56,294 nt of DNA from assembly GCA_025362495.1 (NCBI GenBank), contig JANYGI010000190.1:1-56294 (forward strand). Direction: 5' to 3'. Shown here one piece after another: positions 1-56,294 of this stretch. Origin of the DNA: Byssovorax sp. Lineage in GTDB: Bacteria; Myxococcota_A; Polyangia; Polyangiales; Polyangiaceae. The notes under the pieces were generated by a model, which was given only the letters and a program-made list of their open reading frames with translations, searched no databases and was not told the origin of the DNA. The position numbers were made by a program, and so were the translations under genes. Positions within the stretch are counted from its first letter, which is position 1. Every line of letters starts with the position of its first letter.

Positions 1-1524
<1,524 letters not shown>

Positions 1525-1535
1525 CCGCGAATCGG

Positions 1536-1551
1536 GGCCTCGTACGAGGCC
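1536..1551. terminator. Palindromic hairpin after cysS
   Basis: Perfect 16-bp palindrome GGCCTCGTACGAGGCC twelve bases after the cysS stop. It could fold as a terminator-like hairpin, but no T-run follows. Confidence 0.35.
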
Positions 1552-1645
1552 TCGTTGACGTGGTGGATTGCCACGCGGCTCGCGAGCGCGAGCCACCGCA
1601 GCGCGCGTTTCCGCCGCGCGTTGAACTCTGCTACGTTCCGGCGCG

Positions 1646-2513
1646 ATGCCTGTACCGCGGATCATCGGCCGGTACGCCATGTACGGCGAGATCGCGGCGG
1701 GCGGGATGGCCACGGTGCACCTCGGGCGCCTCCTCGGATCCGGCGGCGTGCACCGGCTCGTGGCCATCAAGCGGCTGCACGCGCAGTTCGCCAAGGATCC
1801 CGAGTTCGTGACGATGTTCCTCGACGAGGGTCGCCTCGCCTCGCGGATCCACCACCCCAACGTGGTCTCGCTGCTCGACTTCGTGTCGCTCGAAGGCGAG
1901 CTGTTTCTGGTGATGGAGTACGTGCAGGGCGAGTCGCTCTCGAGCCTGATCCGGGCCGCGGGCAAGCGGCGCGAGCGCGTCCCCACCCGCATCGCCGCGA
2001 GCTTCGTCATCGGCCTCCTCGAGGGCCTGCACGCGGCGCACATCGCCACGAGCGAGCGCGGCGAGCCGCTCCAGATCGTGCATCGCGACGTGTCGCCGCA
2101 GAACGTGCTCGTCAGCGTCGACGGCATCGCGCGCGTGCTCGACTTCGGCGTGGCCAAGGCCGTGGGCCGCCTGCAGACCACGCGCGAAGGCCAGATCAAA
2201 GGCAGAATCGCCTACATGGCGCCCGAGCAGCTCCGCTCCGAGCCCGTCGATCATCGCGCCGACGTGTACGCCGTCGGCGTGGTGCTGTGGGAGCTCCTCG
2301 CGGGGAAACGCCTGTTTCACGGCGAGAGCGAGGGCGCCGTGCTCACCAAGATCCTCCTCGGCACCGTCGATCCGCCGAGCACCTGCACGCCGGGCCTGTC
2401 GCCGGGCTGGGACGCGATCACCATGCAAGCCGGCGGCGAAGAGTGCCAGTTGCGCCAACCCGTTCGTAGTCGACGCGAACGGCGATACCCACGTGAAGCG
2501 GGAGTGTCTCTGA
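1646..2513 (+). pseudogene. Ser/Thr protein kinase with internal deletion
   Basis: N-terminal Hanks-type kinase domain: glycine loop GEIAAGGMATVHLG, lysine in LVAIKRL, catalytic HRDVSPQNV, DFGVAK, and activation segment ending in MAPEQ. After about residue 258 (CTPGLSPGWDA) the C-lobe stops abruptly. From about 2427 the +1 frame encodes a tail (KPAAKSASCANPFVVDANGD, ending HVKRECL) that resembles the C-terminal tails of myxobacterial kinases, with its stop at 2511-2513. The middle of the protein (end of the C-lobe and the linker) therefore appears to be deleted. In the kinase frame translation now runs on into the next gene, giving a 587-codon open frame. The cause may be a real deletion or an assembly collapse. 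Confidence 0.7.
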
Positions 2514-3409
2514 TGACGACGACTCGGCGGCTCGCCGCCGCGGGGATTGCGCTCCTGGCGGCCTCGCTCGGCGCGCCCGCGGCTCGGGCCGACGACAAGG
2601 AGGTCTGCGCCAGCTCCTACGAGAACGCCCAGAAGCTCCGCCGCGACGGCAAGCTCAAGGACGCTCGGCAAGAGCTGGTGACGTGCGGGAGCGCGAAATG
2701 CCCTGCCGTGCTCATCCCGTTCTGCGTGCAGTGGCTCCGCGAGATCGACGCCAGCCTGCCCTCCGTGGTGATCGTGGCGCGCGGGCCGAGCGGCGCCGAG
2801 ACCGAGGCCGTGAAGGTCTTCATCGACGGGACGGTGGCCGCCCCGAAGCTCGACGGCCGCCCGATCGCCGTCGATCCCGGCAAGCACCACCTGCGCTACG
2901 AGCTCGACGGCGCGGCGTCGATCGAGGAGGACGTCATCGTCCACGCGGGCGAGCAGAATCGCCGCCTCGAGCCGGCCTTTCGCGCGCTCGAGGCCGCGCC
3001 GCCGCCGCTCGCACCGAAGGGCGAGCGCGCCGCGATCGCGCCCCCCGTCGCTACCATCGCTCCGCCGGCTCCGACGAGATGGCCAGTCTTCGCGGCGTTC
3101 GGCGTCGGCGCGGCGGGCGTCGGGCTCGGCGCCGTGACGGGCGCCCTCGCCGTCGGCGCGAAGTCCACGCTCGACGGCGAGTGCGCCACGAAGAGCACCT
3201 GCCCCGCGGCCGCGCAGCCCGACATCGATCGTCTGCATACCATGAGCACCCTCTCGACGATTGGCTTCATCGGTGGTGGCCTGGGGCTCGGCGCCGGCGT
3301 GCTCCTGCTGGTGCTACGGCCCGCGTCACCGCCCCCATCGGCGCCCGCCGCGGCGCGCGTCGAGCCCTGGATTGGCCCGCTCAACGCGGGATTCCGCGGC
3401 AGCTTCTGA
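2513..3409 (+). CDS. Secreted/membrane protein with N-terminal signal peptide (PEGA-like)
   Basis: 298 aa. The start overlaps the stop of the original kinase frame as TGATG, so it was probably translationally coupled to the kinase. Signal peptide MTTTRRLAAAGIALLAAS with cleavage near APAARA, a Cys-containing helical segment, a PEGA-like beta region (VFIDGTVAAPKLDGRPI), a Pro/Ala linker, and two hydrophobic segments near the C-terminus (VFAAFGVGAAGVGLGA and TIGFIGGGLGLGAG). This architecture commonly sits next to kinase genes in Polyangia; function unknown. Because of the upstream deletion its frame is now continuous with the kinase start at 1646. Confidence 0.75.
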   Translation: MTTTRRLAAAGIALLAASLGAPAARADDKEVCASSYENAQKLRRDGKLKDARQELVTCGSAKCPAVLIPFCVQWLREIDASLPSVVIVARGPSGAETEAVKVFIDGTVAAPKLDGRPIAVDPGKHHLRYELDGAASIEEDVIVHAGEQNRRLEPAFRALEAAPPPLAPKGERAAIAPPVATIAPPAPTRWPVFAAFGVGAAGVGLGAVTGALAVGAKSTLDGECATKSTCPAAAQPDIDRLHTMSTLSTIGFIGGGLGLGAGVLLLVLRPASPPPSAPAAARVEPWIGPLNAGFRGSF

Positions 3410-3418
3410 TGACGCCAA

Positions 3419-3878
3419 TCAGGGCAAGAGCGCCCCGACGATGCCGGTGGCGCCGCCGTTCTGCTCGGTCCAGATCAGCGCGGACCTGGCCGGCGGCGGC
3501 GGGGCAAACCCGCTGAGCGAGCGCCGGCTGGCTGCGGCCACGGTGAGCGACGTCCAGTCGGACCACGTGGTGCCGTCGAAGGCCGTATAACGGATCTTGC
3601 TCCCGTCATTCCCGCCGAGGGCGACCAGGATCAACCCATCTCCATGGGGTGCGAGGAACAGCCCCGAGTCGGCGAGCGTGGTCTCGGCCGGGATGGGCGC
3701 CCCGTCGATCCAGCCGTTGACGCCGGCGGACACGCGGTGCTCGAAGGTGTCGCCGAGGCGGCGGACGACGTGAATGGTCGTGCCCAGCGCCGTCCCCACC
3801 CAGTCGTCGAGGCCAAATCCCGCAGCCTCCCGCGAGCACCCCGGTGACGATCAGAACCGCCGCGCTACGAGTCCGCAT
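3419..3878 (-). pseudogene. Lipoprotein with a probable frameshift
   Basis: The start at 3878 gives a classic lipoprotein signal (MRTRSAAVLIVTGVLAGGCG). Just after the lipobox the frame changes: the coherent remainder (FGLDDWVGTALGTTIHVVRR, then beta-rich sequence to IVGALLP) lies in the +1 frame. A one-base loss near 3820-3830 would explain it. A GTG at 3799 could start a 126-aa fragment without the signal. It may be a true pseudogene or a sequencing error; function unknown. Confidence 0.5.
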
Positions 3879-4055
3879 CGGCGCGAGCGTAGCGAAAAAG
3901 CCGGCTTCGATCCGCTCGATTTCCCGGAACGCAGCGCCACGCCGGACTCCCCGGCGATCGCCGACGGCGCGTGGCTCCGGTGACCGGGCTCGCCGCCGGC
4001 CGCGAGGCGGAGCGGGGCTTTCATCTCCAGCGCACCGCGTCCATACTCCGCGCCG

Positions 4056-5708
4056 ATGTCCCCCGCCGGAGACGCCTCGGCCGCTGGCCTCACCGTCGCG
4101 CAGTACGCCGGCATCGCCGCGGCGATCGCCGAGGGCCATCCGCTCGACGCGATCCTCGCAAACGAGGGGTTCGCGCCCGGGGCCTGGCCGGGAGCGGATA
4201 CGACGTGGAAGCTGAAGCTCGTCGGCGATCCCGCGACGTTCGATTCCTTCCGCGCCAGGCTCGGCGAAGCGGAGGACTGGCTCGGTCGCGCGGTGACGCC
4301 GCTCGACGATGATCTCGCGGCCTGGATGGGCTTCCTCGGGGCCTATGCCGCCCACGCGGCGCCGTTCGATCTGCTCTCGGGGCTGGGCCTCGGGATGAGC
4401 GATCTCGGGCGCCTCCAGCGCCGCTGGCAGAGGCGGCTCGACGGCGACGCCGAGCTCGCGAAGCAGGCCGCCGAGCTCGCGAAGCAGAGGCCGAGCGCGG
4501 TGCCGAAGGTGTCGGCCGCGAAGGGCGTGCTCCGGCCATTTCCGTGGTCGAAGCTCGGCGCGGCGGCCCCGGCGAGAGCGCCGGATCGCATCACGGAAAC
4601 CCCGGGAAACGAAGGCGATCTCGATCTCGCAGCGTACGCGGCGCTCGAGGCCGAGCTGGCGCTCGCGAAGACACCGCTCGAGCGCGAGCGCGTGAGCCGG
4701 CGTCACGATCTCACGCGCGCCGCGCTGGCCGCGCTCCAGGCCCGATGGGTCGCGCAGCTCGCGGCCGATCCGGCGCTGGCGCAGGACTACCGGCGGCTGC
4801 TCGCGCACCACCGCGCGCGGTTCGAATCGGCGGCGCGCAGCGGCCAGGATCTGCCGCGCGTCGCGGCGCGCGCGCCCGCGGCGGCGTTCGCGGCGCACCC
4901 GGATCTGCTCCCGATCGCGACGATCGAGGCGGCTCCTCCGCCTCCGCGCGCGCGCCCGAAGCTCGCGGAGACGGCGATGGCGGTCGACGTCCCGCGCGGT
5001 CCGGCGCTGCCGTTCGCGAAGGGGCTGGCGCCGAAGGAGATCGCCGAGGGCGCGCCCGGGGAGCCGCGACCGAAGCGATCCGCGCTCGGCGGGACGGCGC
5101 TCGCGGTCGACGTCCCGCGCGGCCCGGCGACGCCGTTCACGGCTGAAAACAAGGCTGATCCGGCGGCAGCAGCGCCGCGGGCGGCCCGCTCGAAGCTCGC
5201 CGGGACGGCGCTCGTCGTCGACGCCCCGCGGGCCCCAGCGCTCCCGTTCGATGCGTCGGCCTCGCCCGATCCGGCGATCGCGACGACCACGACGACCGAG
5301 CCCGCAGCGCCGCGAGCGCCGGCCGGCCTCGGCGGGACGGCGCTCGCCCTCGACGTCCCGCGCGGCGCCGCGCTCCCCTTCGCGAAGAGCGTCGCGCCGC
5401 CAAAGAAGAAGCTCGGCGATCTGAAGCTCGGGATGGATATACCGAAAAACCTGCCTCCCGCGCGATCGGCCTACGCGCCCCCGCTCACCCTGGAGCAGCA
5501 CGCGTCGCTCACGGTCGAGCTCGCCGCGTCGCCCGAGGCGGCGGCCGAGACGCTCGCGCGCTATCGTCTCACCCCCGAGGCGCGGGCCGAGCTCGACGCT
5601 CACTACCGCCGGAAGGTCGCGGCGAGCGCCGAGACCCGCGCCGCGTGGGATGGCGCCTATCAATCGTATTTCACCTGGCTCGCGGCCAATCGACGGCCCG
5701 CGCGCTGA
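4056..5708 (+). CDS. Repeat-containing hypothetical protein (VPRGPALPF motif)
   Basis: 550 aa, no signal peptide or membrane segment. Residues 1-150 are helical with acidic and Trp-rich stretches. The middle third carries a motif of the form G-T-A[13 protein letters not shown] at about residues 310, 350, 390 and 435, with a degenerate fifth copy (KLGMDIPKN) near 470. The C-terminal 80 residues form another helical unit ending [10 protein letters not shown] recognise the repeat style from proteins near contractile-secretion genes in myxobacteria, but no such genes are here, so function is left open. Confidence 0.85.
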
Positions 5709-5748
5709 CTGTCACTCTCCATCCGTTCTCTCCGGCCCGGAGGCCCTC

Positions 5749-6744
5749 ATGTCGCAAACGTTGCTCGACCAGCTCAACACGATGACCGTCACGGTGGCCG
5801 ACACCGGCGATATCCACTCTATCGAGAAGATCCGGCCTCGCGACGCCACCACCAACCCCTCGCTCATCACCGCTGCGGCGCAGATGCCCGAGTACGCCGA
5901 CGTCGTCGACGGGGCCCTGCAGTGGGCCGAGAAAGAGGCCAAGGGTGGGGGCGAAGACGCCGTCGTCAAGCTCGCCGTCGATCGCCTCGCGGTCGAGTTC
6001 GGCCTGCGGATCCTGAAGATCGTCAAGGGCCGCGTCTCCACCGAGGTCGACGCGCGGCTCTCGTTCGACACCGAGGCGACCATCGCCAAGGGCCGTTACC
6101 TGATTGGCCTCTACGAGGCCGCCGGCGTCTCGCGCGACCGGATCCTGATCAAGATCGCCTCGACCTGGGAGGGCATCCGCGCGGCGGAGGTGCTCCAGAA
6201 GGAGGGCATTCACTGCAACCTCACGCTGCTCTTCGGCATCCACCAGGCCGTGGCCTGCGCCGAGGCCGGAGCGACGCTGATCTCCCCGTTCGTGGGGCGG
6301 ATCCTCGACTGGTACAAGAAGGACACCGGCCGTGAGAGCTACCCGGCAGCCGAGGATCCGGGCGTGGTGAGCGTGAAGCGCATCTACGCGTACTACAAGA
6401 AGTTCGGCCACAAGACCGAGGTCATGGGCGCCAGCTTCCGCAACCTGGGCGAGATCATCGAACTCGCCGGCTGCGACTTGCTCACCATCGCTCCGAACTA
6501 CCTGACGGAGCTCGCGAAGACCGAAGGCACCCTGGTGCGCAAGCTCGATCCGAACGCGGCAGTCGGCGCAGATGTCGAGAAGATCCACGTCGACGAGGCC
6601 TCGTTCCGCGTGATGCACGCCGCGGATCGGATGGCGACCGACAAGCTCGCCGAGGGGATCGCCGGCTTCAGCAAGGCCCTCGTGGCCCTGGAGACGCTGC
6701 TCGGAGCCCGCCTGAAGGCGCTCCACGCGACGCCCGCGGCCTGA
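5749..6744 (+). CDS. tal: Transaldolase (type B)
   Basis: Moves a dihydroxyacetone unit between sedoheptulose-7-phosphate and glyceraldehyde-3-phosphate in the pentose phosphate pathway. 331 aa, the usual length for the TalB family. Start [20 protein letters not shown] is preceded by GGAGG six bases upstream. Family motifs are ATTNPSLI, the Schiff-base lysine in [16 protein letters not shown], the CNLTLLF strand and the [11 protein letters not shown] segment. It lies 40 nt after an unrelated gene and is followed by a strong hairpin, so it is probably monocistronic. Confidence 0.97.
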
Positions 6745-6755
6745 TCAGGAACGAA

Positions 6756-6783
6756 GGAGAGCGGGGCCTGCGCTCCGCTCTCC
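6756..6783. terminator. Bidirectional hairpin between convergent genes
   Basis: Nine-base-pair stem GGAGAGCGG/CCGCTCTCC with a 10-nt loop, between the tal stop and the convergent 6808-7554 gene. No clear T-run. Confidence 0.55.
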
Positions 6784-6807
6784 GTCGCGCTCAGTCGAAG
6801 CGCAGAA

Positions 6808-7554
6808 TCAGAACTTCCACTGCCAGCCAGCGCCGCCGGGGGCGCCGACCCACTTCGGGATGGCGAGAGCGGCCTCGGGCGCGCCATCGGCCTTGATCGG
6901 CACCTTCTTGGAGCCGTAAACCAGCAGCGGAATGCCGATCGCGACGCCGACGAGGCCGCCAATCATCAGGCCATAGCCGCCGGTCTCTGCGCCGGTGTTC
7001 CGGGTGCACGTGCCGGTGAAATCGAAGGTGCACTGGGAGCTGGCGTTGAGCGCGACGATGGCGCCAATGACCGTCGCCAGGCCTCCGGCGGAGATCAACA
7101 CGATGCCACCCGTCATCATGCCAGCGCTGCGGCGCTGCTTCGGCACCGGGGGCTCCATCGCCTGCTGCGGAGCGTACATGTACCCGGGAGGAGGCGGCGC
7201 GTAGCCGTATCCCGGAGGCGGGTAGTAGCCATAGCCGGCAGGCGGCTGGCCGTAGCCGGCAGGCGGAGGGCCATAACCGGGAGGCGGCTGCCCGTACCCG
7301 GGAGGCGGCTGGCCGTAACCGGGAGGCGGCTGGCCATAGCCGGGAGGCGGCTGGCCGTAGCCGGGAGGCGGCTGGCCGGGGCCGGGCTGCGGGTAACCCT
7401 GCGTCACGGCGCCGTTCGGCTGGATCACCACGGTGGCCCCGGGCTGGACGATCACCGGGGCTCCACCCGCGGGCGGCGGATCCGCGAGGGCCGAGCCGCT
7501 CGCGAGGAAGAACGAAGCCGCCGCGCCCACACCCAGAATCGAAGCTATTCGCAT
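6808..7554 (-). CDS. Secreted Pro/Gly/Tyr-repeat protein with two membrane segments
   Basis: 248 aa. Signal peptide [20 protein letters not shown], then a short beta segment ([15 protein letters not shown]). About ten tandem GYGQPPP-type units follow, then two hydrophobic helices ([20 protein letters not shown] and [20 protein letters not shown]) separated by a Cys pair (CTFDFTGTC). The tail ends GWQWKF. It resembles small envelope proteins common in myxobacteria; function unknown. Convergent with tal and in line with ygfZ, whose stop is 13 bases upstream of this start. Confidence 0.85.
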
Positions 7555-7566
7555 GCTCCGTTGATA

Positions 7567-8517
7567 TCAGACTTCGCGGCCGCGTGGCGACGCCGCGAGG
7601 CCGAGAGCACGCGCGGGGTGACCGCCGACCACCAGCGCAGCGCCCTCGGTCGCGTGCTTGAACTTCAGGTATCCAAGGCCGATCGCCCCGCCGGAGGGCC
7701 CGCTCGTGACGCTGGTGAGCGTCCCTATCGGCGCGCCGTCGTCGGGGAGCACGATCTCGACGCCCGGTGTGGCGTCGGTCGCGTCGAGGGCGAGGCGCAT
7801 CAGGCGCTTCTTCGCGTGGCCGCGCTTCTCGAGCATGAACACCGTCTCTTGCCCGAGATAGCAGCCCTTGGTGAACGAGACGGCGAGGCGCTCGAGGCTC
7901 GCCTCCTGCGGGAGGGTTTGATCGTCGAAATCGACGCCGAAGCGCGGCACGCCCCACGCGATGCGGAGGGCCTCCCAGCCCTCGGGCGTGGCCATCGCGG
8001 CGCCCTCGCCCGCGCTCGCGAGCAGCGCGTCGGCGAACGAAGCGGCGCCGGCGGGCGCGAGGATCATCGCCGCGTCGCCGCGGCCGGTGAAGTCGACCAT
8101 CGCCGCGTCGGCGCCCTCGGCGCGGGCGAACGCGACGAGCTCGGCCGCGCGCGGCCCATGGACGGCGAAGAGCGCGCACCCATCCGCCGCGGCGAGCTCG
8201 GCGTCTTCCATGATCAGGTGCCGCTCGAGGTGCTCTCGCATCGACGGGACGCGGTCGCTCGGGAGCGCGAGCGCGAGGTGATCATCGGCGAGCAACACGA
8301 CGACTTCAGCCGCGATTTTCCCTGTTTTCCCGACGGCGAGACCGTAGATGCCCTCGCCGGATTTTTTCCCCGCGAGCTCGCAGGTCACCAGGCCGTTGAG
8401 CCAGGTCTGCCGATCTTTTCCGGTGACGATCAGGGCGGCCAGATCCGGCCTCGCGTGGATCAGCGCGGCCTCGTCGGCGGCGCGCCGCTGCAGCTCGAAC
8501 GTCGTCATGGCGGGCAT
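7567..8517 (-). CDS. ygfZ: tRNA-modifying / Fe-S repair protein YgfZ
   Basis: Folate-binding, GcvT-like protein that supports Fe-S cluster enzymes and MiaB-type tRNA thiolation. 316 aa with the family signature KGCYLGQETV (K-G-C-Y-x-G-Q-E) near residue 221 and the C-terminal beta-barrel (GTLTSVTSG). The first ATG has GAGGG eight bases upstream; a second in-frame ATG lies three codons on. Confidence 0.93.
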   Translation of the reverse strand: MPAMTTFELQRRAADEAALIHARPDLAALIVTGKDRQTWLNGLVTCELAGKKSGEGIYGLAVGKTGKIAAEVVVLLADDHLALALPSDRVPSMREHLERHLIMEDAELAAADGCALFAVHGPRAAELVAFARAEGADAAMVDFTGRGDAAMILAPAGAASFADALLASAGEGAAMATPEGWEALRIAWGVPRFGVDFDDQTLPQEASLERLAVSFTKGCYLGQETVFMLEKRGHAKKRLMRLALDATDATPGVEIVLPDDGAPIGTLTSVTSGPSGGAIGLGYLKFKHATEGAALVVGGHPARALGLAASPRGREV

Positions 8518-8556
8518 CGTGGCCCCCTCGCGCGGAGGTGTCGAGCCTGGCGTCGC

Positions 8557-9186
8557 CTACGGATCGAGCTCGGCCACGAGCGCGGCGAACCCCGCGGCGC
8601 GATGGATGCTCGCCGGCACCACCGCGGCGTCGACGTGGCCGCGGAGCGCGCGGAGGGCGTCGCCGTCGCCGCCCTCGATCTCGGCGACGACGGTGACGGT
8701 GCGCGGGGCCTTCGCCGCGAGGGCGATCGCCGCCTCGGCTGACGCCGCGCGCACCAGGATGGCGCGGGCGCCCGACTTCACGGCGGCGTCGATCGAGGCC
8801 TCGTCGCAGGCCAGGGCGATCGGGAGCATGCGGGTCGTGCGCGCGCTCTTCGCGAGCGCGTCCCAGGCGTCGAGCGGGAGCGACGCGTCGATGCAGACGC
8901 CGTCGGCGCCGAAGAAGCGCGCGGCGAGGAAGGCCTCGCGCGAGCCGGCGGCCGGCAGCGAGAGCATCGGCACCGTCTTCGTGCCGCGGGCCGCGAGCGC
9001 CATCGCCGGGCCGGGCTCCGCGGCGGCGAGCGCCGAGACGTTGAGGTCGTGGAGCCGCGCGGCCTCCTCGGCCGGGCTGTCCGCCCCGATCACGCCGACG
9101 AGGGCCATGCTGCGCCGCTTCGTCGCCAGCACCTGCAGGAGATCACGCGTGGAGGGGACGATGGAGCCGGCGTCGACGTGCTGCAT
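8557..9186 (-). CDS. TIM-barrel protein, indole-3-glycerol-phosphate-synthase-like
   Basis: 209 aa starting MQHVDAGSIVPSTRDLLQ. Alternating beta/alpha units (ALVGVIG, TVPMLSLPAAG, GADGVCIDASL, LPIALACD, ARAILVRAAS, TVTVVAEIEGGD, VDAAVVPASI) fit a TrpC-like (beta/alpha)8 barrel that is short and lacks the full set of TrpC active-site motifs. Probably not a true TrpC. It sits between ygfZ and a hotdog gene on the same strand, its start lying 32 bases downstream of the hotdog stop. Confidence 0.65.
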   Translation of the reverse strand: MQHVDAGSIVPSTRDLLQVLATKRRSMALVGVIGADSPAEEAARLHDLNVSALAAAEPGPAMALAARGTKTVPMLSLPAAGSREAFLAARFFGADGVCIDASLPLDAWDALAKSARTTRMLPIALACDEASIDAAVKSGARAILVRAASAEAAIALAAKAPRTVTVVAEIEGGDGDALRALRGHVDAAVVPASIHRAAGFAALVAELDP

Positions 9187-9218
9187 GCGCGAGGCCGTAG
9201 ACGACCCGCGCGCGAAGG

Positions 9219-9767
9219 TCAACGCGCGGCCGCGTCGCCGCCCGCATCGAGGCCGGCGAGCGGGTTGGACTCGTCGACGCGCATCCACACGGCGGTCTGA
9301 TCACCCTCGTAACAGATCGCGCCCTCGTGCCGGAATTCAAAGGAGTATCGGATCATGTGGCGCGTCCGGCCTAGGCGCTTCTTCGTGGCCGTGCACGTCG
9401 CGTCGATGGGCGTGCCCGGCGGCACGAGCTTGCGGAACACGACCTTGTGGATGTGCGTGCCGTACCCGATCCAGCCCTCGTGATGGCGGAGGCCGAGCAG
9501 GTAGTAGGCGTGGAGAAAGCCCATCATCCCGGTCGCATGGACCATGACCGCGCCGGCGACGTGGCGGGGGTGCCGCACCGGGTGGTTGCGCTGGGCGCTG
9601 ACGATCGGCATGGGCACGTCCGTCGGCATGCGGCAGCGGATCATGCTCTTTTCAGCGTCGATCTCGGTGAGCTCGTCGAAGAAGAGCACCTCCGGCCCGT
9701 AGGGCAGATCGGCGATGAGCTCGGCGTCGTCGAGGAGCGCGAGCGGGACTCGAGGGAGGGTCGGCAT
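9219..9767 (-). CDS. Hotdog-fold protein (FabZ-like dehydratase/thioesterase)
   Basis: 182 aa. The pattern LLFFDELTEID-like beta strand, HPVRHPRHVAGAVMVHATGMMG helix and GIGTHIHKVVFRKLVPPG strand matches the hotdog fold of 3-hydroxyacyl-ACP dehydratases. The His is kept (HPRHVAGA) but the substrate cannot be told. First gene of the minus-strand run with the TIM-barrel gene and ygfZ. Confidence 0.75.
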   Translation of the reverse strand: MPTLPRVPLALLDDAELIADLPYGPEVLFFDELTEIDAEKSMIRCRMPTDVPMPIVSAQRNHPVRHPRHVAGAVMVHATGMMGFLHAYYLLGLRHHEGWIGYGTHIHKVVFRKLVPPGTPIDATCTATKKRLGRTRHMIRYSFEFRHEGAICYEGDQTAVWMRVDESNPLAGLDAGGDAAAR

Positions 9768-9949
9768 AGAAATGAAGATCGGGAGAGGCCGCGAAACGAG
9801 GCGGGAGCGGCCTCGTAGCAGCGCCCGATCGCGTGAGCAACGACCTCGGCCGCGGCGAGCGCGGGGCGGGGCGCGAGCACGAATTTCCGGCCCGTTGGCG
9901 CACGATTTGGATTCACGCGCCGCGGATGGCTCAGCTAGAACCGAGGCCC

Positions 9950-10930
9950 ATGACCGCGCCGAAAAACGCTGGAGAAGACGCGCGAAATGGTTTCGCGATC
10001 GACGTGCGACAGGGCCTCTCGCGATCGCCTCGCTCGCTGCCGCCGCGCTACTTCTACGACGCGCTGGGATCGCTGCTCTTCGAGGCGATCTGCCGGCTGC
10101 CCTGGTATCCGATCACCCGCGCCGAGAGCGGGCTGCTCGATCGCTTCGCCGGCGAGATGGTGAGCCGGGTGCGCGGGCTCGATCGTCTGGTCGAGCTGGG
10201 CTGCGGCAGCGGCGACAAGGTCGCGCGGCTCGCCGCGGCGCTCCCCGCGCGCAAGCGATCGTACGAGGTCCACCTCGTCGACGTGTCGGCCCAGGCGCTC
10301 GAGCTCTCGGAGAGCGCGCTGGCGCGGCTGCCGAGCGTCACCGCCGTGAGCCACTGCGCGACGTACGAAGCGGGGCTCCGCGCCGCGATGGAGCCGCTCG
10401 GCGAGGCCGGCGCGCGCGGGGCGACGCTGGTGCTCTTCCTCGGCTCCAACATCGGCAACTTCGATCCCGCAGGCGCGCGGCGGCTGCTCGCCGAGATCCG
10501 CGCGACGCTGCGCCCCGGCGACGGCCTGCTCCTCGGCGCCGACCTCGTGCGCGCCGAGGCCGATCTGCGCGTCGCGTACGACGATCCTCTCGGCGTGACG
10601 GCGGCCTTCAACAAGAACGTGCTCCTGCGCATGAACGCGGAGCTCGGCGCCGACTTCCGGCTCGACGCCTGGGATCATCGCGCGATCTGGAACGCCGAGG
10701 CCTCGCGCGTCGAGATGCACCTCGTCAGCCGGACGAGCCAGCGCGTGCGCGTCCCCGCCGCGGAAATCGAGGTAAATTTCGCCGCGGGCGAGACGATCTG
10801 GACCGAGAGCTCGTACAAGTACACGCCCGAGTCCATCGCGGCGCTGGGGCGCGAAGCGGGCCTCGAGCGCGAGGCGCAGTGGCTCGATCGCGAGGCGCAC
10901 TTCGCGATGACGCTGTTCGTCGCCAAGTGA
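9950..10930 (+). CDS. egtD: L-histidine N-alpha-methyltransferase (EgtD family)
   Basis: SAM-dependent methyltransferase; EgtD makes hercynine, the first step to ergothioneine. 326 aa from the ATG beginning MTAPKNAGED; an upstream in-frame ATG adds residues unlike the family. Motifs: LPPRYFYDALGS at the N-terminus, SAM loop ELGCGSGDKVARL, FLGSNIGNF with the substrate-binding Asn, AAFNKNVLLRMN, and ETIWTESSYKY holding the Glu and Ser that bind the histidine amino group. No egtB neighbour is visible. Its stop abuts the stop of the convergent channel gene. Confidence 0.88.
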   Translation: MTAPKNAGEDARNGFAIDVRQGLSRSPRSLPPRYFYDALGSLLFEAICRLPWYPITRAESGLLDRFAGEMVSRVRGLDRLVELGCGSGDKVARLAAALPARKRSYEVHLVDVSAQALELSESALARLPSVTAVSHCATYEAGLRAAMEPLGEAGARGATLVLFLGSNIGNFDPAGARRLLAEIRATLRPGDGLLLGADLVRAEADLRVAYDDPLGVTAAFNKNVLLRMNAELGADFRLDAWDHRAIWNAEASRVEMHLVSRTSQRVRVPAAEIEVNFAAGETIWTESSYKYTPESIAALGREAGLEREAQWLDREAHFAMTLFVAK

Positions 10931-12886
10931 TCAGGCCGGCGGCGCGGGCCCGAAGTCGGGCGCGCTGCTCAGCACCACGAGGTGGGCCTTGTGCGTGTTG
11001 AAGCGGTCGCCGAAGTCGGGGAGCAAGCGCGGCTGTCCCTTGTCGTCGGCGACGCCGATCGCCACCTCGCCGCGACGACGCGCGGCGAGGGCCAGCTCGG
11101 CGAACGTCGGCTCGCCGTCGCCCGACGCGTAGAGCGTGAGCGGACGCAGCTCGACGCTGGGGTTCACGGCGTCGAGGACCGCGTGATAAATCGAGCTCCC
11201 GCGCACGCCGATGCCGTAGATCTCGCGGGCGAGCAGCATCCCCACCACCTCGCGCGAGAGAATGAAATCGTCGACATGGTGGTGATTCCCGTCGCGCGGC
11301 AACCGCGCCTCGGGGCTCCGCACCTCGACCACGGCGTGCGACGGCGCGCCCTTCTCGGCGCGGCGGCGGCGGAGCTGGAGCAGCGAGATCAATTGATCGG
11401 CGTCGGCCTCGGCGGAGAACGACGCGGCGACGTCGGGGGCGAGCAGCAGCGCCGTGTCGTGCGGGTCGGCGAGCACGCGATCGATCGTGGGCCCGTCGAG
11501 CGGATCGCCGACAACGAAGTTGATCGTCGTCCGGCGCAGCGTCGCCAGCCGCACCGCCTCGTGGGCCCGCGCGATCTCCTCGGCGGGCGCGAGCAGCGTG
11601 GCCTGCACCGCGCCGCGCGCGTCGATGAGCTCGAGGATCTCCGTCAATCCCGGGCGCACCCGCAAGATCAAGAGGCGCAGCAGCGCCGGCGGCGCGACGA
11701 CGATCGGCGCCACGGGCGGGCGCGAGCGACGATCGGGCACGCCGGCGATCCGCGGCCGCACGTCCTGATCGCTGAACACGAGGAGCTGATCGTCGGGGCC
11801 GATCACCTCGCCTCCCGGCGGCGAGAGCACCGCGGCGCCGTCGCGGAGCAGGCCGACGAGGATGCCGCTGCGGATCGAGGCGTGGGCGTCGTCGAACGTC
11901 AGCCCCGTGAAGAGAGCGGGCGGGTAGTGGTAAATCGAGAGCGAGTCGAGCGAGAGGATCGCCCGCGCCACGCCGAACGCCCCGCGCTGCCGCACCGACT
12001 GCGCGAGCACGCGGGCGTTGACGCCGTGGGCCTCGACGACGACGACGTCGCGCCCCGCGCCCTCGCAGAGGCGGACCATCTCGCGGCCGCTCTGGCTCGC
12101 GACCTCGACGATGATGTGGGGCCGATCGACGCGGTCGCCGAGGACGCGCTCGAGCGCGAGGAGCGAGCGCAGCGCGGCGCGATCGTGGCAGTGCCCGACG
12201 TCGCTGTCGGGGAGGATCACCACGGCGGCGGCGCGGCGCGCTGCGGCCTTGCGCACCGCCGCGACGGTCGCCGGATCGCCGTGGCGGACGACGACGTCGA
12301 GGCGGTGCTTCCAGCCGAGGAGCTGCTCGCGCACGCTCTCCTCGATCGTCTCGCGATCACGGTCGGCGACGATGACGAGGCGCATGCGCTTGCCCGTCCG
12401 CCCGAGCTCGCGCACGATCACGCCCGCGTGCGCGTTCCACCCGAGCAAGAGCACGTGGCCGCGCTCGAACACCGGGAGCGAGCCCCGCCGGATCGCCGAG
12501 AGACGATCCGAGAAGCTCGACGCGAACGCTCCCGTGAGCACCGTCACGGCGACGAGGCCGAGCAGCGTCACGCCGATGCCGAAGCTCTGCCGCACGAAGC
12601 CGGTGCGGCCGTCGCTGGCCACCGTGCCGCCGTCGAGCAGCCGCGTGATCGCCCACCAGAAGCCCTCGGCGAGGCTGCGGACTCCGCCTCCTTCGACGCC
12701 TCCTCCGCCGGCGCCGGGCGCGTCGAGGACGTAGATCGTGCACCCGAACAGGAAAGCGAGGACGACGGCGACGTTGAGCACCGCCGCGAGCTGCACCGCC
12801 GGATGGAGGCCGAGGAACCGATCGATGCGGTAGCCGAGCCGGTTGGTCAGCGACTGATCGGGCGAACGCCGCGGGACGAGAGGCAC
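10931..12886 (-). CDS. CASTOR/POLLUX-type ion channel with RCK-like domains
   Basis: Likely cytoplasmic-membrane cation channel. After a basic N-terminus there are hydrophobic segments AVLNVAVVLAFLFGCTIYVL and IGVTLLGLVAVTVLTGAFAS flanking a pore-type loop (EGFWWAITRLLDGG). Two Rossmann regulatory units follow, the first marked by HVLLLGWNAHAGVIVREL. The C-terminal SIYHAVLDAVN block is typical of this family. The GTG at 12886 (VPLVPRRSPD) is my choice of start; the frame extends upstream with low-complexity sequence. About 650 aa. Confidence 0.85.
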   Translation of the reverse strand: MPLVPRRSPDQSLTNRLGYRIDRFLGLHPAVQLAAVLNVAVVLAFLFGCTIYVLDAPGAGGGGVEGGGVRSLAEGFWWAITRLLDGGTVASDGRTGFVRQSFGIGVTLLGLVAVTVLTGAFASSFSDRLSAIRRGSLPVFERGHVLLLGWNAHAGVIVRELGRTGKRMRLVIVADRDRETIEESVREQLLGWKHRLDVVVRHGDPATVAAVRKAAARRAAAVVILPDSDVGHCHDRAALRSLLALERVLGDRVDRPHIIVEVASQSGREMVRLCEGAGRDVVVVEAHGVNARVLAQSVRQRGAFGVARAILSLDSLSIYHYPPALFTGLTFDDAHASIRSGILVGLLRDGAAVLSPPGGEVIGPDDQLLVFSDQDVRPRIAGVPDRRSRPPVAPIVVAPPALLRLLILRVRPGLTEILELIDARGAVQATLLAPAEEIARAHEAVRLATLRRTTINFVVGDPLDGPTIDRVLADPHDTALLLAPDVAASFSAEADADQLISLLQLRRRRAEKGAPSHAVVEVRSPEARLPRDGNHHHVDDFILSREVVGMLLAREIYGIGVRGSSIYHAVLDAVNPSVELRPLTLYASGDGEPTFAELALAARRRGEVAIGVADDKGQPRLLPDFGDRFNTHKAHLVVLSSAPDFGPAPPA

Positions 12887-13040
12887 GAGGCGAGCGTCTA
12901 CTGCGGCCCGGCCGTGAGTCAACACACGGCGCGTTCGTGCGCGGGATCCATTTGCGTCGGTGCATCGGTCAGATCGCGGTAAAGAAAGGGGAATTCTGGG
13001 GCCAGGTCGCAGGGGCGACGCCGCCCCGCGCCAGCGAGAC
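12887..13040. other. Divergent intergenic region
   Basis: About 150 bp between the channel gene and the 13041 gene. It must hold both promoters; no clear -35/-10 pair stands out. Confidence 0.4.
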
Positions 13041-14537
13041 ATGCGATTCCGAGGCTCCGAAGATCACCCCGCGCTGGCCGTCGCCTACGAGCTCCGCGTC
13101 GCCTCTCCGCGCGTCGTCGCGGGCGAAGATCTCTTCCTCGAGCTCGCGCTGAAGAACCACGGCGCCCGCGCGATCGAGCTGCCCGATCCCGAGTCGCCGC
13201 TGAACTGGCAGCCGACGTTCAGCGTCGCCGGCCCCGGGCTCGACGATCGCGTCACCTTCGATCGCCTGGGGATCGCCCGCGGTCGCCCCAGCCGTCCGCT
13301 CCCCGACAGCGCCGCCATCCTCGTGAGCGTCCCGCCGGGCGGCGCGTGGCGCGGGCGCATCCACCTGGGCGAGCTCGCGCGCTTCGGATCGCCGGGGCGC
13401 TACGTGATCCGATCGCGGCTCGCGTGGGGCGGGATGGTGATCGACGCCGATCCCGTCGAGGTCACCGTGGTCCCGCTCCGCGCCGTCAGCGCCGTCGTCA
13501 GCCTCGGCGCCACCGCGAGCGACGCGCCGGAGATCGCCGCCGCGTGGCTGCACCGCGACGGCGACGAGAGCGCGGTGTTCTTCGCGGCGTTCGAGCCGCG
13601 AAACGCTCCGTTCACCGGCATGGGCAGGCTCGGCGTCACGCGCCTCGCCGCGACCGCGCCGTCGGCCGCCGGCCTCGTGTGCCCCGCCGCCGAGCAGTCA
13701 CTCCGCGAGGACTGGTTCGGCTGGACCGCGTTCTGCGAGGGGCGAACGATCGTTGCAGCTCCAACGAACGGCGATCCCCCGGCGCGCCTCGACCTCGATT
13801 TCACGCCCGACGCGGTCCTCTCGCCCGCGATCCAGCACCCCGGGCACGATCTCGATCTCTTCGTCACCGGGCGCGATCCGGCGGGCGGCCTCCTCGCGCT
13901 CGTCCGCTTCGGCGACGGCGATTTCGCGGCCGACGCCGCGGGGCGCGTGATGTGGACGCTCACGATCCCCTTCGTCGCGGCCGGCGGCGCCGTCGCCGCG
14001 CAGCCCGGCACCGGCTCGCGCCTCGGCCACGTCGTCCTCGTCGAGGCCGCCCGGGGGCGCGTCCACATCCACCATGCCCTCGTCGATGGACGGGGCCCGC
14101 CGCGGCGCTTCGAGGCGCTGACGATCGACGACGCCGACGCGCTCGCCGACGCCGTCCCCTCGCTCTTCGCCGAACCCTCCGGCGCCCTCCACGTCGCTCT
14201 GATCGTCACCGCGGCCGGCGATCGCGCCCGCTGCCGGCTCGTCGATCTCCACTTCGCGCCGCGCTACGAGGCGGCGTCGATCGAGGCCATCACGCCCATC
14301 GATCTCCCCTACCCCGCCGCCTCGGCGCGCGTCGGTCACTGCCGTCGCGAAGGCGGTGGACGCCGCCGCGACTGGGCCATTCGCTCGATCGACGGCGCCG
14401 TCCACGCCGCGTCGCCGTCGGGCGTGCGCACCGCGCGCCCGGCCAGCGACGCCCCTCTCTGCCTGCTGGTCCTCGAGCACGCGAGCTACCTTCTCGATCC
14501 CGCGCCGGCCGGCGCGCTCACCTTCAGCGCGCTCTGA
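13041..14537 (+). CDS. Hypothetical beta-rich protein, myxobacterial type
   Basis: 498 aa starting MRFRGSEDHPALAV, no signal peptide. The first 140 residues look like an immunoglobulin-like/BsuPI-type domain (VVAGEDLFLELALKNHGARA, GRYVIRSRLAWGG). The rest is repeated short beta blades with DGxGxx-like turns (GDGDFAADAAGRVMWTL), suggesting a propeller-type fold. Not recognised at family level. Followed after 18 bases by the HTH/Zn-ribbon gene, so probably co-transcribed. Confidence 0.8.
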   Translation: MRFRGSEDHPALAVAYELRVASPRVVAGEDLFLELALKNHGARAIELPDPESPLNWQPTFSVAGPGLDDRVTFDRLGIARGRPSRPLPDSAAILVSVPPGGAWRGRIHLGELARFGSPGRYVIRSRLAWGGMVIDADPVEVTVVPLRAVSAVVSLGATASDAPEIAAAWLHRDGDESAVFFAAFEPRNAPFTGMGRLGVTRLAATAPSAAGLVCPAAEQSLREDWFGWTAFCEGRTIVAAPTNGDPPARLDLDFTPDAVLSPAIQHPGHDLDLFVTGRDPAGGLLALVRFGDGDFAADAAGRVMWTLTIPFVAAGGAVAAQPGTGSRLGHVVLVEAARGRVHIHHALVDGRGPPRRFEALTIDDADALADAVPSLFAEPSGALHVALIVTAAGDRARCRLVDLHFAPRYEAASIEAITPIDLPYPAASARVGHCRREGGGRRRDWAIRSIDGAVHAASPSGVRTARPASDAPLCLLVLEHASYLLDPAPAGALTFSAL

Positions 14538-14555
14538 TCGGCCAGGCTCGCGACC

Positions 14556-14891
14556 ATGCCGAACAAGCCTCCCGCGCCGGCCCCCGAGCGCAGCGCCACG
14601 CCCCGGGCCGCCCTCCACGAGGCCCTCCTCGGCGCCCCGAAGACCTCGAAAGACCTCTCCGCGCGCGCCGGCCTGAGCGAGAAAGAGATCCCGAAGCACC
14701 TCGAGCACCTCGAGAAATCCCTCAAAGCGAAGGGTGAGCGCCTCGTCGTCAAGCCGGCCGAGTGCCTCGCGTGCAGCTTCGTCTTCAAGGATCGCAGCCG
14801 CTTCACGGCCCCGGGGCGCTGCCCGGAGTGCCAGAGCCCGCGCATCGCGCCGCCCGCCTTCCACATCGAGGTGAAGACGACGAAGGGATGA
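14556..14891 (+). CDS. HTH protein with C-terminal zinc ribbon
   Basis: 111 aa. Residues 17-60 form a winged-helix-like unit (ALHEALLGAPKTSKDLSARAGLSEKEI). The C-terminal half has the ribbon CLACSF...CPECQS (two CxxC pairs) that matches predicted transcription regulators of the HTH plus Zn-ribbon type (COG3357-like). DNA target unknown. Ends 76 bp before the VKOR fusion. Confidence 0.85.
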   Translation: MPNKPPAPAPERSATPRAALHEALLGAPKTSKDLSARAGLSEKEIPKHLEHLEKSLKAKGERLVVKPAECLACSFVFKDRSRFTAPGRCPECQSPRIAPPAFHIEVKTTKG

Positions 14892-14967
14892 GAGCGAAAT
14901 TCCCCTCGCATTCGAGGCTGATTTTCGCAATTTGACGGTGCCCGGAAAGGCGCGTAAGGCCTGCTCC

Positions 14968-16281
14968 ATGTCCGGCGCCTCCCCCCGCTTGCCGGCCGCA
15001 GTGGCGCTGGCGGCTTCGCTCCTCGGCCTCACGTTCGCCGCGCTCTCGTCGGTCGACTACACGAAGCACCTCGATCGCCAGGTCCACGACGTCCACTGCA
15101 GCTACGTGCCCGGCCTCGGCGCCGAGGCCAGCGCCGACAACGCCTGCCGCGTCGCGATGTACAGCCCCTTTGCGGCGCTGTTCCGCGACAGGTACTGGGG
15201 CGGTGTCCCCATCGCGCTCTTCGCCGTGGGCTCGTTCTGCTTCTTCGCGGCCTTCGCGCTCTACCTGCTCCTCGCCGGGCGCACGTCGCCGCGCCGCGCG
15301 CCGCTGTTCTTCGCGGTCGTCGGCTTCACGCCGCTCCTCGCGTCCATCGTGATGGGGACGATCTCCGCGCTCCGCCTCGGCCATTTCTGCAAGGTTTGCG
15401 TCGGGATTTACGTGTCCTCCGCGGTCCTGGCCGTCGCCGCGATCGCGCTCTTCGTCCTCGATCGACGCGCGCCGCCGCCGCCCGCGCGCACCCCGCGGAT
15501 CGTGCCGCCGACGGGCGCCGCCGACAGGACATTGATCGACGACGAGCCTTATGGCCTCTCGGCCGAGGCCCGGCAAAACGAGCTGCGCCCCGACGGCACC
15601 TGGCTCCTCCCGCTCTGGTTCGCGGCGCTCGGGCTCTTCACCATCACTCCCGCGCTCCTCTACGTGAGCGCGCTGCCCAGCTACTCGAGCTACATCACCT
15701 CGTGTGGCAAGCTCGACAAGCCGGCGACGCCCGCCGATCCGCTGATCCACATCGCCTCTCCCGGCGCGGTCCAGCCGGTGACGATGTTCGTCGATCCGCT
15801 CTGCCCCACGTGCAAGGCCGTCCACCAGCGCCTTGTCTCCGAGGGGTTCCTCGACAAACTCGATATCACGCTCGTGCTCTTCCCCCTCGACAACGAGTGC
15901 AACTGGATGGTCGAGCGGCCGTTCCACCCGGGCTCGTGCGCGGTGTCGAAGGCCATCCTCTGCAGCGATCACCGGGCCATGCAGGTGCTCGAGTGGGCGT
16001 ACGACAACCAGGAAGACATCCTCGCGACGGCCAAGCTGCCGGCCGGCCAGGCCTCGGTGCGGGCGATGATCAGCGCGCGCTTCCCGGGCCTCGACGCCTG
16101 CATCGACAGCAAGGAGACCAAGCTCCGCCTCGACAAGGTGCTGCGGTTCATCGTCAACAACAAGCTCCAGGTCACCACCCCGCAGATCTTCATCGGCGAC
16201 ACCAGGCTCTGCGACGAGGACGCCGACATGGGCCTCGCCTACACCATGCGCAAGCTCGCGCCCGCGCTGGAGGTCAAGTGA
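14968..16281 (+). CDS. VKOR-domain protein fused to a DsbA/thioredoxin-like domain
   Basis: Predicted disulphide-generating membrane enzyme. Residues 1-170 are a vitamin K epoxide reductase domain: several helices, the loop Cys in DVHCSYVPG and DNACRVA, and the redox CxxC in GHFCKVCVG. After a linker and another helix (WFAALGLFTITPALLYV) comes a thioredoxin-fold domain with active site LCPTCKA and a helical insertion containing further Cys. The fusion lets one chain oxidise periplasmic partners and pass electrons to quinone. The start ATG at 14968 removes a poorly fitting upstream extension. Its stop is one base before the next start. Confidence 0.9.
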   Translation: MSGASPRLPAAVALAASLLGLTFAALSSVDYTKHLDRQVHDVHCSYVPGLGAEASADNACRVAMYSPFAALFRDRYWGGVPIALFAVGSFCFFAAFALYLLLAGRTSPRRAPLFFAVVGFTPLLASIVMGTISALRLGHFCKVCVGIYVSSAVLAVAAIALFVLDRRAPPPPARTPRIVPPTGAADRTLIDDEPYGLSAEARQNELRPDGTWLLPLWFAALGLFTITPALLYVSALPSYSSYITSCGKLDKPATPADPLIHIASPGAVQPVTMFVDPLCPTCKAVHQRLVSEGFLDKLDITLVLFPLDNECNWMVERPFHPGSCAVSKAILCSDHRAMQVLEWAYDNQEDILATAKLPAGQASVRAMISARFPGLDACIDSKETKLRLDKVLRFIVNNKLQVTTPQIFIGDTRLCDEDADMGLAYTMRKLAPALEVK

Positions 16282-16282
16282 C

Positions 16283-16981
16283 ATGAAGGGTTCAGGCATC
16301 GTCGCTCTCTCCGCCGGCTGCATCGCGCTCGTGGCCTCCGTCTTCGCGCTCCAGGGCCAGGTCTCGGCCGCCGGCGAGCGCCTCAAGACGGGCGCGACCG
16401 AGGAGCCGAAATCGCAGGTCGCCATCGCCAACGACGCGGAGGCGCCCTATTGCACGCCGCCGTTCAAGCAGGTGCTCCAGCGCGTCCTCAACGCCTGTGG
16501 CCTCGTCGGCGCCGACGCGCGCCACGGCTGCCAGCCGGCCGACGTGAAGACCCTCGCCTCGATCAGCGACGACGACTTCAACGCCCTCTTCACCCCGCTG
16601 AAGGACCGCGGAGCCGTCATCATGTTCGACGACGGCTCGGAGAAGCTCGACGACGGCGGCAAGAAGGTGATCGACGATCTCTGGGTCGATCGCCGCGGTG
16701 GCCGCTACTTCTTCGTCGTCGCCCGCGCCTCGAAGACGGGCACTCCCGACCTCAACCGCGCCCTATCGCACAAGCGGGCCAACTCGGTCCTGTTCGAGAT
16801 CGGCGACAAGTTCAAGGACGCCGACCTCGACAAGCAGGTAGGCATGCTCTGGCTCGGCAACGAGTTCGCCCAGCTCGGCCCGGAGTACTGCCAGTGGAAC
16901 GTGTCCCGAGATCCCAAGAAATGCGCGGCGGAAGCGATCAACCGCAGCGCCTTCGTCTCCTGGGTCGACTGCCAGCTCTGA
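16283..16981 (+). CDS. Exported OmpA-like protein
   Basis: 232 aa with a signal-anchor MKGSGIVALSAGCIALVASV. Residues 110-200 match an OmpA-like peptidoglycan-binding domain: VIMFDDGSEKLDDGGKKVIDDL and the ALSHKRANSVLFEI helix. At least six cysteines outside the signal make it a plausible substrate of the VKOR-DsbA enzyme encoded one base upstream. Confidence 0.75.
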   Translation: MKGSGIVALSAGCIALVASVFALQGQVSAAGERLKTGATEEPKSQVAIANDAEAPYCTPPFKQVLQRVLNACGLVGADARHGCQPADVKTLASISDDDFNALFTPLKDRGAVIMFDDGSEKLDDGGKKVIDDLWVDRRGGRYFFVVARASKTGTPDLNRALSHKRANSVLFEIGDKFKDADLDKQVGMLWLGNEFAQLGPEYCQWNVSRDPKKCAAEAINRSAFVSWVDCQL

Positions 16982-16983
16982 AA

Positions 16984-17056
16984 CCGTACCGCGACCGAGA
17001 GGGAGCGGTCATTCATCCACGGCGCGCGCGACCGCTCCGTCTCGGTCGCGGTACGG
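16984..17056. terminator. Long near-perfect inverted repeat
   Basis: Arms beginning CCGTACCGCGACCGAGA and ending in its exact complement, continuing inward with nine of ten further bases paired; about 27 bp of stem and a 17-nt loop. Placed just after the OmpA-like stop, it probably ends that operon; a small inverted-repeat element is the alternative. Confidence 0.6.
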
Positions 17057-17096
17057 ATTGCAGTGCGCGCGCATGTTGGGCATAGTCGCGCCCATC

Positions 17097-18407
17097 ATGA
17101 GTGCCAAGCATCCCTGTCAGGAACCGGGCGCACAGCCTGCCGGTCAAGGCGGTCCCCGCCGCCCCGTCGTCGTTCGCCGTATCGACGAGACCACCACGAC
17201 GGGCGATCTCCTCACCCACTGTCTGCCGGCCTTCGGCGGCGCCTTTCTCCGCCGGATTTACGGGATCCTCGACGAGGCCATCGGCTCGGGCTGCCCGCTC
17301 ACCGTCGCCGTGTCGGGGCCGATCACCGTCTCCGGTCAGCACCAGGTGTGGTTGAACCCGCTGATCGAGACTGGCTGGGTCGCGTACCTCAGCATGACGG
17401 ACGCCATCTGCTACCACGACGGGCACCGCAGCCTCGACGCCTACAAAGAAGGCCCGATCCACGAGGTACCCATCTTCGGCGACGACGGCGCCCTCCGCGA
17501 CGAGAAGACGATCCGTGTCACCGACATGGCCTTCGACGAGGACGTGCTGCTGCATCAGGACCGCTTCATCAGCGCTTGCCTGCAGCGCCCCGAGTTCCAG
17601 AAGCGGATGACGGGCACCGAAATGCGGTATCTCCTGGGCGCGAAATACGCGGCCCAGGAAGCGCAGAACGGCGTCGCCACGGGGCTCCTCGCCCGCTGCC
17701 ACCAGATGGCCATTCCGATCTTCGTCGGCGCCCCCGGCGATGGCAGCGTCTTCCTGAACTCGATGAAGCTCTGGGCCATGAAGAAGGCAGGCCTGATCAA
17801 GGACTACGACTTCGATCTCGACATCCACGCCGAGGTGTTCGAGGCCTGCGCCTACCACTACTGGGGCCTCTTCGATCAGCCGACCCAGGCCCTCGCGACT
17901 CTGGTCCTCGGCGGCGGCGTCCCCAAGAACTACAACCTCCAGCCCGAGCCGGCGCTGGGGCAGGTGCTCGGCCTGCCCGACATCCAGGGCTACTCGTTCG
18001 ACGTGCAGATCGTCAGCGCGCCGATCACCGATGGATCGCTGTCGTCGTGCCCGCCGTCGGAGGCCGTCACCTGGGGCAAGGTCGATCGCGCCACCTACCA
18101 GAGCACCACCGAGAGCATGCAGGGCGATTTCTCGGTGATCATGCCCTTCCTCGTCAAGGCGCTGCTCGAGAATCGCGCTCGTTACGCGAGCTGGGCCGAG
18201 AAAATGGGCGAAGAGGCCCTGTTCGAGAAGCACCCCAAGGCCCGCGGCTATCTCCGCCCGCGCGAGGGATACCGCCTCTTCGAGCGCCGCGAAGGCATGG
18301 TCGAGAAGCTCACGGGCGAGGTCGCGAAGAACAAAGAGTGGCTGTTCGATACCCTCTCGTACCCGCTCGCGCCCGCCGCCACCGCCGCGATCGCGGAGAA
18401 GCGTTGA
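17097..18407 (+). CDS. Deoxyhypusine synthase-like protein
   Basis: 436 aa, cytoplasmic. Resembles the deoxyhypusine/homospermidine synthase family: HCLPAFGGAFLRR near the start, AVSGPITVSG, RCHQMAIPIFVGAPGDGSVF and PPSEAVTWGKVD, where the Lys matches the family's imine-forming lysine. Bacteria lack eIF5A, so the substrate is probably a polyamine or an unknown protein. The stop overlaps the start of the TlpA-like gene (TGATG), indicating coupling. The start was set at the ATG after a non-matching 13-codon extension. Confidence 0.85.
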   Translation: MSAKHPCQEPGAQPAGQGGPRRPVVVRRIDETTTTGDLLTHCLPAFGGAFLRRIYGILDEAIGSGCPLTVAVSGPITVSGQHQVWLNPLIETGWVAYLSMTDAICYHDGHRSLDAYKEGPIHEVPIFGDDGALRDEKTIRVTDMAFDEDVLLHQDRFISACLQRPEFQKRMTGTEMRYLLGAKYAAQEAQNGVATGLLARCHQMAIPIFVGAPGDGSVFLNSMKLWAMKKAGLIKDYDFDLDIHAEVFEACAYHYWGLFDQPTQALATLVLGGGVPKNYNLQPEPALGQVLGLPDIQGYSFDVQIVSAPITDGSLSSCPPSEAVTWGKVDRATYQSTTESMQGDFSVIMPFLVKALLENRARYASWAEKMGEEALFEKHPKARGYLRPREGYRLFERREGMVEKLTGEVAKNKEWLFDTLSYPLAPAATAAIAEKR

Positions 18408-19087
18408 TGAGCCCCGGGAGGCTCGCGGTCTTCGCGGTCGCGCTGGCGCTCGCCGGCTGCGACGACGGCGGCGCCAGAGGCAGCTTGCCTCCGCCGCCGC
18501 CGACGAGCCGCGGTGGGGACGCCGTCGCCGCGCGCGACTCGGGCGCTCCCGTGGCCACGGCGGCTCACCCGGTCGCGCCGGTCAACACCGCACCTCGTCA
18601 GCTCTGCCAGGGCCAGACGCCGCGCCCCGCTCCGAAGGGAAACCCGAAGGCGGTCGCTTCACCCGGCGTCGACGCGCCCCCGGTCCCGGTGCCTTTCGGG
18701 GTCGGTAAATGGGTGTGGATCAACTTCTGGGCAGCCTGGTGCGGCCCCTGCAAAGAGGAGATGCCGCGCCTCGTCTCGTGGAAAGACAAGCTCGCTGCCT
18801 CCGGCGTGCTCATCGACTTTGCCTTCGTGTCGATGGACGACGACGAGCGTCAGCTCCAGCGCTTCATCGAATCGCAGCCGAAGAACGGGGTCCGCGCCTC
18901 GTACTGGCTGCCTGAAGGCGAGGGCCGCACCGGCTGGCTCTCGGCGCTCAACGTGAAGGATCCGCCGCAGTTGCCGCTGCAAGCGCTGGTGGCCCCGAGC
19001 GGCCAGGTAACCTGTGTGATCGAGGGCGCCGTGGAGGACCGTGATTACGCGGGGATCGCGGCGATCCTCGGCGTCAAGAAGCCCTGA
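18407..19087 (+). CDS. TlpA-type thioredoxin lipoprotein
   Basis: 226 aa. Lipoprotein signal MSPGRLAVFAVALALAGC, Pro/Ala linker, then a thioredoxin fold with WAAWCGPCKEEMPRLV (active site CGPC) and the cis-Pro region PPQLPLQALVAPSG. Acts in the periplasm as a disulphide reductase or maturation factor. Coupled to the preceding gene. Its last 43 bases overlap the convergent FHA gene. Confidence 0.92.
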   Translation: MSPGRLAVFAVALALAGCDDGGARGSLPPPPPTSRGGDAVAARDSGAPVATAAHPVAPVNTAPRQLCQGQTPRPAPKGNPKAVASPGVDAPPVPVPFGVGKWVWINFWAAWCGPCKEEMPRLVSWKDKLAASGVLIDFAFVSMDDDERQLQRFIESQPKNGVRASYWLPEGEGRTGWLSALNVKDPPQLPLQALVAPSGQVTCVIEGAVEDRDYAGIAAILGVKKP

Positions 19088-19530
19088 GCCCAGGCGATCC
19101 GGGGAGCGACGTGGTCGCCACCCCGGCGTCGACACCCGCGCCGCCGAGCAAGCTCGACGCCGACCAGGAGCTCCACGTCGCCGGCGCGGAGCATCGTCCC
19201 GGGCTCGACCAGCGCGGAGCGGATCCGCGTCGTCCCGATGAACACGCCGTTGGTGCTGTCGAGATCGCAGAGCTCGAGCCCCGCCTCGGTGCGGCGGATG
19301 CTGAGGTGGCGGCGCGACACCGTGGGATCGTCGATGACCAGATCGTTGCCCGGCGCCTTGCCGAGCGTGATCATCGCGTCGAGCTTGCCCGGGAGGCGCA
19401 CCACGCGTCCCTTCGCGCTCCCGGAGAGCACCGAGAGCGCCGCGCCGTCGGGCGACATCGACGGCATAGCCAGGCTGATGGTGGAGAGATCCTGGTGATC
19501 CTGGCGGTCGTCGTTCGAGTCGGGGTCCAT
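19045..19530 (-). CDS. FHA-domain protein, probably truncated
   Basis: 161 aa starting MDPDSNDDRQDHQDLS. A single FHA domain (phosphothreonine binding) covers residues 30-120: GKAPGNDLVIDDPTVSRRHL, LDSTNGVFIG, LRAGDVELLVG. This FHA type normally heads sigma-54-dependent activators in Sorangiineae. Here the AAA+ and Fis parts are absent and the tail after VELARRR is basic, low-complexity sequence running into the opposite gene. Probably a remnant of a larger regulator. Confidence 0.7.
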   Translation of the reverse strand: MDPDSNDDRQDHQDLSTISLAMPSMSPDGAALSVLSGSAKGRVVRLPGKLDAMITLGKAPGNDLVIDDPTVSRRHLSIRRTEAGLELCDLDSTNGVFIGTTRIRSALVEPGTMLRAGDVELLVGVELARRRGCRRRGGDHVAPRIAWAQGFLTPRIAAIPA

Positions 19531-19703
19531 CTCTCCCTCGCTTGCGGTGAGGCGCGGAGACCGTACCACGCGCGCGCGATCGCTTGCTGGCGCGCCCCCG
19601 CGACCGCTGCGGGGGCGCCCCCACAACGGCCCCTGAAAGCCCTCATTTCGAGGCGATTTCTCGGCCCGTGCGGCGGGCATGTCGCGTGCTGTAGCGACGG
19701 TCC

Positions 19704-20957
19704 ATGAAGCGACCTCAATCGAGCTGGGCGTACCTCCCGTTCCTCGTGGCCTCCCTCGCGGCGGTGGGCTGTAGCAGCGGATCTTCCCCGGGAGAGCAAC
19801 AGACTACCTCCGGGAGCACGGACGCGACGACCGGGACTGGCTCGCTATCGAGCGGTGTCGGCGGCGTAGGCGGCGCGGCGAGCACGGCAGCGACGGGCGG
19901 AGCGATGCACAGCGGCGGCGCCGCGCCCGCTGGCTCGAGCACCGGCGCGGGCCCGGGCGGCGCGCTCCCGCAAGGCGATCTCGCGGCGGCGCAGGCGTTC
20001 GTCGAGCCGCTGGTGCTCGGCCTCAACATCGAGCGTGGCTGGGCCTGGAGCATGCCTGGCGTCGACTCCGCGGGCAGCACCGAATACTGGTCCTACCTGA
20101 AGAACACCGCCGGGATAACCCACGTTCGCCTCTTCTACCCCTGGCGCCCGAGCATCGCGATGGGCGGCGGCGGCCCGGGCAATTCGCCCCCGGATCAGGG
20201 CGGCTTCAATCGCATCCTCGACGCGGCCGACCAGGCGATCAAGGCCGGATTGAAGGTGTTCCTCGACTGCACCGACGTGATGGGCGTGGAGGATTTCACC
20301 GGCGACAACGGCGTCGCCACCGAGGCGCACATCGGCAATTGCGCGGCGTGGACCGCGAGCCGGAACCTCGATCCGAGCATGCTGGCGGTCGGCGCCGTCA
20401 ACGAGTGGGCCGGCGGCGACGACAACACCACCTACAACGATTACCGGCAGCATTACCACGACGTGCTCCGCGCAAAGCTCCCGGGCTACGTGCTCACGAC
20501 CGGCCCCGGCGACTGGAAGAGCCGTGACTGGATCTACGACGCCAGCAAGGCATTCGCGCCGTTCAGCGATCTCCGCGTCATCTACGAGTGGCACGAGTAC
20601 AGCACGCTCGACGCCGGCGGCTGGAAGGATGAAGAGGCCAAGCTCGCGGCGTGGCGCGCCGCCAGCGGGGGTCGCCCGACGATCTGCGGTGAAGCGGGCG
20701 CGGGCTACTGGGACGACACGCCCAATGGGAAGCCGCTCTCCAAGGATCCCACGTCCTGGCCCGACCTCTTCAAAGGCATGCTGCCGAGCATCGCTGCGGA
20801 CCGCCCGTCCATCTGGGCTGTCACCTACGGTGGCGAGTACCGGATCAACAAGGCCGGCGACGATCCGCACGTGATGGATGGCTCGAACGGGAGCCCCGAC
20901 CTGCTCCAGATGCTGCTCGACGACGAGGCGGCGATGAAGACCGCGCTGGGCAAGTAG
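19704..20957 (+). CDS. Glycoside hydrolase family 5-like lipoprotein
   Basis: 417 aa. Lipoprotein signal MKRPQSSWAYLPFLVASLAA ending AVGC, a Ser/Gly/Thr-rich linker to residue 90, then a TIM-barrel glycosidase. VGAVNEWAGG carries the likely acid/base Glu and TICGEAGAGYW the nucleophile Glu; ITHVRLFYPW and VIYEWHEYST are barrel strands. Probably a cell-surface beta-glycanase. A hairpin follows and the next gene is convergent. Confidence 0.8.
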   Translation: MKRPQSSWAYLPFLVASLAAVGCSSGSSPGEQQTTSGSTDATTGTGSLSSGVGGVGGAASTAATGGAMHSGGAAPAGSSTGAGPGGALPQGDLAAAQAFVEPLVLGLNIERGWAWSMPGVDSAGSTEYWSYLKNTAGITHVRLFYPWRPSIAMGGGGPGNSPPDQGGFNRILDAADQAIKAGLKVFLDCTDVMGVEDFTGDNGVATEAHIGNCAAWTASRNLDPSMLAVGAVNEWAGGDDNTTYNDYRQHYHDVLRAKLPGYVLTTGPGDWKSRDWIYDASKAFAPFSDLRVIYEWHEYSTLDAGGWKDEEAKLAAWRAASGGRPTICGEAGAGYWDDTPNGKPLSKDPTSWPDLFKGMLPSIAADRPSIWAVTYGGEYRINKAGDDPHVMDGSNGSPDLLQMLLDDEAAMKTALGK

Positions 20958-20977
20958 CGTCTGGATTGAAAGAGATC

Positions 20978-21002
20978 AGCCCGGCGCGGGGGACGCCGGG
21001 CT
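20978..21002. terminator. Bidirectional hairpin
   Basis: Nine-bp stem AGCCCGGCG/CGCCGGGCT with a 7-nt loop between the convergent GH5-like and Cys-repeat genes. Confidence 0.6.
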
Positions 21003-21007
21003 CGTCG

Positions 21008-24000
21008 TCACTGCGGGCCCATGAGCTGGCAGTTCGCCGCGCAGTTCGCCTGCCCGTCGCACTGCTCACCGAACTGCGCGTCGGTCTTTCCATCGCCGCA
21101 GCGAGGCGCGAACTTGCACGCGGTCGTGCAGATCCCGGGGCCGTACGCCGTCGCCACGGGCACGTCGGCAGACCCGTTGTCGCAGGTCTCGGGACCGTTC
21201 TTGATGCCGTCACCGCAGTACGCGGGGAGCGTGCAGTTGGGGTTGCAGGTGCCGTAGACGCCGCTGTTGACGCCGTCGTCGCACTGCTCGCCGCTGTCCT
21301 TGACGCCGTTGCCGCACTTGATGTGACAGTGGATGTCGCAGTTGCTACCGACCGAGCCGTTGTTGGCCCCGTCATCGCACTGCTCGGGGGCGTTGATCTG
21401 CCCGTTACCGCAGGTGGCGAGCGGAATGAACGACTTGCAGTTCGTGGTGCACGAGCCGGGCATGCCGGTGTTCATGCCGTCGTCGCACGTCTCGCCGAAC
21501 TGGCCCTCCACGGCCTTGTCGCCGCAGTACGGGGCCGGCTTGCAGAGGTTCGTGCACAGCATGGCTCCGTACGCCGTCGCGCTGTTGGCGGCGCCCTGAT
21601 CGCAGGTCTCGGGCGGGGACTGCAGCGCCCCGTCACCGCAGTAGGCCGCGAGCTGGCAGGTCGCCGTGCAGCTCCCGTACGAGCCGTCGTTGAGCCCGTC
21701 GTCGCACTGCTCGGTACCGTTCTTGATGCCGTCGCCGCAGCGCGGGCCGAGGGTGCAGTCGGGGTTGCATTTGCCGTAGCCACCGGTGTTGTTCGCGGCG
21801 CCGCTGTCGCAGGCCTCGCCCGGCTCGATCACGCCGTCACCGCACTTGAGGGTGCAGTCCGCCTTGCACTTGTCGTTGCTGGATCCGTTGTTGATCCCGT
21901 CGTCGCACTGCTCGCCGCTCATGGCCTGGAGCAAGCTGTCGCCGCAGCGCGGGCCGAGGACGCAGCCCGTCGCGCAGTGGCCGTAGCCGCTGCCGTTGAG
22001 GGCCGCCTCGTCGCACTGCTCGCCGTTCGAGACCACGCCGTCACCGCAGTACGGCGCGTACTTGCAGCCCGGCCCGCAGACCTGGAACGCGCCGCCGTAC
22101 GTCGAGGCGTTGGTGCCGTCGTCGCAGAGCTCGGGCGGGTTGTGGAGCAGGCCATCACCGCAGTACGGAGCGCGCCCCGTGCAGCCGGGCAGACACCCGC
22201 CGTAGGTCCCGATGTTCACGCCGTCGTCGCAGACCTCGTTGCCCTCGACGACGCCGTCACCGCAGATCGGCTGGCAGGCGCTCACCGTGTGAACGAACCC
22301 GCTCAGCGTCAGCTTGTAGGTCGAAGCGCAGGTGTGGCGCTCGGCCTGGAAGAGGTCAATCGAGTACATCCCGCCGTCGGCGAGGCCGAGCGAGATCGCC
22401 ACGGCGGGGGTGATGGTGATGCTGCCGCTCGACGCGCTGTGGAGGCCGCCGAGATCGACCGCGATGTGACCGTTGATGAAGGCCCACACGTCGTCATCGC
22501 CGGTGAAGTTGAAGGTCGCGACGGGGGCCGACGCGAGGTACGTGAACGGATAGTGCAGCTCGCTCGTGAACGCGAAGTTGTGCGCGCCGTTCCCGTTGCA
22601 GTCCGGATCGGTCTTCGGGCTCGGCCCCGCGTTCCAGCCGAGGCCGTCGACCGGGAAGAACGTCTGGTTGTTGAACTGGTACACGTTCGATCCCATGCCC
22701 TGCTGGAGCAGCGTCAGCGTGGTCGGCTGCGAAGCCGCGTCGAGATAGACCAGCTTGGCATACGGGTTCACCGTCCCGACGCCGGCGCAGTCCTTCTGGT
22801 GATACCACCAGCAGAAGGGCACAGCCCCGGTTAGCTGCGGGTTGCCGACAGGGCCGTTCGACGCCCACACCGGCTCGCCGTCGGCGCCGAGCAGGGCCGT
22901 CGTGAGCCCCGTCGTCTGGCCCCCTCCGAACGCCTGGAAATCAGGGTGACCCGGCCCGGGCACCGTCGTCCCCTTGTAGAGCATGTCGCGATAGAGCACC
23001 GGAATCACCAGCGTCGCCGCCGGCGCCTGGTTCGCCGAGGTGCAGGTCCAGCCCGTCTCGATCGTGCAGGTGGGGCTGCAGCCGTCGCCGGCGCTGGTGT
23101 TGCCATCGTCGCACTGCTCCTGCGGGAACTTCAAGCCATCGCCGCAGACCGCGGTGCAGGTCCCGCCCTGGCAATGCGGCTCGACCGTGCAGGTGGGCGA
23201 GCAGCCGTCGTACGGGATCAGGTTGCCGTCGTCGCACTGCTCGAAGCCCTCCTTCAGCGCGTCTCCGCACGAGGTCGCGTGGCAGACCGACTGGGGCGGC
23301 AAGGCCTGCTGAACGCAGGCGAATCCGGGTTGCAGCGTGCAGGTGCTGCTGCACCCGTCGCCGGAGGCCACGTTGCCGTCGTCGCACTGCTCGTTGCCAG
23401 CGCGGATCCCGTCGCCGCAGGCGCTGGCGATGCATTTCACCGCGGGCGTCGGGCAGGTGTACCCGGGCTCGACCTTGCAAAGCGACGAGCAGCCGTCGCC
23501 GGAGACCGCGTTGCCGTCATCACACGTCTCGCTGCCTCCGACCTTCCCGTCCCCGCACACCACCGTCGAGATGCACGGCGATCCCGGCGTCGGGCACACG
23601 AAATTCGGCTCGAAGATGCAGGTCGCGGTGCAGCCGTCGCCCGAGGTGACATTGCCATCGTCGCACTGCTCGCCGATGTCGAGATCGACGACGCCGTCGC
23701 CGCAATACTCGATCTTCTTGCAGGCCATTCCCGGCGTCGGGCAGGTGTAGCCCGGCTCGCCCGCGCAGGTCGCCGAGCAGCCGTCGCCGGCCACGGTGTT
23801 GCCATCGTCGCACTGCTCGTTGCCTGCGAGGATGCCGTCACCGCACGAGTTGGCGGCGACCTTGGTGCAGGGCCCGCCGTTGCCACCGACGTTGGGGCAG
23901 GTGAACGTCGGCTCGACCAGGCTGCAATCGGCGCTGCAGCCGTCCCCGCCGACCGTGTTGCCATCGTCGCAGGCCTCGCCGGGATCGATGTGCGCGTTAC

Positions 24001-24826
24001 CGCAGATCCAGATATTCGCGCAGGGATTCCCGGGGGCGGGGCACACATACCCCGGCTCGACGTGGCACACGCCCGAGCAGCCGTCCCCGGGGATGGCATT
24101 CCCATCGTCGCACTGCTCGCCCATGTCGAGGACGCCGTCACCGCAGTAGTGGAAGGGCTGGCACGGTGAGCCGGGCGTCGGGCACGTCCACCCCATCTCG
24201 AGCTGGCAGGTCGACGAGCACCCATCACCGTTGAGGGCATTGCCGTCGTCACACTGTTCGCCGTTGTTGACACCGCCGTCGCCGCAGACGGGCATCGTCG
24301 TCATCGAGCACGGCTGCCCGGGCGTGTTACACACGTAGCCGGGCTCGACCTGACAGCCGGCCGAGCAGCCGTCTCCGTCCGCCGTGTTGCCGTCGTCGCA
24401 CTGCTCGTTGCCCTCGATCGCGCCGTCACCGCACGTCTGCGATACGGTGCTGACGCAGGGCTGAGCCGGCATCGGGCAGGTGTATCCGGGCTCGATCTGG
24501 CAGATACCGGAGCAGCCGTCACCCGGAGTCGCGTTGGCGTCGTCGCAGGTCTCCCCGGTCTCGACGATGCCATCGCCGCACACGGCGACCTCGGCGTCGG
24601 GGCAATCGGCGCAGGCGTCAGGCTCCTGGACGTCGTCGAGCCCGGCGTCGAACAGGGTGCCTGCGGCCGTCGAGCCGCCCATCGCGGAGGAGGCGCTGGA
24701 AGAGCTGGCGCTGCCTCCCGTGCCTTGCCGGATGATCTCCAGGGGATCGCTGCAAGCAGCGCCCAGCACGACCGCCGCGAGCGCGAAGGACCACAAAGCA
24801 AAACGAACGCGCATGAGGTCCATCAT
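21008..24826 (-). CDS. Giant lipoprotein with Myxococcus cysteine-rich (DUF4215) repeats and a fibro-slime domain
   Basis: 1272 aa. Signal peptide and lipobox near residue 25 (ALAAVVLGAACSD); a second ATG four codons in fits slightly better. Residues 90-620 carry about 13 repeats of the form CGDGxxxxxEQCDDGNxxxGDGCS followed by CxxEPGYxC. A fibro-slime (PA14-like) domain at 630-830 contains FNFTGDDDVWAFINGHIAVD and YSIDLFQAERH. Residues 840-1272 hold about 12 shorter repeats (CGDGxxxxGEQCDDGxNNG). The many paired cysteines suggest a disulphide-rich surface adhesin or matrix protein. Internal near-identity makes it prone to assembly error. Confidence 0.92.
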   Translation of the reverse strand: MMDLMRVRFALWSFALAAVVLGAACSDPLEIIRQGTGGSASSSSASSAMGGSTAAGTLFDAGLDDVQEPDACADCPDAEVAVCGDGIVETGETCDDANATPGDGCSGICQIEPGYTCPMPAQPCVSTVSQTCGDGAIEGNEQCDDGNTADGDGCSAGCQVEPGYVCNTPGQPCSMTTMPVCGDGGVNNGEQCDDGNALNGDGCSSTCQLEMGWTCPTPGSPCQPFHYCGDGVLDMGEQCDDGNAIPGDGCSGVCHVEPGYVCPAPGNPCANIWICGNAHIDPGEACDDGNTVGGDGCSADCSLVEPTFTCPNVGGNGGPCTKVAANSCGDGILAGNEQCDDGNTVAGDGCSATCAGEPGYTCPTPGMACKKIEYCGDGVVDLDIGEQCDDGNVTSGDGCTATCIFEPNFVCPTPGSPCISTVVCGDGKVGGSETCDDGNAVSGDGCSSLCKVEPGYTCPTPAVKCIASACGDGIRAGNEQCDDGNVASGDGCSSTCTLQPGFACVQQALPPQSVCHATSCGDALKEGFEQCDDGNLIPYDGCSPTCTVEPHCQGGTCTAVCGDGLKFPQEQCDDGNTSAGDGCSPTCTIETGWTCTSANQAPAATLVIPVLYRDMLYKGTTVPGPGHPDFQAFGGGQTTGLTTALLGADGEPVWASNGPVGNPQLTGAVPFCWWYHQKDCAGVGTVNPYAKLVYLDAASQPTTLTLLQQGMGSNVYQFNNQTFFPVDGLGWNAGPSPKTDPDCNGNGAHNFAFTSELHYPFTYLASAPVATFNFTGDDDVWAFINGHIAVDLGGLHSASSGSITITPAVAISLGLADGGMYSIDLFQAERHTCASTYKLTLSGFVHTVSACQPICGDGVVEGNEVCDDGVNIGTYGGCLPGCTGRAPYCGDGLLHNPPELCDDGTNASTYGGAFQVCGPGCKYAPYCGDGVVSNGEQCDEAALNGSGYGHCATGCVLGPRCGDSLLQAMSGEQCDDGINNGSSNDKCKADCTLKCGDGVIEPGEACDSGAANNTGGYGKCNPDCTLGPRCGDGIKNGTEQCDDGLNDGSYGSCTATCQLAAYCGDGALQSPPETCDQGAANSATAYGAMLCTNLCKPAPYCGDKAVEGQFGETCDDGMNTGMPGSCTTNCKSFIPLATCGNGQINAPEQCDDGANNGSVGSNCDIHCHIKCGNGVKDSGEQCDDGVNSGVYGTCNPNCTLPAYCGDGIKNGPETCDNGSADVPVATAYGPGICTTACKFAPRCGDGKTDAQFGEQCDGQANCAANCQLMGPQ

Positions 24827-25193
24827 GACCGAAGCGCGAACTCCCGATCACGAAATTTCGTCGGCCGGTGGCGCCGATCACCAGATGTCGACGCCGGTGT
24901 CCTCTGGCGACGGAGAACCGATCATGCCGCCATGGAGCGCGGTTGCGACGCCGCTTCGGCGTGACCGGACAGCGCAATCCCCGGCAAACCAGGGGCGCTC
25001 GGCGTGATCGCGATGGCCATGTCTTGCCGACGGATCTCGGCGCGGGACGCGTCGTTCATCATCACACGGTGAGGAAGCATCGGTTCGTCTCGCACCTCGG
25101 AGGCCTCGCCAGCATCGACAACCTCCGAGAGCAGCGCCTCGCGCAGCGACTCGTCGCCACGGGCTGAAGCTCTCGCGCCGGTGCGTCCCTCCG
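24827..25193. other. Intergenic region with no convincing gene
   Basis: About 370 bp between the start of the Cys-repeat gene and the stop of the patatin gene. It should contain the promoter of the Cys-repeat gene. Open frames on both strands show no coherent composition, and I see no repeat or RNA. Confidence 0.4.
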
Positions 25194-26579
25194 TCAGCGC
25201 ACGTCTCGTATCCCGCGTCCTCGCGCCGGCGTCGCACCCGGCATCCACGCCTCGCGCACCCACGTACGCGCCGTTTTGAAGCTGGGTTTGAACCCCAGCC
25301 ACGCCTCGAAGGCCTCTCCCTCGGACAGCCTCCACAGCGCGGCGGTGAGCTCCCCGAAATCGCCCACCAGATCATCGAGCCCGAGGAGCAGCATCGTCGC
25401 AGCCTCGTTGGTCGGGAGCACCGTCACCGGACCCAGCCGGAGAGCTCGTGTACCGAGCAATCGAGTGCACTGATCGCCCACGCCCCTCCCCTGGCTGTTG
25501 AGCATCACCTGGAGCAGGTAGAGAAAATTGAGGGGAAACACCGTCCATTGCGGCCATCCCCAGAGCTGCTCGGCCGGCGGCGGAGCCACCGTGGTAACGA
25601 CGCGCCTCGCGCCCGGTGTCGGACTCTGGATCTCCGCCTGCGTCTCCAGCGTCCGGCTGCGCAGGTGCCCGATGAACCCTCGCATCCCCGCGGCGGTGCG
25701 CTCCTCGATCAGCGGCTCATCGCCGCGGGTGAGCGCGTCGACGATCGCCTTGATCCTGGCCTCGGCCGCGGGCAATCGATCGACGAGCGCGCGGACCTTC
25801 CGGTCGACCTCGGCGAGATCCGGTGAGCGCGCGACCTCGCCGGCCGGCGCGGGCGGTGGGGTGCTCTCCGCGTGCGCGCCGGGCAAGAACAGGTTCGAGA
25901 GGTTGCTGCTCCCATCGTCGGAGCCGAGCGTCAGGAGGATCGTTTGCGCGAGCGGGACCGCGGGGATCCTCGACGTTCCAGCCAGGGCCTGCACCAGCCC
26001 CACCATCGCTGGGTTGTTGGTGTACATCGCGCCGTCGACCTGGCCTTCGCGGATCGGATAGATCATCGGAAACGAGCCGCTGCAGAGCGCGACGTCGTAC
26101 AGCGGCGAGGTCGCGTCGGCCGGCTCGCCGCTGTCGTACACGCGCGGCGACCAGGGCGCGTCGGCCCGCCCGGCGACGATCACCACGCGACGCGCGGTGA
26201 CGCCGCCGAGCGTGTCTCGCCCGTAATTCGCCGGCTCGATCATCACCTGCTGCACCCCGTCGTACGAGAGCAGCGGCCCTTTGCCGCAGAGGAAGTCGAC
26301 CCAGGCCTGGCACGGATCGAGGGGGTTCATCGCGTGGAGCGCGCTCTGCAAGAACGCGAGGCACGCCTCGAGGAGCTGCTCGCCGGTGATCGCCCCCGAG
26401 TCGACCAGGCCCATGTTCCGCGCCAGGTAGAGCGCCGTCCACGCGCCGGACGAGGCGCCGACGAAGAGGCTCGTCGCGGCGAGAAACCCCTTGTTTCTCC
26501 ACTCGATGTCGATCAAGGCGGGGAGCACGGTCAGCGCCGCCGGCCCGCCGTCGAAGGACATGATCCGATAGCCGCTCAT
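25194..26579 (-). CDS. Patatin-like phospholipase
   Basis: 461 aa starting MSGYRIMSFDGG. Patatin fold: FVGASSGAWTAL holds the nucleophile Ser (GxSxG) and QVDGAMYTNNP the catalytic Asp (DGA). The oxyanion loop reads DGGPAALTVL rather than the usual DGGGxRG, so activity may be altered. The C-terminal 200 residues are helical and unrecognised. Acyl hydrolase of lipids is the likely role. Confidence 0.88.
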   Translation of the reverse strand: MSGYRIMSFDGGPAALTVLPALIDIEWRNKGFLAATSLFVGASSGAWTALYLARNMGLVDSGAITGEQLLEACLAFLQSALHAMNPLDPCQAWVDFLCGKGPLLSYDGVQQVMIEPANYGRDTLGGVTARRVVIVAGRADAPWSPRVYDSGEPADATSPLYDVALCSGSFPMIYPIREGQVDGAMYTNNPAMVGLVQALAGTSRIPAVPLAQTILLTLGSDDGSSNLSNLFLPGAHAESTPPPAPAGEVARSPDLAEVDRKVRALVDRLPAAEARIKAIVDALTRGDEPLIEERTAAGMRGFIGHLRSRTLETQAEIQSPTPGARRVVTTVAPPPAEQLWGWPQWTVFPLNFLYLLQVMLNSQGRGVGDQCTRLLGTRALRLGPVTVLPTNEAATMLLLGLDDLVGDFGELTAALWRLSEGEAFEAWLGFKPSFKTARTWVREAWMPGATPARGRGIRDVR

Positions 26580-26672
26580 CGCCGTTCTCCCTGCCGAGGG
26601 CGGCGTTCGTCGCGCATCATCGAGCATGGCGGGAGACTACATGGACCGCGCGGACAAGGGCTCGCGATCGTG

Positions 26673-26975
26673 TCAGTTCTGCGCGGACGCGGGCCTCTCG
26701 TGCGGCCGGATCAGGACGAACGGCGCCACGATCAGCGAGTCGAAGCGGGCCTCGCGATCGATCGACCAGCGCTCGACGTCGGCCGCGGCGGGCTTGCTCA
26801 GCAGGCCGGCTCGAATCCACTGTTCCACGCGCGCTACGTCGTTCTCGGCGAGCGCCGCGCCGGCGTCGACGAGGTCGAGCTGCGCGCCGACGACGATGAC
26901 GGCGTCCCGCTTCAAGTGCGCTCGGAGATCGCTGTAGAGAACCACGCCCAACGTCGCCAGGAGCCCGTCTCGCAT
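26673..26975 (-). CDS. DUF2288 family protein
   Basis: 100 aa starting MRDGLLATLGVVLYSDLRAH. Matches DUF2288 by VVGAQLDLVDAGAALAENDVARVEQW and IREARF-like to LIVAPFVLIRP order. Small soluble protein of unknown role. Ends about 90 bases before the divergent-looking patatin upstream region. Confidence 0.8.
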   Translation of the reverse strand: MRDGLLATLGVVLYSDLRAHLKRDAVIVVGAQLDLVDAGAALAENDVARVEQWIRAGLLSKPAAADVERWSIDREARFDSLIVAPFVLIRPHERPASAQN

Positions 26976-27198
26976 CGGCCGCAGCCTAGCAGCATGGCCG
27001 CGCAGATCACCTGGTTTGCGGGGCGATCCGCGCGCGCCGTGGCCGCCCGCCTTGTCCCGCATTCGCGATCCGGCCGGCGCGACGCGGGCCCGGGACGACC
27101 GCGATGAGCCCGCCACGCGCGTCATCGAACCCACCATGAGGTCCGGCCGATCGACGTGTTCGCGCGCGAACCTCGGCCCGAACCAAGGAGCTCCCGCC

Positions 27199-27459
27199 AT
27201 GCGCACGAACCTCTGGAAGATCTCGACTGTCACCCTCGCCGGCGCCCTCGCGCTCGTCATCGGAAGCGGCGCCGTCAACCGCGCCAGCGCCGATCCGCAG
27301 CCCCGGATGTACTCCGCGCTGGAGCACCTCAAGCAAGCGCGCGAGGACCTCGTCAAGGCCAGGGACAACAAGGGAGGCCACCGCGCCCGGGCCATCGACC
27401 ACGTCAACGAGGCCATCAACGAGGTCAAGGCCGGGATCGAGCACGCCAACAAGCACTGA
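27199..27459 (+). CDS. Small exported helical protein
   Basis: 86 aa. AAGGAG nine bases before the ATG sets the start. Signal peptide MRTNLWKISTVTLAGALALV with cleavage after NRASA. The mature part is an amphipathic helix pair with regular spacing (ALEHLKQAREDLVKARDNKG, HRARAIDHVNEAINEVKAG). Matches a widespread family of small periplasmic helical proteins of unknown role. Confidence 0.82.
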   Translation: MRTNLWKISTVTLAGALALVIGSGAVNRASADPQPRMYSALEHLKQAREDLVKARDNKGGHRARAIDHVNEAINEVKAGIEHANKH

Positions 27460-27472
27460 TCCGCGCGGCGCC

Positions 27473-27499
27473 ACGACGCCGGGGCGGTCCCGGCGTCGT
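27473..27499. terminator. Strong hairpin between convergent genes
   Basis: Eleven-bp perfect stem ACGACGCCGGG/CCCGGCGTCGT with a 5-nt loop, reaching into the rhomboid stop codon. Confidence 0.65.
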
Positions 27500-28395
27500 C
27501 AAGCCCTCTCGCTCTTCAGCACCTCGGCGGCGTCGTAAACCACCCACCCTCCGAGCTTCATGATCACCGCGCCCGCCACGCCCGCGAGGAAGCCACCCAC
27601 GTGCGCCCAGTAGGCCACGCCCTCGCCTTGCCCGGTGGAGGCCTGGATACCGAAGCCGAGCTGGAGAAAGAACCACCCCGGCAGGAGCAGCCACACCGGG
27701 ACGGCGCGCGTCGCGAACCCCGGCCGGAAGAACCATGGAAACAGGAACATCTTCACCCGGGTCCGCGGGTGGCCGACGAGGAACGCGCCCATCACCCCGG
27801 CGATGGCGCCCGAAGCGCCGATGAGCGGGATCAGGCTCGTGGGCGCGGCGAGGTGATGCGCGAGCGTGCCTATCGCGGCCGAGACCGCATAGAGGATCGC
27901 GAAAGGCAGGCTCTCCCAGTAACACTCGATCACCGTGCCCACGATCCAGAGAAAGAGCATGTTGCCGGCGAGGTGCCAGATGTCGGCGTGCAGGAATGGG
28001 CTGCCAAGGAAGCCAGTCACGCTGGGCCTCCCGGGGCGGTAGCCGAAGCGGGTGCTCGGCCGATCCTCCACCGCCGCGACGAGGCGCTTGGCCGCCTTGC
28101 GCACCTCGAACGAGCCCGGCGCGTCGGCGTCGTCGGGATCGTCGGAGGCGATGAACGCGAGCACGGCGCGCAGCCGCGGCTGGAGCGGCGCGAACACCGC
28201 CGAGGGCACGCGGGCCTCGGGGTAGATCTCGTGGGCGCTGTCGAGCGCGTCGACGGCCACGCGGATCCGCTCGTCCGCCCCGCGATCCATCAGCGTCGTC
28301 ACGAGGAACACGACCACGTTGATCGCGATCAGGAACCAGGTGATCCACTGCCGGCCGTAGACCGATTTATCGTGGCCGTAGGGCAGGATCAGCAT
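27499..28395 (-). CDS. Rhomboid family intramembrane serine protease
   Basis: 298 aa. First helix WITWFLIAINVVVFLVTTLM, a 90-residue soluble insert, then the rhomboid core: HADIWHLAGNMLFLW, catalytic Ser in LIGASGAIAGVMGAF, and catalytic His in WAHVGGFLAGVAG. Cleaves membrane proteins within the bilayer. Starts 15 bases downstream of the end of the large lipoprotein gene on the same strand, so the two may share a transcript. Confidence 0.93.
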   Translation of the reverse strand: MLILPYGHDKSVYGRQWITWFLIAINVVVFLVTTLMDRGADERIRVAVDALDSAHEIYPEARVPSAVFAPLQPRLRAVLAFIASDDPDDADAPGSFEVRKAAKRLVAAVEDRPSTRFGYRPGRPSVTGFLGSPFLHADIWHLAGNMLFLWIVGTVIECYWESLPFAILYAVSAAIGTLAHHLAAPTSLIPLIGASGAIAGVMGAFLVGHPRTRVKMFLFPWFFRPGFATRAVPVWLLLPGWFFLQLGFGIQASTGQGEGVAYWAHVGGFLAGVAGAVIMKLGGWVVYDAAEVLKSERA

Positions 28396-28410
28396 CGCGG
28401 TGGGCCCACT

Positions 28411-30336
28411 CTACTCGCGTGGCGGGCGCTTTCGCTCGTGAAACCAGGCGCGGTGGGCGCGCATCTGCCCGGCCTGATCCGGTGGCGCGCGGCGCTTGCA
28501 CGTGGCGATCTCGGCGCTCGCGGCCGGCGCGCCCCAGCGCACCTCGGGGCAGTCGTTGGGGTTGTAGGCCAGCTCGAGATCGGGCGCGCGCGCGACGACG
28601 TCGGCGAGCGTGATCGCGAACGGGACGCCGTCGCTCCGCTCGTAGCTCACCGTGCGCTTGTGGAGCTCGGCGTCGAGCAGCGCGTCGAGCTCGACCTTCA
28701 GATCGTCCGCGCTCTTGCCCGCCGGCATCGCGAAGCGCGTCGGCCTCCGCGCGACCAGCGCGGGAAATCCCTGCACGAGATCGACCGCGATCAGGAGCCT
28801 CAGATCGCGTGAAGGCGTGGAGAAATCTTCCCAGTCGCCGTCGGTCTCGAAGATCGACGCGCCCTTCGGCATCGCGATCCGCCCGCCGTGGCCACCGGCA
28901 AAATGCTTCTGCCCGTTCTGCACCGAGAGCACCCGCGCCCGCACCTGCTCGTCGAGGGCCTGCACGCGCTCGAGCATCGCCGCCGCGGGATCGAGCGGCG
29001 ACGGCGAGAGCACATCGTCCATCCGATCGTAGAAGCCCGTCGCGCCCGCGGCGTACTGATCGAGCGCGAAGTCCGCGTACCCCGGCGCGGTGGCGATCGC
29101 GGCGTTCGAGAGCGCCCGCACCTGCCCGCGATCCATCATCAGCGGGCGGAAGCGCTTGAACCCGGCGCTGCCGAGCGCGGGATCGACGGCGAAGAGGAAA
29201 TTGCCCGCCCAGAAGCGCTTGCGCGCGACGGTGCCGTCCGGCTGTCCATCGACCGCGAGCAGCACCCCGCCCGAGCTCTCCGTCTGCGGGATGCGCTTGG
29301 CGACGACGAGGATGTGCCCGTACGGATCGGCGTAGATGGTGCCCGGCCGCAGCCCCTCGAACGAGAGGCGGATTGGGTAATAATCTCCTCCATCGTTCTC
29401 CGCTGGAGCACGACCGGTACCGGAGTGGACGGTGTTGGCCACCGTGATCCGCAGGAAATCCGTGAAGGTGGCCACGGCGCTCGTCCGCTGCGGCACCGGG
29501 TTGAGGTTCGATCGCCGGTGCGTGCACGTCGGCGGGACCCCGCCGCCGCCGCGCGTGCAGGTGGAGTACGCGAACGGGAGGCCGAGCTTGAACGCGAAAT
29601 ACGCCCGCAAAAAATAGGGTAAATCAGCGCAGTCGGGCTGGAGCACCGGGGCGCCGCGGCCGGCGTCGTCCTCGCCCTCGCCGCGATCGTCGTGGAGGAA
29701 GTTGCGCTCGCGATCGTCGAGCACGGCCTCCAGCGCGGGCCAGGCGGGCTGCTCGGTGAGAGGCGCGTCGAAGAGCTTCTCGATCCACGCCGAGTAGAGG
29801 TTCTCGTGGGCCTCGGACCACGCGTCGCGCACGCCCCACGCGGCGCTCCAGGCCGAGCGTTTCTCGGGCGCGGGATCGGCCTCGACGGTGAACGTGCGGC
29901 ACGCGGCGATCGCGCTCGCCGACGCAACGCCCGCGCGCTGGAGGACGACGCGGTACTCGCCCGCGGCCGCGGCGGGGATCTCGGCGTACCACCAGAACGG
30001 CGTCGCACCATGGCGCTCGGCGGATACGACGACCGGCGCGCCCGCGGGATCGTGGATCACCAGCGCGCCGTCGAGCGCGGCGCTCGCGACGGCGAGCACG
30101 CGCAGCGGACCACCGGCGCGAGGCGCGTGCGGCGCAGCGAAGACGGCGATCGCCGCGCTGTCGCCGCACTGCGAGGGCGCCGCGATCGGGACGAAGAGCG
30201 CCGCGGGCACGACGGGCGCGACCGCGGTCCCGGCGGGCGAAGGCAGCGCGGGCTCGCCGACGGGAGGCGCAGGCGGCGCCACGTTCGCGCACGCGCCGAG
30301 CGCGATCACGAACGAGGCCAGGATCCGCCGAAGCAT
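28411..30336 (-). CDS. Large lipoprotein with a possible papain-like fold
   Basis: 641 aa starting MLRRILASFVIALGACANVA (lipobox LGAC). An N-terminal beta-sandwich-like region (VLAVASAALDGALVIHDPAG, GEYRVVLQRAG) is followed by DCADLPYFLRAYFAFKLGLPF and, further on, YADPYGHILVVAK. A Cys at the start of a helix and a His in a strand are the arrangement of papain-like (NlpC/P60-type) enzymes, so a cell-wall or amide hydrolase is possible. The family is not recognised. Confidence 0.8.
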   Translation of the reverse strand: MLRRILASFVIALGACANVAPPAPPVGEPALPSPAGTAVAPVVPAALFVPIAAPSQCGDSAAIAVFAAPHAPRAGGPLRVLAVASAALDGALVIHDPAGAPVVVSAERHGATPFWWYAEIPAAAAGEYRVVLQRAGVASASAIAACRTFTVEADPAPEKRSAWSAAWGVRDAWSEAHENLYSAWIEKLFDAPLTEQPAWPALEAVLDDRERNFLHDDRGEGEDDAGRGAPVLQPDCADLPYFLRAYFAFKLGLPFAYSTCTRGGGGVPPTCTHRRSNLNPVPQRTSAVATFTDFLRITVANTVHSGTGRAPAENDGGDYYPIRLSFEGLRPGTIYADPYGHILVVAKRIPQTESSGGVLLAVDGQPDGTVARKRFWAGNFLFAVDPALGSAGFKRFRPLMMDRGQVRALSNAAIATAPGYADFALDQYAAGATGFYDRMDDVLSPSPLDPAAAMLERVQALDEQVRARVLSVQNGQKHFAGGHGGRIAMPKGASIFETDGDWEDFSTPSRDLRLLIAVDLVQGFPALVARRPTRFAMPAGKSADDLKVELDALLDAELHKRTVSYERSDGVPFAITLADVVARAPDLELAYNPNDCPEVRWGAPAASAEIATCKRRAPPDQAGQMRAHRAWFHERKRPPRE

Positions 30337-30445
30337 GATCGCTTCCTCTACCGGAGCAGGCGTCCCGGGCAAAGCGTACGGAGAAAAACGCGGAGTCGTC
30401 GATCGCCTTGACGCGGACGCGGCGGTGGGTAAAAACCGGGTTTCC
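30337..30445. promoter_or_regulatory. Divergent promoter region
   Basis: About 110 bp between the start of the large lipoprotein gene (minus) and the cupredoxin gene (plus); both promoters must lie here. No clear operator repeat is seen. Confidence 0.4.
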
Positions 30446-30871
30446 ATGATGCCACCAGGTAAGCAGCACTCGGTCAGCGGCCTCGCCGCTCTCCTCTTCG
30501 CCACCACGGCCGTGTTCGTCCAGGCAGCCTGCAGCAAGCCCTCCGAGGCCAGCGCGCAAGCGTCGACGAACACCGCCACCATCGCGCAGACGTCGCCCGC
30601 CGTCGGTCGACGCATCCCCATCACCGCGACGACCGAGGGCTACTCGCCCGCGAGCGTCGACGTGAAGAAGGGGGAAGCCGTCGTCCTCGTGTTCACCCGA
30701 ACCACCAAGGCCGATTGCCTCGCTCAGGTCGTGATCCCCGACCTCAACATCAAGAAAGATCTGCCCCAGAACACCCCGGTCGAGATCCCGGTGAAGTTCG
30801 ACAAAGAGGGCAAGGTCGGCTTCCAGTGCGGAATGGCCATGGTGAAGGGGACCATCAACGTAGGGAGCTGA
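30446..30871 (+). CDS. Exported cupredoxin-domain protein
   Basis: 141 aa. Signal peptide with lipobox-like end (LLFATTAVFVQAACSK), then a single cupredoxin barrel: ITATTEGYSPASVDVKKGEA, TTKADCLAQVVIPDL and GKVGFQCGMAMVKGTINV. Possible copper ligands are Cys, Met and Cys in ADC...QCGM. Convergent with a CopA-like ATPase gene, so a role in periplasmic copper handling is likely. Confidence 0.88.
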   Translation: MMPPGKQHSVSGLAALLFATTAVFVQAACSKPSEASAQASTNTATIAQTSPAVGRRIPITATTEGYSPASVDVKKGEAVVLVFTRTTKADCLAQVVIPDLNIKKDLPQNTPVEIPVKFDKEGKVGFQCGMAMVKGTINVGS

Positions 30872-30880
30872 TTTTTCGAT

Positions 30881-30934
30881 GGGGCCGCAAGCGGCCCCAA
30901 ACCCCAAAAAAGGCTGGCATCGCCGGCCTTTTTT
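30881..30934. terminator. Double bidirectional intrinsic terminator
   Basis: Two hairpins between convergent genes: GGGGCCG/CGGCCCC with loop CAAG at 30881-30898, then AAAAAAGGC/GCCTTTTTT at 30906-30934, which gives a T-run in either direction. Confidence 0.88.
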
Positions 30935-30988
30935 ATTGGCTGTCCACGAGCAAGATTGCCAGTCTGCGCCCGCGGTGGACGGGCGAAC

Positions 30989-33361
30989 TCAGAGCTTCAC
31001 TCGACGCAGCCGCAGGGCATTGCCAATCACCGACACCGAGCTGAGGCTCATCGCCGCGCTGGCGATCATCGGCGAGAGCAAGAGCCCGAAGAACGGGTAG
31101 AGCGCCCCCGCTGCGAGGGGCACGCCAACGCCGTTGTAGACGAAGGCGAAGAACAGGTTCTGGCGAATGTTGCGCATCGTCGCGCGGCCGAGGCGCCGGG
31201 CGCGGACCAGGCCCTGGAGATCGCCCTTCACCAGCGTAACGCCGGCGCTCTCGAGCGCGACGTCGGCGCCCGTCCCCATCGCGATGCCGACGCGAGCGCG
31301 GGCCAGGGCGGGCGCGTCGTTGACGCCGTCGCCGGCCATCGCCACGACGCGGCCCTCTCTCTCGAGCTGCGCGATGACGTCGCTCTTTCCCTCCGGCAAC
31401 ACGCCGGCGAACACCCGCGTGATCCCGAGCTGCTTCGCCGTCGCCTCCGCCGTGGCGCGGCTGTCGCCGCTCAGCATCACCATCGTCAGCCCCTCCTCGC
31501 GCAGCGTCGCCAGCGCCTCCGCGGCGCCGGCCTTGATCGGATCCGCGACGGCGACGAGGCCCGCCGCCTTGCCATCGACGGCGAGGAGCACGACCGAGGC
31601 GCCGTCCCCGCGGAGCGCCTCCGCCTCGGCGTCGAGGCCCTCGTCGTCAATGCCGAGTTCGATGAAAATAGCCTTGTTTCCCAGCGCGATCGCGCGATCG
31701 CCGACCGAGCCCGTCACGCCCTTTCCCGGGATCGATCGAAACCCCACGGCCGCGGCGAGCGCGAGCTTCCTGGCCTCGGCGGCGGCGACGATGGCCCCCG
31801 CGAGCGGGTGCTCGCTCCCGCGCTCCAGGCTCGCGGCGAGGCCGAGCAGCTCATCCTCGCTGCCGCGGCGCGCGACGACGCCGGACACGCGCGGCTTGCC
31901 TTCGGTCAGCGTCCCCGTCTTGTCGAGCACCAGGGTGTCGACCTTCTCCAGCGCCTCGAGCGCCTCGGCGTCCTTCACGAGCACGCCCGCCGCCGCGCCG
32001 CGTCCCGTGGCGACCATGATCGACATCGGCGTGGCGAGGCCGAGCGCGCACGGGCAGGCGATGATCAGCACCGCAACGGCGTTCACCAGGGCGAGCGCGG
32101 GGCTCGACAGCCACCACACCGCGAAGGTGGCGATCGCCACGAGGATCACCGCGGGAACGAAGAAGCTCGCGACCCGATCGGTGAGCCGCTGGATCGGCGC
32201 CCGGCTCCGCTGCGCGGCCGACACGAGCGCCACGATCCGCGCGAGCAATGTCCCCTGCCCGACGCGCTCGGCGCGCATCACCAGCGCGCCGTTGCCGTTC
32301 ATGGTTCCCCCGACGACGGCGTCGCCGGGGCCCTTCTCGACCGGGATCGACTCGCCCGTGACCATCGACTCGTCGACGGCGCTGCGTCCCTCGATCACCA
32401 CGCCGTCGACGGGTAGCTTCTCGCCCGGCCGCACCCGCAGGCGATCGCCGACGACCACGCTCTCGATCGCCGCGTTCTCGTCGCTGCCGTCGTCGCGCAC
32501 ACGCCGCGCGGTCTTCGGCGCGAGCCCCAGCAGGGCGCGGATCGCCCCGCCGGTGCGGTTACGCGCGCGCAGCTCGAGCACCTGCCCGAGCAGCACCAGC
32601 GTGGTGATCACCGCCGCCGATTCGAAGTACACGGGCGGGGCGCCGTGATGCCCGCGGATCCCCGCGGGGATCGCCGCGGGGAAGAGCACCGCGAACAGGC
32701 TGTAGAGAAACGCCGCGCCGGTTCCGACGGCGATCAGCGTGAACATGTTGAACCGCAGCGTCTTCAGCGAGACGAAGCCGCGCTCGAAGAACGGATACCC
32801 ACCCCAGAGCACGACGGGAGCCGCGAGCGCGAGCTCGATCCAAGGCAGCGCCGCGCCGAGCGCGCGCGACGCCGGCATCCCCGGCAGCATGTCGATCATC
32901 GCGATGGCGAAGACAGGCATTGTGAACGCGAGACTGACGACGAAGCGGCGTCGCATGTCGACGAGCTCGGCGCTGTCGCCTTCGTCGACCGAGGGCAGCT
33001 CCGGCTCGAGCGCCATCCCGCAGATCGGGCACGCGCTCGGATGATCCGCGACCACCTCGGGATCCATCGGGCACACGTACCGCACACCCTTGCCCGGCGC
33101 GGCCGCGGCGAGCGGCGCCTCGACCTTTGCGAGCGACGCCGGAGCGACGGGAGCGACCTCGCTCTTCGGCTTCAAAAAGGCTTCAGGATCCGCTTGAAAG
33201 CGCGCGTTGCACTTCGGGTTGCAGAACGAATACGTGACGCCCGCGTGCTCGAAGCTGCCGCCGCGCGCCTTCGCCGGATCGACCTTCATCCCGCACACCG
33301 GATCGGTCACCTTCGTCGGGGGAGCGGGCTCCACGGGATCAGGAGCGGGGTCGGCAGTCAT
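30989..33361 (-). CDS. copA: Heavy-metal (copper) P-type ATPase with YHS domain
   Basis: 790 aa. Exports Cu+ across the inner membrane using ATP. N-terminus: YHS domain ([24 protein letters not shown]), then a heavy-metal-binding segment [20 protein letters not shown]. Eight membrane helices; [13 protein letters not shown] holds the CPC site, [15 protein letters not shown] the phosphorylated Asp, and [13 protein letters not shown] the hinge. The in-frame ATG at 33361 (MTADPAPDP) fits better than one 12 codons upstream. No CopZ or CueR is seen nearby. Confidence 0.94.
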
Positions 33362-33624
33362 CGCGCCGAACCTTGGGCCGCCTGCTCCGCGCGGCAATAG
33401 CGCAGAGAATGCAGGGGTTTCCGCGGTCTTGCGCGGCCCCGCACGCTTTCGCTTTCCCTTCGGCCCTCCGTGAGTAGAATGCGCGCCCCCGACCTGCCTG
33501 GCGCTCCCGCGCCCCGGTTCACCGCTCCGAACCGGCTTCCCGAAGAGGCAAAGAGGGTCCGCACATTGCGGTACGCCCGCGCATCACGCGCCTCACGCCT
33601 CGGAGCGAAGAGACAGACCGAATC

Positions 33625-34293
33625 ATGAACCAGAATCCCGGCATCATCGGCAAGAAGATCGGCATGACGCAGATCTTCGACGACAAGGGCGAGGTCATCC
33701 GCGTGACCGTCGTTCAGGGCGGCTGCGTCGTCCTCGGCAAGCGCACGCTCGAGAAGGACAAGTACAGCGCCCTGATCCTCGGCCTCGGCGAGCGCAAAGA
33801 GAAGAGCACCAAGAAGCCCGTCCTCGGCTTCATCAAGAAGGCCGGCCAGACGCCGAAGCGCTGGATCAAGGAGATGCGTTGCTCCGCCGAGCACGCCGCG
33901 AAGTACGAGGTCGGCCAGAAGGTGGCCCTCGACGGGATCTTCGAAGCCGGCCAGATCGTCGACGCGCAGGGCACCTCGCGCGGCCGCGGCTTCACCGGCG
34001 TCGTGCGCAAGTGGGGCTTCGCCGGCGGCGTCAGCTCGCACGGTACCCACGAGTACTTCCGCCACGGCGGCTCGATCGGTACCAACATGACCCCTGGTCG
34101 CACGCTCCCCGGCCTCAAGATGCCCGGGCAGTACGGCAACGAGACGGTCAGCATGCTCAACATCCGCGTGGCGAAGCTGATCCTCGAGGACGACCTCGTC
34201 CTGATCGAGGGCGCGGTCCCGGGCCCTGACGGCGGCCTCGTCGTCATCCGCGGCGCCGTGAAGAAGAAGAACGCCGGCAAGAAGAAGGCCTGA
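33625..34293 (+). CDS. rplC: 50S ribosomal protein L3
   Basis: 222 aa. Early-assembly protein of the large subunit. Start IIGKKIGMTQIFDDKGEVI and the conserved GTNMTPGRTLPGLKMPG and RRTKGRGF-type segment (TSRGRGFTGVVRKWGFAGG) are diagnostic. Unusually it stands alone: none of the S10-operon genes (rpsJ, rplD, rplW) flank it; copA is upstream on the other strand and rlmE follows. Confidence 0.97.
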   Translation: MNQNPGIIGKKIGMTQIFDDKGEVIRVTVVQGGCVVLGKRTLEKDKYSALILGLGERKEKSTKKPVLGFIKKAGQTPKRWIKEMRCSAEHAAKYEVGQKVALDGIFEAGQIVDAQGTSRGRGFTGVVRKWGFAGGVSSHGTHEYFRHGGSIGTNMTPGRTLPGLKMPGQYGNETVSMLNIRVAKLILEDDLVLIEGAVPGPDGGLVVIRGAVKKKNAGKKKA

Positions 34294-34315
34294 TTTCCAG
34301 GCTGATCTGAACGCG

Positions 34316-34355
34316 GCCCCCCTCGCCCCTCGCGGTGAGGGGGGCTTCGTCTTTT
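34316..34355 (+). terminator. Intrinsic terminator after rplC
   Basis: Nine-bp stem GCCCCCCTC/GAGGGGGGC followed by TTCGTCTTTT. Confidence 0.82.
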
Positions 34356-34372
34356 CTGGAGTGACGCTCGCC

Positions 34373-34981
34373 ATGTCGAAGTCGAAGAACCTGTACCAGC
34401 GCGCCGACTCGTTCACGAAGGCCGCCAAAGCGCAGGGCTACCCGGCGCGCAGCGTCTTCAAGCTCGAGGAGATCGATCACCGCGTGCGCCTGCTCAAGAG
34501 CGGCCAGCGCGTGCTCGATCTCGGCGCCGCGCCGGGCTCGTGGTCGATGTACGCCGCGAAGAAGATCGGCCCGAGCGGCAAGCTCCTGGCGATCGATCTC
34601 TCGGAGATCCAGGGCAGCCTCGGCCCCAACGCGCACATCGTGCAGGGCGACGCGCTCTCGCTCGCCAGCGACGCGCTCGCGATGTTCGCGCCCTACGACG
34701 TCGTCCTCTCCGACATGGCCCCCTCGACGAGCGGCAGCAAGGTCGCCGATCAGGCCCGCAGCTTCGAGCTCTTCATGCGCGCCGTCGAGATCGCCAGGGC
34801 CCTCGGCGCGCCGGGCGGCTCCTTCGTCGGCAAGATCTTCATGGGCGAAGACTTCACGAAGGCCCGAGACGCCGTGCGCGCCCTCTTCAGCGACGTGCGC
34901 ACGATCAAGCCCGATGGCACGCGCGCCAGCAGCGTCGAGGTCTTCATCATCGGCCAGGGCCGCAAGAAGATCGACGCCTGA
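34373..34981 (+). CDS. rlmE: 23S rRNA (uridine-2552) 2'-O-methyltransferase
   Basis: 202 aa, RrmJ/FtsJ family; methylates U2552 of the A-loop on the 50S subunit. Catalytic tetrad is visible: Lys in SVFKLEEID, Asp in VLSDMAPSTSG, Lys in SFVGKIFMGE and Glu in ASSVEVFIIG, with the SAM loop DLGAAPGSW. I start at the ATG (MSKSKNLYQR); a GTG four codons earlier overlaps a GGAG. It faces the minus-strand tRNA array. Confidence 0.95.
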   Translation: MSKSKNLYQRADSFTKAAKAQGYPARSVFKLEEIDHRVRLLKSGQRVLDLGAAPGSWSMYAAKKIGPSGKLLAIDLSEIQGSLGPNAHIVQGDALSLASDALAMFAPYDVVLSDMAPSTSGSKVADQARSFELFMRAVEIARALGAPGGSFVGKIFMGEDFTKARDAVRALFSDVRTIKPDGTRASSVEVFIIGQGRKKIDA

Positions 34982-35040
34982 AGCGGATCTCCCGCGGCGG
35001 ACAGCGGCGGCCCGACAACCGAGCGAACAATAGCTTGCCG

Positions 35041-35114
35041 TGGCACGGGGACGTGGACTCGAACCACGATCTGAGGAATCAAAGGCCCCCGTCCTGCCCT
35101 TGGACGATCCCCGC
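35041..35114 (-). tRNA. tRNA-Gln(TTG)
   Basis: Acceptor GCGGGGA/TCCCCGT, discriminator G and CCA encoded. Anticodon loop CTTTGAT; pair 31-39 is a C.T mismatch, as in the second Gln tRNA of the array. Last tRNA in transcription order. Confidence 0.85.
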
Positions 35115-35149
35115 ATGGTCTCGATAAAAGACGGGCAAGATATCGATGA

Positions 35150-35222
35150 CCGCGTAAATCGACGGGACTCGAACCCGCAACCTCTGCCTTGCGACAGCGC
35201 TCTACCATTGAGCTACGTCCCC
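35150..35222 (-). pseudogene. Degenerate tRNA (Ala-like)
   Basis: Good 5' acceptor GGGGACG, a perfect D-arm (TAGCTCAATGGTAGAGC) and T-arm (GCGGG TTCGAGT CCCGT). The anticodon region has no 7-nt loop and the 3' acceptor strand does not pair. Probably a decayed gene. Confidence 0.6.
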
Positions 35223-35423
35223 GTGACTTCGAGCGCCTCACAAAACCTCCCGTCGCCGTCATGCAGAGCCGCGGCTCTCGCCTGCGTTGCTCGGATTCGG
35301 CGTGCATTCGCACGCCTTCATCCTCGCGCCTTGGCGAGCTTGCGTCTCTTTCGCCGGCTCGGTCCGGTTTTGTTCGGCGCTCTTATTGCTGGTGGAGACG
35401 ATAACGCGATCATCACGGCCCGT

Positions 35424-35511
35424 CGGCGGAAGTCGGGTGAGTCGAACACCATGCCCTGACGGGCACGCTCCGGGTAGCAACCGGGCCCGGCACCATGCCG
35501 GTTCAGCTTCC
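35424..35511 (-). tRNA. tRNA-Ser(GCT)
   Basis: Class II: acceptor GGAAGCT/GACTTCC with weak pairs 6-7, D-arm CCGGC/GCCGG, loop TTGCTAC, long variable arm TGCCC/GGGCA and T-loop TTCGACT. Reads AGC/AGT. Confidence 0.82.
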
Positions 35512-35527
35512 ATGTGTCGTGCGAGAG

Positions 35528-35615
35528 CGGAAGACGGAGGTCCCGACCCCCACACCCCGCGTGGAGGTGCACGCTGCTTTCCAGGCAGGCCCGGCCCCCG
35601 GCCGGCTCATCTTCC
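35528..35615 (-). tRNA. tRNA-Ser(GGA)
   Basis: Class II: acceptor GGAAGAT/GTCTTCC, D-arm CCGGC/GCCGG, loop CTGGAAA. The T-arm is irregular: loop TCGGGAC instead of TTCGANT. Shares acceptor and D-arm with the neighbouring Ser(GCT). Confidence 0.75.
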
Positions 35616-35676
35616 ATCGAAGCAAGAGAGGCCTCACCCCCTCTCGCCGCGAACGGAGAGAGGGGGGCGAGCGTGG

Positions 35677-36180
35677 TCAGCAGTAGTGGAGCCACGACTC
35701 GGGGTGATTTCCCTCCCGCGAGACGACCGTGGTCATCGGCAGCGAGCGGGGCTTGACCGGCGCGCGGAGCAGCTTCATTCCGGCCTGCTCCGGCGTCCGA
35801 CCCCTCTTCATGCCGTTGCAGTCGTAGCAGGAAGCGACGATGTTCTCCCACACCGTCTTCCCGCCCTGAACGCGGGGGACGACGTGGTCGTAGTTGAGCT
35901 CCCGCGCCGACTTCCGCGCGCCACAGTACTGGCAGCGGAAGTCGTCACGCGCGAAGACGTTGTTGCGCGAGAACTTCACTCCGCGCTTCATCCCGCCGAG
36001 GGGCCGCTTCAGGCGGACCACGGCGGGCGCGCGGATGGAGAGCGACGGAGAGGCGATCTCCTCGTCGTACTCTTCGATGACCTCGACCTTTCCCAGGAAG
36101 CTCATCGTCACGGCGACTTGCCATGAGATGATCTTGTGGGGCCTCATCCACGGAGTGAGCAACAGCGTCAGCGCAGTCAT
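35677..36180 (-). CDS. HNH endonuclease embedded in the tRNA array
   Basis: 167 aa. Zinc knuckle and HNH core: FRCQYCGARKSAR, LNYDHVVPRVQGGKT and WENIVASCYDCNGMKRG. The N-terminal ISWQVAVTMSFLGKVEVIEEYD part is typical of a common free-standing bacterial HNH family, so it is full length. AGGTGG lies upstream of the ATG. It could be a homing-type mobility gene or an RNA/DNA-processing factor of the island; the sequence does not decide. It sits between Ser(GGA) and Leu(CAA). Confidence 0.88.
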   Translation of the reverse strand: MTALTLLLTPWMRPHKIISWQVAVTMSFLGKVEVIEEYDEEIASPSLSIRAPAVVRLKRPLGGMKRGVKFSRNNVFARDDFRCQYCGARKSARELNYDHVVPRVQGGKTVWENIVASCYDCNGMKRGRTPEQAGMKLLRAPVKPRSLPMTTVVSREGNHPESWLHYC

Positions 36181-36263
36181 GGTCCACCTCGTCCCCTACC
36201 TTCGCCTCATCCTCATCGCAGCTCTCCAGGCGCTCTCGCGCCGAACGGGAGATGAGCGACCCC

Positions 36264-36282
36264 TGGACGACCATCGTCCAGA
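36264..36282 (-). terminator. Hairpin between Leu(CAA) and the HNH gene
   Basis: Perfect 8-bp stem CTGGACGA/TCGTCCAG with loop TGG, 14 bases after the Leu tRNA. Could be a terminator or a processing signal. Confidence 0.5.
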
Positions 36283-36295
36283 GATTTCCACTCGG

Positions 36296-36369
36296 TGCTC
36301 GGGGCGGGACTCGAACCCGCACAAGACCGTTTTTGAGGCGGCCACGTTTGCCAGTTACGTCACCCGAGC
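36296..36369 (-). tRNA. tRNA-Leu(CAA), short variable loop
   Basis: Acceptor GCTCGGG/CCCGAGC, A73. Leu-type D-arm with CTGGCAAA, anticodon loop CTCAAAA, pair 31-39 C.A. The variable loop is only about 5 nt (CTTGT), whereas bacterial tRNA-Leu normally has a long arm. Confidence 0.85.
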
Positions 36370-36385
36370 ATTTTCTACAGACCGG

Positions 36386-36467
36386 TAGCACTGGTGGGGA
36401 TCGAACCCACACGCCCTTTCGAGCACGGAATCTCAGTCCGCTGCGTTTGCCATTTCGCCACAGTGCC
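36386..36467 (-). tRNA. tRNA-Leu(GAG)
   Basis: Canonical class II: acceptor GGCACTG/CAGTGCT, loop CTGAGAT, variable arm GCTC GAAA GGGC, T-arm GTGGG/CCCAC. The only Leu tRNA here with the expected long variable arm. Confidence 0.9.
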
Positions 36468-36471
36468 GTGA

Positions 36472-36544
36472 TATCCATGGGGGGAGTCGAACCCCCAAAA
36501 ACGGTTTCTGAGACCGCTGCGGTTGCCAGTTACGCCACATGGAT
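36472..36544 (-). tRNA. tRNA-Leu(CAG), short variable loop
   Basis: Acceptor ATCCATG/CATGGAT, loop CTCAGAA, stem GCGGT/ACCGT, T-stem GGGGG/CCCCC. Variable loop about 4 nt, so class-I-like despite a Leu D-arm. Confidence 0.85.
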
Positions 36545-36564
36545 GTGTTCATGAAATCGAACAG

Positions 36565-36636
36565 TGCAGGGCGTGAGGATCGAACTCACCTGATCCGGCT
36601 TGTCGAGCCGGTGCTCTCCCAGAGAACGAGCCCTGC
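36565..36636 (-). tRNA. tRNA-Val(GAC) with C33
   Basis: Acceptor GCAGGGC/GCCCTGC, A73. Perfect anticodon stem CCGGC/GCCGG around loop TCGACAA, which puts C at position 33 instead of the near-universal U. D-arm CTGGGAGAGC is Val-like. Confidence 0.82.
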
Positions 36637-36650
36637 GTGATCATCGCGGA

Positions 36651-36722
36651 TGGGGCAGCCGGGAGTCGAACCCGGAACGAGCTCCTTATCAGAGAGCTCA
36701 GGTCACCGTACCGTCCTGCCCC
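36651..36722 (-). tRNA. tRNA-Ile(GAT)
   Basis: Acceptor GGGGCAG/CTGCCCC, A73. Anticodon stem GCTCT/GGAGC with loop CTGATAA; D-arm reduced to GGT/ACC. Confidence 0.85.
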
Positions 36723-36739
36723 GACAGAACCCTTTTCGA

Positions 36740-36812
36740 TGCGGAACCAGGGGATCGAACCCTGCGAGCCCGGTTTGTGGGACCGGCGCATTCACCAGCT
36801 TGCTCGTCCCGC
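36740..36812 (-). tRNA. tRNA-Val(CAC) with C33
   Basis: Acceptor GCGGGAC/GTTCCGC, stem CCGGT/ACCGG, loop CCCACAA (C33, anticodon CAC), T-stem CAGGG/CCCTG. Confidence 0.8.
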
Positions 36813-36816
36813 GCGG

Positions 36817-36891
36817 TCTGGGTGAGAGGATTCGAACCTCCAATCCCCGGTTCCCCGAACCGGTGCTCTGACCAGATTGAGCCACACCCAG
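36817..36891 (-). tRNA. tRNA-Pro(GGG) with C33
   Basis: Acceptor CTGGGTG/CACCCAG, A73. Stem CCGGT/ACCGG, loop TCGGGGA with C33, anticodon GGG and G37 as expected for Pro. Confidence 0.88.
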
Positions 36892-36914
36892 ATGAATTTG
36901 TACTGCGAGAATGG

Positions 36915-36988
36915 TCTGGGTGAGAGGATTCGAACCTCCAATCGCCGGTGCCCGGAACCGGAGCTCTGCCAGATTGAGCCACACCCAG
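36915..36988 (-). tRNA. tRNA-Pro(CGG) with C33
   Basis: Nearly identical to the neighbouring Pro tRNA in acceptor, D-arm and T-arm; loop TCCGGGC gives C33 and anticodon CGG. A clear local duplication with anticodon change. Confidence 0.88.
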
Positions 36989-37025
36989 ATGAGTCGAGAA
37001 TCCCCACGAAAATGAGGGTTCTTCG

Positions 37026-37094
37026 TCGCGACGAGAGGAGTCGAACCTCCACGGACAGCCTTATGAGAGCCGCCGCTCGCCTCGAGGCGCCGCG
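37026..37094 (-). tRNA. tRNA-Met/Ile2(CAT), compact
   Basis: 69 nt. Acceptor CGCGGCG/CGTCGCG, A73, loop CTCATAA. D-arm TCG/CGA with only AGG in the loop. Elongator Met or lysidine-type Ile cannot be told apart. Confidence 0.8.
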
Positions 37095-37095
37095 G

Positions 37096-37164
37096 ATGCA
37101 GGAGCCGGAATTGAACCGGCAGAGTCGAGATTATGAGCCTCGGTTGGGACCGTCCCTTCCTGCG
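37096..37164 (-). tRNA. tRNA-Met(CAT), initiator-like
   Basis: 69 nt. Acceptor CGCAGGA/TCCTGCA leaves a C1.A72 mismatch, the bacterial initiator hallmark. T-loop TTCAATT is close to the initiator TTCAAAT. Loop CTCATAA. D-arm GGGA CGG TCCC. The three G-C pairs of a true initiator anticodon stem are not complete. One base separates it from the next tRNA. Confidence 0.78.
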
Positions 37165-37165
37165 G

Positions 37166-37236
37166 CGCCCCTGCCAGGAATCGAACCTGGGCAACAAGCT
37201 TCGGAGGCTTGTGTCTCGTGCCACGAGAACAGGGGC
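37166..37236 (-). tRNA. tRNA-Arg(CCG)
   Basis: Acceptor GCCCCTG/CAGGGGC, G73. Stem CAAGC/GCTTG, loop CTCCGAA, small D-loop between CTCG and CGAG. Abuts the initiator-like tRNA. Confidence 0.9.
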
Positions 37237-37274
37237 AGGGCGCCGCGCGTGAGAGCGCGGCGCTGATGAGTTGG

Positions 37275-37343
37275 CCTCTCTGCGAGGAGTCGAACCTCGC
37301 CAATCGAGTTCGTAGCCCGATGCCCGGCCGCCGGGACAGAGAG
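37275..37343 (-). tRNA. tRNA-Arg(ACG)
   Basis: Acceptor CTCTCTG/CAGAGAG, G73. Loop CTACGAA; A34 would be read as inosine. D-arm CCGG CGG CCGG has a 3-nt loop. Confidence 0.87.
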
Positions 37344-37568
37344 AACAGAGATGCGGAGCTCGCCGCAGCTCGCGAGCGTCATCGTGCCGTCCGCTGGACA
37401 GCGCAAGAACCATGCGAAAGTTTGCGCGCAGGATCTCCGCCGGGACCAGAGGCCCGGCGAAACGCGCCGCCCGGGAATCCGGAGCAAGCAGAGTGACGCT
37501 ACGTTGGCAGGCTCGACCACCGAGGCGCGGGCCCCCGAAGAAGCACACAGGTCGGCGAATCAGCCCGG
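37344..37568 (-). other. 225-bp spacer with hairpins
   Basis: No tRNA-like sequence. Contains a 7-bp hairpin CGCCGGG/CCCGGCG at 37438-37459 and a weaker stem around GCGCAA/TTGCGC near 37411. No supported ORF. Confidence 0.4.
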
Positions 37569-37643
37569 TGTCCCCAGCGGGATTCGAACCCGCGTTTCCA
37601 GAATGAGAATCTGGCTGCCTGGGCCATCTAGCAAGATGGGGAC
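37569..37643 (-). tRNA. tRNA-Glu(CTC)
   Basis: Acceptor GTCCCCA/TGGGGAC, A73, perfect stem CCAGA/TCTGG, loop TTCTCAT, T-stem GCGGG/CCCGC. Confidence 0.92.
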
Positions 37644-37664
37644 ATGGCAATCGAATAGAGACGG

Positions 37665-37733
37665 AGAGCCGACCGGGAATCGAACCCGGGACCGCGGTTT
37701 TGCAGACCACGTTCCTCGCCAGAGATCCGGCTC
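37665..37733 (-). tRNA. tRNA-Cys(GCA)
   Basis: Acceptor GAGCCGG/TCGGCTC with U73, the Cys identity base; loop CTGCAAA, stem GTGGT/ACCGC, T-stem CCGGG/CCCGG. Confidence 0.9.
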
Positions 37734-37752
37734 ATGAACACGAAACACCGAG

Positions 37753-37823
37753 AGCGGTGGAGGAGAATCGAACTCCCGTCCCGAGCTTGGCACGCTCGGA
37801 CTCTGCCACTGAGCTACCACCGC
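37753..37823 (-). tRNA. tRNA-Gly(GCC)
   Basis: Acceptor GCGGTGG/CCACCGC, U73 as in bacterial Gly, stem CGAGC/GCTCG, loop GTGCCAA, regular D-arm GCTC/GAGT. Confidence 0.92.
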
Positions 37824-37833
37824 AAATACGAGA

Positions 37834-37904
37834 AGCGAGCAGCGGGAATCGAACCCGCATCGACGGTTTGGAAGACCGTGGCCCTACCGTTGGACGATGC
37901 CCGC
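37834..37904 (-). tRNA. tRNA-Gly(TCC)
   Basis: Acceptor GCGGGCA/TGCTCGC, U73, stem ACGGT/ACCGT, loop CTTCCAA. Confidence 0.9.
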
Positions 37905-38034
37905 GAGATATTGCTCCAGCCTGTTGTTCTTCTTCTACCTTTCTACCTTCGAGCTGCTCGCGCGAATTGCACGCGCCGTCTCCTGCATACCAGGCAGGTG
38001 CCCCGCTATCTGGGCCTCAGCAGCATTCGTGGAG

Positions 38035-38110
38035 TCTCCTTTCCTCGAACCAGCCTCTTCCGGGTGCTCCTCCAGGTGGGCGATGCTCTCCTGGGTGAGC
38101 TACGACCCCT
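38035..38110 (-). pseudogene. tRNA remnant
   Basis: A consensus-like D-arm (TAGCTCACCCAGGAGAGCA) near 38080-38105 and a T-arm-like GGTTCGAGG near 38041-38055, with no consistent anticodon arm or acceptor between them. The rest of the 230-bp spacer (37905-38130) shows nothing else. Confidence 0.45.
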
Positions 38111-38133
38111 CTATTCCGACATCAAACGAACGG

Positions 38134-38204
38134 TGGAGCGCCGGGGAATCGAACCCCGATTTCTGCCATGCGAGAGCAGTGTTCTCCCATTGAACTATCG
38201 TCCC
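38134..38204 (-). tRNA. tRNA-Ala(CGC)
   Basis: Stem CTGCT/GGCAG, loop CTCGCAT, T-stem CGGGG/CCCCG, A73. Acceptor GGGACGA/GCGCTCC has two mispairs. D-arm GTTC/GAAC. Confidence 0.82.
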
Positions 38205-38259
38205 ATTCGGACAGGCAAAGGATGATCTGGGATTTGTCGCCGGCGGGGGTGATCCCGCC

Positions 38260-38333
38260 TGCGGCCGAGGATTTGAACCCCGTCGATGTCGACTTACAGT
38301 CGAATCTTTGCCAGATAACCCAGATCTCCGGCC
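38260..38333 (-). tRNA. tRNA-Tyr(GTA)-like, irregular
   Basis: Anticodon arm TTCGA CTGTAAG TCGAC and T-arm CGGGG TTCAAAT CCTCG are clear. The variable loop is short, the D-loop is expanded (about 14 nt), and the acceptor strands pair poorly, so the ends are approximate. May be decaying; a better Tyr(GTA) lies at 42462-42542. Confidence 0.6.
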
Positions 38334-38339
38334 CGCCGG

Positions 38340-38411
38340 CGCCCCAGAGGAGGATCGAACTCCCCTCACCTGATCGACAATCAGGCCGCCTCACCAGATG
38401 CGTACAAGGGC
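38340..38411 (-). tRNA. tRNA-Asp(GTC)
   Basis: Acceptor GCCCTTG/CTGGGGC with one mismatch, G73, perfect stem CCTGA/TCAGG, loop TTGTCGA. Confidence 0.86.
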
Positions 38412-38443
38412 AAATGAACTTGCGGTGATGAACCGACGAAACG

Positions 38444-38519
38444 TGGTGGAACCGGCCGGAGTCGAACCGACCACCTCCTGACTGCCAGCCAGGCGCTCTC
38501 CCGGATGAGCTACGATCCC
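38444..38519 (-). tRNA. tRNA-Ala(GGC)
   Basis: Acceptor GGGATCG/CGGTTCC, A73 and CCA encoded, stem CCTGG/TCAGG, loop CTGGCAG, consensus D-arm GCTC/GAGC. Confidence 0.9.
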
Positions 38520-38525
38520 AGGAAC

Positions 38526-38586
38526 GAGGCGGACCCGAGAGCCGCCGATCGAGGTTGGGGTCGATCACGGTGCTCCGATCCGCCTC
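38526..38586 (-). ncRNA. Acceptor-like hairpin RNA between Ala(GGC) and the tRNA-like element
   Basis: Ends pair over 8 bp (GAGGCGGA/TCCGCCTC). Inside is a stacked hairpin GAG-CCG-GATCG / CGATC-CGG-CTC with a 10-nt loop. Organisation recalls the two hairpin RNAs upstream of rsr (acceptor-like stem, internal loop, upper stem). Confidence 0.5.
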
Positions 38587-38600
38587 TGCGGTGGAAACTG

Positions 38601-38668
38601 CGGCGGGCAAAGGTGACCGGTGGGAGGGTCACGTTATCAAGGCGTTAACCCACCGGCAACGGCCCGCC
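38601..38668 (-). ncRNA. tRNA-like RNA abutting tRNA-Trp
   Basis: 68 nt with a perfect 7-bp acceptor GGCGGGC/GCCCGCC and G at position 73. A D-arm-like hairpin CGTT/AACG contains GG. A third stem GTGACC/GGTCAC has an 8-nt loop. There is no normal anticodon stem or TTCGANT loop. Its 5' base follows the CCA of tRNA-Trp directly, so it is probably released by tRNA-processing enzymes. A decayed tRNA is the alternative. Confidence 0.55.
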
Positions 38669-38742
38669 TGGCAGGGTGTGAGGGAGCTGCACCCTCCCGC
38701 GCGAGTTTTGGAGACTCGACCGTCTCTCCGACTGTACACCCT
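38669..38742 (-). tRNA. tRNA-Trp(CCA) with unusual T-loop
   Basis: Acceptor AGGGTGT/ACACCCT, G73 and CCA encoded, stem CGAGT/ACTCG, loop CTCCAAA. The T-stem GGGAG/CTCCC encloses GGTGCAG, not TTCGANT. Confidence 0.78.
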
Positions 38743-38812
38743 ATCTTGGACTCGTCAAGCACTCTTCTGATTCACCATCTCATCTTCTTTCCCTCCAGCA
38801 CTCTTGTGGTCA

Positions 38813-38955
38813 TGGCGCAGATGACGGGATTTGAACCCGCAACAGCCTGATTAAAATGATAACCATCTCTGGACGGCCCGACCCTGACGGGAAGGGCAAA
38901 GAGAGAGTCGAGATGGACTACTTCGGGTGCTCTGACCTGGTTGAGCTACATCTGC
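38813..38955 (-). tRNA. tRNA-Lys(TTT)-like with a 65-nt insertion in the anticodon loop
   Basis: Both halves are good tRNA: acceptor GCAGATG/CATCTGC, G73, CCA encoded, D-arm GCTC/GAGC, T-arm GCGGG TTCAAAT CCCGT. Between anticodon stem strands CCCGA and TCAGG lie 72 nt instead of 7. The 3' end of that stretch (TTTTAA) supplies U33, anticodon TTT and A37-A38. The insertion folds as CCATCTC/GAGATGG enclosing GCCC-CCC/GGG-GGGC. It lies one tRNA downstream of rsr. Much shorter than a group I intron. Confidence 0.75.
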
Positions 38956-38964
38956 AAGACTGCG

Positions 38965-39037
38965 TGCCCCCGGTGGGATTCGAACCCGCACGGCACGGTT
39001 CAGGAAACCGGTCCCTGATCCTCTCGGGTTCGGGGGC
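38965..39037 (-). tRNA. tRNA-Arg(CCT)
   Basis: Acceptor GCCCCCG/CGGGGGC, A73, loop TTCCTGA, stem CCGGT/ACCGT. First tRNA after rsr (stop 51 bases upstream). Confidence 0.85.
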
Positions 39038-39087
39038 GTGAGCGCGAGACGAGCCGGCGGAGCTCGTCTCTCGGGGTATTTCAGCGA

Positions 39088-40764
39088 TCAACGACCACGG
39101 GTGAAGTCCGCCATCACCTGCGGTGCGGCCGAGTCGAAACCCACGACATCGAGCATGCCGGGATCCTTCGGCTCGGCGATCGAGAAGCCCGTTGCCGTCA
39201 TGCCGACGACGATGAGCTTCGCGGGCCGCCCCATCGTCTGCCGGTAATCGCGCAGCGCCTGGAACGGGTGAACGGCGCCAGCCCACGTCTCGTTGTCCGT
39301 GTAGATGACGAACGTGTCGACCACGATCTTGTTCTTCGTGGCCCAGAGCATCGGCATCGAGCAGTCGGTGCCGCCCATCGGCAGACCCGAGACCAGCTTG
39401 AGCACGTCGTCGAGGCGCTGCTTGGGCGAGATCGGGAGCGGGGTGAGGCCGACGTCGCCGCCGCCCCACTGACCGCCGTAGCCCTTCGCTGCCGCGGTGA
39501 AGCCCACCACGGCAAACTCCGGCTCGATCCGCGCCGTCGCCATCGCCATCGCCGCGCTCGCGACCCGGGGCGTGAGGCCGGGGATACCGGCGATCGCGCC
39601 CGAGGCCATCGAGCCCGAGACGTCGAGCGCGAGCAAATGATTCTTCCCGGTCGGCTTCACGGCCTTGAAGGCCAGGTAGAACGCGTCGTTCAAGGCATCC
39701 ACGATCTGAAGATCCGGAGTCCACTTCAGCGCATTGGTCCTCTTCTGGGCGCGCTCACCGTGCCCCTGCTCATAGACCCTGAGGGCCGAGAGGAGAGCGA
39801 TCGGATGGACGCGCGCCCGCTCGAGGCGCCCCGCGTCGGTGAGCTTCTGCGCCACCTTGCGGGACGCTTCGCTCATCGGCGCCAGGAGGCCAATCGCCGT
39901 CATCTTGCCGAGGTTGCGGATCAGGGCGGTCTGCGGCATGTCCTCCAGCAGAGCCTCCCACACCTCTGGATCGTTCTTCCACTCGGACAGGAGCATCTCG
40001 TGCGTGAACCGGTGCTCCCGGATCAACGCGACGACCTGCTTCCGGTTCGTGGACGCCCGGAGCGACTCGAAGCCTCGAATCATCTTCGGGAGCTCCGCCT
40101 CCGCGATCGCCTTGCCCCGGGCGCTCTCGCGCGCGAGGCCCTCGAGCCCACCGGTGATCCAGCGGTAGAGAGCGTCGTGCTCGGGCGTGGGCGCCGTCGG
40201 GTGAGAGAGCCGCAAGAGATCCTTGTGACTCCATCCATCCCGCTGCTGGTACTTGATCGCCTGGTAGGCGACCTTGTCCGCCGGCTTATCGTTGTACCAG
40301 GCCGCGACGGCCCGACGCAGACCCCGACCCCACTTGCGGAAACCCTCCACGTCGCGCACGAAATGGAAGAGATCCGTACCGAAGCGGCAGACCCTGGGCA
40401 ACGCGTCGAGCGCGGCCCGGCGCGTGGCCGGATCCTCGGCGCCGGCGGCGATCGCCAGCGCGAAGATGGCAGGATCGTTCTTCGGCGCGCGCCCCGCGAC
40501 GCTGATCTCGGTGATCCGAGCGACGGTGCGCGGGCCATCCGCGCTCAGGCACTCGAGGAGCGAGAGCGCGTTCTCGCGGGTGAGCTTCTGCTCCGACGCA
40601 TAATACGTCGCGCCCTCGACGCCGAGGACGAGCCAGCGATCGAGACGAGCCCACCTGTCGAGCTCGAACACGAACCCGCCGGCGCTGTTCACCACCTGAT
40701 CGGAGCGCGCCTTCTCCATCTGCGGAGTGAAGAGCGCCGTGAAATGCTTCAAGTAACTGGTCAT
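39088..40764 (-). CDS. rsr: TROVE/vWA RNA-binding protein Rsr (bacterial Ro60)
   Basis: 558 aa, Ro60 orthologue. Ro proteins form a HEAT-repeat ring that binds Y RNAs and 3' ends of misfolded RNAs, and with PNPase help RNA decay or maturation. The TROVE domain spans about residues 10-365 (FVFELDRWARLDRWLVLG, YQAIKYQQRDGWSHKDLLRL). A von Willebrand A domain follows, with MIDAS LALDVSGSM near 380, GGTDCSMPM and VIYTDNETW. Start MTSYLKHFTALFTP follows GGAGGG. It sits inside the tRNA array, in the same orientation, 44 nt downstream of a hairpin RNA. No rtcB is seen. Confidence 0.95.
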   Translation of the reverse strand: MTSYLKHFTALFTPQMEKARSDQVVNSAGGFVFELDRWARLDRWLVLGVEGATYYASEQKLTRENALSLLECLSADGPRTVARITEISVAGRAPKNDPAIFALAIAAGAEDPATRRAALDALPRVCRFGTDLFHFVRDVEGFRKWGRGLRRAVAAWYNDKPADKVAYQAIKYQQRDGWSHKDLLRLSHPTAPTPEHDALYRWITGGLEGLARESARGKAIAEAELPKMIRGFESLRASTNRKQVVALIREHRFTHEMLLSEWKNDPEVWEALLEDMPQTALIRNLGKMTAIGLLAPMSEASRKVAQKLTDAGRLERARVHPIALLSALRVYEQGHGERAQKRTNALKWTPDLQIVDALNDAFYLAFKAVKPTGKNHLLALDVSGSMASGAIAGIPGLTPRVASAAMAMATARIEPEFAVVGFTAAAKGYGGQWGGGDVGLTPLPISPKQRLDDVLKLVSGLPMGGTDCSMPMLWATKNKIVVDTFVIYTDNETWAGAVHPFQALRDYRQTMGRPAKLIVVGMTATGFSIAEPKDPGMLDVVGFDSAAPQVMADFTRGR

Positions 40765-40807
40765 GACGATCCCTCCGGCCCGGAAACCCAGGCAAAATTG
40801 AATTGAT

Positions 40808-40876
40808 AGGACGGATGAAGAACTGCTCGCCCGGAGATTCAACCCACTTGATAACCGAGCAAAGAGCGACCCGTCC
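40808..40876 (-). ncRNA. Candidate Y-RNA-like hairpin RNA, copy 1
   Basis: 69 nt beginning directly after the encoded CCA of tRNA-His. Lower stem GGACGGG/TCCGTCC, internal loop TCGCTCT/TTCTTCA, upper stem TTGCTCG/CGAGCAG, 26-nt terminal loop starting GTTATC. Copy 2 (40991-41062) keeps the architecture with paired changes in the upper stem. Position immediately 5' of rsr is where bacterial Y RNA genes are commonly found. Function is inferred. Confidence 0.65.
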
Positions 40877-40950
40877 TGGTTGGGCGTACGGGAATCGAAC
40901 CCGCCTTTGTGGATTCACAATCCACTCCCTTCCCAGATGAGAAACGCCCA
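40877..40950 (-). tRNA. tRNA-His(GTG), copy 1
   Basis: Acceptor TGGGCGT/ACGCCCA with A73 and CCA encoded, stem GTGGA/TCCAC, loop TTGTGAA. A73 is unusual for His (normally C73 opposite G-1). Confidence 0.88.
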
Positions 40951-40990
40951 CGTGATCCGTGAAACAAGCAATAAGAAGCGATCGAGAATC

Positions 40991-41062
40991 GAGGACGGAT
41001 GAAGAGCGGACTCGCTCGGAGTGTCGTTTGCAAGGATAACCGAACGAAATGCGACCCGTCTC
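40991..41062 (-). ncRNA. Candidate Y-RNA-like hairpin RNA, copy 2
   Basis: 72 nt after tRNA-His copy 2. Lower stem GACGGG/TCCGTC, upper stem TCGTTCG/CGAGCGA, conserved internal-loop bases TCGC and CTTCA, and loop start GTTATC. Part of a tandem duplication of the tRNA-His plus hairpin unit. Confidence 0.62.
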
Positions 41063-41064
41063 GG

Positions 41065-41137
41065 GTGGGCGTACGGGAATCGAACCCGCCTTTGTGGATT
41101 CACAGTCCACTCCCTTCACCAGATGAGAAACGCCCAC
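41065..41137 (-). tRNA. tRNA-His(GTG), copy 2
   Basis: As copy 1 but with C73 and an encoded G-1, the complete His identity pair. Loop CTGTGAA. CCG follows instead of CCA. Confidence 0.9.
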
Positions 41138-41155
41138 GTGATACTGCGTGGAGAG

Positions 41156-41228
41156 TGGATCACCTCGGGGTCGAACCGAGCTATCGGAGGCTTCAACTCC
41201 GCGCAATCACCGGATTTGCTAGCGATCC
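41156..41228 (-). tRNA. tRNA-Phe(GAA)
   Basis: Acceptor GGATCGC/GTGATCC, A73, stem CGGAG/CTCCG, loop TTGAAGC, T-arm CTCGG TTCGACC CCGAG. Confidence 0.9.
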
Positions 41229-41242
41229 CTGTAAATACGTCG

Positions 41243-41313
41243 TGATCCGTGGGGGAATCGAACCCCCGTACCCGGTTTGAAAGACCGGGATCCTGCCACT
41301 GGAAGAACGGACC
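41243..41313 (-). tRNA. tRNA-Glu(TTC)
   Basis: Acceptor GGTCCGT/ACGGATC, A73, perfect stem CCGGT/ACCGG, loop CTTTCAA, T-stem GGGGG/CCCCC. Confidence 0.9.
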
Positions 41314-41317
41314 GCGG

Positions 41318-41389
41318 AGCCCTCGTCCGGAGTCGAACCGGATCCTCCTGCTTACGAAACAGGTGCTCTACCGCTCGAGCTTCGAGGGC
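41318..41389 (-). tRNA. tRNA-Thr(CGT)
   Basis: Acceptor GCCCTCG/CGAGGGC, stem CCTGT/GCAGG, loop TTCGTAA, D-arm GCTC/GAGC. The only Thr tRNA found in the array. Confidence 0.9.
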
Positions 41390-41442
41390 ACTATACGGAT
41401 GGCAGCGGTATCCCTGGAACCACCGCCGGAGCCAGGCTAGAG

Positions 41443-41515
41443 CTCCGCCGGAGGGAATCGAACCCCCAGATGACTCGCTTAACAGGCGAGCGCTTTACCA
41501 TTTAGCTACGGCGGA
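41443..41515 (-). tRNA. tRNA-Asn(GTT)
   Basis: Acceptor TCCGCCG/CGGCGGA, G73, stem CTCGC/GCGAG, loop CTGTTAA. Confidence 0.92.
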
Positions 41516-41520
41516 ACGAG

Positions 41521-41582
41521 GGGGACGCACACGGGCGTCCCCTCGCATACTATCGAACGATCGGTTGTCAGAGGACGAGGCG
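41521..41582 (-). repeat. 60-bp repeated hairpin element, copy 1
   Basis: Shares about 58 of 62 bases with 42214-42275: CTCTGACAACCGATCG, then CGATAGTATGC, ending in hairpin GGGGACGC CCGTGT GCGTCCCC. Lies between Lys(TTT) and Asn; a preceding stem GAATCG/CGATTC is seen at 41596-41630. Confidence 0.7.
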
Positions 41583-41630
41583 CGGCTATCCCGCGTGTTG
41601 AATCGGGCGCAGGGTTCAGCCTGCGATTCG

Positions 41631-41702
41631 TGAGCCCGAGAGGAATCGAACCTCCACAAAGCCGCTTAAAAGGCGGCCGCTCTACCTTTGAGCTACGGGC
41701 TC
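41631..41702 (-). tRNA. tRNA-Lys(TTT)
   Basis: Acceptor GAGCCCG/CGGGCTC, A73, perfect stem GCCGC/GCGGC, loop CTTTTAA, consensus D-arm. The uninterrupted counterpart of the 38813 gene. Confidence 0.93.
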
Positions 41703-41713
41703 GGCGGCATGGG

Positions 41714-41785
41714 TGGACCCGGAGGGAATCGAACCCTCTCATGGCTGCTTAAGAGACAGCTGCTCGACCATCGAGCTGCGAGTCC
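41714..41785 (-). tRNA. tRNA-Lys(CTT)
   Basis: Acceptor GGACTCG/CGGGTCC, A73, stem GCTGT/GCAGC, loop CTCTTAA, D-arm GCTC/GAGC. Confidence 0.9.
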
Positions 41786-41816
41786 ATGTCCTGCGAGCAG
41801 CACCCCGGAGACGACG

Positions 41817-41846
41817 AAGGCCGCCGAGGTTTCCCTGGGCGGCCTT
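41817..41846. terminator. Hairpin downstream of small ORF 1
   Basis: Nine-bp stem AAGGCCGCC/GGCGGCCTT, 35 nt after the stop of the 60-codon ORF. The same hairpin recurs at 43177-43208 and, diverged, at 42721-42750. Confidence 0.65.
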
Positions 41847-41881
41847 CACGATCGTCACGAATGACGGGTGTTGGTGCCGCT

Positions 41882-42064
41882 TCAGGGGCCATTCTTCAGG
41901 TTACCGAGCCCGCGCGCGATCCGCGAGGTGCCGTGGCAACGGGGGGAATGGGTAAAGGGATGTACGCTGTCGATTCGTCCAGCCAAGGACGCCAGCCGGG
42001 CGAGAGCATCCCACATCGTGGGCTTCTCGTTCAGCGGTTGGTCGTTGGTCAGACAGAGCATCAT
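41882..42064 (-). CDS. 60-aa small protein, paralogue A
   Basis: Starts MMLCLTNDQPLNEKPTMWD after a GAGG ribosome site. Shares NDQ, PTMWD, ASLAGR-DS, F-H, SRIAR-LG with the 60-aa product at 43244-43426, same length and same stop context. Conservation at protein level across a diverged repeat supports real coding. No known family; might be a regulator or toxin-like peptide, but nothing shows this. Confidence 0.6.
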   Translation of the reverse strand: MMLCLTNDQPLNEKPTMWDALARLASLAGRIDSVHPFTHSPRCHGTSRIARGLGNLKNGP

Positions 42065-42213
42065 GGCGAATCCTCGGTGGGTGGTTACTACGATGCTTCG
42101 ACGAAGCTCGCAAGGGAAATTTTCAAGCTCACATCTTTTTCTATTTTCGAGAGTGTCACTCTATCGACGCGCGCAAATCACGCCAGACAGAGATGGACGA
42201 GGACACTTGAACA

Positions 42214-42275
42214 CGGGGACGCACACGGGCGTCCCCCTGCATACTATCGAACGATCGGTTGTCAGAGAACGAGGC
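42214..42275 (-). repeat. 60-bp repeated hairpin element, copy 2
   Basis: Second copy of the 41521 element, directly after a small hairpin GCATGG/CCATGC that trails tRNA-Gln(CTG). Confidence 0.7.
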
Positions 42276-42290
42276 ATGGAGATCCATGCT

Positions 42291-42365
42291 TGGAACCGGG
42301 AGCAGGGCTCGAACCTGCATTGGCGGAGTCAGAGACCGCTGTCCTGCCGACTGGACGATCCCGGC
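42291..42365 (-). tRNA. tRNA-Gln(CTG)
   Basis: Acceptor GCCGGGA/TCCCGGT, CCA encoded, stem GCGGT/TCCGC with T.T at 31-39, loop CTCTGAC, T-arm TGCAGG TTCGAGC CCTGC. Confidence 0.87.
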
Positions 42366-42384
42366 AAATACCTGCATAGGAGAG

Positions 42385-42460
42385 GAGAGCTCGAGTGGAG
42401 TCGAACCTTCATCTCCGAACGCAACTCTGCGGTCGCTCGTCACGACGAGCGTTTTCCGCG
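42385..42460 (-). pseudogene. tRNA remnant
   Basis: A T-arm-like GAAGGTTCGACTCC and a D-region hairpin CGCTCG/CGAGCG are present, but no acceptor pairing or 7-nt anticodon loop. The adjacent 42543-42720 stretch shows no gene. Confidence 0.4.
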
Positions 42461-42461
42461 G

Positions 42462-42542
42462 TGTGGAAGGGAGGAGTTGAACCTCCAGGCCCGAAGGCGG
42501 GCGGTTTACAGCCGCTTGGGCGCACCAATGCCCAGCATCCAC
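42462..42542 (-). tRNA. tRNA-Tyr(GTA)
   Basis: Class II: acceptor GTGGATG/CTTCCAC with one mismatch, strong D-arm TGGGC/GCCCA, stem GCGG/CCGC, loop CTGTAAA, variable hairpin CCCG CCTT CGGG, T-loop TTCAACT, A73. Confidence 0.88.
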
Positions 42543-42720
42543 ATGGAAGCCTGGTGCTTTTCGCCGATGCGGGCGCGCGGCCGGCGTTGTCGTCGTCACC
42601 GTACTTGCGTACGGCTCCTCCTCCGCCTTCGCCGCACACCCACCTCGACGAAAATCACTGGCGGCTTCGCGTCTGGTTCAGGCACGAAGCGACATGATTT
42701 TCGAGCGCGCTGAGACGGCG

Positions 42721-42750
42721 AGGGCCGCCTCGGTGTCCCGGGGCGGCCCT
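42721..42750. terminator. Diverged copy of the repeat hairpin
   Basis: AGGGCCGCC/GGCGGCCCT, placed like the hairpins after the two 60-codon ORFs. Confidence 0.5.
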
Positions 42751-42782
42751 CCGCGCGTCACGAGTGACGAGCGAATGGTGCC

Positions 42783-42965
42783 CTAGGAGCGATCCTCCAG
42801 CTGTCCGGCGAGGCCGAACAGGCGCGTTTGCGCGGCGCTGGAGGTGGCCGGTGAATACCGGCCCTGGATTGGTCGTGACGGAGCTCCACCATTACATTCG
42901 CAATGGCGCAAACGATTGAAATCGCTCGCGATCACTGCCATGTTAATGGTTGTCCGACACTTCAT
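42783..42965 (-). CDS. Possible third 60-codon ORF
   Basis: MKCRTTINMAVIASDFNRLR to the end LAGQLEDRS; exactly 60 codons, with the same downstream layout (stop, then hairpin) as the two paralogues. Only the C-terminus resembles them (LEDRS against PEDGS), so this is weak. Confidence 0.3.
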   Translation of the reverse strand: MKCRTTINMAVIASDFNRLRHCECNGGAPSRPIQGRYSPATSSAAQTRLFGLAGQLEDRS

Positions 42966-42984
42966 GATGGTTGTCACGTAGCCC

Positions 42985-43094
42985 GGCAGGCCAGATGAGA
43001 CTCCCCATCTCACCCCTGCTGGGCGCACTACTCCCCTGTTGCACACCCGGGGTTCGCACCCCGGACGCACAGATGAATCGCTGGCCTGTTCGAC
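42985..43094 (-). ncRNA. Structured RNA with acceptor-like closing stem
   Basis: Ends pair over 8 bp (CAGGCCAG/CTGGCCTG). A 13-bp hairpin (TGTGCGT-CCGGGG / CCCCGG-GTGTGCA) works only on the minus strand because several pairs are G.U. A T-arm-placed hairpin TGAGA TGGGGAG TCTCA precedes the 3' strand. No isotype can be assigned. Confidence 0.5.
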
Positions 43095-43176
43095 CGGCCC
43101 ATGGTGTTGATGGCCCCGAGAGCCGAGGTAGCTGCCAGCGTCGGGATCCAGATGAAGATCGGGATCCTGAAACGCC

Positions 43177-43495
43177 GAAGGCCGCCTGGGTTTCCCTGGG
43201 CGGCCTTCACAATCGTCACGAAATGACGGGTGTTGGTGCCGCTCTAGGAGCCATCCTCCGGGGTACCGAGCCTGCGCGCAATTCGCGAACAGGGGGCGTA
43301 ACCGAAGGCATGGGCAAAAGAATATCCGCTGTCGACGCGTCCGGCCAAGGACGCCACCTGAACGAGATTATCCCACATCGTGGGTATCGCGTTCGGGTGT
43401 TGGTCGTTGGCTAGGCGGGGCGTCATGGCGAATCCTTGGTGAGTGATTAATACGGGCCTTCGACGGACCAAGCAAGGAAAAAGTTTCCGGCTCGC
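43177..43495 (-). repeat. 320-bp repeat, copy B (small ORF plus hairpin)
   Basis: Homologous to 41817-42140, including hairpin 43177-43208, the 60-codon ORF, and an AT-rich leader that may hold a promoter for the array. Confidence 0.75.
43244..43426 (-). CDS. 60-aa small protein, paralogue B
   Basis: Starts MTPRLANDQHPNAIPTMWDN behind AAGGAT. Same length and motif order as paralogue A (NDQ, PTMWD, ASLAGRVDS, SRIARRLG). First protein-coding unit of the island in transcription order. Function unknown. Confidence 0.6.
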   Translation of the reverse strand: MTPRLANDQHPNAIPTMWDNLVQVASLAGRVDSGYSFAHAFGYAPCSRIARRLGTPEDGS

Positions 43496-43510
43496 GTCTT
43501 TATTTTCTCG

Positions 43511-43533
43511 CGTCCGGGTCGCCTGCCCGGACG
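43511..43533. terminator. Hairpin between gcdH and the tRNA island
   Basis: Eight-bp stem CGTCCGGG/CCCGGACG, preceded on the minus strand by CAGCC/GGCTG; together they probably end the acyl-CoA dehydrogenase transcript before the island begins. Confidence 0.6.
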
Positions 43534-43587
43534 TTATGGTGAAATCAGCCTGATTTTGGCTGTTCTTTCAACCATTTAGAGAGAGTC

Positions 43588-44775
43588 CTAGAAGGCGTTG
43601 TGTCCGGTCAGGGCGTTCCCGAGGATCAGCGTGTGGACCTCGTTGGTGCCCTCGTAGGTGTAGACGCTCTCCAGGTTCAGCATGTGACGGACGACCGGGT
43701 AATCGAGGAGGATGCCGTTTCCGCCGAGGATCCCGCGGGCCGTGCGGGCGATCTTCAGCGCCCAGGCCACGTTGTTCTTCTTGCAGAGGGAGACCTGGAT
43801 CGGGCTGATGCCGCTCGTGTCCTTCAATCGGCCGTAGTGGAGCGCCATGATCTGGCCCTTGGCGATCTCCATGGCCATCTCGACGAGCTGCTCCTGGATG
43901 AGCTGCTTCGAGGCGATCGGCTTGTCGAACTGCACGCGCGTGCGCGCGTACGCGAGAGCCGCGTCGTAGCAGGCGCGCGCGGCGCCGAGCGCGCCCCACG
44001 AGATGCCGAAGCGAGCCTGCGTGAGGCAGCCGAGCGGGCCCTTCAGGCCCATCACGTTCGGGAGCATGCTGGCCTTGGGGACGCGCACGTCGGTGAGGAC
44101 GATCTCGCCGGTGGGGCTGGCGCGGAGGCTCATTTTCCCGTGGATCGTCGGCGTCTCGAAGCCGGGCATTCCGCGCTCGACGATGAAGCCGCGGATCGAC
44201 TCGGGGCCGCCGTCGTCGACCTTGGCCCACACCACCGCGAGGTGCGCGACCGGCGCGCTGGTGATCCACATCTTGGTGCCGTTGAGCACGTAGTGGTCGC
44301 CGTCGGTGCGCGCGCGCGTCGTCATCGAGCCGGGGTCGGAGCCGCTGTCGGGCTCGGTCAGGCCGAAGCAGCCGATGATCTCCGCGGCGGCCATCTTCGG
44401 GAGGAAGCGCTGCTTCTGCTCCTCCGATCCGTACTTCCAGATCGGCCACATCGCGAGCGAGCCCTGGACGCTGACGAAGCTGCGGAGGCCGCTGTCGCCG
44501 TACTCGAGCTCCTGCACGGCGAGGCCGTAGGCGACCGAGTTCATCCCCGCGCAGCCGTAGCCCGTGAGCGATCCGCCGAGCAGGCCCATCGCCGCGAGCT
44601 CGGGGATGAGGTCGGTCGCGAACTGCTCCTTCGCGAAGAGCTCCGCCGCGCGCGGCAGGTAGCGCTCGCGCACGAAGCGGCGGACGGTGTCGCGGATCAT
44701 CCGCTCTTCGTCGGTGAGGAGCGCGTCGATGGAGATGAGCGAATCGAGCGAGAGCGGCTCGGGGGTGGTGGCCAT
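43588..44775 (-). CDS. gcdH: Acyl-CoA dehydrogenase, glutaryl-CoA dehydrogenase type
   Basis: 395 aa, FAD enzyme of lysine/tryptophan breakdown in the glutaryl-CoA type. GCFGLTEPDSGSDPGSM binds flavin, KMWITSAPVAHLAVVWAK follows, and VYTYEGTNEVHTLILG carries the catalytic Glu in the GcdH position. Length is normal. Monocistronic, ended by the hairpins before the tRNA island. Confidence 0.9.
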   Translation of the reverse strand: MATTPEPLSLDSLISIDALLTDEERMIRDTVRRFVRERYLPRAAELFAKEQFATDLIPELAAMGLLGGSLTGYGCAGMNSVAYGLAVQELEYGDSGLRSFVSVQGSLAMWPIWKYGSEEQKQRFLPKMAAAEIIGCFGLTEPDSGSDPGSMTTRARTDGDHYVLNGTKMWITSAPVAHLAVVWAKVDDGGPESIRGFIVERGMPGFETPTIHGKMSLRASPTGEIVLTDVRVPKASMLPNVMGLKGPLGCLTQARFGISWGALGAARACYDAALAYARTRVQFDKPIASKQLIQEQLVEMAMEIAKGQIMALHYGRLKDTSGISPIQVSLCKKNNVAWALKIARTARGILGGNGILLDYPVVRHMLNLESVYTYEGTNEVHTLILGNALTGHNAF

Positions 44776-44829
44776 GCGATCGCATCTACCGCGCCCGCGC
44801 GCCGCCGGAAAGTGATCAGATGGGCGGGA

Positions 44830-46464
44830 TCAAGGGTGGATGAAGACGAGCGTGCCCTTCTTCAGCGAGAGCGCGGCGTGCCACGCGGCGGGCACCTCGG
44901 GTAAGGTCCAGTTGAAGAGCCAGGCCGCGTCGAGAGGCGAGAGGTTGACGCAGCCGTGGCTGCGGGGGGTGCCGAACTCGTCGTGCCAGTAGGCCGCGTG
45001 GAAGGCGAAGCCCTCGGTGAAGTACTGGACGAAGGGCACGTCGCGGAAGTCGAACTCGTCGCCGATGCGATCGTCATCCATCGTCACCGAGAGGTGCTTG
45101 GTGTGGATGAGGAACGCGCCCTGGATCGTCGAGTGGGTCTTCTTCGGATCGCCGAGGCCGTCGGCGCCCGTGGAGACGAGCGTGGTGTAGACGGGCTTCG
45201 CTCCCTCGTACGCGACGAGGGTTTGCTTGAGGATCGAGACATCGATCCAGCGGCGCTTGCCGGTGGCCCACGCGGGCGGACGATGGATGTTGTCGACGCG
45301 CACCGTCTGCTCGTCGCGGATGAGCGAGCCGTCGCGGGTCTCGAGGTAGGTCACTCCACTGGATCGTCGGCTGACCCCGGTGATCGGGATCGCCTCGCGG
45401 TAGCCAATCGCGTCTCCTTGCGTGAGCGCGCCGCCCGGGCCGGGGAGGTAGTGCGAGGCGTGATGGCTGCGGACGAAGGCGACCGGGAGAGTGACCTCGT
45501 CGTCGAGCTTCTTGCCTGAAAACGAGCTCGGTTTGATCACCCGGGTGCGATCGAGCGGCAGGACGGCGAGCTCGGTGGTGAGGCCGTAGCGGCGACCTTC
45601 GTAGTCGAACGTCGAGAGCAGCGCGAAGCCGGAGCGCGCGTGAGCGTGGCCGAGCTCGAGGGCCGTCGAGGATCGATGCGTGCCGGAGAGGCCCGGCGCG
45701 TTGCGGCCGTAGAGCAGGAAGCCCGGGACCGACTCGGCCGGAGGCGGCGCGACGTAGCCGGGCTCGAGCGCGGAGCGAGCGGCCTTGCGCAGATGGCTGC
45801 CGAGATCCGTCTCGACGGAGAGGGCCTCTTCGGCGCTGGGGAGCCGCGCGTAGAAGGGCGGCGGCGGCGAGCGCGACATCACGTAAGTGTACGGGAGCCC
45901 GTCGCGACGAGGGCGCTTTGAAGAGGCTTCGACGACGGGATCGAAGACGTTGAGCGTGGCCGTGGCGCCGACGCAGACGTAGCCGCGCGGCTCGATTCGA
46001 TACCACCCCTCGACGCAGTTGCTGTTCCTCGCCGCGGGCTCGCTGCGGCGCTCGACGACGGCGCCGGCGCGCAGATAGCCAATCCGGCGGGCCTTCCAGC
46101 TGGGTTCCGCGAAGACCCAGGTCTCCTTCGCGGTGCTGGCGAGCTCGTCGACGTTGCCGTGCGCGGGAGACGGCGCGGCCTCGGGCTCGACGACGTCGTC
46201 GGAGCCGTCGTCGACGAGATCCGGCGGCAGCGCGGCGACATCGGTCGGATCACTCGGGATCGTCGCGGGCGCGGGCGCAGGCGGCGCGATCGCGGGCGTC
46301 GCCTGCGCGGGCAGCGGCGGCGCGACGAGCGGCAGCGACGGCGGCGCCGGGCTCGGCGCCGCGAGCGCCACGGCCTTCACGGGCGCGTCGTCGTTACGCG
46401 GGCAGCCCGCGCTGAGGGTGCTCGTCGCGAAGGCCGAGAGGAAGAGGACGAACCGCGCGCGCAT
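44830..46464 (-). CDS. L,D-transpeptidase (YkuD) lipoprotein
   Basis: 544 aa. Signal and lipobox MRARFVLFLSAFATSTLSAGC, Pro/Ala-rich linker to about 100, SH3-like segment (WVFAEPSWKARRIGYLRAG). The C-terminal YkuD domain carries FHAAYWHDEFGTPRSHGCVN, where the SHGC cysteine is the nucleophile. Cross-links peptidoglycan or attaches proteins to it in the periplasm. Confidence 0.92.
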   Translation of the reverse strand: MRARFVLFLSAFATSTLSAGCPRNDDAPVKAVALAAPSPAPPSLPLVAPPLPAQATPAIAPPAPAPATIPSDPTDVAALPPDLVDDGSDDVVEPEAAPSPAHGNVDELASTAKETWVFAEPSWKARRIGYLRAGAVVERRSEPAARNSNCVEGWYRIEPRGYVCVGATATLNVFDPVVEASSKRPRRDGLPYTYVMSRSPPPPFYARLPSAEEALSVETDLGSHLRKAARSALEPGYVAPPPAESVPGFLLYGRNAPGLSGTHRSSTALELGHAHARSGFALLSTFDYEGRRYGLTTELAVLPLDRTRVIKPSSFSGKKLDDEVTLPVAFVRSHHASHYLPGPGGALTQGDAIGYREAIPITGVSRRSSGVTYLETRDGSLIRDEQTVRVDNIHRPPAWATGKRRWIDVSILKQTLVAYEGAKPVYTTLVSTGADGLGDPKKTHSTIQGAFLIHTKHLSVTMDDDRIGDEFDFRDVPFVQYFTEGFAFHAAYWHDEFGTPRSHGCVNLSPLDAAWLFNWTLPEVPAAWHAALSLKKGTLVFIHP

Positions 46465-46520
46465 GGGAACGGCGGTATCCGTTCCCGCAAAGCGGGGCCA
46501 AGTTCAGCGACGAGCGGCGA

Positions 46521-48536
46521 TCAGATCGAGTCGACGACGTCGACGTCGTCGAGGAGCGTGGCCTTGAGCACGCGGCCCTCGATCACGCCGCCCTCGGCCG
46601 TCATCCCGATCACCACGCCGAGATCGGCGAAGAGCGACACGATCGGCATCGTCCAGCGCGGCTCGTCCCAGATGCAGTCCCAGCGCGCCGTCGTCATCGC
46701 GCGCGCCGAGAGCGTCGCGGTGCGGCGGTGCCAGATCTTGCCGGCGCTCGCCGCCCAGCCGCGGCCGACGGCGTCGATGCCCGAGGCCGAGAGATCGTGT
46801 CCACCGGACACTGTCTCGTTGGTGACGAGCAAACCCTGCCGCCAGATCACCGCGCCGTCGGCGCCGGTCGCCACGCCCGTCGCGCGATCCCAGAGGCCGG
46901 CGCACGAGAGAAACGCGCGCACGTTCGGGCCCGGGAGCCGCTCGATCTCGGCGTCGAGCGGCGAGTACACCGCGGCGAAGCCGTTCCCGTCGGCGTGGCG
47001 GCCCGCGAAGATCCACCTCGCGTCCTCGATGCGCGCGAGCGAGGTGACGACGGCGACGTTGGGGAGCGCAAACGGCTTGAGCCAGCGCTTGCCGCTGCGC
47101 GCGCAGAGGTGTGGCGGGCCGCTCGACGCCGAGCCGACCAGGACTGCGAGATCGTCGAAGTCGCCGTTGATGCGATCGAAGCGCGTGATGTTGCCGGGCT
47201 GGAGCATGCGCACGCCGGTGACGCCCTCGGCGCCGACGGTGGCGAACGTCGCGTTGTCGCCGCCGATCAGCCACTCGCCCGCGGCGACGCGCTGCACGAA
47301 GCGGATCCCGCCCGGGCTCGGGAAGCCCTGGAGGCTCACGTCGCGCCACGCGTCGCCGTTCCAGAACGCGATGCCGTGGCCGGTCGCCGCCATGGCGCGG
47401 CCGTCGGCGTCCCAGGCCACGCTGCGCACGACCATGCCTTGCACGGCGTTGCGCAGCGTCGTCCAGGTCCAGCGCTGCACCTGCGTGGGATCGTCGTCCT
47501 CGCGGATCTGATCGAGGCGACGCGCCATGATGCTCGGGCGCGGCGCCTCGACGCGGAGCCACGGCGAGAGCATCGCGGCGAGCGCGTCGGCGCGGTGCGG
47601 GCGCGCGTCCATCTTCGCGGAGCTGGCGCAGCCGAGCGCGAAATCGATCGCGCGGCAGGCCTCGGCGTTGGCGCGGAGCTCGGGCGATAGACCCTGCGTG
47701 TCGCGGATGCTGCGACGCTTGGGGCTGACGGCCTGCATGATGGCTTCGGCCGGGCTCCTGGCGACGAAATACTCTTCGCCGGTGAGCATGTAGAAGATCA
47801 CGGCGGCGAGGCTGAAGATGTCGCTCCAGGGGCCGATCGCCCTGGAATCGCCTGCCGTCAGCTCGGGCGCGACGAAGCCGGGGGTGCCGACGACGGCGCC
47901 GCTGAAGGTGGCGATCCCCGTCGGGCGCGCCACGCCGAAGTCGGCGATCTTGAAGATCTCCTCGGCGCCGAAGCCGCAGCAGAGGACGTTGTCGGGCTTC
48001 AGATCGCGGTGGATCACGCCGACCTCGTGCACGGCGACGAGGCCGCTCGCGAGGCATTCGACCGCGTGCGCGGCGCGGGTGGGATCGAACCCCGAGCCGG
48101 TGGCGCGGAGGCTGTGCTCGACGCGCTCCGACAGCGTCGTGCCCTCGGCCCCGCCGTGCACGTACTCGACGACGACCCAGGGGAGATCCACGCGACGATC
48201 GCGGACGGTGATGCCGAACGTCCCCGTGTCGATGAAGCGCACGACGAACGGCGTCGGCGGGACGCGCTCGTTCAGGCGCCCGAGGGCGATCGATTCTTTC
48301 TTGATGATCAGCGCGGCCGTCGGGCCGGCGCGCTGCACGAACGACGGGCGGAGCACCTTCACCACCACCGGCGCCTCGCCCTGTGGCGTGACGCGGATGG
48401 CGTAGAAGACGACGCTCATCGCGCCTTCGCCGACGCGCCACACGATGCGATAGCCGACCCCCGCGACCACCTCGGAGGGCACGATCGCGCCGATGAGACC
48501 CTCGAGCGCGTCGTCGTCGGGAGGGGCCGAGTTCAT
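46521..48536 (-). CDS. Ser/Thr kinase with C-terminal beta-propeller-like region
   Basis: 671 aa from MNSAPPDDDALEG; a longer open frame upstream is not coding. Kinase domain at 25-300: WRVGEGAMSVVFYAI, VVKVLRP, HRDLKPDNVLCCG, ADFGVARP, APELTAG. The C-terminal 350 residues are repeated WD-like short blades (WDADGRAMAATGHGIAFWNG, GGDNATFATVGAEG) suggesting a sensor propeller. No membrane segment. Confidence 0.88.
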   Translation of the reverse strand: MNSAPPDDDALEGLIGAIVPSEVVAGVGYRIVWRVGEGAMSVVFYAIRVTPQGEAPVVVKVLRPSFVQRAGPTAALIIKKESIALGRLNERVPPTPFVVRFIDTGTFGITVRDRRVDLPWVVVEYVHGGAEGTTLSERVEHSLRATGSGFDPTRAAHAVECLASGLVAVHEVGVIHRDLKPDNVLCCGFGAEEIFKIADFGVARPTGIATFSGAVVGTPGFVAPELTAGDSRAIGPWSDIFSLAAVIFYMLTGEEYFVARSPAEAIMQAVSPKRRSIRDTQGLSPELRANAEACRAIDFALGCASSAKMDARPHRADALAAMLSPWLRVEAPRPSIMARRLDQIREDDDPTQVQRWTWTTLRNAVQGMVVRSVAWDADGRAMAATGHGIAFWNGDAWRDVSLQGFPSPGGIRFVQRVAAGEWLIGGDNATFATVGAEGVTGVRMLQPGNITRFDRINGDFDDLAVLVGSASSGPPHLCARSGKRWLKPFALPNVAVVTSLARIEDARWIFAGRHADGNGFAAVYSPLDAEIERLPGPNVRAFLSCAGLWDRATGVATGADGAVIWRQGLLVTNETVSGGHDLSASGIDAVGRGWAASAGKIWHRRTATLSARAMTTARWDCIWDEPRWTMPIVSLFADLGVVIGMTAEGGVIEGRVLKATLLDDVDVVDSI

Positions 48537-48649
48537 GCGGCGCGCACTATATCCGGTCCGCGCGCGACGGGGCGAAATCGAGGGATCCGCGGCGTGAATG
48601 GGCGCTGGATTGCAGTCGTTCGCCGCGGGAAACCGGCGCGCCCGGAGCC

Positions 48650-50299
48650 TCAGCGCTCGTAGGGATTGGCGCCGTCGAGGCTGCGTTTGCCGTGTTCGCT
48701 CTTCGACGGCGCGACGGACCGCGGCGTGGTCTTCGCGGCGGGCGCGGCGACGCGCGGCGCGGTCACGAGCGGCGAGGTCGCCGAGGGCTCCGCCGCGAGC
48801 ACGATCTCCAGCGTCGAGTCTTGATCCAGCGACAGCGGCGCCACGCGCGCGACGTGGCCCGGCGCCTCGATTCGCAGCTCGTGCGGCTCGCCGTCGGCGG
48901 GGAGCACGCCCGCGAACGGGTTGCCGTCGAGCGCCGCGCCATCGAGCGAGATCCGCGCCTCCGCCGGCACCGCGCGCACGCGGAGGACCACGCGGCGCGG
49001 CGCGGCGGCGGCAGCGGGCGCGGGCGCGGGCGGAATCGTTGCGGTCGCGACGATCGACTCGGGCCGAGGAGCGCCGCGCGGTCCCCACGGCGCCCACACC
49101 GCCGCAGAGACCGCGAGCACCGCCGCGACGAAGACCGCCCCGACGACGAGGCGACGACGGCCGACGGGGCGAGGCGCCGAAGGGCGCGTGATCCCCGGCA
49201 GCGATGCGCCCGTGCCCTGATGACCGCGCGCGCGCCGCGTGGACTGCCCCGCGATGGCGGGATCCGAGGTCCGCTCGTCCTGGATCGTCTCGGCGGCAAC
49301 GAACCTCGGTACGCCCGCGCTGCCCGCCGGGTTCTCGCGCAGCTCTTCCTCGAGCCGGCGCTGGAGGCGCGCGCGATCGTCGGCGAAGCACTGCGTGATC
49401 AGGCGCCCGAGCTCCCGCGCCGGCGGCTTGCCCGGGATCGTCTCGAGGTAGCCCTCGATCGCCGCGCGCATCTCCGCGGCCGTGGCGTAGCGATCGGCGC
49501 GGCTCGGCGCGATGGCCTTCATCACGATGGCCTCGAGGGCCTCGGGGATCGCGGGATTGGCCGCCTTCGCCGACGGCATCGCGCCGTGAATGAGGCGATG
49601 GAGGATCTCGACGTCGGAGAGGCCCCGGAACGGGCGCGCCCCGGTCGCCGCCTCCCAGAGCATCACACCGGCGGCGAAGATGTCAGTCCGTCGATCCACC
49701 GCCTCTCCGCGGGCCTGCTCCGGCGCCATGTAGGCGACTTTGCCCTTCACCACGCCGGCGCGCGTCTCGGATGAGGCACCCTTGACCTTGGCGATCCCGA
49801 AATCGACGACCTTCACCGTGCCTTCGTAGGTGACGAAGACGTTCTGCGGGGTGACGTCGCGGTGAACGACGCCGAGCGGCGTCTCGTCCCAGTCGGCGAG
49901 CTCGTGCGCGTGGTGGAGCCCCGCGAGCACGTCAGCCAGGATCTGCAGGTGCATCGCGGGCGGCAAACCACCCTCTCGCTTCAGGCGATGGAGGATCCGG
50001 TGGAGCGATTGCCCCTCCAGGTATTCCATCGCCATGAAGGTGTGACCGTCTTCTTGCGCGACCTCGTGCGTCTCGACCACATTGGGGTGATGGAGGCGGG
50101 CCGAGAGGCGGGCCTCGTCGAGGAACATCGCCATCATCTCTGGATCTTCGGCGAGCTCCGGACGGATCTTCTTGAGCACGAGCAGCTTGTTGAAGCCGAG
50201 ATCGCCTTCGAGGAGCGCGAGGTAGACTTCCGCCATCCCGCCGTGACCAATCTCGGCGATCAGGCGATATCGCCCGAGGCGTTTCGACCCATTCTCCAT
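48650..50299 (-). CDS. Ser/Thr kinase with transmembrane helix and PEGA-like domain
   Basis: 549 aa. Kinase at 10-275: AEIGHGGMAEVYLALL, LLVLKKI, HRDVTPQNVFVTY, DFGIAKVKG, MAPEQARG, full length unlike the 1646 kinase. A single helix follows near 385 (LVVGAVFVAAVLAVSAAVW), then PEGA-like beta repeats outside (AVPAEARISLDGAALDGNPF). Possibly an envelope sensor. Ends 114 bases before the propeller kinase; the two may be one unit. Confidence 0.92.
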   Translation of the reverse strand: MENGSKRLGRYRLIAEIGHGGMAEVYLALLEGDLGFNKLLVLKKIRPELAEDPEMMAMFLDEARLSARLHHPNVVETHEVAQEDGHTFMAMEYLEGQSLHRILHRLKREGGLPPAMHLQILADVLAGLHHAHELADWDETPLGVVHRDVTPQNVFVTYEGTVKVVDFGIAKVKGASSETRAGVVKGKVAYMAPEQARGEAVDRRTDIFAAGVMLWEAATGARPFRGLSDVEILHRLIHGAMPSAKAANPAIPEALEAIVMKAIAPSRADRYATAAEMRAAIEGYLETIPGKPPARELGRLITQCFADDRARLQRRLEEELRENPAGSAGVPRFVAAETIQDERTSDPAIAGQSTRRARGHQGTGASLPGITRPSAPRPVGRRRLVVGAVFVAAVLAVSAAVWAPWGPRGAPRPESIVATATIPPAPAPAAAAAPRRVVLRVRAVPAEARISLDGAALDGNPFAGVLPADGEPHELRIEAPGHVARVAPLSLDQDSTLEIVLAAEPSATSPLVTAPRVAAPAAKTTPRSVAPSKSEHGKRSLDGANPYER

Positions 50300-50496
50300 T
50301 GGTCTTCACCCCGCTGGACAGGGACGTCATGCCCCTGGACACGGCACGAGCCGAAGCAAACCGCGGGCCGCGCGCGGATGTGCTCGTCTGGTACAGAACA
50401 CTGCGGCCTACATGAGGCCGAGGCTACCCGAGTCCATGCACGGATCCCTCACGAGGCGCCAGGCCACAGGTGAATCACGCGCCGGATCGACGCGGA

Positions 50497-51243
50497 TCAC
50501 AGGTATCCTTCGGCTTTGGTCTCGTCGATTCCGTCCAGCGAGAGGTCGAGTCCCGTCGCCGGGCCGACGATGCCAATCGACTCGAGCGGAGGGAACGCGA
50601 GCTTGCAGGCCTTCACGGCCGGCTTGATGTCGTCGAGGAAGTCCTGCATCACGCGGCCGGGATCGCGGCGCTTGATCCCGACGCTGATGGCGTAACGCGA
50701 TCCCTCGGTGTCGGGGCGCCCGAACGAGAGCAGGCCTTCGCGCAGCCACTGCTCGAAGCATGCCTGCTTGACGTCCTCGAAGCGTCCGCTCCGGGTGAGC
50801 TCGACGACGAGGCGCTCGCCGAGCGACTGATGGCCCTTCTCCTCCCTCAGGATCTTCACGACCACCCTCCGGTACGGCTGGTAGCTGCACTCCTCGTACT
50901 CGCGAAGCTGCCAGTAGCCGCCTCGGTCGTAGAGGAACTGGGCCATGCCGAGCTCGTACCACGAGCGAGGATACGCGATGGGGCGGCGGCGGATCCGCTC
51001 GTTCACCGCGGGCTCGACGCTCTCGCCGGTGAGCTCGCAGTACATCCGCGCGACGTTGTCGTAATGCTCGGTCTCTTCCTGGATGTGAAAGCTGATGAAC
51101 TTGAGCCACCTGAGCTCGGGCACCAGCGTGAGGCCGAATCCGAAGAGGCGCGCCGCCGCGAGCTCGCGGTAGGCCTGGCTCTCCATCAGCTGAACGAGCG
51201 TGCCGACGTAACGAGCGTCGATCTTTTCTTCTTCGAGTTGCAT
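50497..51243 (-). CDS. Ferritin-like PaaA/PaaC-type diiron protein
   Basis: 248 aa. Helical bundle with metal-binding EETEHYDNV and EEKGHQSLGE plus further Glu residues, matching the phenylacetate-CoA epoxygenase-type ferritin-like family. Possibly the oxygenase partner of the CoA-ligase upstream. Its ribosome site is partly folded in a leader hairpin. Confidence 0.78.
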   Translation of the reverse strand: MQLEEEKIDARYVGTLVQLMESQAYRELAAARLFGFGLTLVPELRWLKFISFHIQEETEHYDNVARMYCELTGESVEPAVNERIRRRPIAYPRSWYELGMAQFLYDRGGYWQLREYEECSYQPYRRVVVKILREEKGHQSLGERLVVELTRSGRFEDVKQACFEQWLREGLLSFGRPDTEGSRYAISVGIKRRDPGRVMQDFLDDIKPAVKACKLAFPPLESIGIVGPATGLDLSLDGIDETKAEGYL

Positions 51244-51246
51244 GGT

Positions 51247-51281
51247 CGGGTCCCTCCTCCATTTGGAGGGCGGAGGACCCG
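51247..51281 (-). promoter_or_regulatory. Leader hairpin covering the ribosome-binding site
   Basis: CGGGTCC/GGACCCG closes an inner stem CCTCC AAAT GGAGG; the GGAGGAGGG of the ribosome site is inside, six to ten bases before the ATG at 51243. Confidence 0.5.
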
Positions 51282-51311
51282 ATCCCGTCGCGCGCGGTCG
51301 CTATGGTTTCG

Positions 51312-52070
51312 CTAGATCGAAGCGAGGCTCTCGAGGACCTCGGTGGCGATCATCGTGCCGAGTCGGTCGAGCAGCTCGTCGCCCTCTGCGGCGGTCGCGC
51401 GAGCGGGAGCGCCGGTGTACGCGTGATCGAGCCCCATCGCGCGGAAGCTGTGCTTTCCGGCCTTGATCCCGTCCGACAGGCTCACGTCGAGGTCCGGGAG
51501 CGCGGCGGCAGCGAGGGTGTTCACCGTGGCGGGCGCGGCCGCGAGGACGAGCGACGTCTCGTAGCGGCCGGCGTGGCAAGCGCCGCTCTTGAACTCGGGC
51601 GACAGGGTGCGACCCCAGCGGCGCGAGAGCGGGCAAGCGACCGAGGCGCGCCCCGCCGCGAGGCCCGCCACCGCGGCGCGCACCGCGGCGTCGTGGGCCG
51701 GCTCGAGGTGGTTGTTGACGAGGCACACGTGAGAAAATCCCGCGGCGAGATAGCCCTCGACCACGGCGCGGGCAAAGGCGGTGAGCGCCGCCGCCGGGAC
51801 GGAGATCGCCCCCGCAAACCCCTCTGCAAAGCAGGTCACGCCGTAAGGGATCGCGGGCGCGAGGAGGGCAAAGAGAGGCCGGGACGGGTCGCCTTCGAGC
51901 AGGGTCGCGGCGCGCGCGATCGCCGCCTCGCTGATCACCGTGTCGGTCCCGAGCGGGAGGTGCGGCCCGTGCGGCTCGACCGATCCGACCGGCACGAGGG
52001 CGACGACGGCGCGCTCGCCCAGCAGGGCGTCGAGCGACTCGGTGGTGAGGTCGGCGATCCGTCGGGCCAT
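51312..52070 (-). CDS. Creatininase-family hydrolase
   Basis: 252 aa. Metal ligands are suggested by VEPHGPHLPLGTDTVI (Glu, His, Asp) and the family helix VCLVNNHLEPAHDAAV. Amidohydrolase of an unidentified small amide or peptide. Begins 5 nt after the CoA-ligase stop, so translationally linked. Confidence 0.87.
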   Translation of the reverse strand: MARRIADLTTESLDALLGERAVVALVPVGSVEPHGPHLPLGTDTVISEAAIARAATLLEGDPSRPLFALLAPAIPYGVTCFAEGFAGAISVPAAALTAFARAVVEGYLAAGFSHVCLVNNHLEPAHDAAVRAAVAGLAAGRASVACPLSRRWGRTLSPEFKSGACHAGRYETSLVLAAAPATVNTLAAAALPDLDVSLSDGIKAGKHSFRAMGLDHAYTGAPARATAAEGDELLDRLGTMIATEVLESLASI

Positions 52071-52075
52071 GACGC

Positions 52076-53761
52076 TCAATCCCCCCTGGGGCTCTCGCCG
52101 GAGGCCTCTTGCGCCTTCAGCGTCTTCTTGTCGACCTTGCCGCGATCGTTCTTGGGGACATCGTCGGTGAAGACGACCCAGCGAGGATACTTGTGCTTGC
52201 TCAGGCGCTCCTTCACGTGCTCCTTGAGCTCGGCCGCGAGGGCGCGCCGGCCCTCGTCCGTCGCGGCGAGAGAGCGCTTGTCGTCGCGCAGCACAACGTA
52301 GGCCTTGGGCTTCACCAGGCCCTCGTCCTCGGCGCCGATCACCGCCGCGAGCGACACCGCCGGGTGGCGCATCAGGCACTCTTCGACCTCGGTCGGGGCC
52401 ACCCAGATGCCGCCCACCTTGAGGAGATCGTCGGCGCGGCCGCTGAACCAGAGATAGCCTTCCTCGTCGAGGCGGAAGAGATCGCCCGTGCGGCACCAGT
52501 GGCCGAAGAACGTCGCCCAGCTCTTGTCGCGATCCTGGAAATAGCCGAGGGCGACCGAGTCGCCCTTGACCCACATGACGCCGGTTTCCCCGGGCGGGAG
52601 CTCGGCCGCGCCCGGTCCCGCCGCGCCTTCCGAGAGGACCTTGACCTGATATCCCTCCACCACCCGACCGAGGGATCCGGGCTTGATGTCACCCGGGCGG
52701 TTCGAGCAGTAGATGTGAAACATTTCTGCCGATCCGATGCCGTCGTAGACGTCGGCCGGGAAGCGCTCCGTGAAGCGCAGCAGCAGCGCGGGCGGGAGCG
52801 CCTCGCCCGCGGAGAGGTGGAATCGCACGCTGGAGAAATCGAGGCGCGGTTTGCCGGCCGCTGCGCGGGACTCGTCGAGCTCGAGGAGCTTGCCCATCAT
52901 CGTGGGGACGTTGGTGACCACCGTGGGACGATGGCGCTCGATCGCGGCCGTGAGCGCCTCGGGCGTGGGTCGCTCGGCGAAGAGCGCGGTCGTCGCGCCG
53001 ACGGCGAACGGGAACATCAGGTTGGTGCCGGTGGCGTAGCCGAAGAAGAGGCGCGGCACCGAGACGGTGACGTCGCTCGGGCGGTAGCCGACCGTGTTCT
53101 TCGCGTAGTGCTCGGTGTTGAAGGCGAAGTCGCGGTGGGTGTGGATCGCTGCCTTGCTGCGGCCCGTCGAGCCCGAGGTGAAGAGCCAGATGGCGACGTC
53201 GTCGCGCTTGGTGGGCCGCGGCGGCAGAGGCTGGCTGTAACGGCCGTTGTCGATGGCGTCGCGGAGCGAGACCGGCGAGAGCGCCGCGAGCGAGGGCGGC
53301 GTGATGAAGTCGGCCTCGACGTCGCCGCCGGTCGCGACCTCGGGGACGAGGATCAGCGCGCGCAGCCCCGCGGCCGCGAGCGCGGGGCGGATGGCGGCGG
53401 CCGCGCGCGGGTTGGTGATCACCACCGAAGCGCGGGTGTACTCGACCAGGTACGCGAGGTCGTCCGGGGGGGAGTCGGGGTTGCCCATGGCGACGACGGC
53501 GCCGTGATGGAGCGTAGCGAAGAAGGCGTAAACGTAGGCCGGCGTGTCGTGGAGCGCGATGAGCACGCGCTCCTCGCGGGCCACGCCGCCGGCGGCGAAG
53601 AAGCCGCGGAGCGCGCGCACGCGGTCGGCCACGTCGGCGTAGGTCACCCGCTGCTCGCCGAAGAGGACCGCGACCTTTTCGCCGAGCCCCTCGGCGAGGC
53701 GATCGAAGAGAAAATAGTCAGCGAGGTTGAGCTCTTCGGGAAAGGCCTTGGCGGTCTGCAC
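52076..53761 (-). CDS. Benzoate-CoA ligase family enzyme
   Basis: 561 aa ANL adenylating enzyme. AIWLFTSGSTGRSKAAIHTH is the ATP loop, DGIGSAEMFHIYCSN the substrate/AMP motif, and YLWFSGRADDLLKVGGIWVAP the hinge; KNDRGKVDKKTL holds the catalytic Lys. Overall sequence is of the benzoate-CoA ligase type. The GTG at 53761 is preceded by GGAGG. Heads the run ligase, hydrolase, ferritin-like gene. Confidence 0.88.
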   Translation of the reverse strand: MQTAKAFPEELNLADYFLFDRLAEGLGEKVAVLFGEQRVTYADVADRVRALRGFFAAGGVAREERVLIALHDTPAYVYAFFATLHHGAVVAMGNPDSPPDDLAYLVEYTRASVVITNPRAAAAIRPALAAAGLRALILVPEVATGGDVEADFITPPSLAALSPVSLRDAIDNGRYSQPLPPRPTKRDDVAIWLFTSGSTGRSKAAIHTHRDFAFNTEHYAKNTVGYRPSDVTVSVPRLFFGYATGTNLMFPFAVGATTALFAERPTPEALTAAIERHRPTVVTNVPTMMGKLLELDESRAAAGKPRLDFSSVRFHLSAGEALPPALLLRFTERFPADVYDGIGSAEMFHIYCSNRPGDIKPGSLGRVVEGYQVKVLSEGAAGPGAAELPPGETGVMWVKGDSVALGYFQDRDKSWATFFGHWCRTGDLFRLDEEGYLWFSGRADDLLKVGGIWVAPTEVEECLMRHPAVSLAAVIGAEDEGLVKPKAYVVLRDDKRSLAATDEGRRALAAELKEHVKERLSKHKYPRWVVFTDDVPKNDRGKVDKKTLKAQEASGESPRGD

Positions 53762-53827
53762 GGTGCCTCCGCGTACCACGGCGGCACGCGCGTCGCGAGG
53801 GGCCTCGGAGCCTGTTTTTGCAGGAGA

Positions 53828-55468
53828 TCAGGCCGACGCGGCGACCGCGACGTCGGCCGGCGCGGCGGGCGTCTCGGCGAAATACTCGTCGTAGCGCGCG
53901 TCGGCCTCGTCGCCGAAGAGCAGGCGGCAAGCCTCGCGCAGGCCGGGCGCGTCGCGGAGGTGCTCGCGCTTGATCACCAGGGCGATCTTGGAGCGGCGGC
54001 GGAGAAAATCGTCGAGCTTGGTGACCATCTCGCGCTCGGCGGCGTGGGCGATCTCGCAGCGCAGGTACTCGGCGCGCTCGATCAGCACGTCGGCCATCTG
54101 CCGGTCGTGACGGATGCTGTCGAGGAGGCGAAAGGCCTGCTCGCCATAGCGCCGCCAGAGGCGCGTGGAGAGCTTCTCCGACGAGCTCGGCGAGGTCATC
54201 TCGTCGAGCTTCATCGCGCGCGCCTCGGCGAAGAAGCGGTGTTTCACGTCGTCGCCGGGCTCGCCGTACCAGCGCTTCTCCGGATCGGGGAGCGTGACGC
54301 CGAGGCGGCGGACGTCGGCGCAGAGCTCTTCACCCACGTTGAGGCAGTCGGTGAGCTTGCCGCCGAAGACGCTGACGTGAGCGCGCTCGGCATCGACCTC
54401 GATCACGTGCTTGCGCGAGAGCTGCATCCAGTCCGTGGCGCCGGAAGAGCCCTGCACGGCGAGCGGGCGCACGCCGCAGCGCTCGGCGATGATGTCGGCC
54501 TCGGTGAGCGGGCGCGGCAGGCGAAGGCGCTTGTTGATGTTGGAGAGGACGAAGCGCCGATCCTCCGCGGTCACGTGCGTCTCGGGGCGCTCGACCCTGG
54601 TGTCGGTCGTGCCGATGCAGGTGCGCGGGCCCATCGGGATCACGAAGAAGAGGCGGCCGTCGTCGGCGAAGAACGTGAGCACCCGGGCGCTCGGCGTGAG
54701 CCGATCGACGATGAGGTGAATGCCCTTCGAGAAGATGTGATGCGTCTTCGTCGCCTCGTGGCTGAGCGCGTTGTGGGCGTCGACATACGGGCCACAGGCG
54801 TTGATCAGCGCCCTGGCGCGGACGGTGCCCTCGGCGCCGGTGACCCGATCGCGCGTGCGCACGATCCAGGTGTCGCCCTCGCGGACGGCGCCGAGCGACT
54901 CGACGTAATTGGCGGCGATACAGCCCTTGTCGAGGGCGGAGCGCACGAAGTTCCACACGAAGCGAGCGTCGTTGTCGTGGAGGTACGCGTCGGAGTACTC
55001 GAAGCCGCCGTCGCAGGCGTCGAGGTTGATGATCGGCTCCTCCGCGGCCATGGTGGCCTTCGACAGGAGGCGTGGAGTCCGGGTGAAGAAGCTGCCGATG
55101 AACCAGTAAAGCCAGGTGCCCAGGAAGAGCTTCCACAGGCCATGACGGAACGTGCGCTCGTGGGCGGTGTAGAACCGGATCTCCTGCACCGTCGAGGGGT
55201 ACATGCGGATCAGGTGGTTGCGCGACAGGCAGAGCTTGCGCACGAGCGGGAACTCGAAGCTCTCCATGTACTTGATGCCGCCCCAGACGAGGTTGGACGA
55301 CTGCTCGCTGGTGAAGCCGGCGAAGTCGCCGCGGTCGATCAGGGCGACGCGGGCGCCGCGGTGAGCGAGCGAAGCGGCCGCGACGGCGCCGTTGATGCCT
55401 CCGCCGAGGATGAGGACGTCGAACGTCCCGGTCCTCAGCGCTTCGATGTTGGTGGATCGCAACGTCAT
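53828..55468 (-). CDS. glpD: Glycerol-3-phosphate dehydrogenase (FAD)
   Basis: 546 aa. Oxidises glycerol-3-phosphate to DHAP, passing electrons to quinone at the inner membrane. FDVLILGGGINGAVAAASLA binds FAD; SNLVWGGIKYMESF, GTTDTRVERP and the C-terminal helical domain are family typical. The ATG at 55468 (MTLRSTNIEA) is chosen over an upstream in-frame extension. Divergent from the GMC gene. Confidence 0.94.
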   Translation of the reverse strand: MTLRSTNIEALRTGTFDVLILGGGINGAVAAASLAHRGARVALIDRGDFAGFTSEQSSNLVWGGIKYMESFEFPLVRKLCLSRNHLIRMYPSTVQEIRFYTAHERTFRHGLWKLFLGTWLYWFIGSFFTRTPRLLSKATMAAEEPIINLDACDGGFEYSDAYLHDNDARFVWNFVRSALDKGCIAANYVESLGAVREGDTWIVRTRDRVTGAEGTVRARALINACGPYVDAHNALSHEATKTHHIFSKGIHLIVDRLTPSARVLTFFADDGRLFFVIPMGPRTCIGTTDTRVERPETHVTAEDRRFVLSNINKRLRLPRPLTEADIIAERCGVRPLAVQGSSGATDWMQLSRKHVIEVDAERAHVSVFGGKLTDCLNVGEELCADVRRLGVTLPDPEKRWYGEPGDDVKHRFFAEARAMKLDEMTSPSSSEKLSTRLWRRYGEQAFRLLDSIRHDRQMADVLIERAEYLRCEIAHAAEREMVTKLDDFLRRRSKIALVIKREHLRDAPGLREACRLLFGDEADARYDEYFAETPAAPADVAVAASA

Positions 55469-55580
55469 GCCTGGGGCCGGCGCGGGGTCTAGCACGCCGG
55501 GCGAAAAGACGGCAGACGAGGTCGCGCGGGCCACCACGTGGCCGCTGGATTTCGCCGTCGCGTGATACCGTGGCCGCGCG

Positions 55581-56294
55581 ATGAATGCAGACACCCTCGT
55601 CATCGGCGCCGGCTCGGCGGGCGCGGTGATCGCGTCCCGCGCGACCGAGCGACCGGATCGCAGCGTGCTCCTGATCGAGGCCGGGCCCGACTACCCGGAC
55701 GGCGACATCCCCGCGGATCTACGCGATGGAACGCGCAATTCCATGCGCGACCACGACTGGCGCTTCCGGCACCAGCCGACGCCGGGACAGGTCTCGTTCC
55801 CCTTCCCGCGCGGCAAGGTCGTCGGCGGATCGTCGGCGGTGAACACCTGCGTCGCGCTGCGCGGCCAGGCCTACGACTACGACGAATGGGCGGCGCGCGG
55901 CCTCCCCGAGTGGACGTACGAGCGCTGCCTGCCGGCGTTCAAGCGCCTCGAGAGCGATCAGGATCGCGACGACGAATGGCACGGGAAAACAGGGCCGATC
56001 CCGATCCGACGCCACCCGCCGTCCGAGCTCGTGGCCTGGCAAGCGGCCTTCCTCGCGTCGTGCAAGGCTCTGCGATTCCCGGCCTGCGAAGATCACAACG
56101 GCCCCACGCCGAGCGGCTACGGCCCGCACCCGATGAACAAGATCGCCGGCGAGCGGATGAGCGCGGCGCGCGGCTACCTCACGCCCGCAGTGCGGCGTCG
56201 CGAGAACCTGAGGATCCGCCCGCGCACGCTCGTGCGCCGCGTGCTCAGCGAGGGCCGCCGCGTCACCGGCGTCGAGGTCGTCACCGACGGGAAA
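55581..56294 (+). CDS. GMC oxidoreductase, 3' end missing
   Basis: First 238 codons of a choline-dehydrogenase-like FAD enzyme: MNADTLVIGAGSAGAVIASR, LLIEAGPDYP, and the GMC signature GKVVGGSSAVNTCVALRGQ. Runs off the right edge. Shares a 110-bp divergent region with glpD. Confidence 0.93.
   Translation, partial: MNADTLVIGAGSAGAVIASRATERPDRSVLLIEAGPDYPDGDIPADLRDGTRNSMRDHDWRFRHQPTPGQVSFPFPRGKVVGGSSAVNTCVALRGQAYDYDEWAARGLPEWTYERCLPAFKRLESDQDRDDEWHGKTGPIPIRRHPPSELVAWQAAFLASCKALRFPACEDHNGPTPSGYGPHPMNKIAGERMSAARGYLTPAVRRRENLRIRPRTLVRRVLSEGRRVTGVEVVTDGK

Follow-up and report, generated by a model that had tools for sequence, protein, structure and literature searches.

Short Y RNA-like hairpins between tRNA-His genes and rsr in a Byssovorax tRNA array

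The window, by which we mean the whole 56,294-nucleotide stretch of Byssovorax sp. DNA that was analysed, carries on its minus strand a tRNA array in which rsr, a Ro60 orthologue, lies among predicted Y-type RNA elements. Judged by sequence, the array holds at least five such elements (H1, H2, 38668-38602, 38338-38209 and 38955-38813), of which the latter three were absent from the first-pass annotation of this DNA. The features are as follows.

35041..42542, minus strand: tRNA array holding rsr and the Y elements, with 29 ARAGORN tRNA genes
41063..41136, minus strand: tRNA-His copy B (ARAGORN), directly 5′ of H2
40993..41061, minus strand: H2, second putative mini-Y hairpin, between both tRNA-His genes; leave-out model R3 40.7 bits, E 1e-8
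40877..40950, minus strand: tRNA-His copy A (ARAGORN; Rfam tRNA 44.3 bits)
40809..40876, minus strand: H1, putative stand-alone mini-Y hairpin flanked by tRNA-His copy A and rsr; 44.3 bits (E 1e-9) with leave-out model R3
39088..40764, minus strand: rsr, Ro60 orthologue with TROVE and vWA_Ro60 domains (Pfam PF25045 214 bits, PF05731 163.9 bits)
38813..38955, minus strand: putative tRNA-embedded Y, a tRNA body with the anticodon loop replaced by a closed Ro-type stem with GGUUAUC
38602..38668, minus strand: third putative stand-alone mini-Y, GGCGGGCCG..GUGGGUUAAC..CCCAC..UUUGCCCGCC; R2 41.9 bits
38209..38338, minus strand: putative Y element with an open Ro-type stem and an internal module with a T-arm-like hairpin; R3 E 3.1e-4

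Read along the minus strand, tRNA-His B (41136-41063) is followed by H2 (41061-40993), tRNA-His A (40950-40877), H1 (40876-40809) and rsr, whose ATG lies at 40764. H1 begins 0 nt after tRNA-His A and H2 1 nt after tRNA-His B, with 42 nt between H2 and the next tRNA-His and 44 nt between the end of H1 and the rsr start codon. H1 is followed by the rsr leader, as are the single copies of the relatives compared. Copy A of tRNA-His has an encoded CCA and A73 opposite G-1 (positions by eye), and its D loop is one base shorter than that of copy B. By eye, a small GC hairpin ending GGGCCGGAGG adjoins the rsr ribosome-binding site in the window (40765-40808) and in several relatives, and a similar GC hairpin precedes some rsr genes outside arrays.

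Outside the array the genome has 41 further Rfam tRNA matches, and ARAGORN genes there cover 18 of the 20 amino acids, including His; no Cys or Ile tRNA gene was seen outside the array in this draft assembly. The median Rfam tRNA score is 52 bits in the array (26 matched) versus 66 bits outside it, and because of these lower scores the array looks like a second, diverged tRNA set. It appears to be largely redundant, with full redundancy not proved given the Cys and Ile gap. As described for the tRNA arrays of Mycobacterium and the Anabaena trn operon (PMC5966550, PMC12803027, PMC10272220), a dense cluster stands beside scattered tRNA genes, but the present one has rsr and Y RNAs interspersed among its tRNAs, unlike those as far as a term search goes: the terms rsr and TROVE do not occur in the searched text of those three papers. 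The link of Y RNAs to tRNA arrays offers a handle on the purpose of such arrays.

The first-pass annotation had described two hairpins with common strings, and both were found, with best boundaries at 40876-40809 and 41061-40993. The strings common to H1 and H2 are GACGGGTCGC, GTTATC and CTTCATCCGTCC (minus strand). In their family the paired 5′ and 3′ ends form a basal stem with a conserved Ro site and a bulged C. Both hairpins read GGUUAUC, which places UUAUC at the 5′ end of the loop, and both terminal loops are 20 nt long, without T, acceptor or D arms. Shuffle z scores of the single-sequence folds are -3.04 for H1 and -1.94 for H2. A covariance model from homologous loci had been proposed as a check, and R3, built from nine relatives and zero window sequences, recovers H1 and H2 far above chance: at E<=5 it finds three sites only in the 56-kb window, H1 (1e-9), H2 (1e-8) and 38338-38209 (3.1e-4).

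In an 11-sequence alignment, all cells of the 15 pairs are standard pairs and 4 of the 15 show two-sided change, a count reached by 8 of 500 shuffles; the covariation score was reached by none of the 500. A 20-sequence alignment (A8), which consists of model-fitted matches and is thereby fitted to the structure, shows two-sided change in 10 of 15 pairs; none of 500 shuffles matched either the count or the covariation score, and pairing is far lower when the partner strand is slid by 1-3 columns. A MAFFT alignment of 19 mini-Ys (A7) was dropped for A8, its 3′ strand being shifted by one in some rows. Covariation, whose absence among more homologues had been named as a point against the hairpins, is thus strong across the family. 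The full paired swap claimed earlier between H1 and H2 did not survive: it depends on the register TTGCTCG/CGAGCAG, and in the register common to the relatives, TTGCTCGG/CCGGGCGA, the two upper stems differ by three one-sided, wobble-compatible changes only (alignment by eye). The covariation is between species and not between the H1 and H2 copies.

The same hairpin is found between tRNA-His and rsr in Sorangium, Minicystis and other family members. When a first model (R1) was run on 108 family genomes, 14 had matches above 50 bits, all directly upstream of rsr (twice in the window's genome), and weaker matches came from G033, G107 and G143, none of which has a TROVE match. Strong rsr genes (TROVE stretch >=60 bits) are present in 19 family genomes, five of which (G008, G010, G039, G049 and G052) have a strong rsr but no upstream hairpin above 50 bits. 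Of these, G039 has a mini-Y (52.8 bits) directly after rsr on its downstream side, tRNA-embedded forms are present at rsr in G010, G049 and G052, and no Y element was seen at the rsr locus of G008, where rsr is at a contig edge.

Across 289 class genomes, a wider model (R2) gave 32 matches in 23 genomes at E<=0.01. Twenty-two of the 23 genomes have rsr and 30 of the 32 matches lie at most 5.5 kb from it, the other two being in G033. Ten of the matched genomes were unused in building R2, although one of them, G086, is a congener of a training genome; all 11 of their 11 matches lie beside rsr. A separate search (E<=1e-30; taken as the same genome set) found rsr in 40 of the 289 genomes, and R2 at E<=0.01 had no match in 18 of those 40, in a search that under-detects, given that the third mini-Y of the window (41.9 bits elsewhere) was also missed. 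Weaker or embedded elements do occur near rsr in some of these genomes, and others may be without any Y element. G033, an assembly of about 860 contigs, has two mini-Ys above 54 bits and no TROVE match. On a 13-kb contig, its locus at G033:C337:116-398 (L084) carries two mini-Ys in tandem as well as a tRNA-embedded Y; either rsr was lost or there is a gap in the assembly. Among 25 elements, partly chosen by these same motifs, the 5′ Ro core GGG[C/U]CG occurs in all 25, its matching 3′ strand in 23 by pattern, UUA[U/C]C directly after the upper stem in 23, and an [A/G]UG upper-stem side in six, window 38668-38602 included.

Such placement could also mean that H1 is a cis-acting rsr leader, with Rsr binding its own mRNA and controlling its own expression and with no separate RNA. 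H1 lies 44 nt from the rsr start codon, this hairpin type is just upstream of rsr in 13 of 13 other array-type family genomes with a match above 50 bits, and a second small hairpin adjoins the ribosome-binding site (by eye). However, H2, 38668-38602 and 38338-38209 are not rsr leaders, a mini-Y lies downstream of rsr in G039, G071 and G086, and Sorangium has a second copy downstream of rsr, after tRNA-Ala. We therefore regard a cis-acting leader as possible, if unlikely.

A second, distant rsr type (24-31% identity) was also seen. In L016-L021, L023 and L024 it lies among several same-orientation tRNA genes with no R1 match at E<=5, and in L022, L025, L026 and L027 one or zero tRNA genes are nearby.

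Of the 15 H1-type copies (the window's H1 and H2, plus 13 from relatives), 14 follow an ARAGORN tRNA-His at a distance of 0-3 nt, often directly behind the encoded CCA, and the fifteenth, L004, has the same flanking sequence with the tRNA uncalled. More widely, 23 of 39 Y elements start at most 6 nt from an ARAGORN tRNA end, versus 6.2% of random spacer positions; no called tRNA precedes the mini-Ys of G033 (both), G039, G071 and G086. Promoter and terminator scans of the window region were uninformative. The first-pass annotation had proposed that the hairpins are released from tRNA-His precursors by tRNA 3′-end and 5′-end processing, and half of this is plausible. The abutment of their 5′ ends to the tRNA-His 3′ end points to tRNA 3′ processing as the step that defines these ends, or else to a lasting tRNA-Y fusion. 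For the 3′ ends, tRNA 5′ processing is an unlikely source, since H2 is followed by 42 nt before the next tRNA and no tRNA lies between H1 and rsr.

If the fusion were lasting, H1 and H2 would be parts of a stable tRNA-Y RNA in which the tRNA replaces the internal tRNA-like module of YrlA. Consistent with this are the 0-3 nt spacing, often just past an encoded CCA, and the tRNA-embedded Y in the same locus; moreover, the array tRNA-His may be dispensable because another tRNA-His gene (L059) lies elsewhere in the genome. The several mini-Ys without a preceding called tRNA (those of G033, G039, G071 and G086) argue against it, and we consider such a fusion unlikely. Abutment to tRNA 3′ ends, together with T-rich stretches after the stem in some relatives, would also suit terminators, processing signals or small mobile repeats lying by chance in tRNA spacers. 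Yet a terminator scan of 38000-43000 gave 4 sites versus 3.5 expected, none of them H1 or H2 and one overlapping the tRNA-embedded Y, the 351-bp region has no further copy in the genome by DNA search at E<=0.001, and the conserved internal loop and bulge suit neither idea, which makes an origin of this kind hardly credible.

The third mini-Y (38668-38602) is directly 3′ of a tRNA-Trp-like sequence (~38741-38669, by eye; not called by ARAGORN). It is not found by R3 in the window at E<=5, and its fold z is -1.22 as folded, single-sequence folding being weak there. The element at 38338-38209 is directly 3′ of tRNA-Asp and has a fold z of -4.11. The nematode sbRNA model RF01656 matches both below its cut-off, at 23.2 bits (E 0.016) for the third mini-Y and 21.1 bits (E 0.024) for 38338-38209.

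The putative tRNA-embedded Y at 38955-38813 has a tRNA body with acceptor GCAGATG/CATCTGC, D arm, T arm and encoded CCA, and an insert that runs in the order upper stem, 3′ Ro strand, capped stem, 5′ Ro strand, upper stem and UUAUC. A closed stem-loop stands in place of the seven-nucleotide anticodon loop of a functional tRNA, and neither ARAGORN nor Rfam at cut-off recognises the element as a tRNA. We aligned it with 17 similar elements of relatives, and each of the 18 has an upper helix of 7-9 bp with at most one mismatch. When upper-stem partners were swapped among them, 0 of 2000 permutations reached the observed pairing, although with cross pairing of 6.9 of 8 versus 7.8 this is a modest test. 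Of the 15 embedded elements searched with the Rfam tRNA model, nine have above-cut-off matches that cover the insert (for example L035 at 54.2 and L009 at 51.1 bits), the exceptions being L003, L005 732-862, L008, L013 373-511, L034 and the window copy. The automatic finder of embedded forms also gave false frames, and 18 candidates were kept and seven dropped: window 41003-40822, L079, L082 and L083 overlap H1-type hairpins, and window 38458-38258, L005 1185-1010 and L013 1467-1305 have an unconvincing tRNA 5′ half. Single-sequence folding is weak for L008 (z -0.71), and the clustered copies (L005, L013) deserve less confidence than those that stand singly, because tandem YrlA units can mimic an embedded Y in another register, as in a Gordonia phage. 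The locus may also contain YrlA in a natural, un-permuted form, in which a tRNA keeps its acceptor open and has the Ro stem closed within its anticodon loop. Such a form suggests a way in which Y RNA and tRNA could turn into each other, by moving the open end. By eye, dumbbell-like elements at L008:3295-3380 and near 899 of L005 (minus strand) have a closed Ro-type stem in a plain outer stem with no tRNA arms, and carry GGUUAUC or GGUUACC.

In animal Y RNAs, a bulged nucleotide within GGUCCGA is described as critical to Ro60 binding (PMC11277228, PMC4726728), and UUAUC, located at the 5′ end of the sbRNA loop and also in vertebrate Y RNAs, is described as required for sbRNA activity in DNA replication (PMC4450293, PMC4726728). 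The elements studied here share with sbRNA and animal Y RNAs a lower stem with a bulged C, an upper stem, UUAUC at the loop 5′ end and, in the six of 25, the [A/G]UG upper-stem motif. H1 and H2 differ in that the [A/G]UG-CA[C/U] motif is absent, the loop is much shorter and RF01656 gives no match at E<=5. Sister hairpins pass the RF01656 gathering score of 38 (G033 at 45.7 bits; G031 at 41.2 and 38.5 bits), and the 108 genomes give five matches at E<=0.01, three in G031 and the others in G033 and G139, all in Y clusters; 14 control genomes give none at that threshold. In the Rfam alignment of RF01656, GGGUCGGAG falls on GGUCCGGAG and CUUAUCC on CUUGACC. The vertebrate Y model RF00019 found nothing above cut-off in 14 genomes. 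Sub-threshold, it matches the second Sorangium mini-Y (G139, E 0.005) and the G195 array about 0.9 kb upstream of rsr (E 0.07), and such matches also occur in 4 of 14 control genomes. The likeness to animal Y RNAs may reflect homology or convergence. Bacterial Y RNAs are stated in a review not to be homologous with the vertebrate Y RNA clades (PMC4726728), and hairpins beside rsr that combine a Ro site with UUAUC and, in some, [A/G]UG, and that in two genomes exceed the nematode cut-off, make this statement directly testable with existing assays of Ro60 binding and cell-free replication.

Y RNAs, YrlA, tRNA arrays and phage Ro proteins all have precedent; 341 phage records carry a relative of this Rsr, and Y RNAs of mycobacteria and mycobacteriophages have been reported. 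None of the literature titles concerned bacterial mini-Ys with animal motifs or a tRNA-embedded Y, in a comparison that lies outside the primary studies (Chen 2013, Chen 2014, Sim and Wolin 2018, Wang 2018, Sim 2020). The hairpins resemble YrlA (RF02553) of Salmonella, mycobacteria and phages in being linked to rsr; YrlA is described as using its basal stem for Rsr and as tethering PNPase (PMC8394870), and its phage copies share the GGUUA[U/C]C junction. However, the Rfam model of YrlA consists of stem, T arm, closed acceptor, D arm and stem, and H1 and H2 hold none of these arms, while 38955-38813 opens the opposite way, with the acceptor open and the Ro stem closed. H1 and H2 can also be set, by description only, beside the Deinococcus radiodurans Y RNA of RYPER (Rsr-Y RNA-PNPase), with which they would share a role as an Rsr ligand that tethers or gates (PMC4726728, PMC8394870) and which is itself described as having no upper-stem similarity to vertebrate Y RNAs (PMC4726728).

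A reading of H1 and H2 as ordinary, diverged members of the described YrlA family draws on RNAs with GGUUA[U/C]C that lie upstream of phage and plasmid rsr homologues (~33-50% identity), one of them scoring 42.2 bits against Rfam YrlA (E 3e-8), below the cut-off of 69. It is very unlikely, given that H1 and H2 are without the T-arm, acceptor or D-arm module and that none of 16 genomes has an RF02553 match over its gathering score of 69. Rfam at gathering scores finds no Y family in the window, and the H1/H2 region has no RF02553 match at E<=5. Sub-threshold RF02553 matches in the 16 genomes are uninformative because 13 of 14 controls give them too. The best in the window (30.7 bits) is an annotation trap: at 41766-41655 it covers a tandem pair of tRNA-Lys genes, and the probable cause is that a permuted tRNA resembles a tandem-tRNA junction. 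Elements with GGUUA[U/C]C, several of them tandem and YrlA-like, were seen upstream of rsr in mycobacterial and Gordonia phages, Picosynechococcus and Nonomuraea (loci L090, L091, L093 and L094). Rhizobium (L095) and Bosea (L092) are less clear, with weak R2 matches only and, in Bosea, no motif by pattern.

As the first-pass annotation had suggested, H1 and H2 are very probably Y RNAs and predicted Rsr ligands, a reading to which rsr synteny, covariation, the Ro-site motif with its bulged C, UUAUC, recovery by the leave-out model and sister hairpins that pass the sbRNA cut-off all point. The explanation as a whole, in which we place high confidence, is that they are short-class Y RNAs without a tRNA-like module, made from the array transcript, bound by Rsr and belonging to a set of interchangeable adaptors. 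From the observed structure, covariation, motif, rsr linkage and tRNA abutment we infer the steps of transcription, processing, Rsr binding, gating and tethering as follows. H1 and H2 would probably be made from the tRNA-array transcript, and tRNA-His 3′ processing would probably define their 5′ ends. The lower stem (GGGU/AUCC, the bulged C and the next G) would bind the outer face of Rsr, and the upper stem with the UUAUC loop start may gate the RNA cavity of Rsr or hold a partner. Sister elements would equip this one Rsr with several kinds of effector end (a tRNA body, a T-arm module or none), in which case the adaptors of Rsr encoded at the locus would form an interchangeable set. The tRNA-bearing members may tether an exonuclease, as described for YrlA and PNPase (PMC8394870). 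Gating and tethering are indistinguishable at the level of sequence.

In eight class relatives, a Y-type element downstream of rsr runs into a 23S rRNA segment, GTAACTATAACGG[N]CCTAAGGTAGCGA. These elements lie on the plus strand at L106 5536, L109 5616, L114 2934, L117 4977 and L120 5314 and on the minus strand in L108, L115 and L122, and carry GGGCCG..GGUUACC, GAUUAUC or GAUUACC; the segment is slightly altered in L122, and L017, which has the distant rsr type, holds part of it. In the window's own genome a search that allowed up to one mismatch did not recover the pattern, so rRNA genes may be missing from that assembly. By sequence, the element looks like a Y RNA with an effector end that mimics 23S rRNA, the mimicked segment being what we take to be the helix 69-71 region. 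The L117 copy matches E. coli 23S rRNA exactly over 29 nt.
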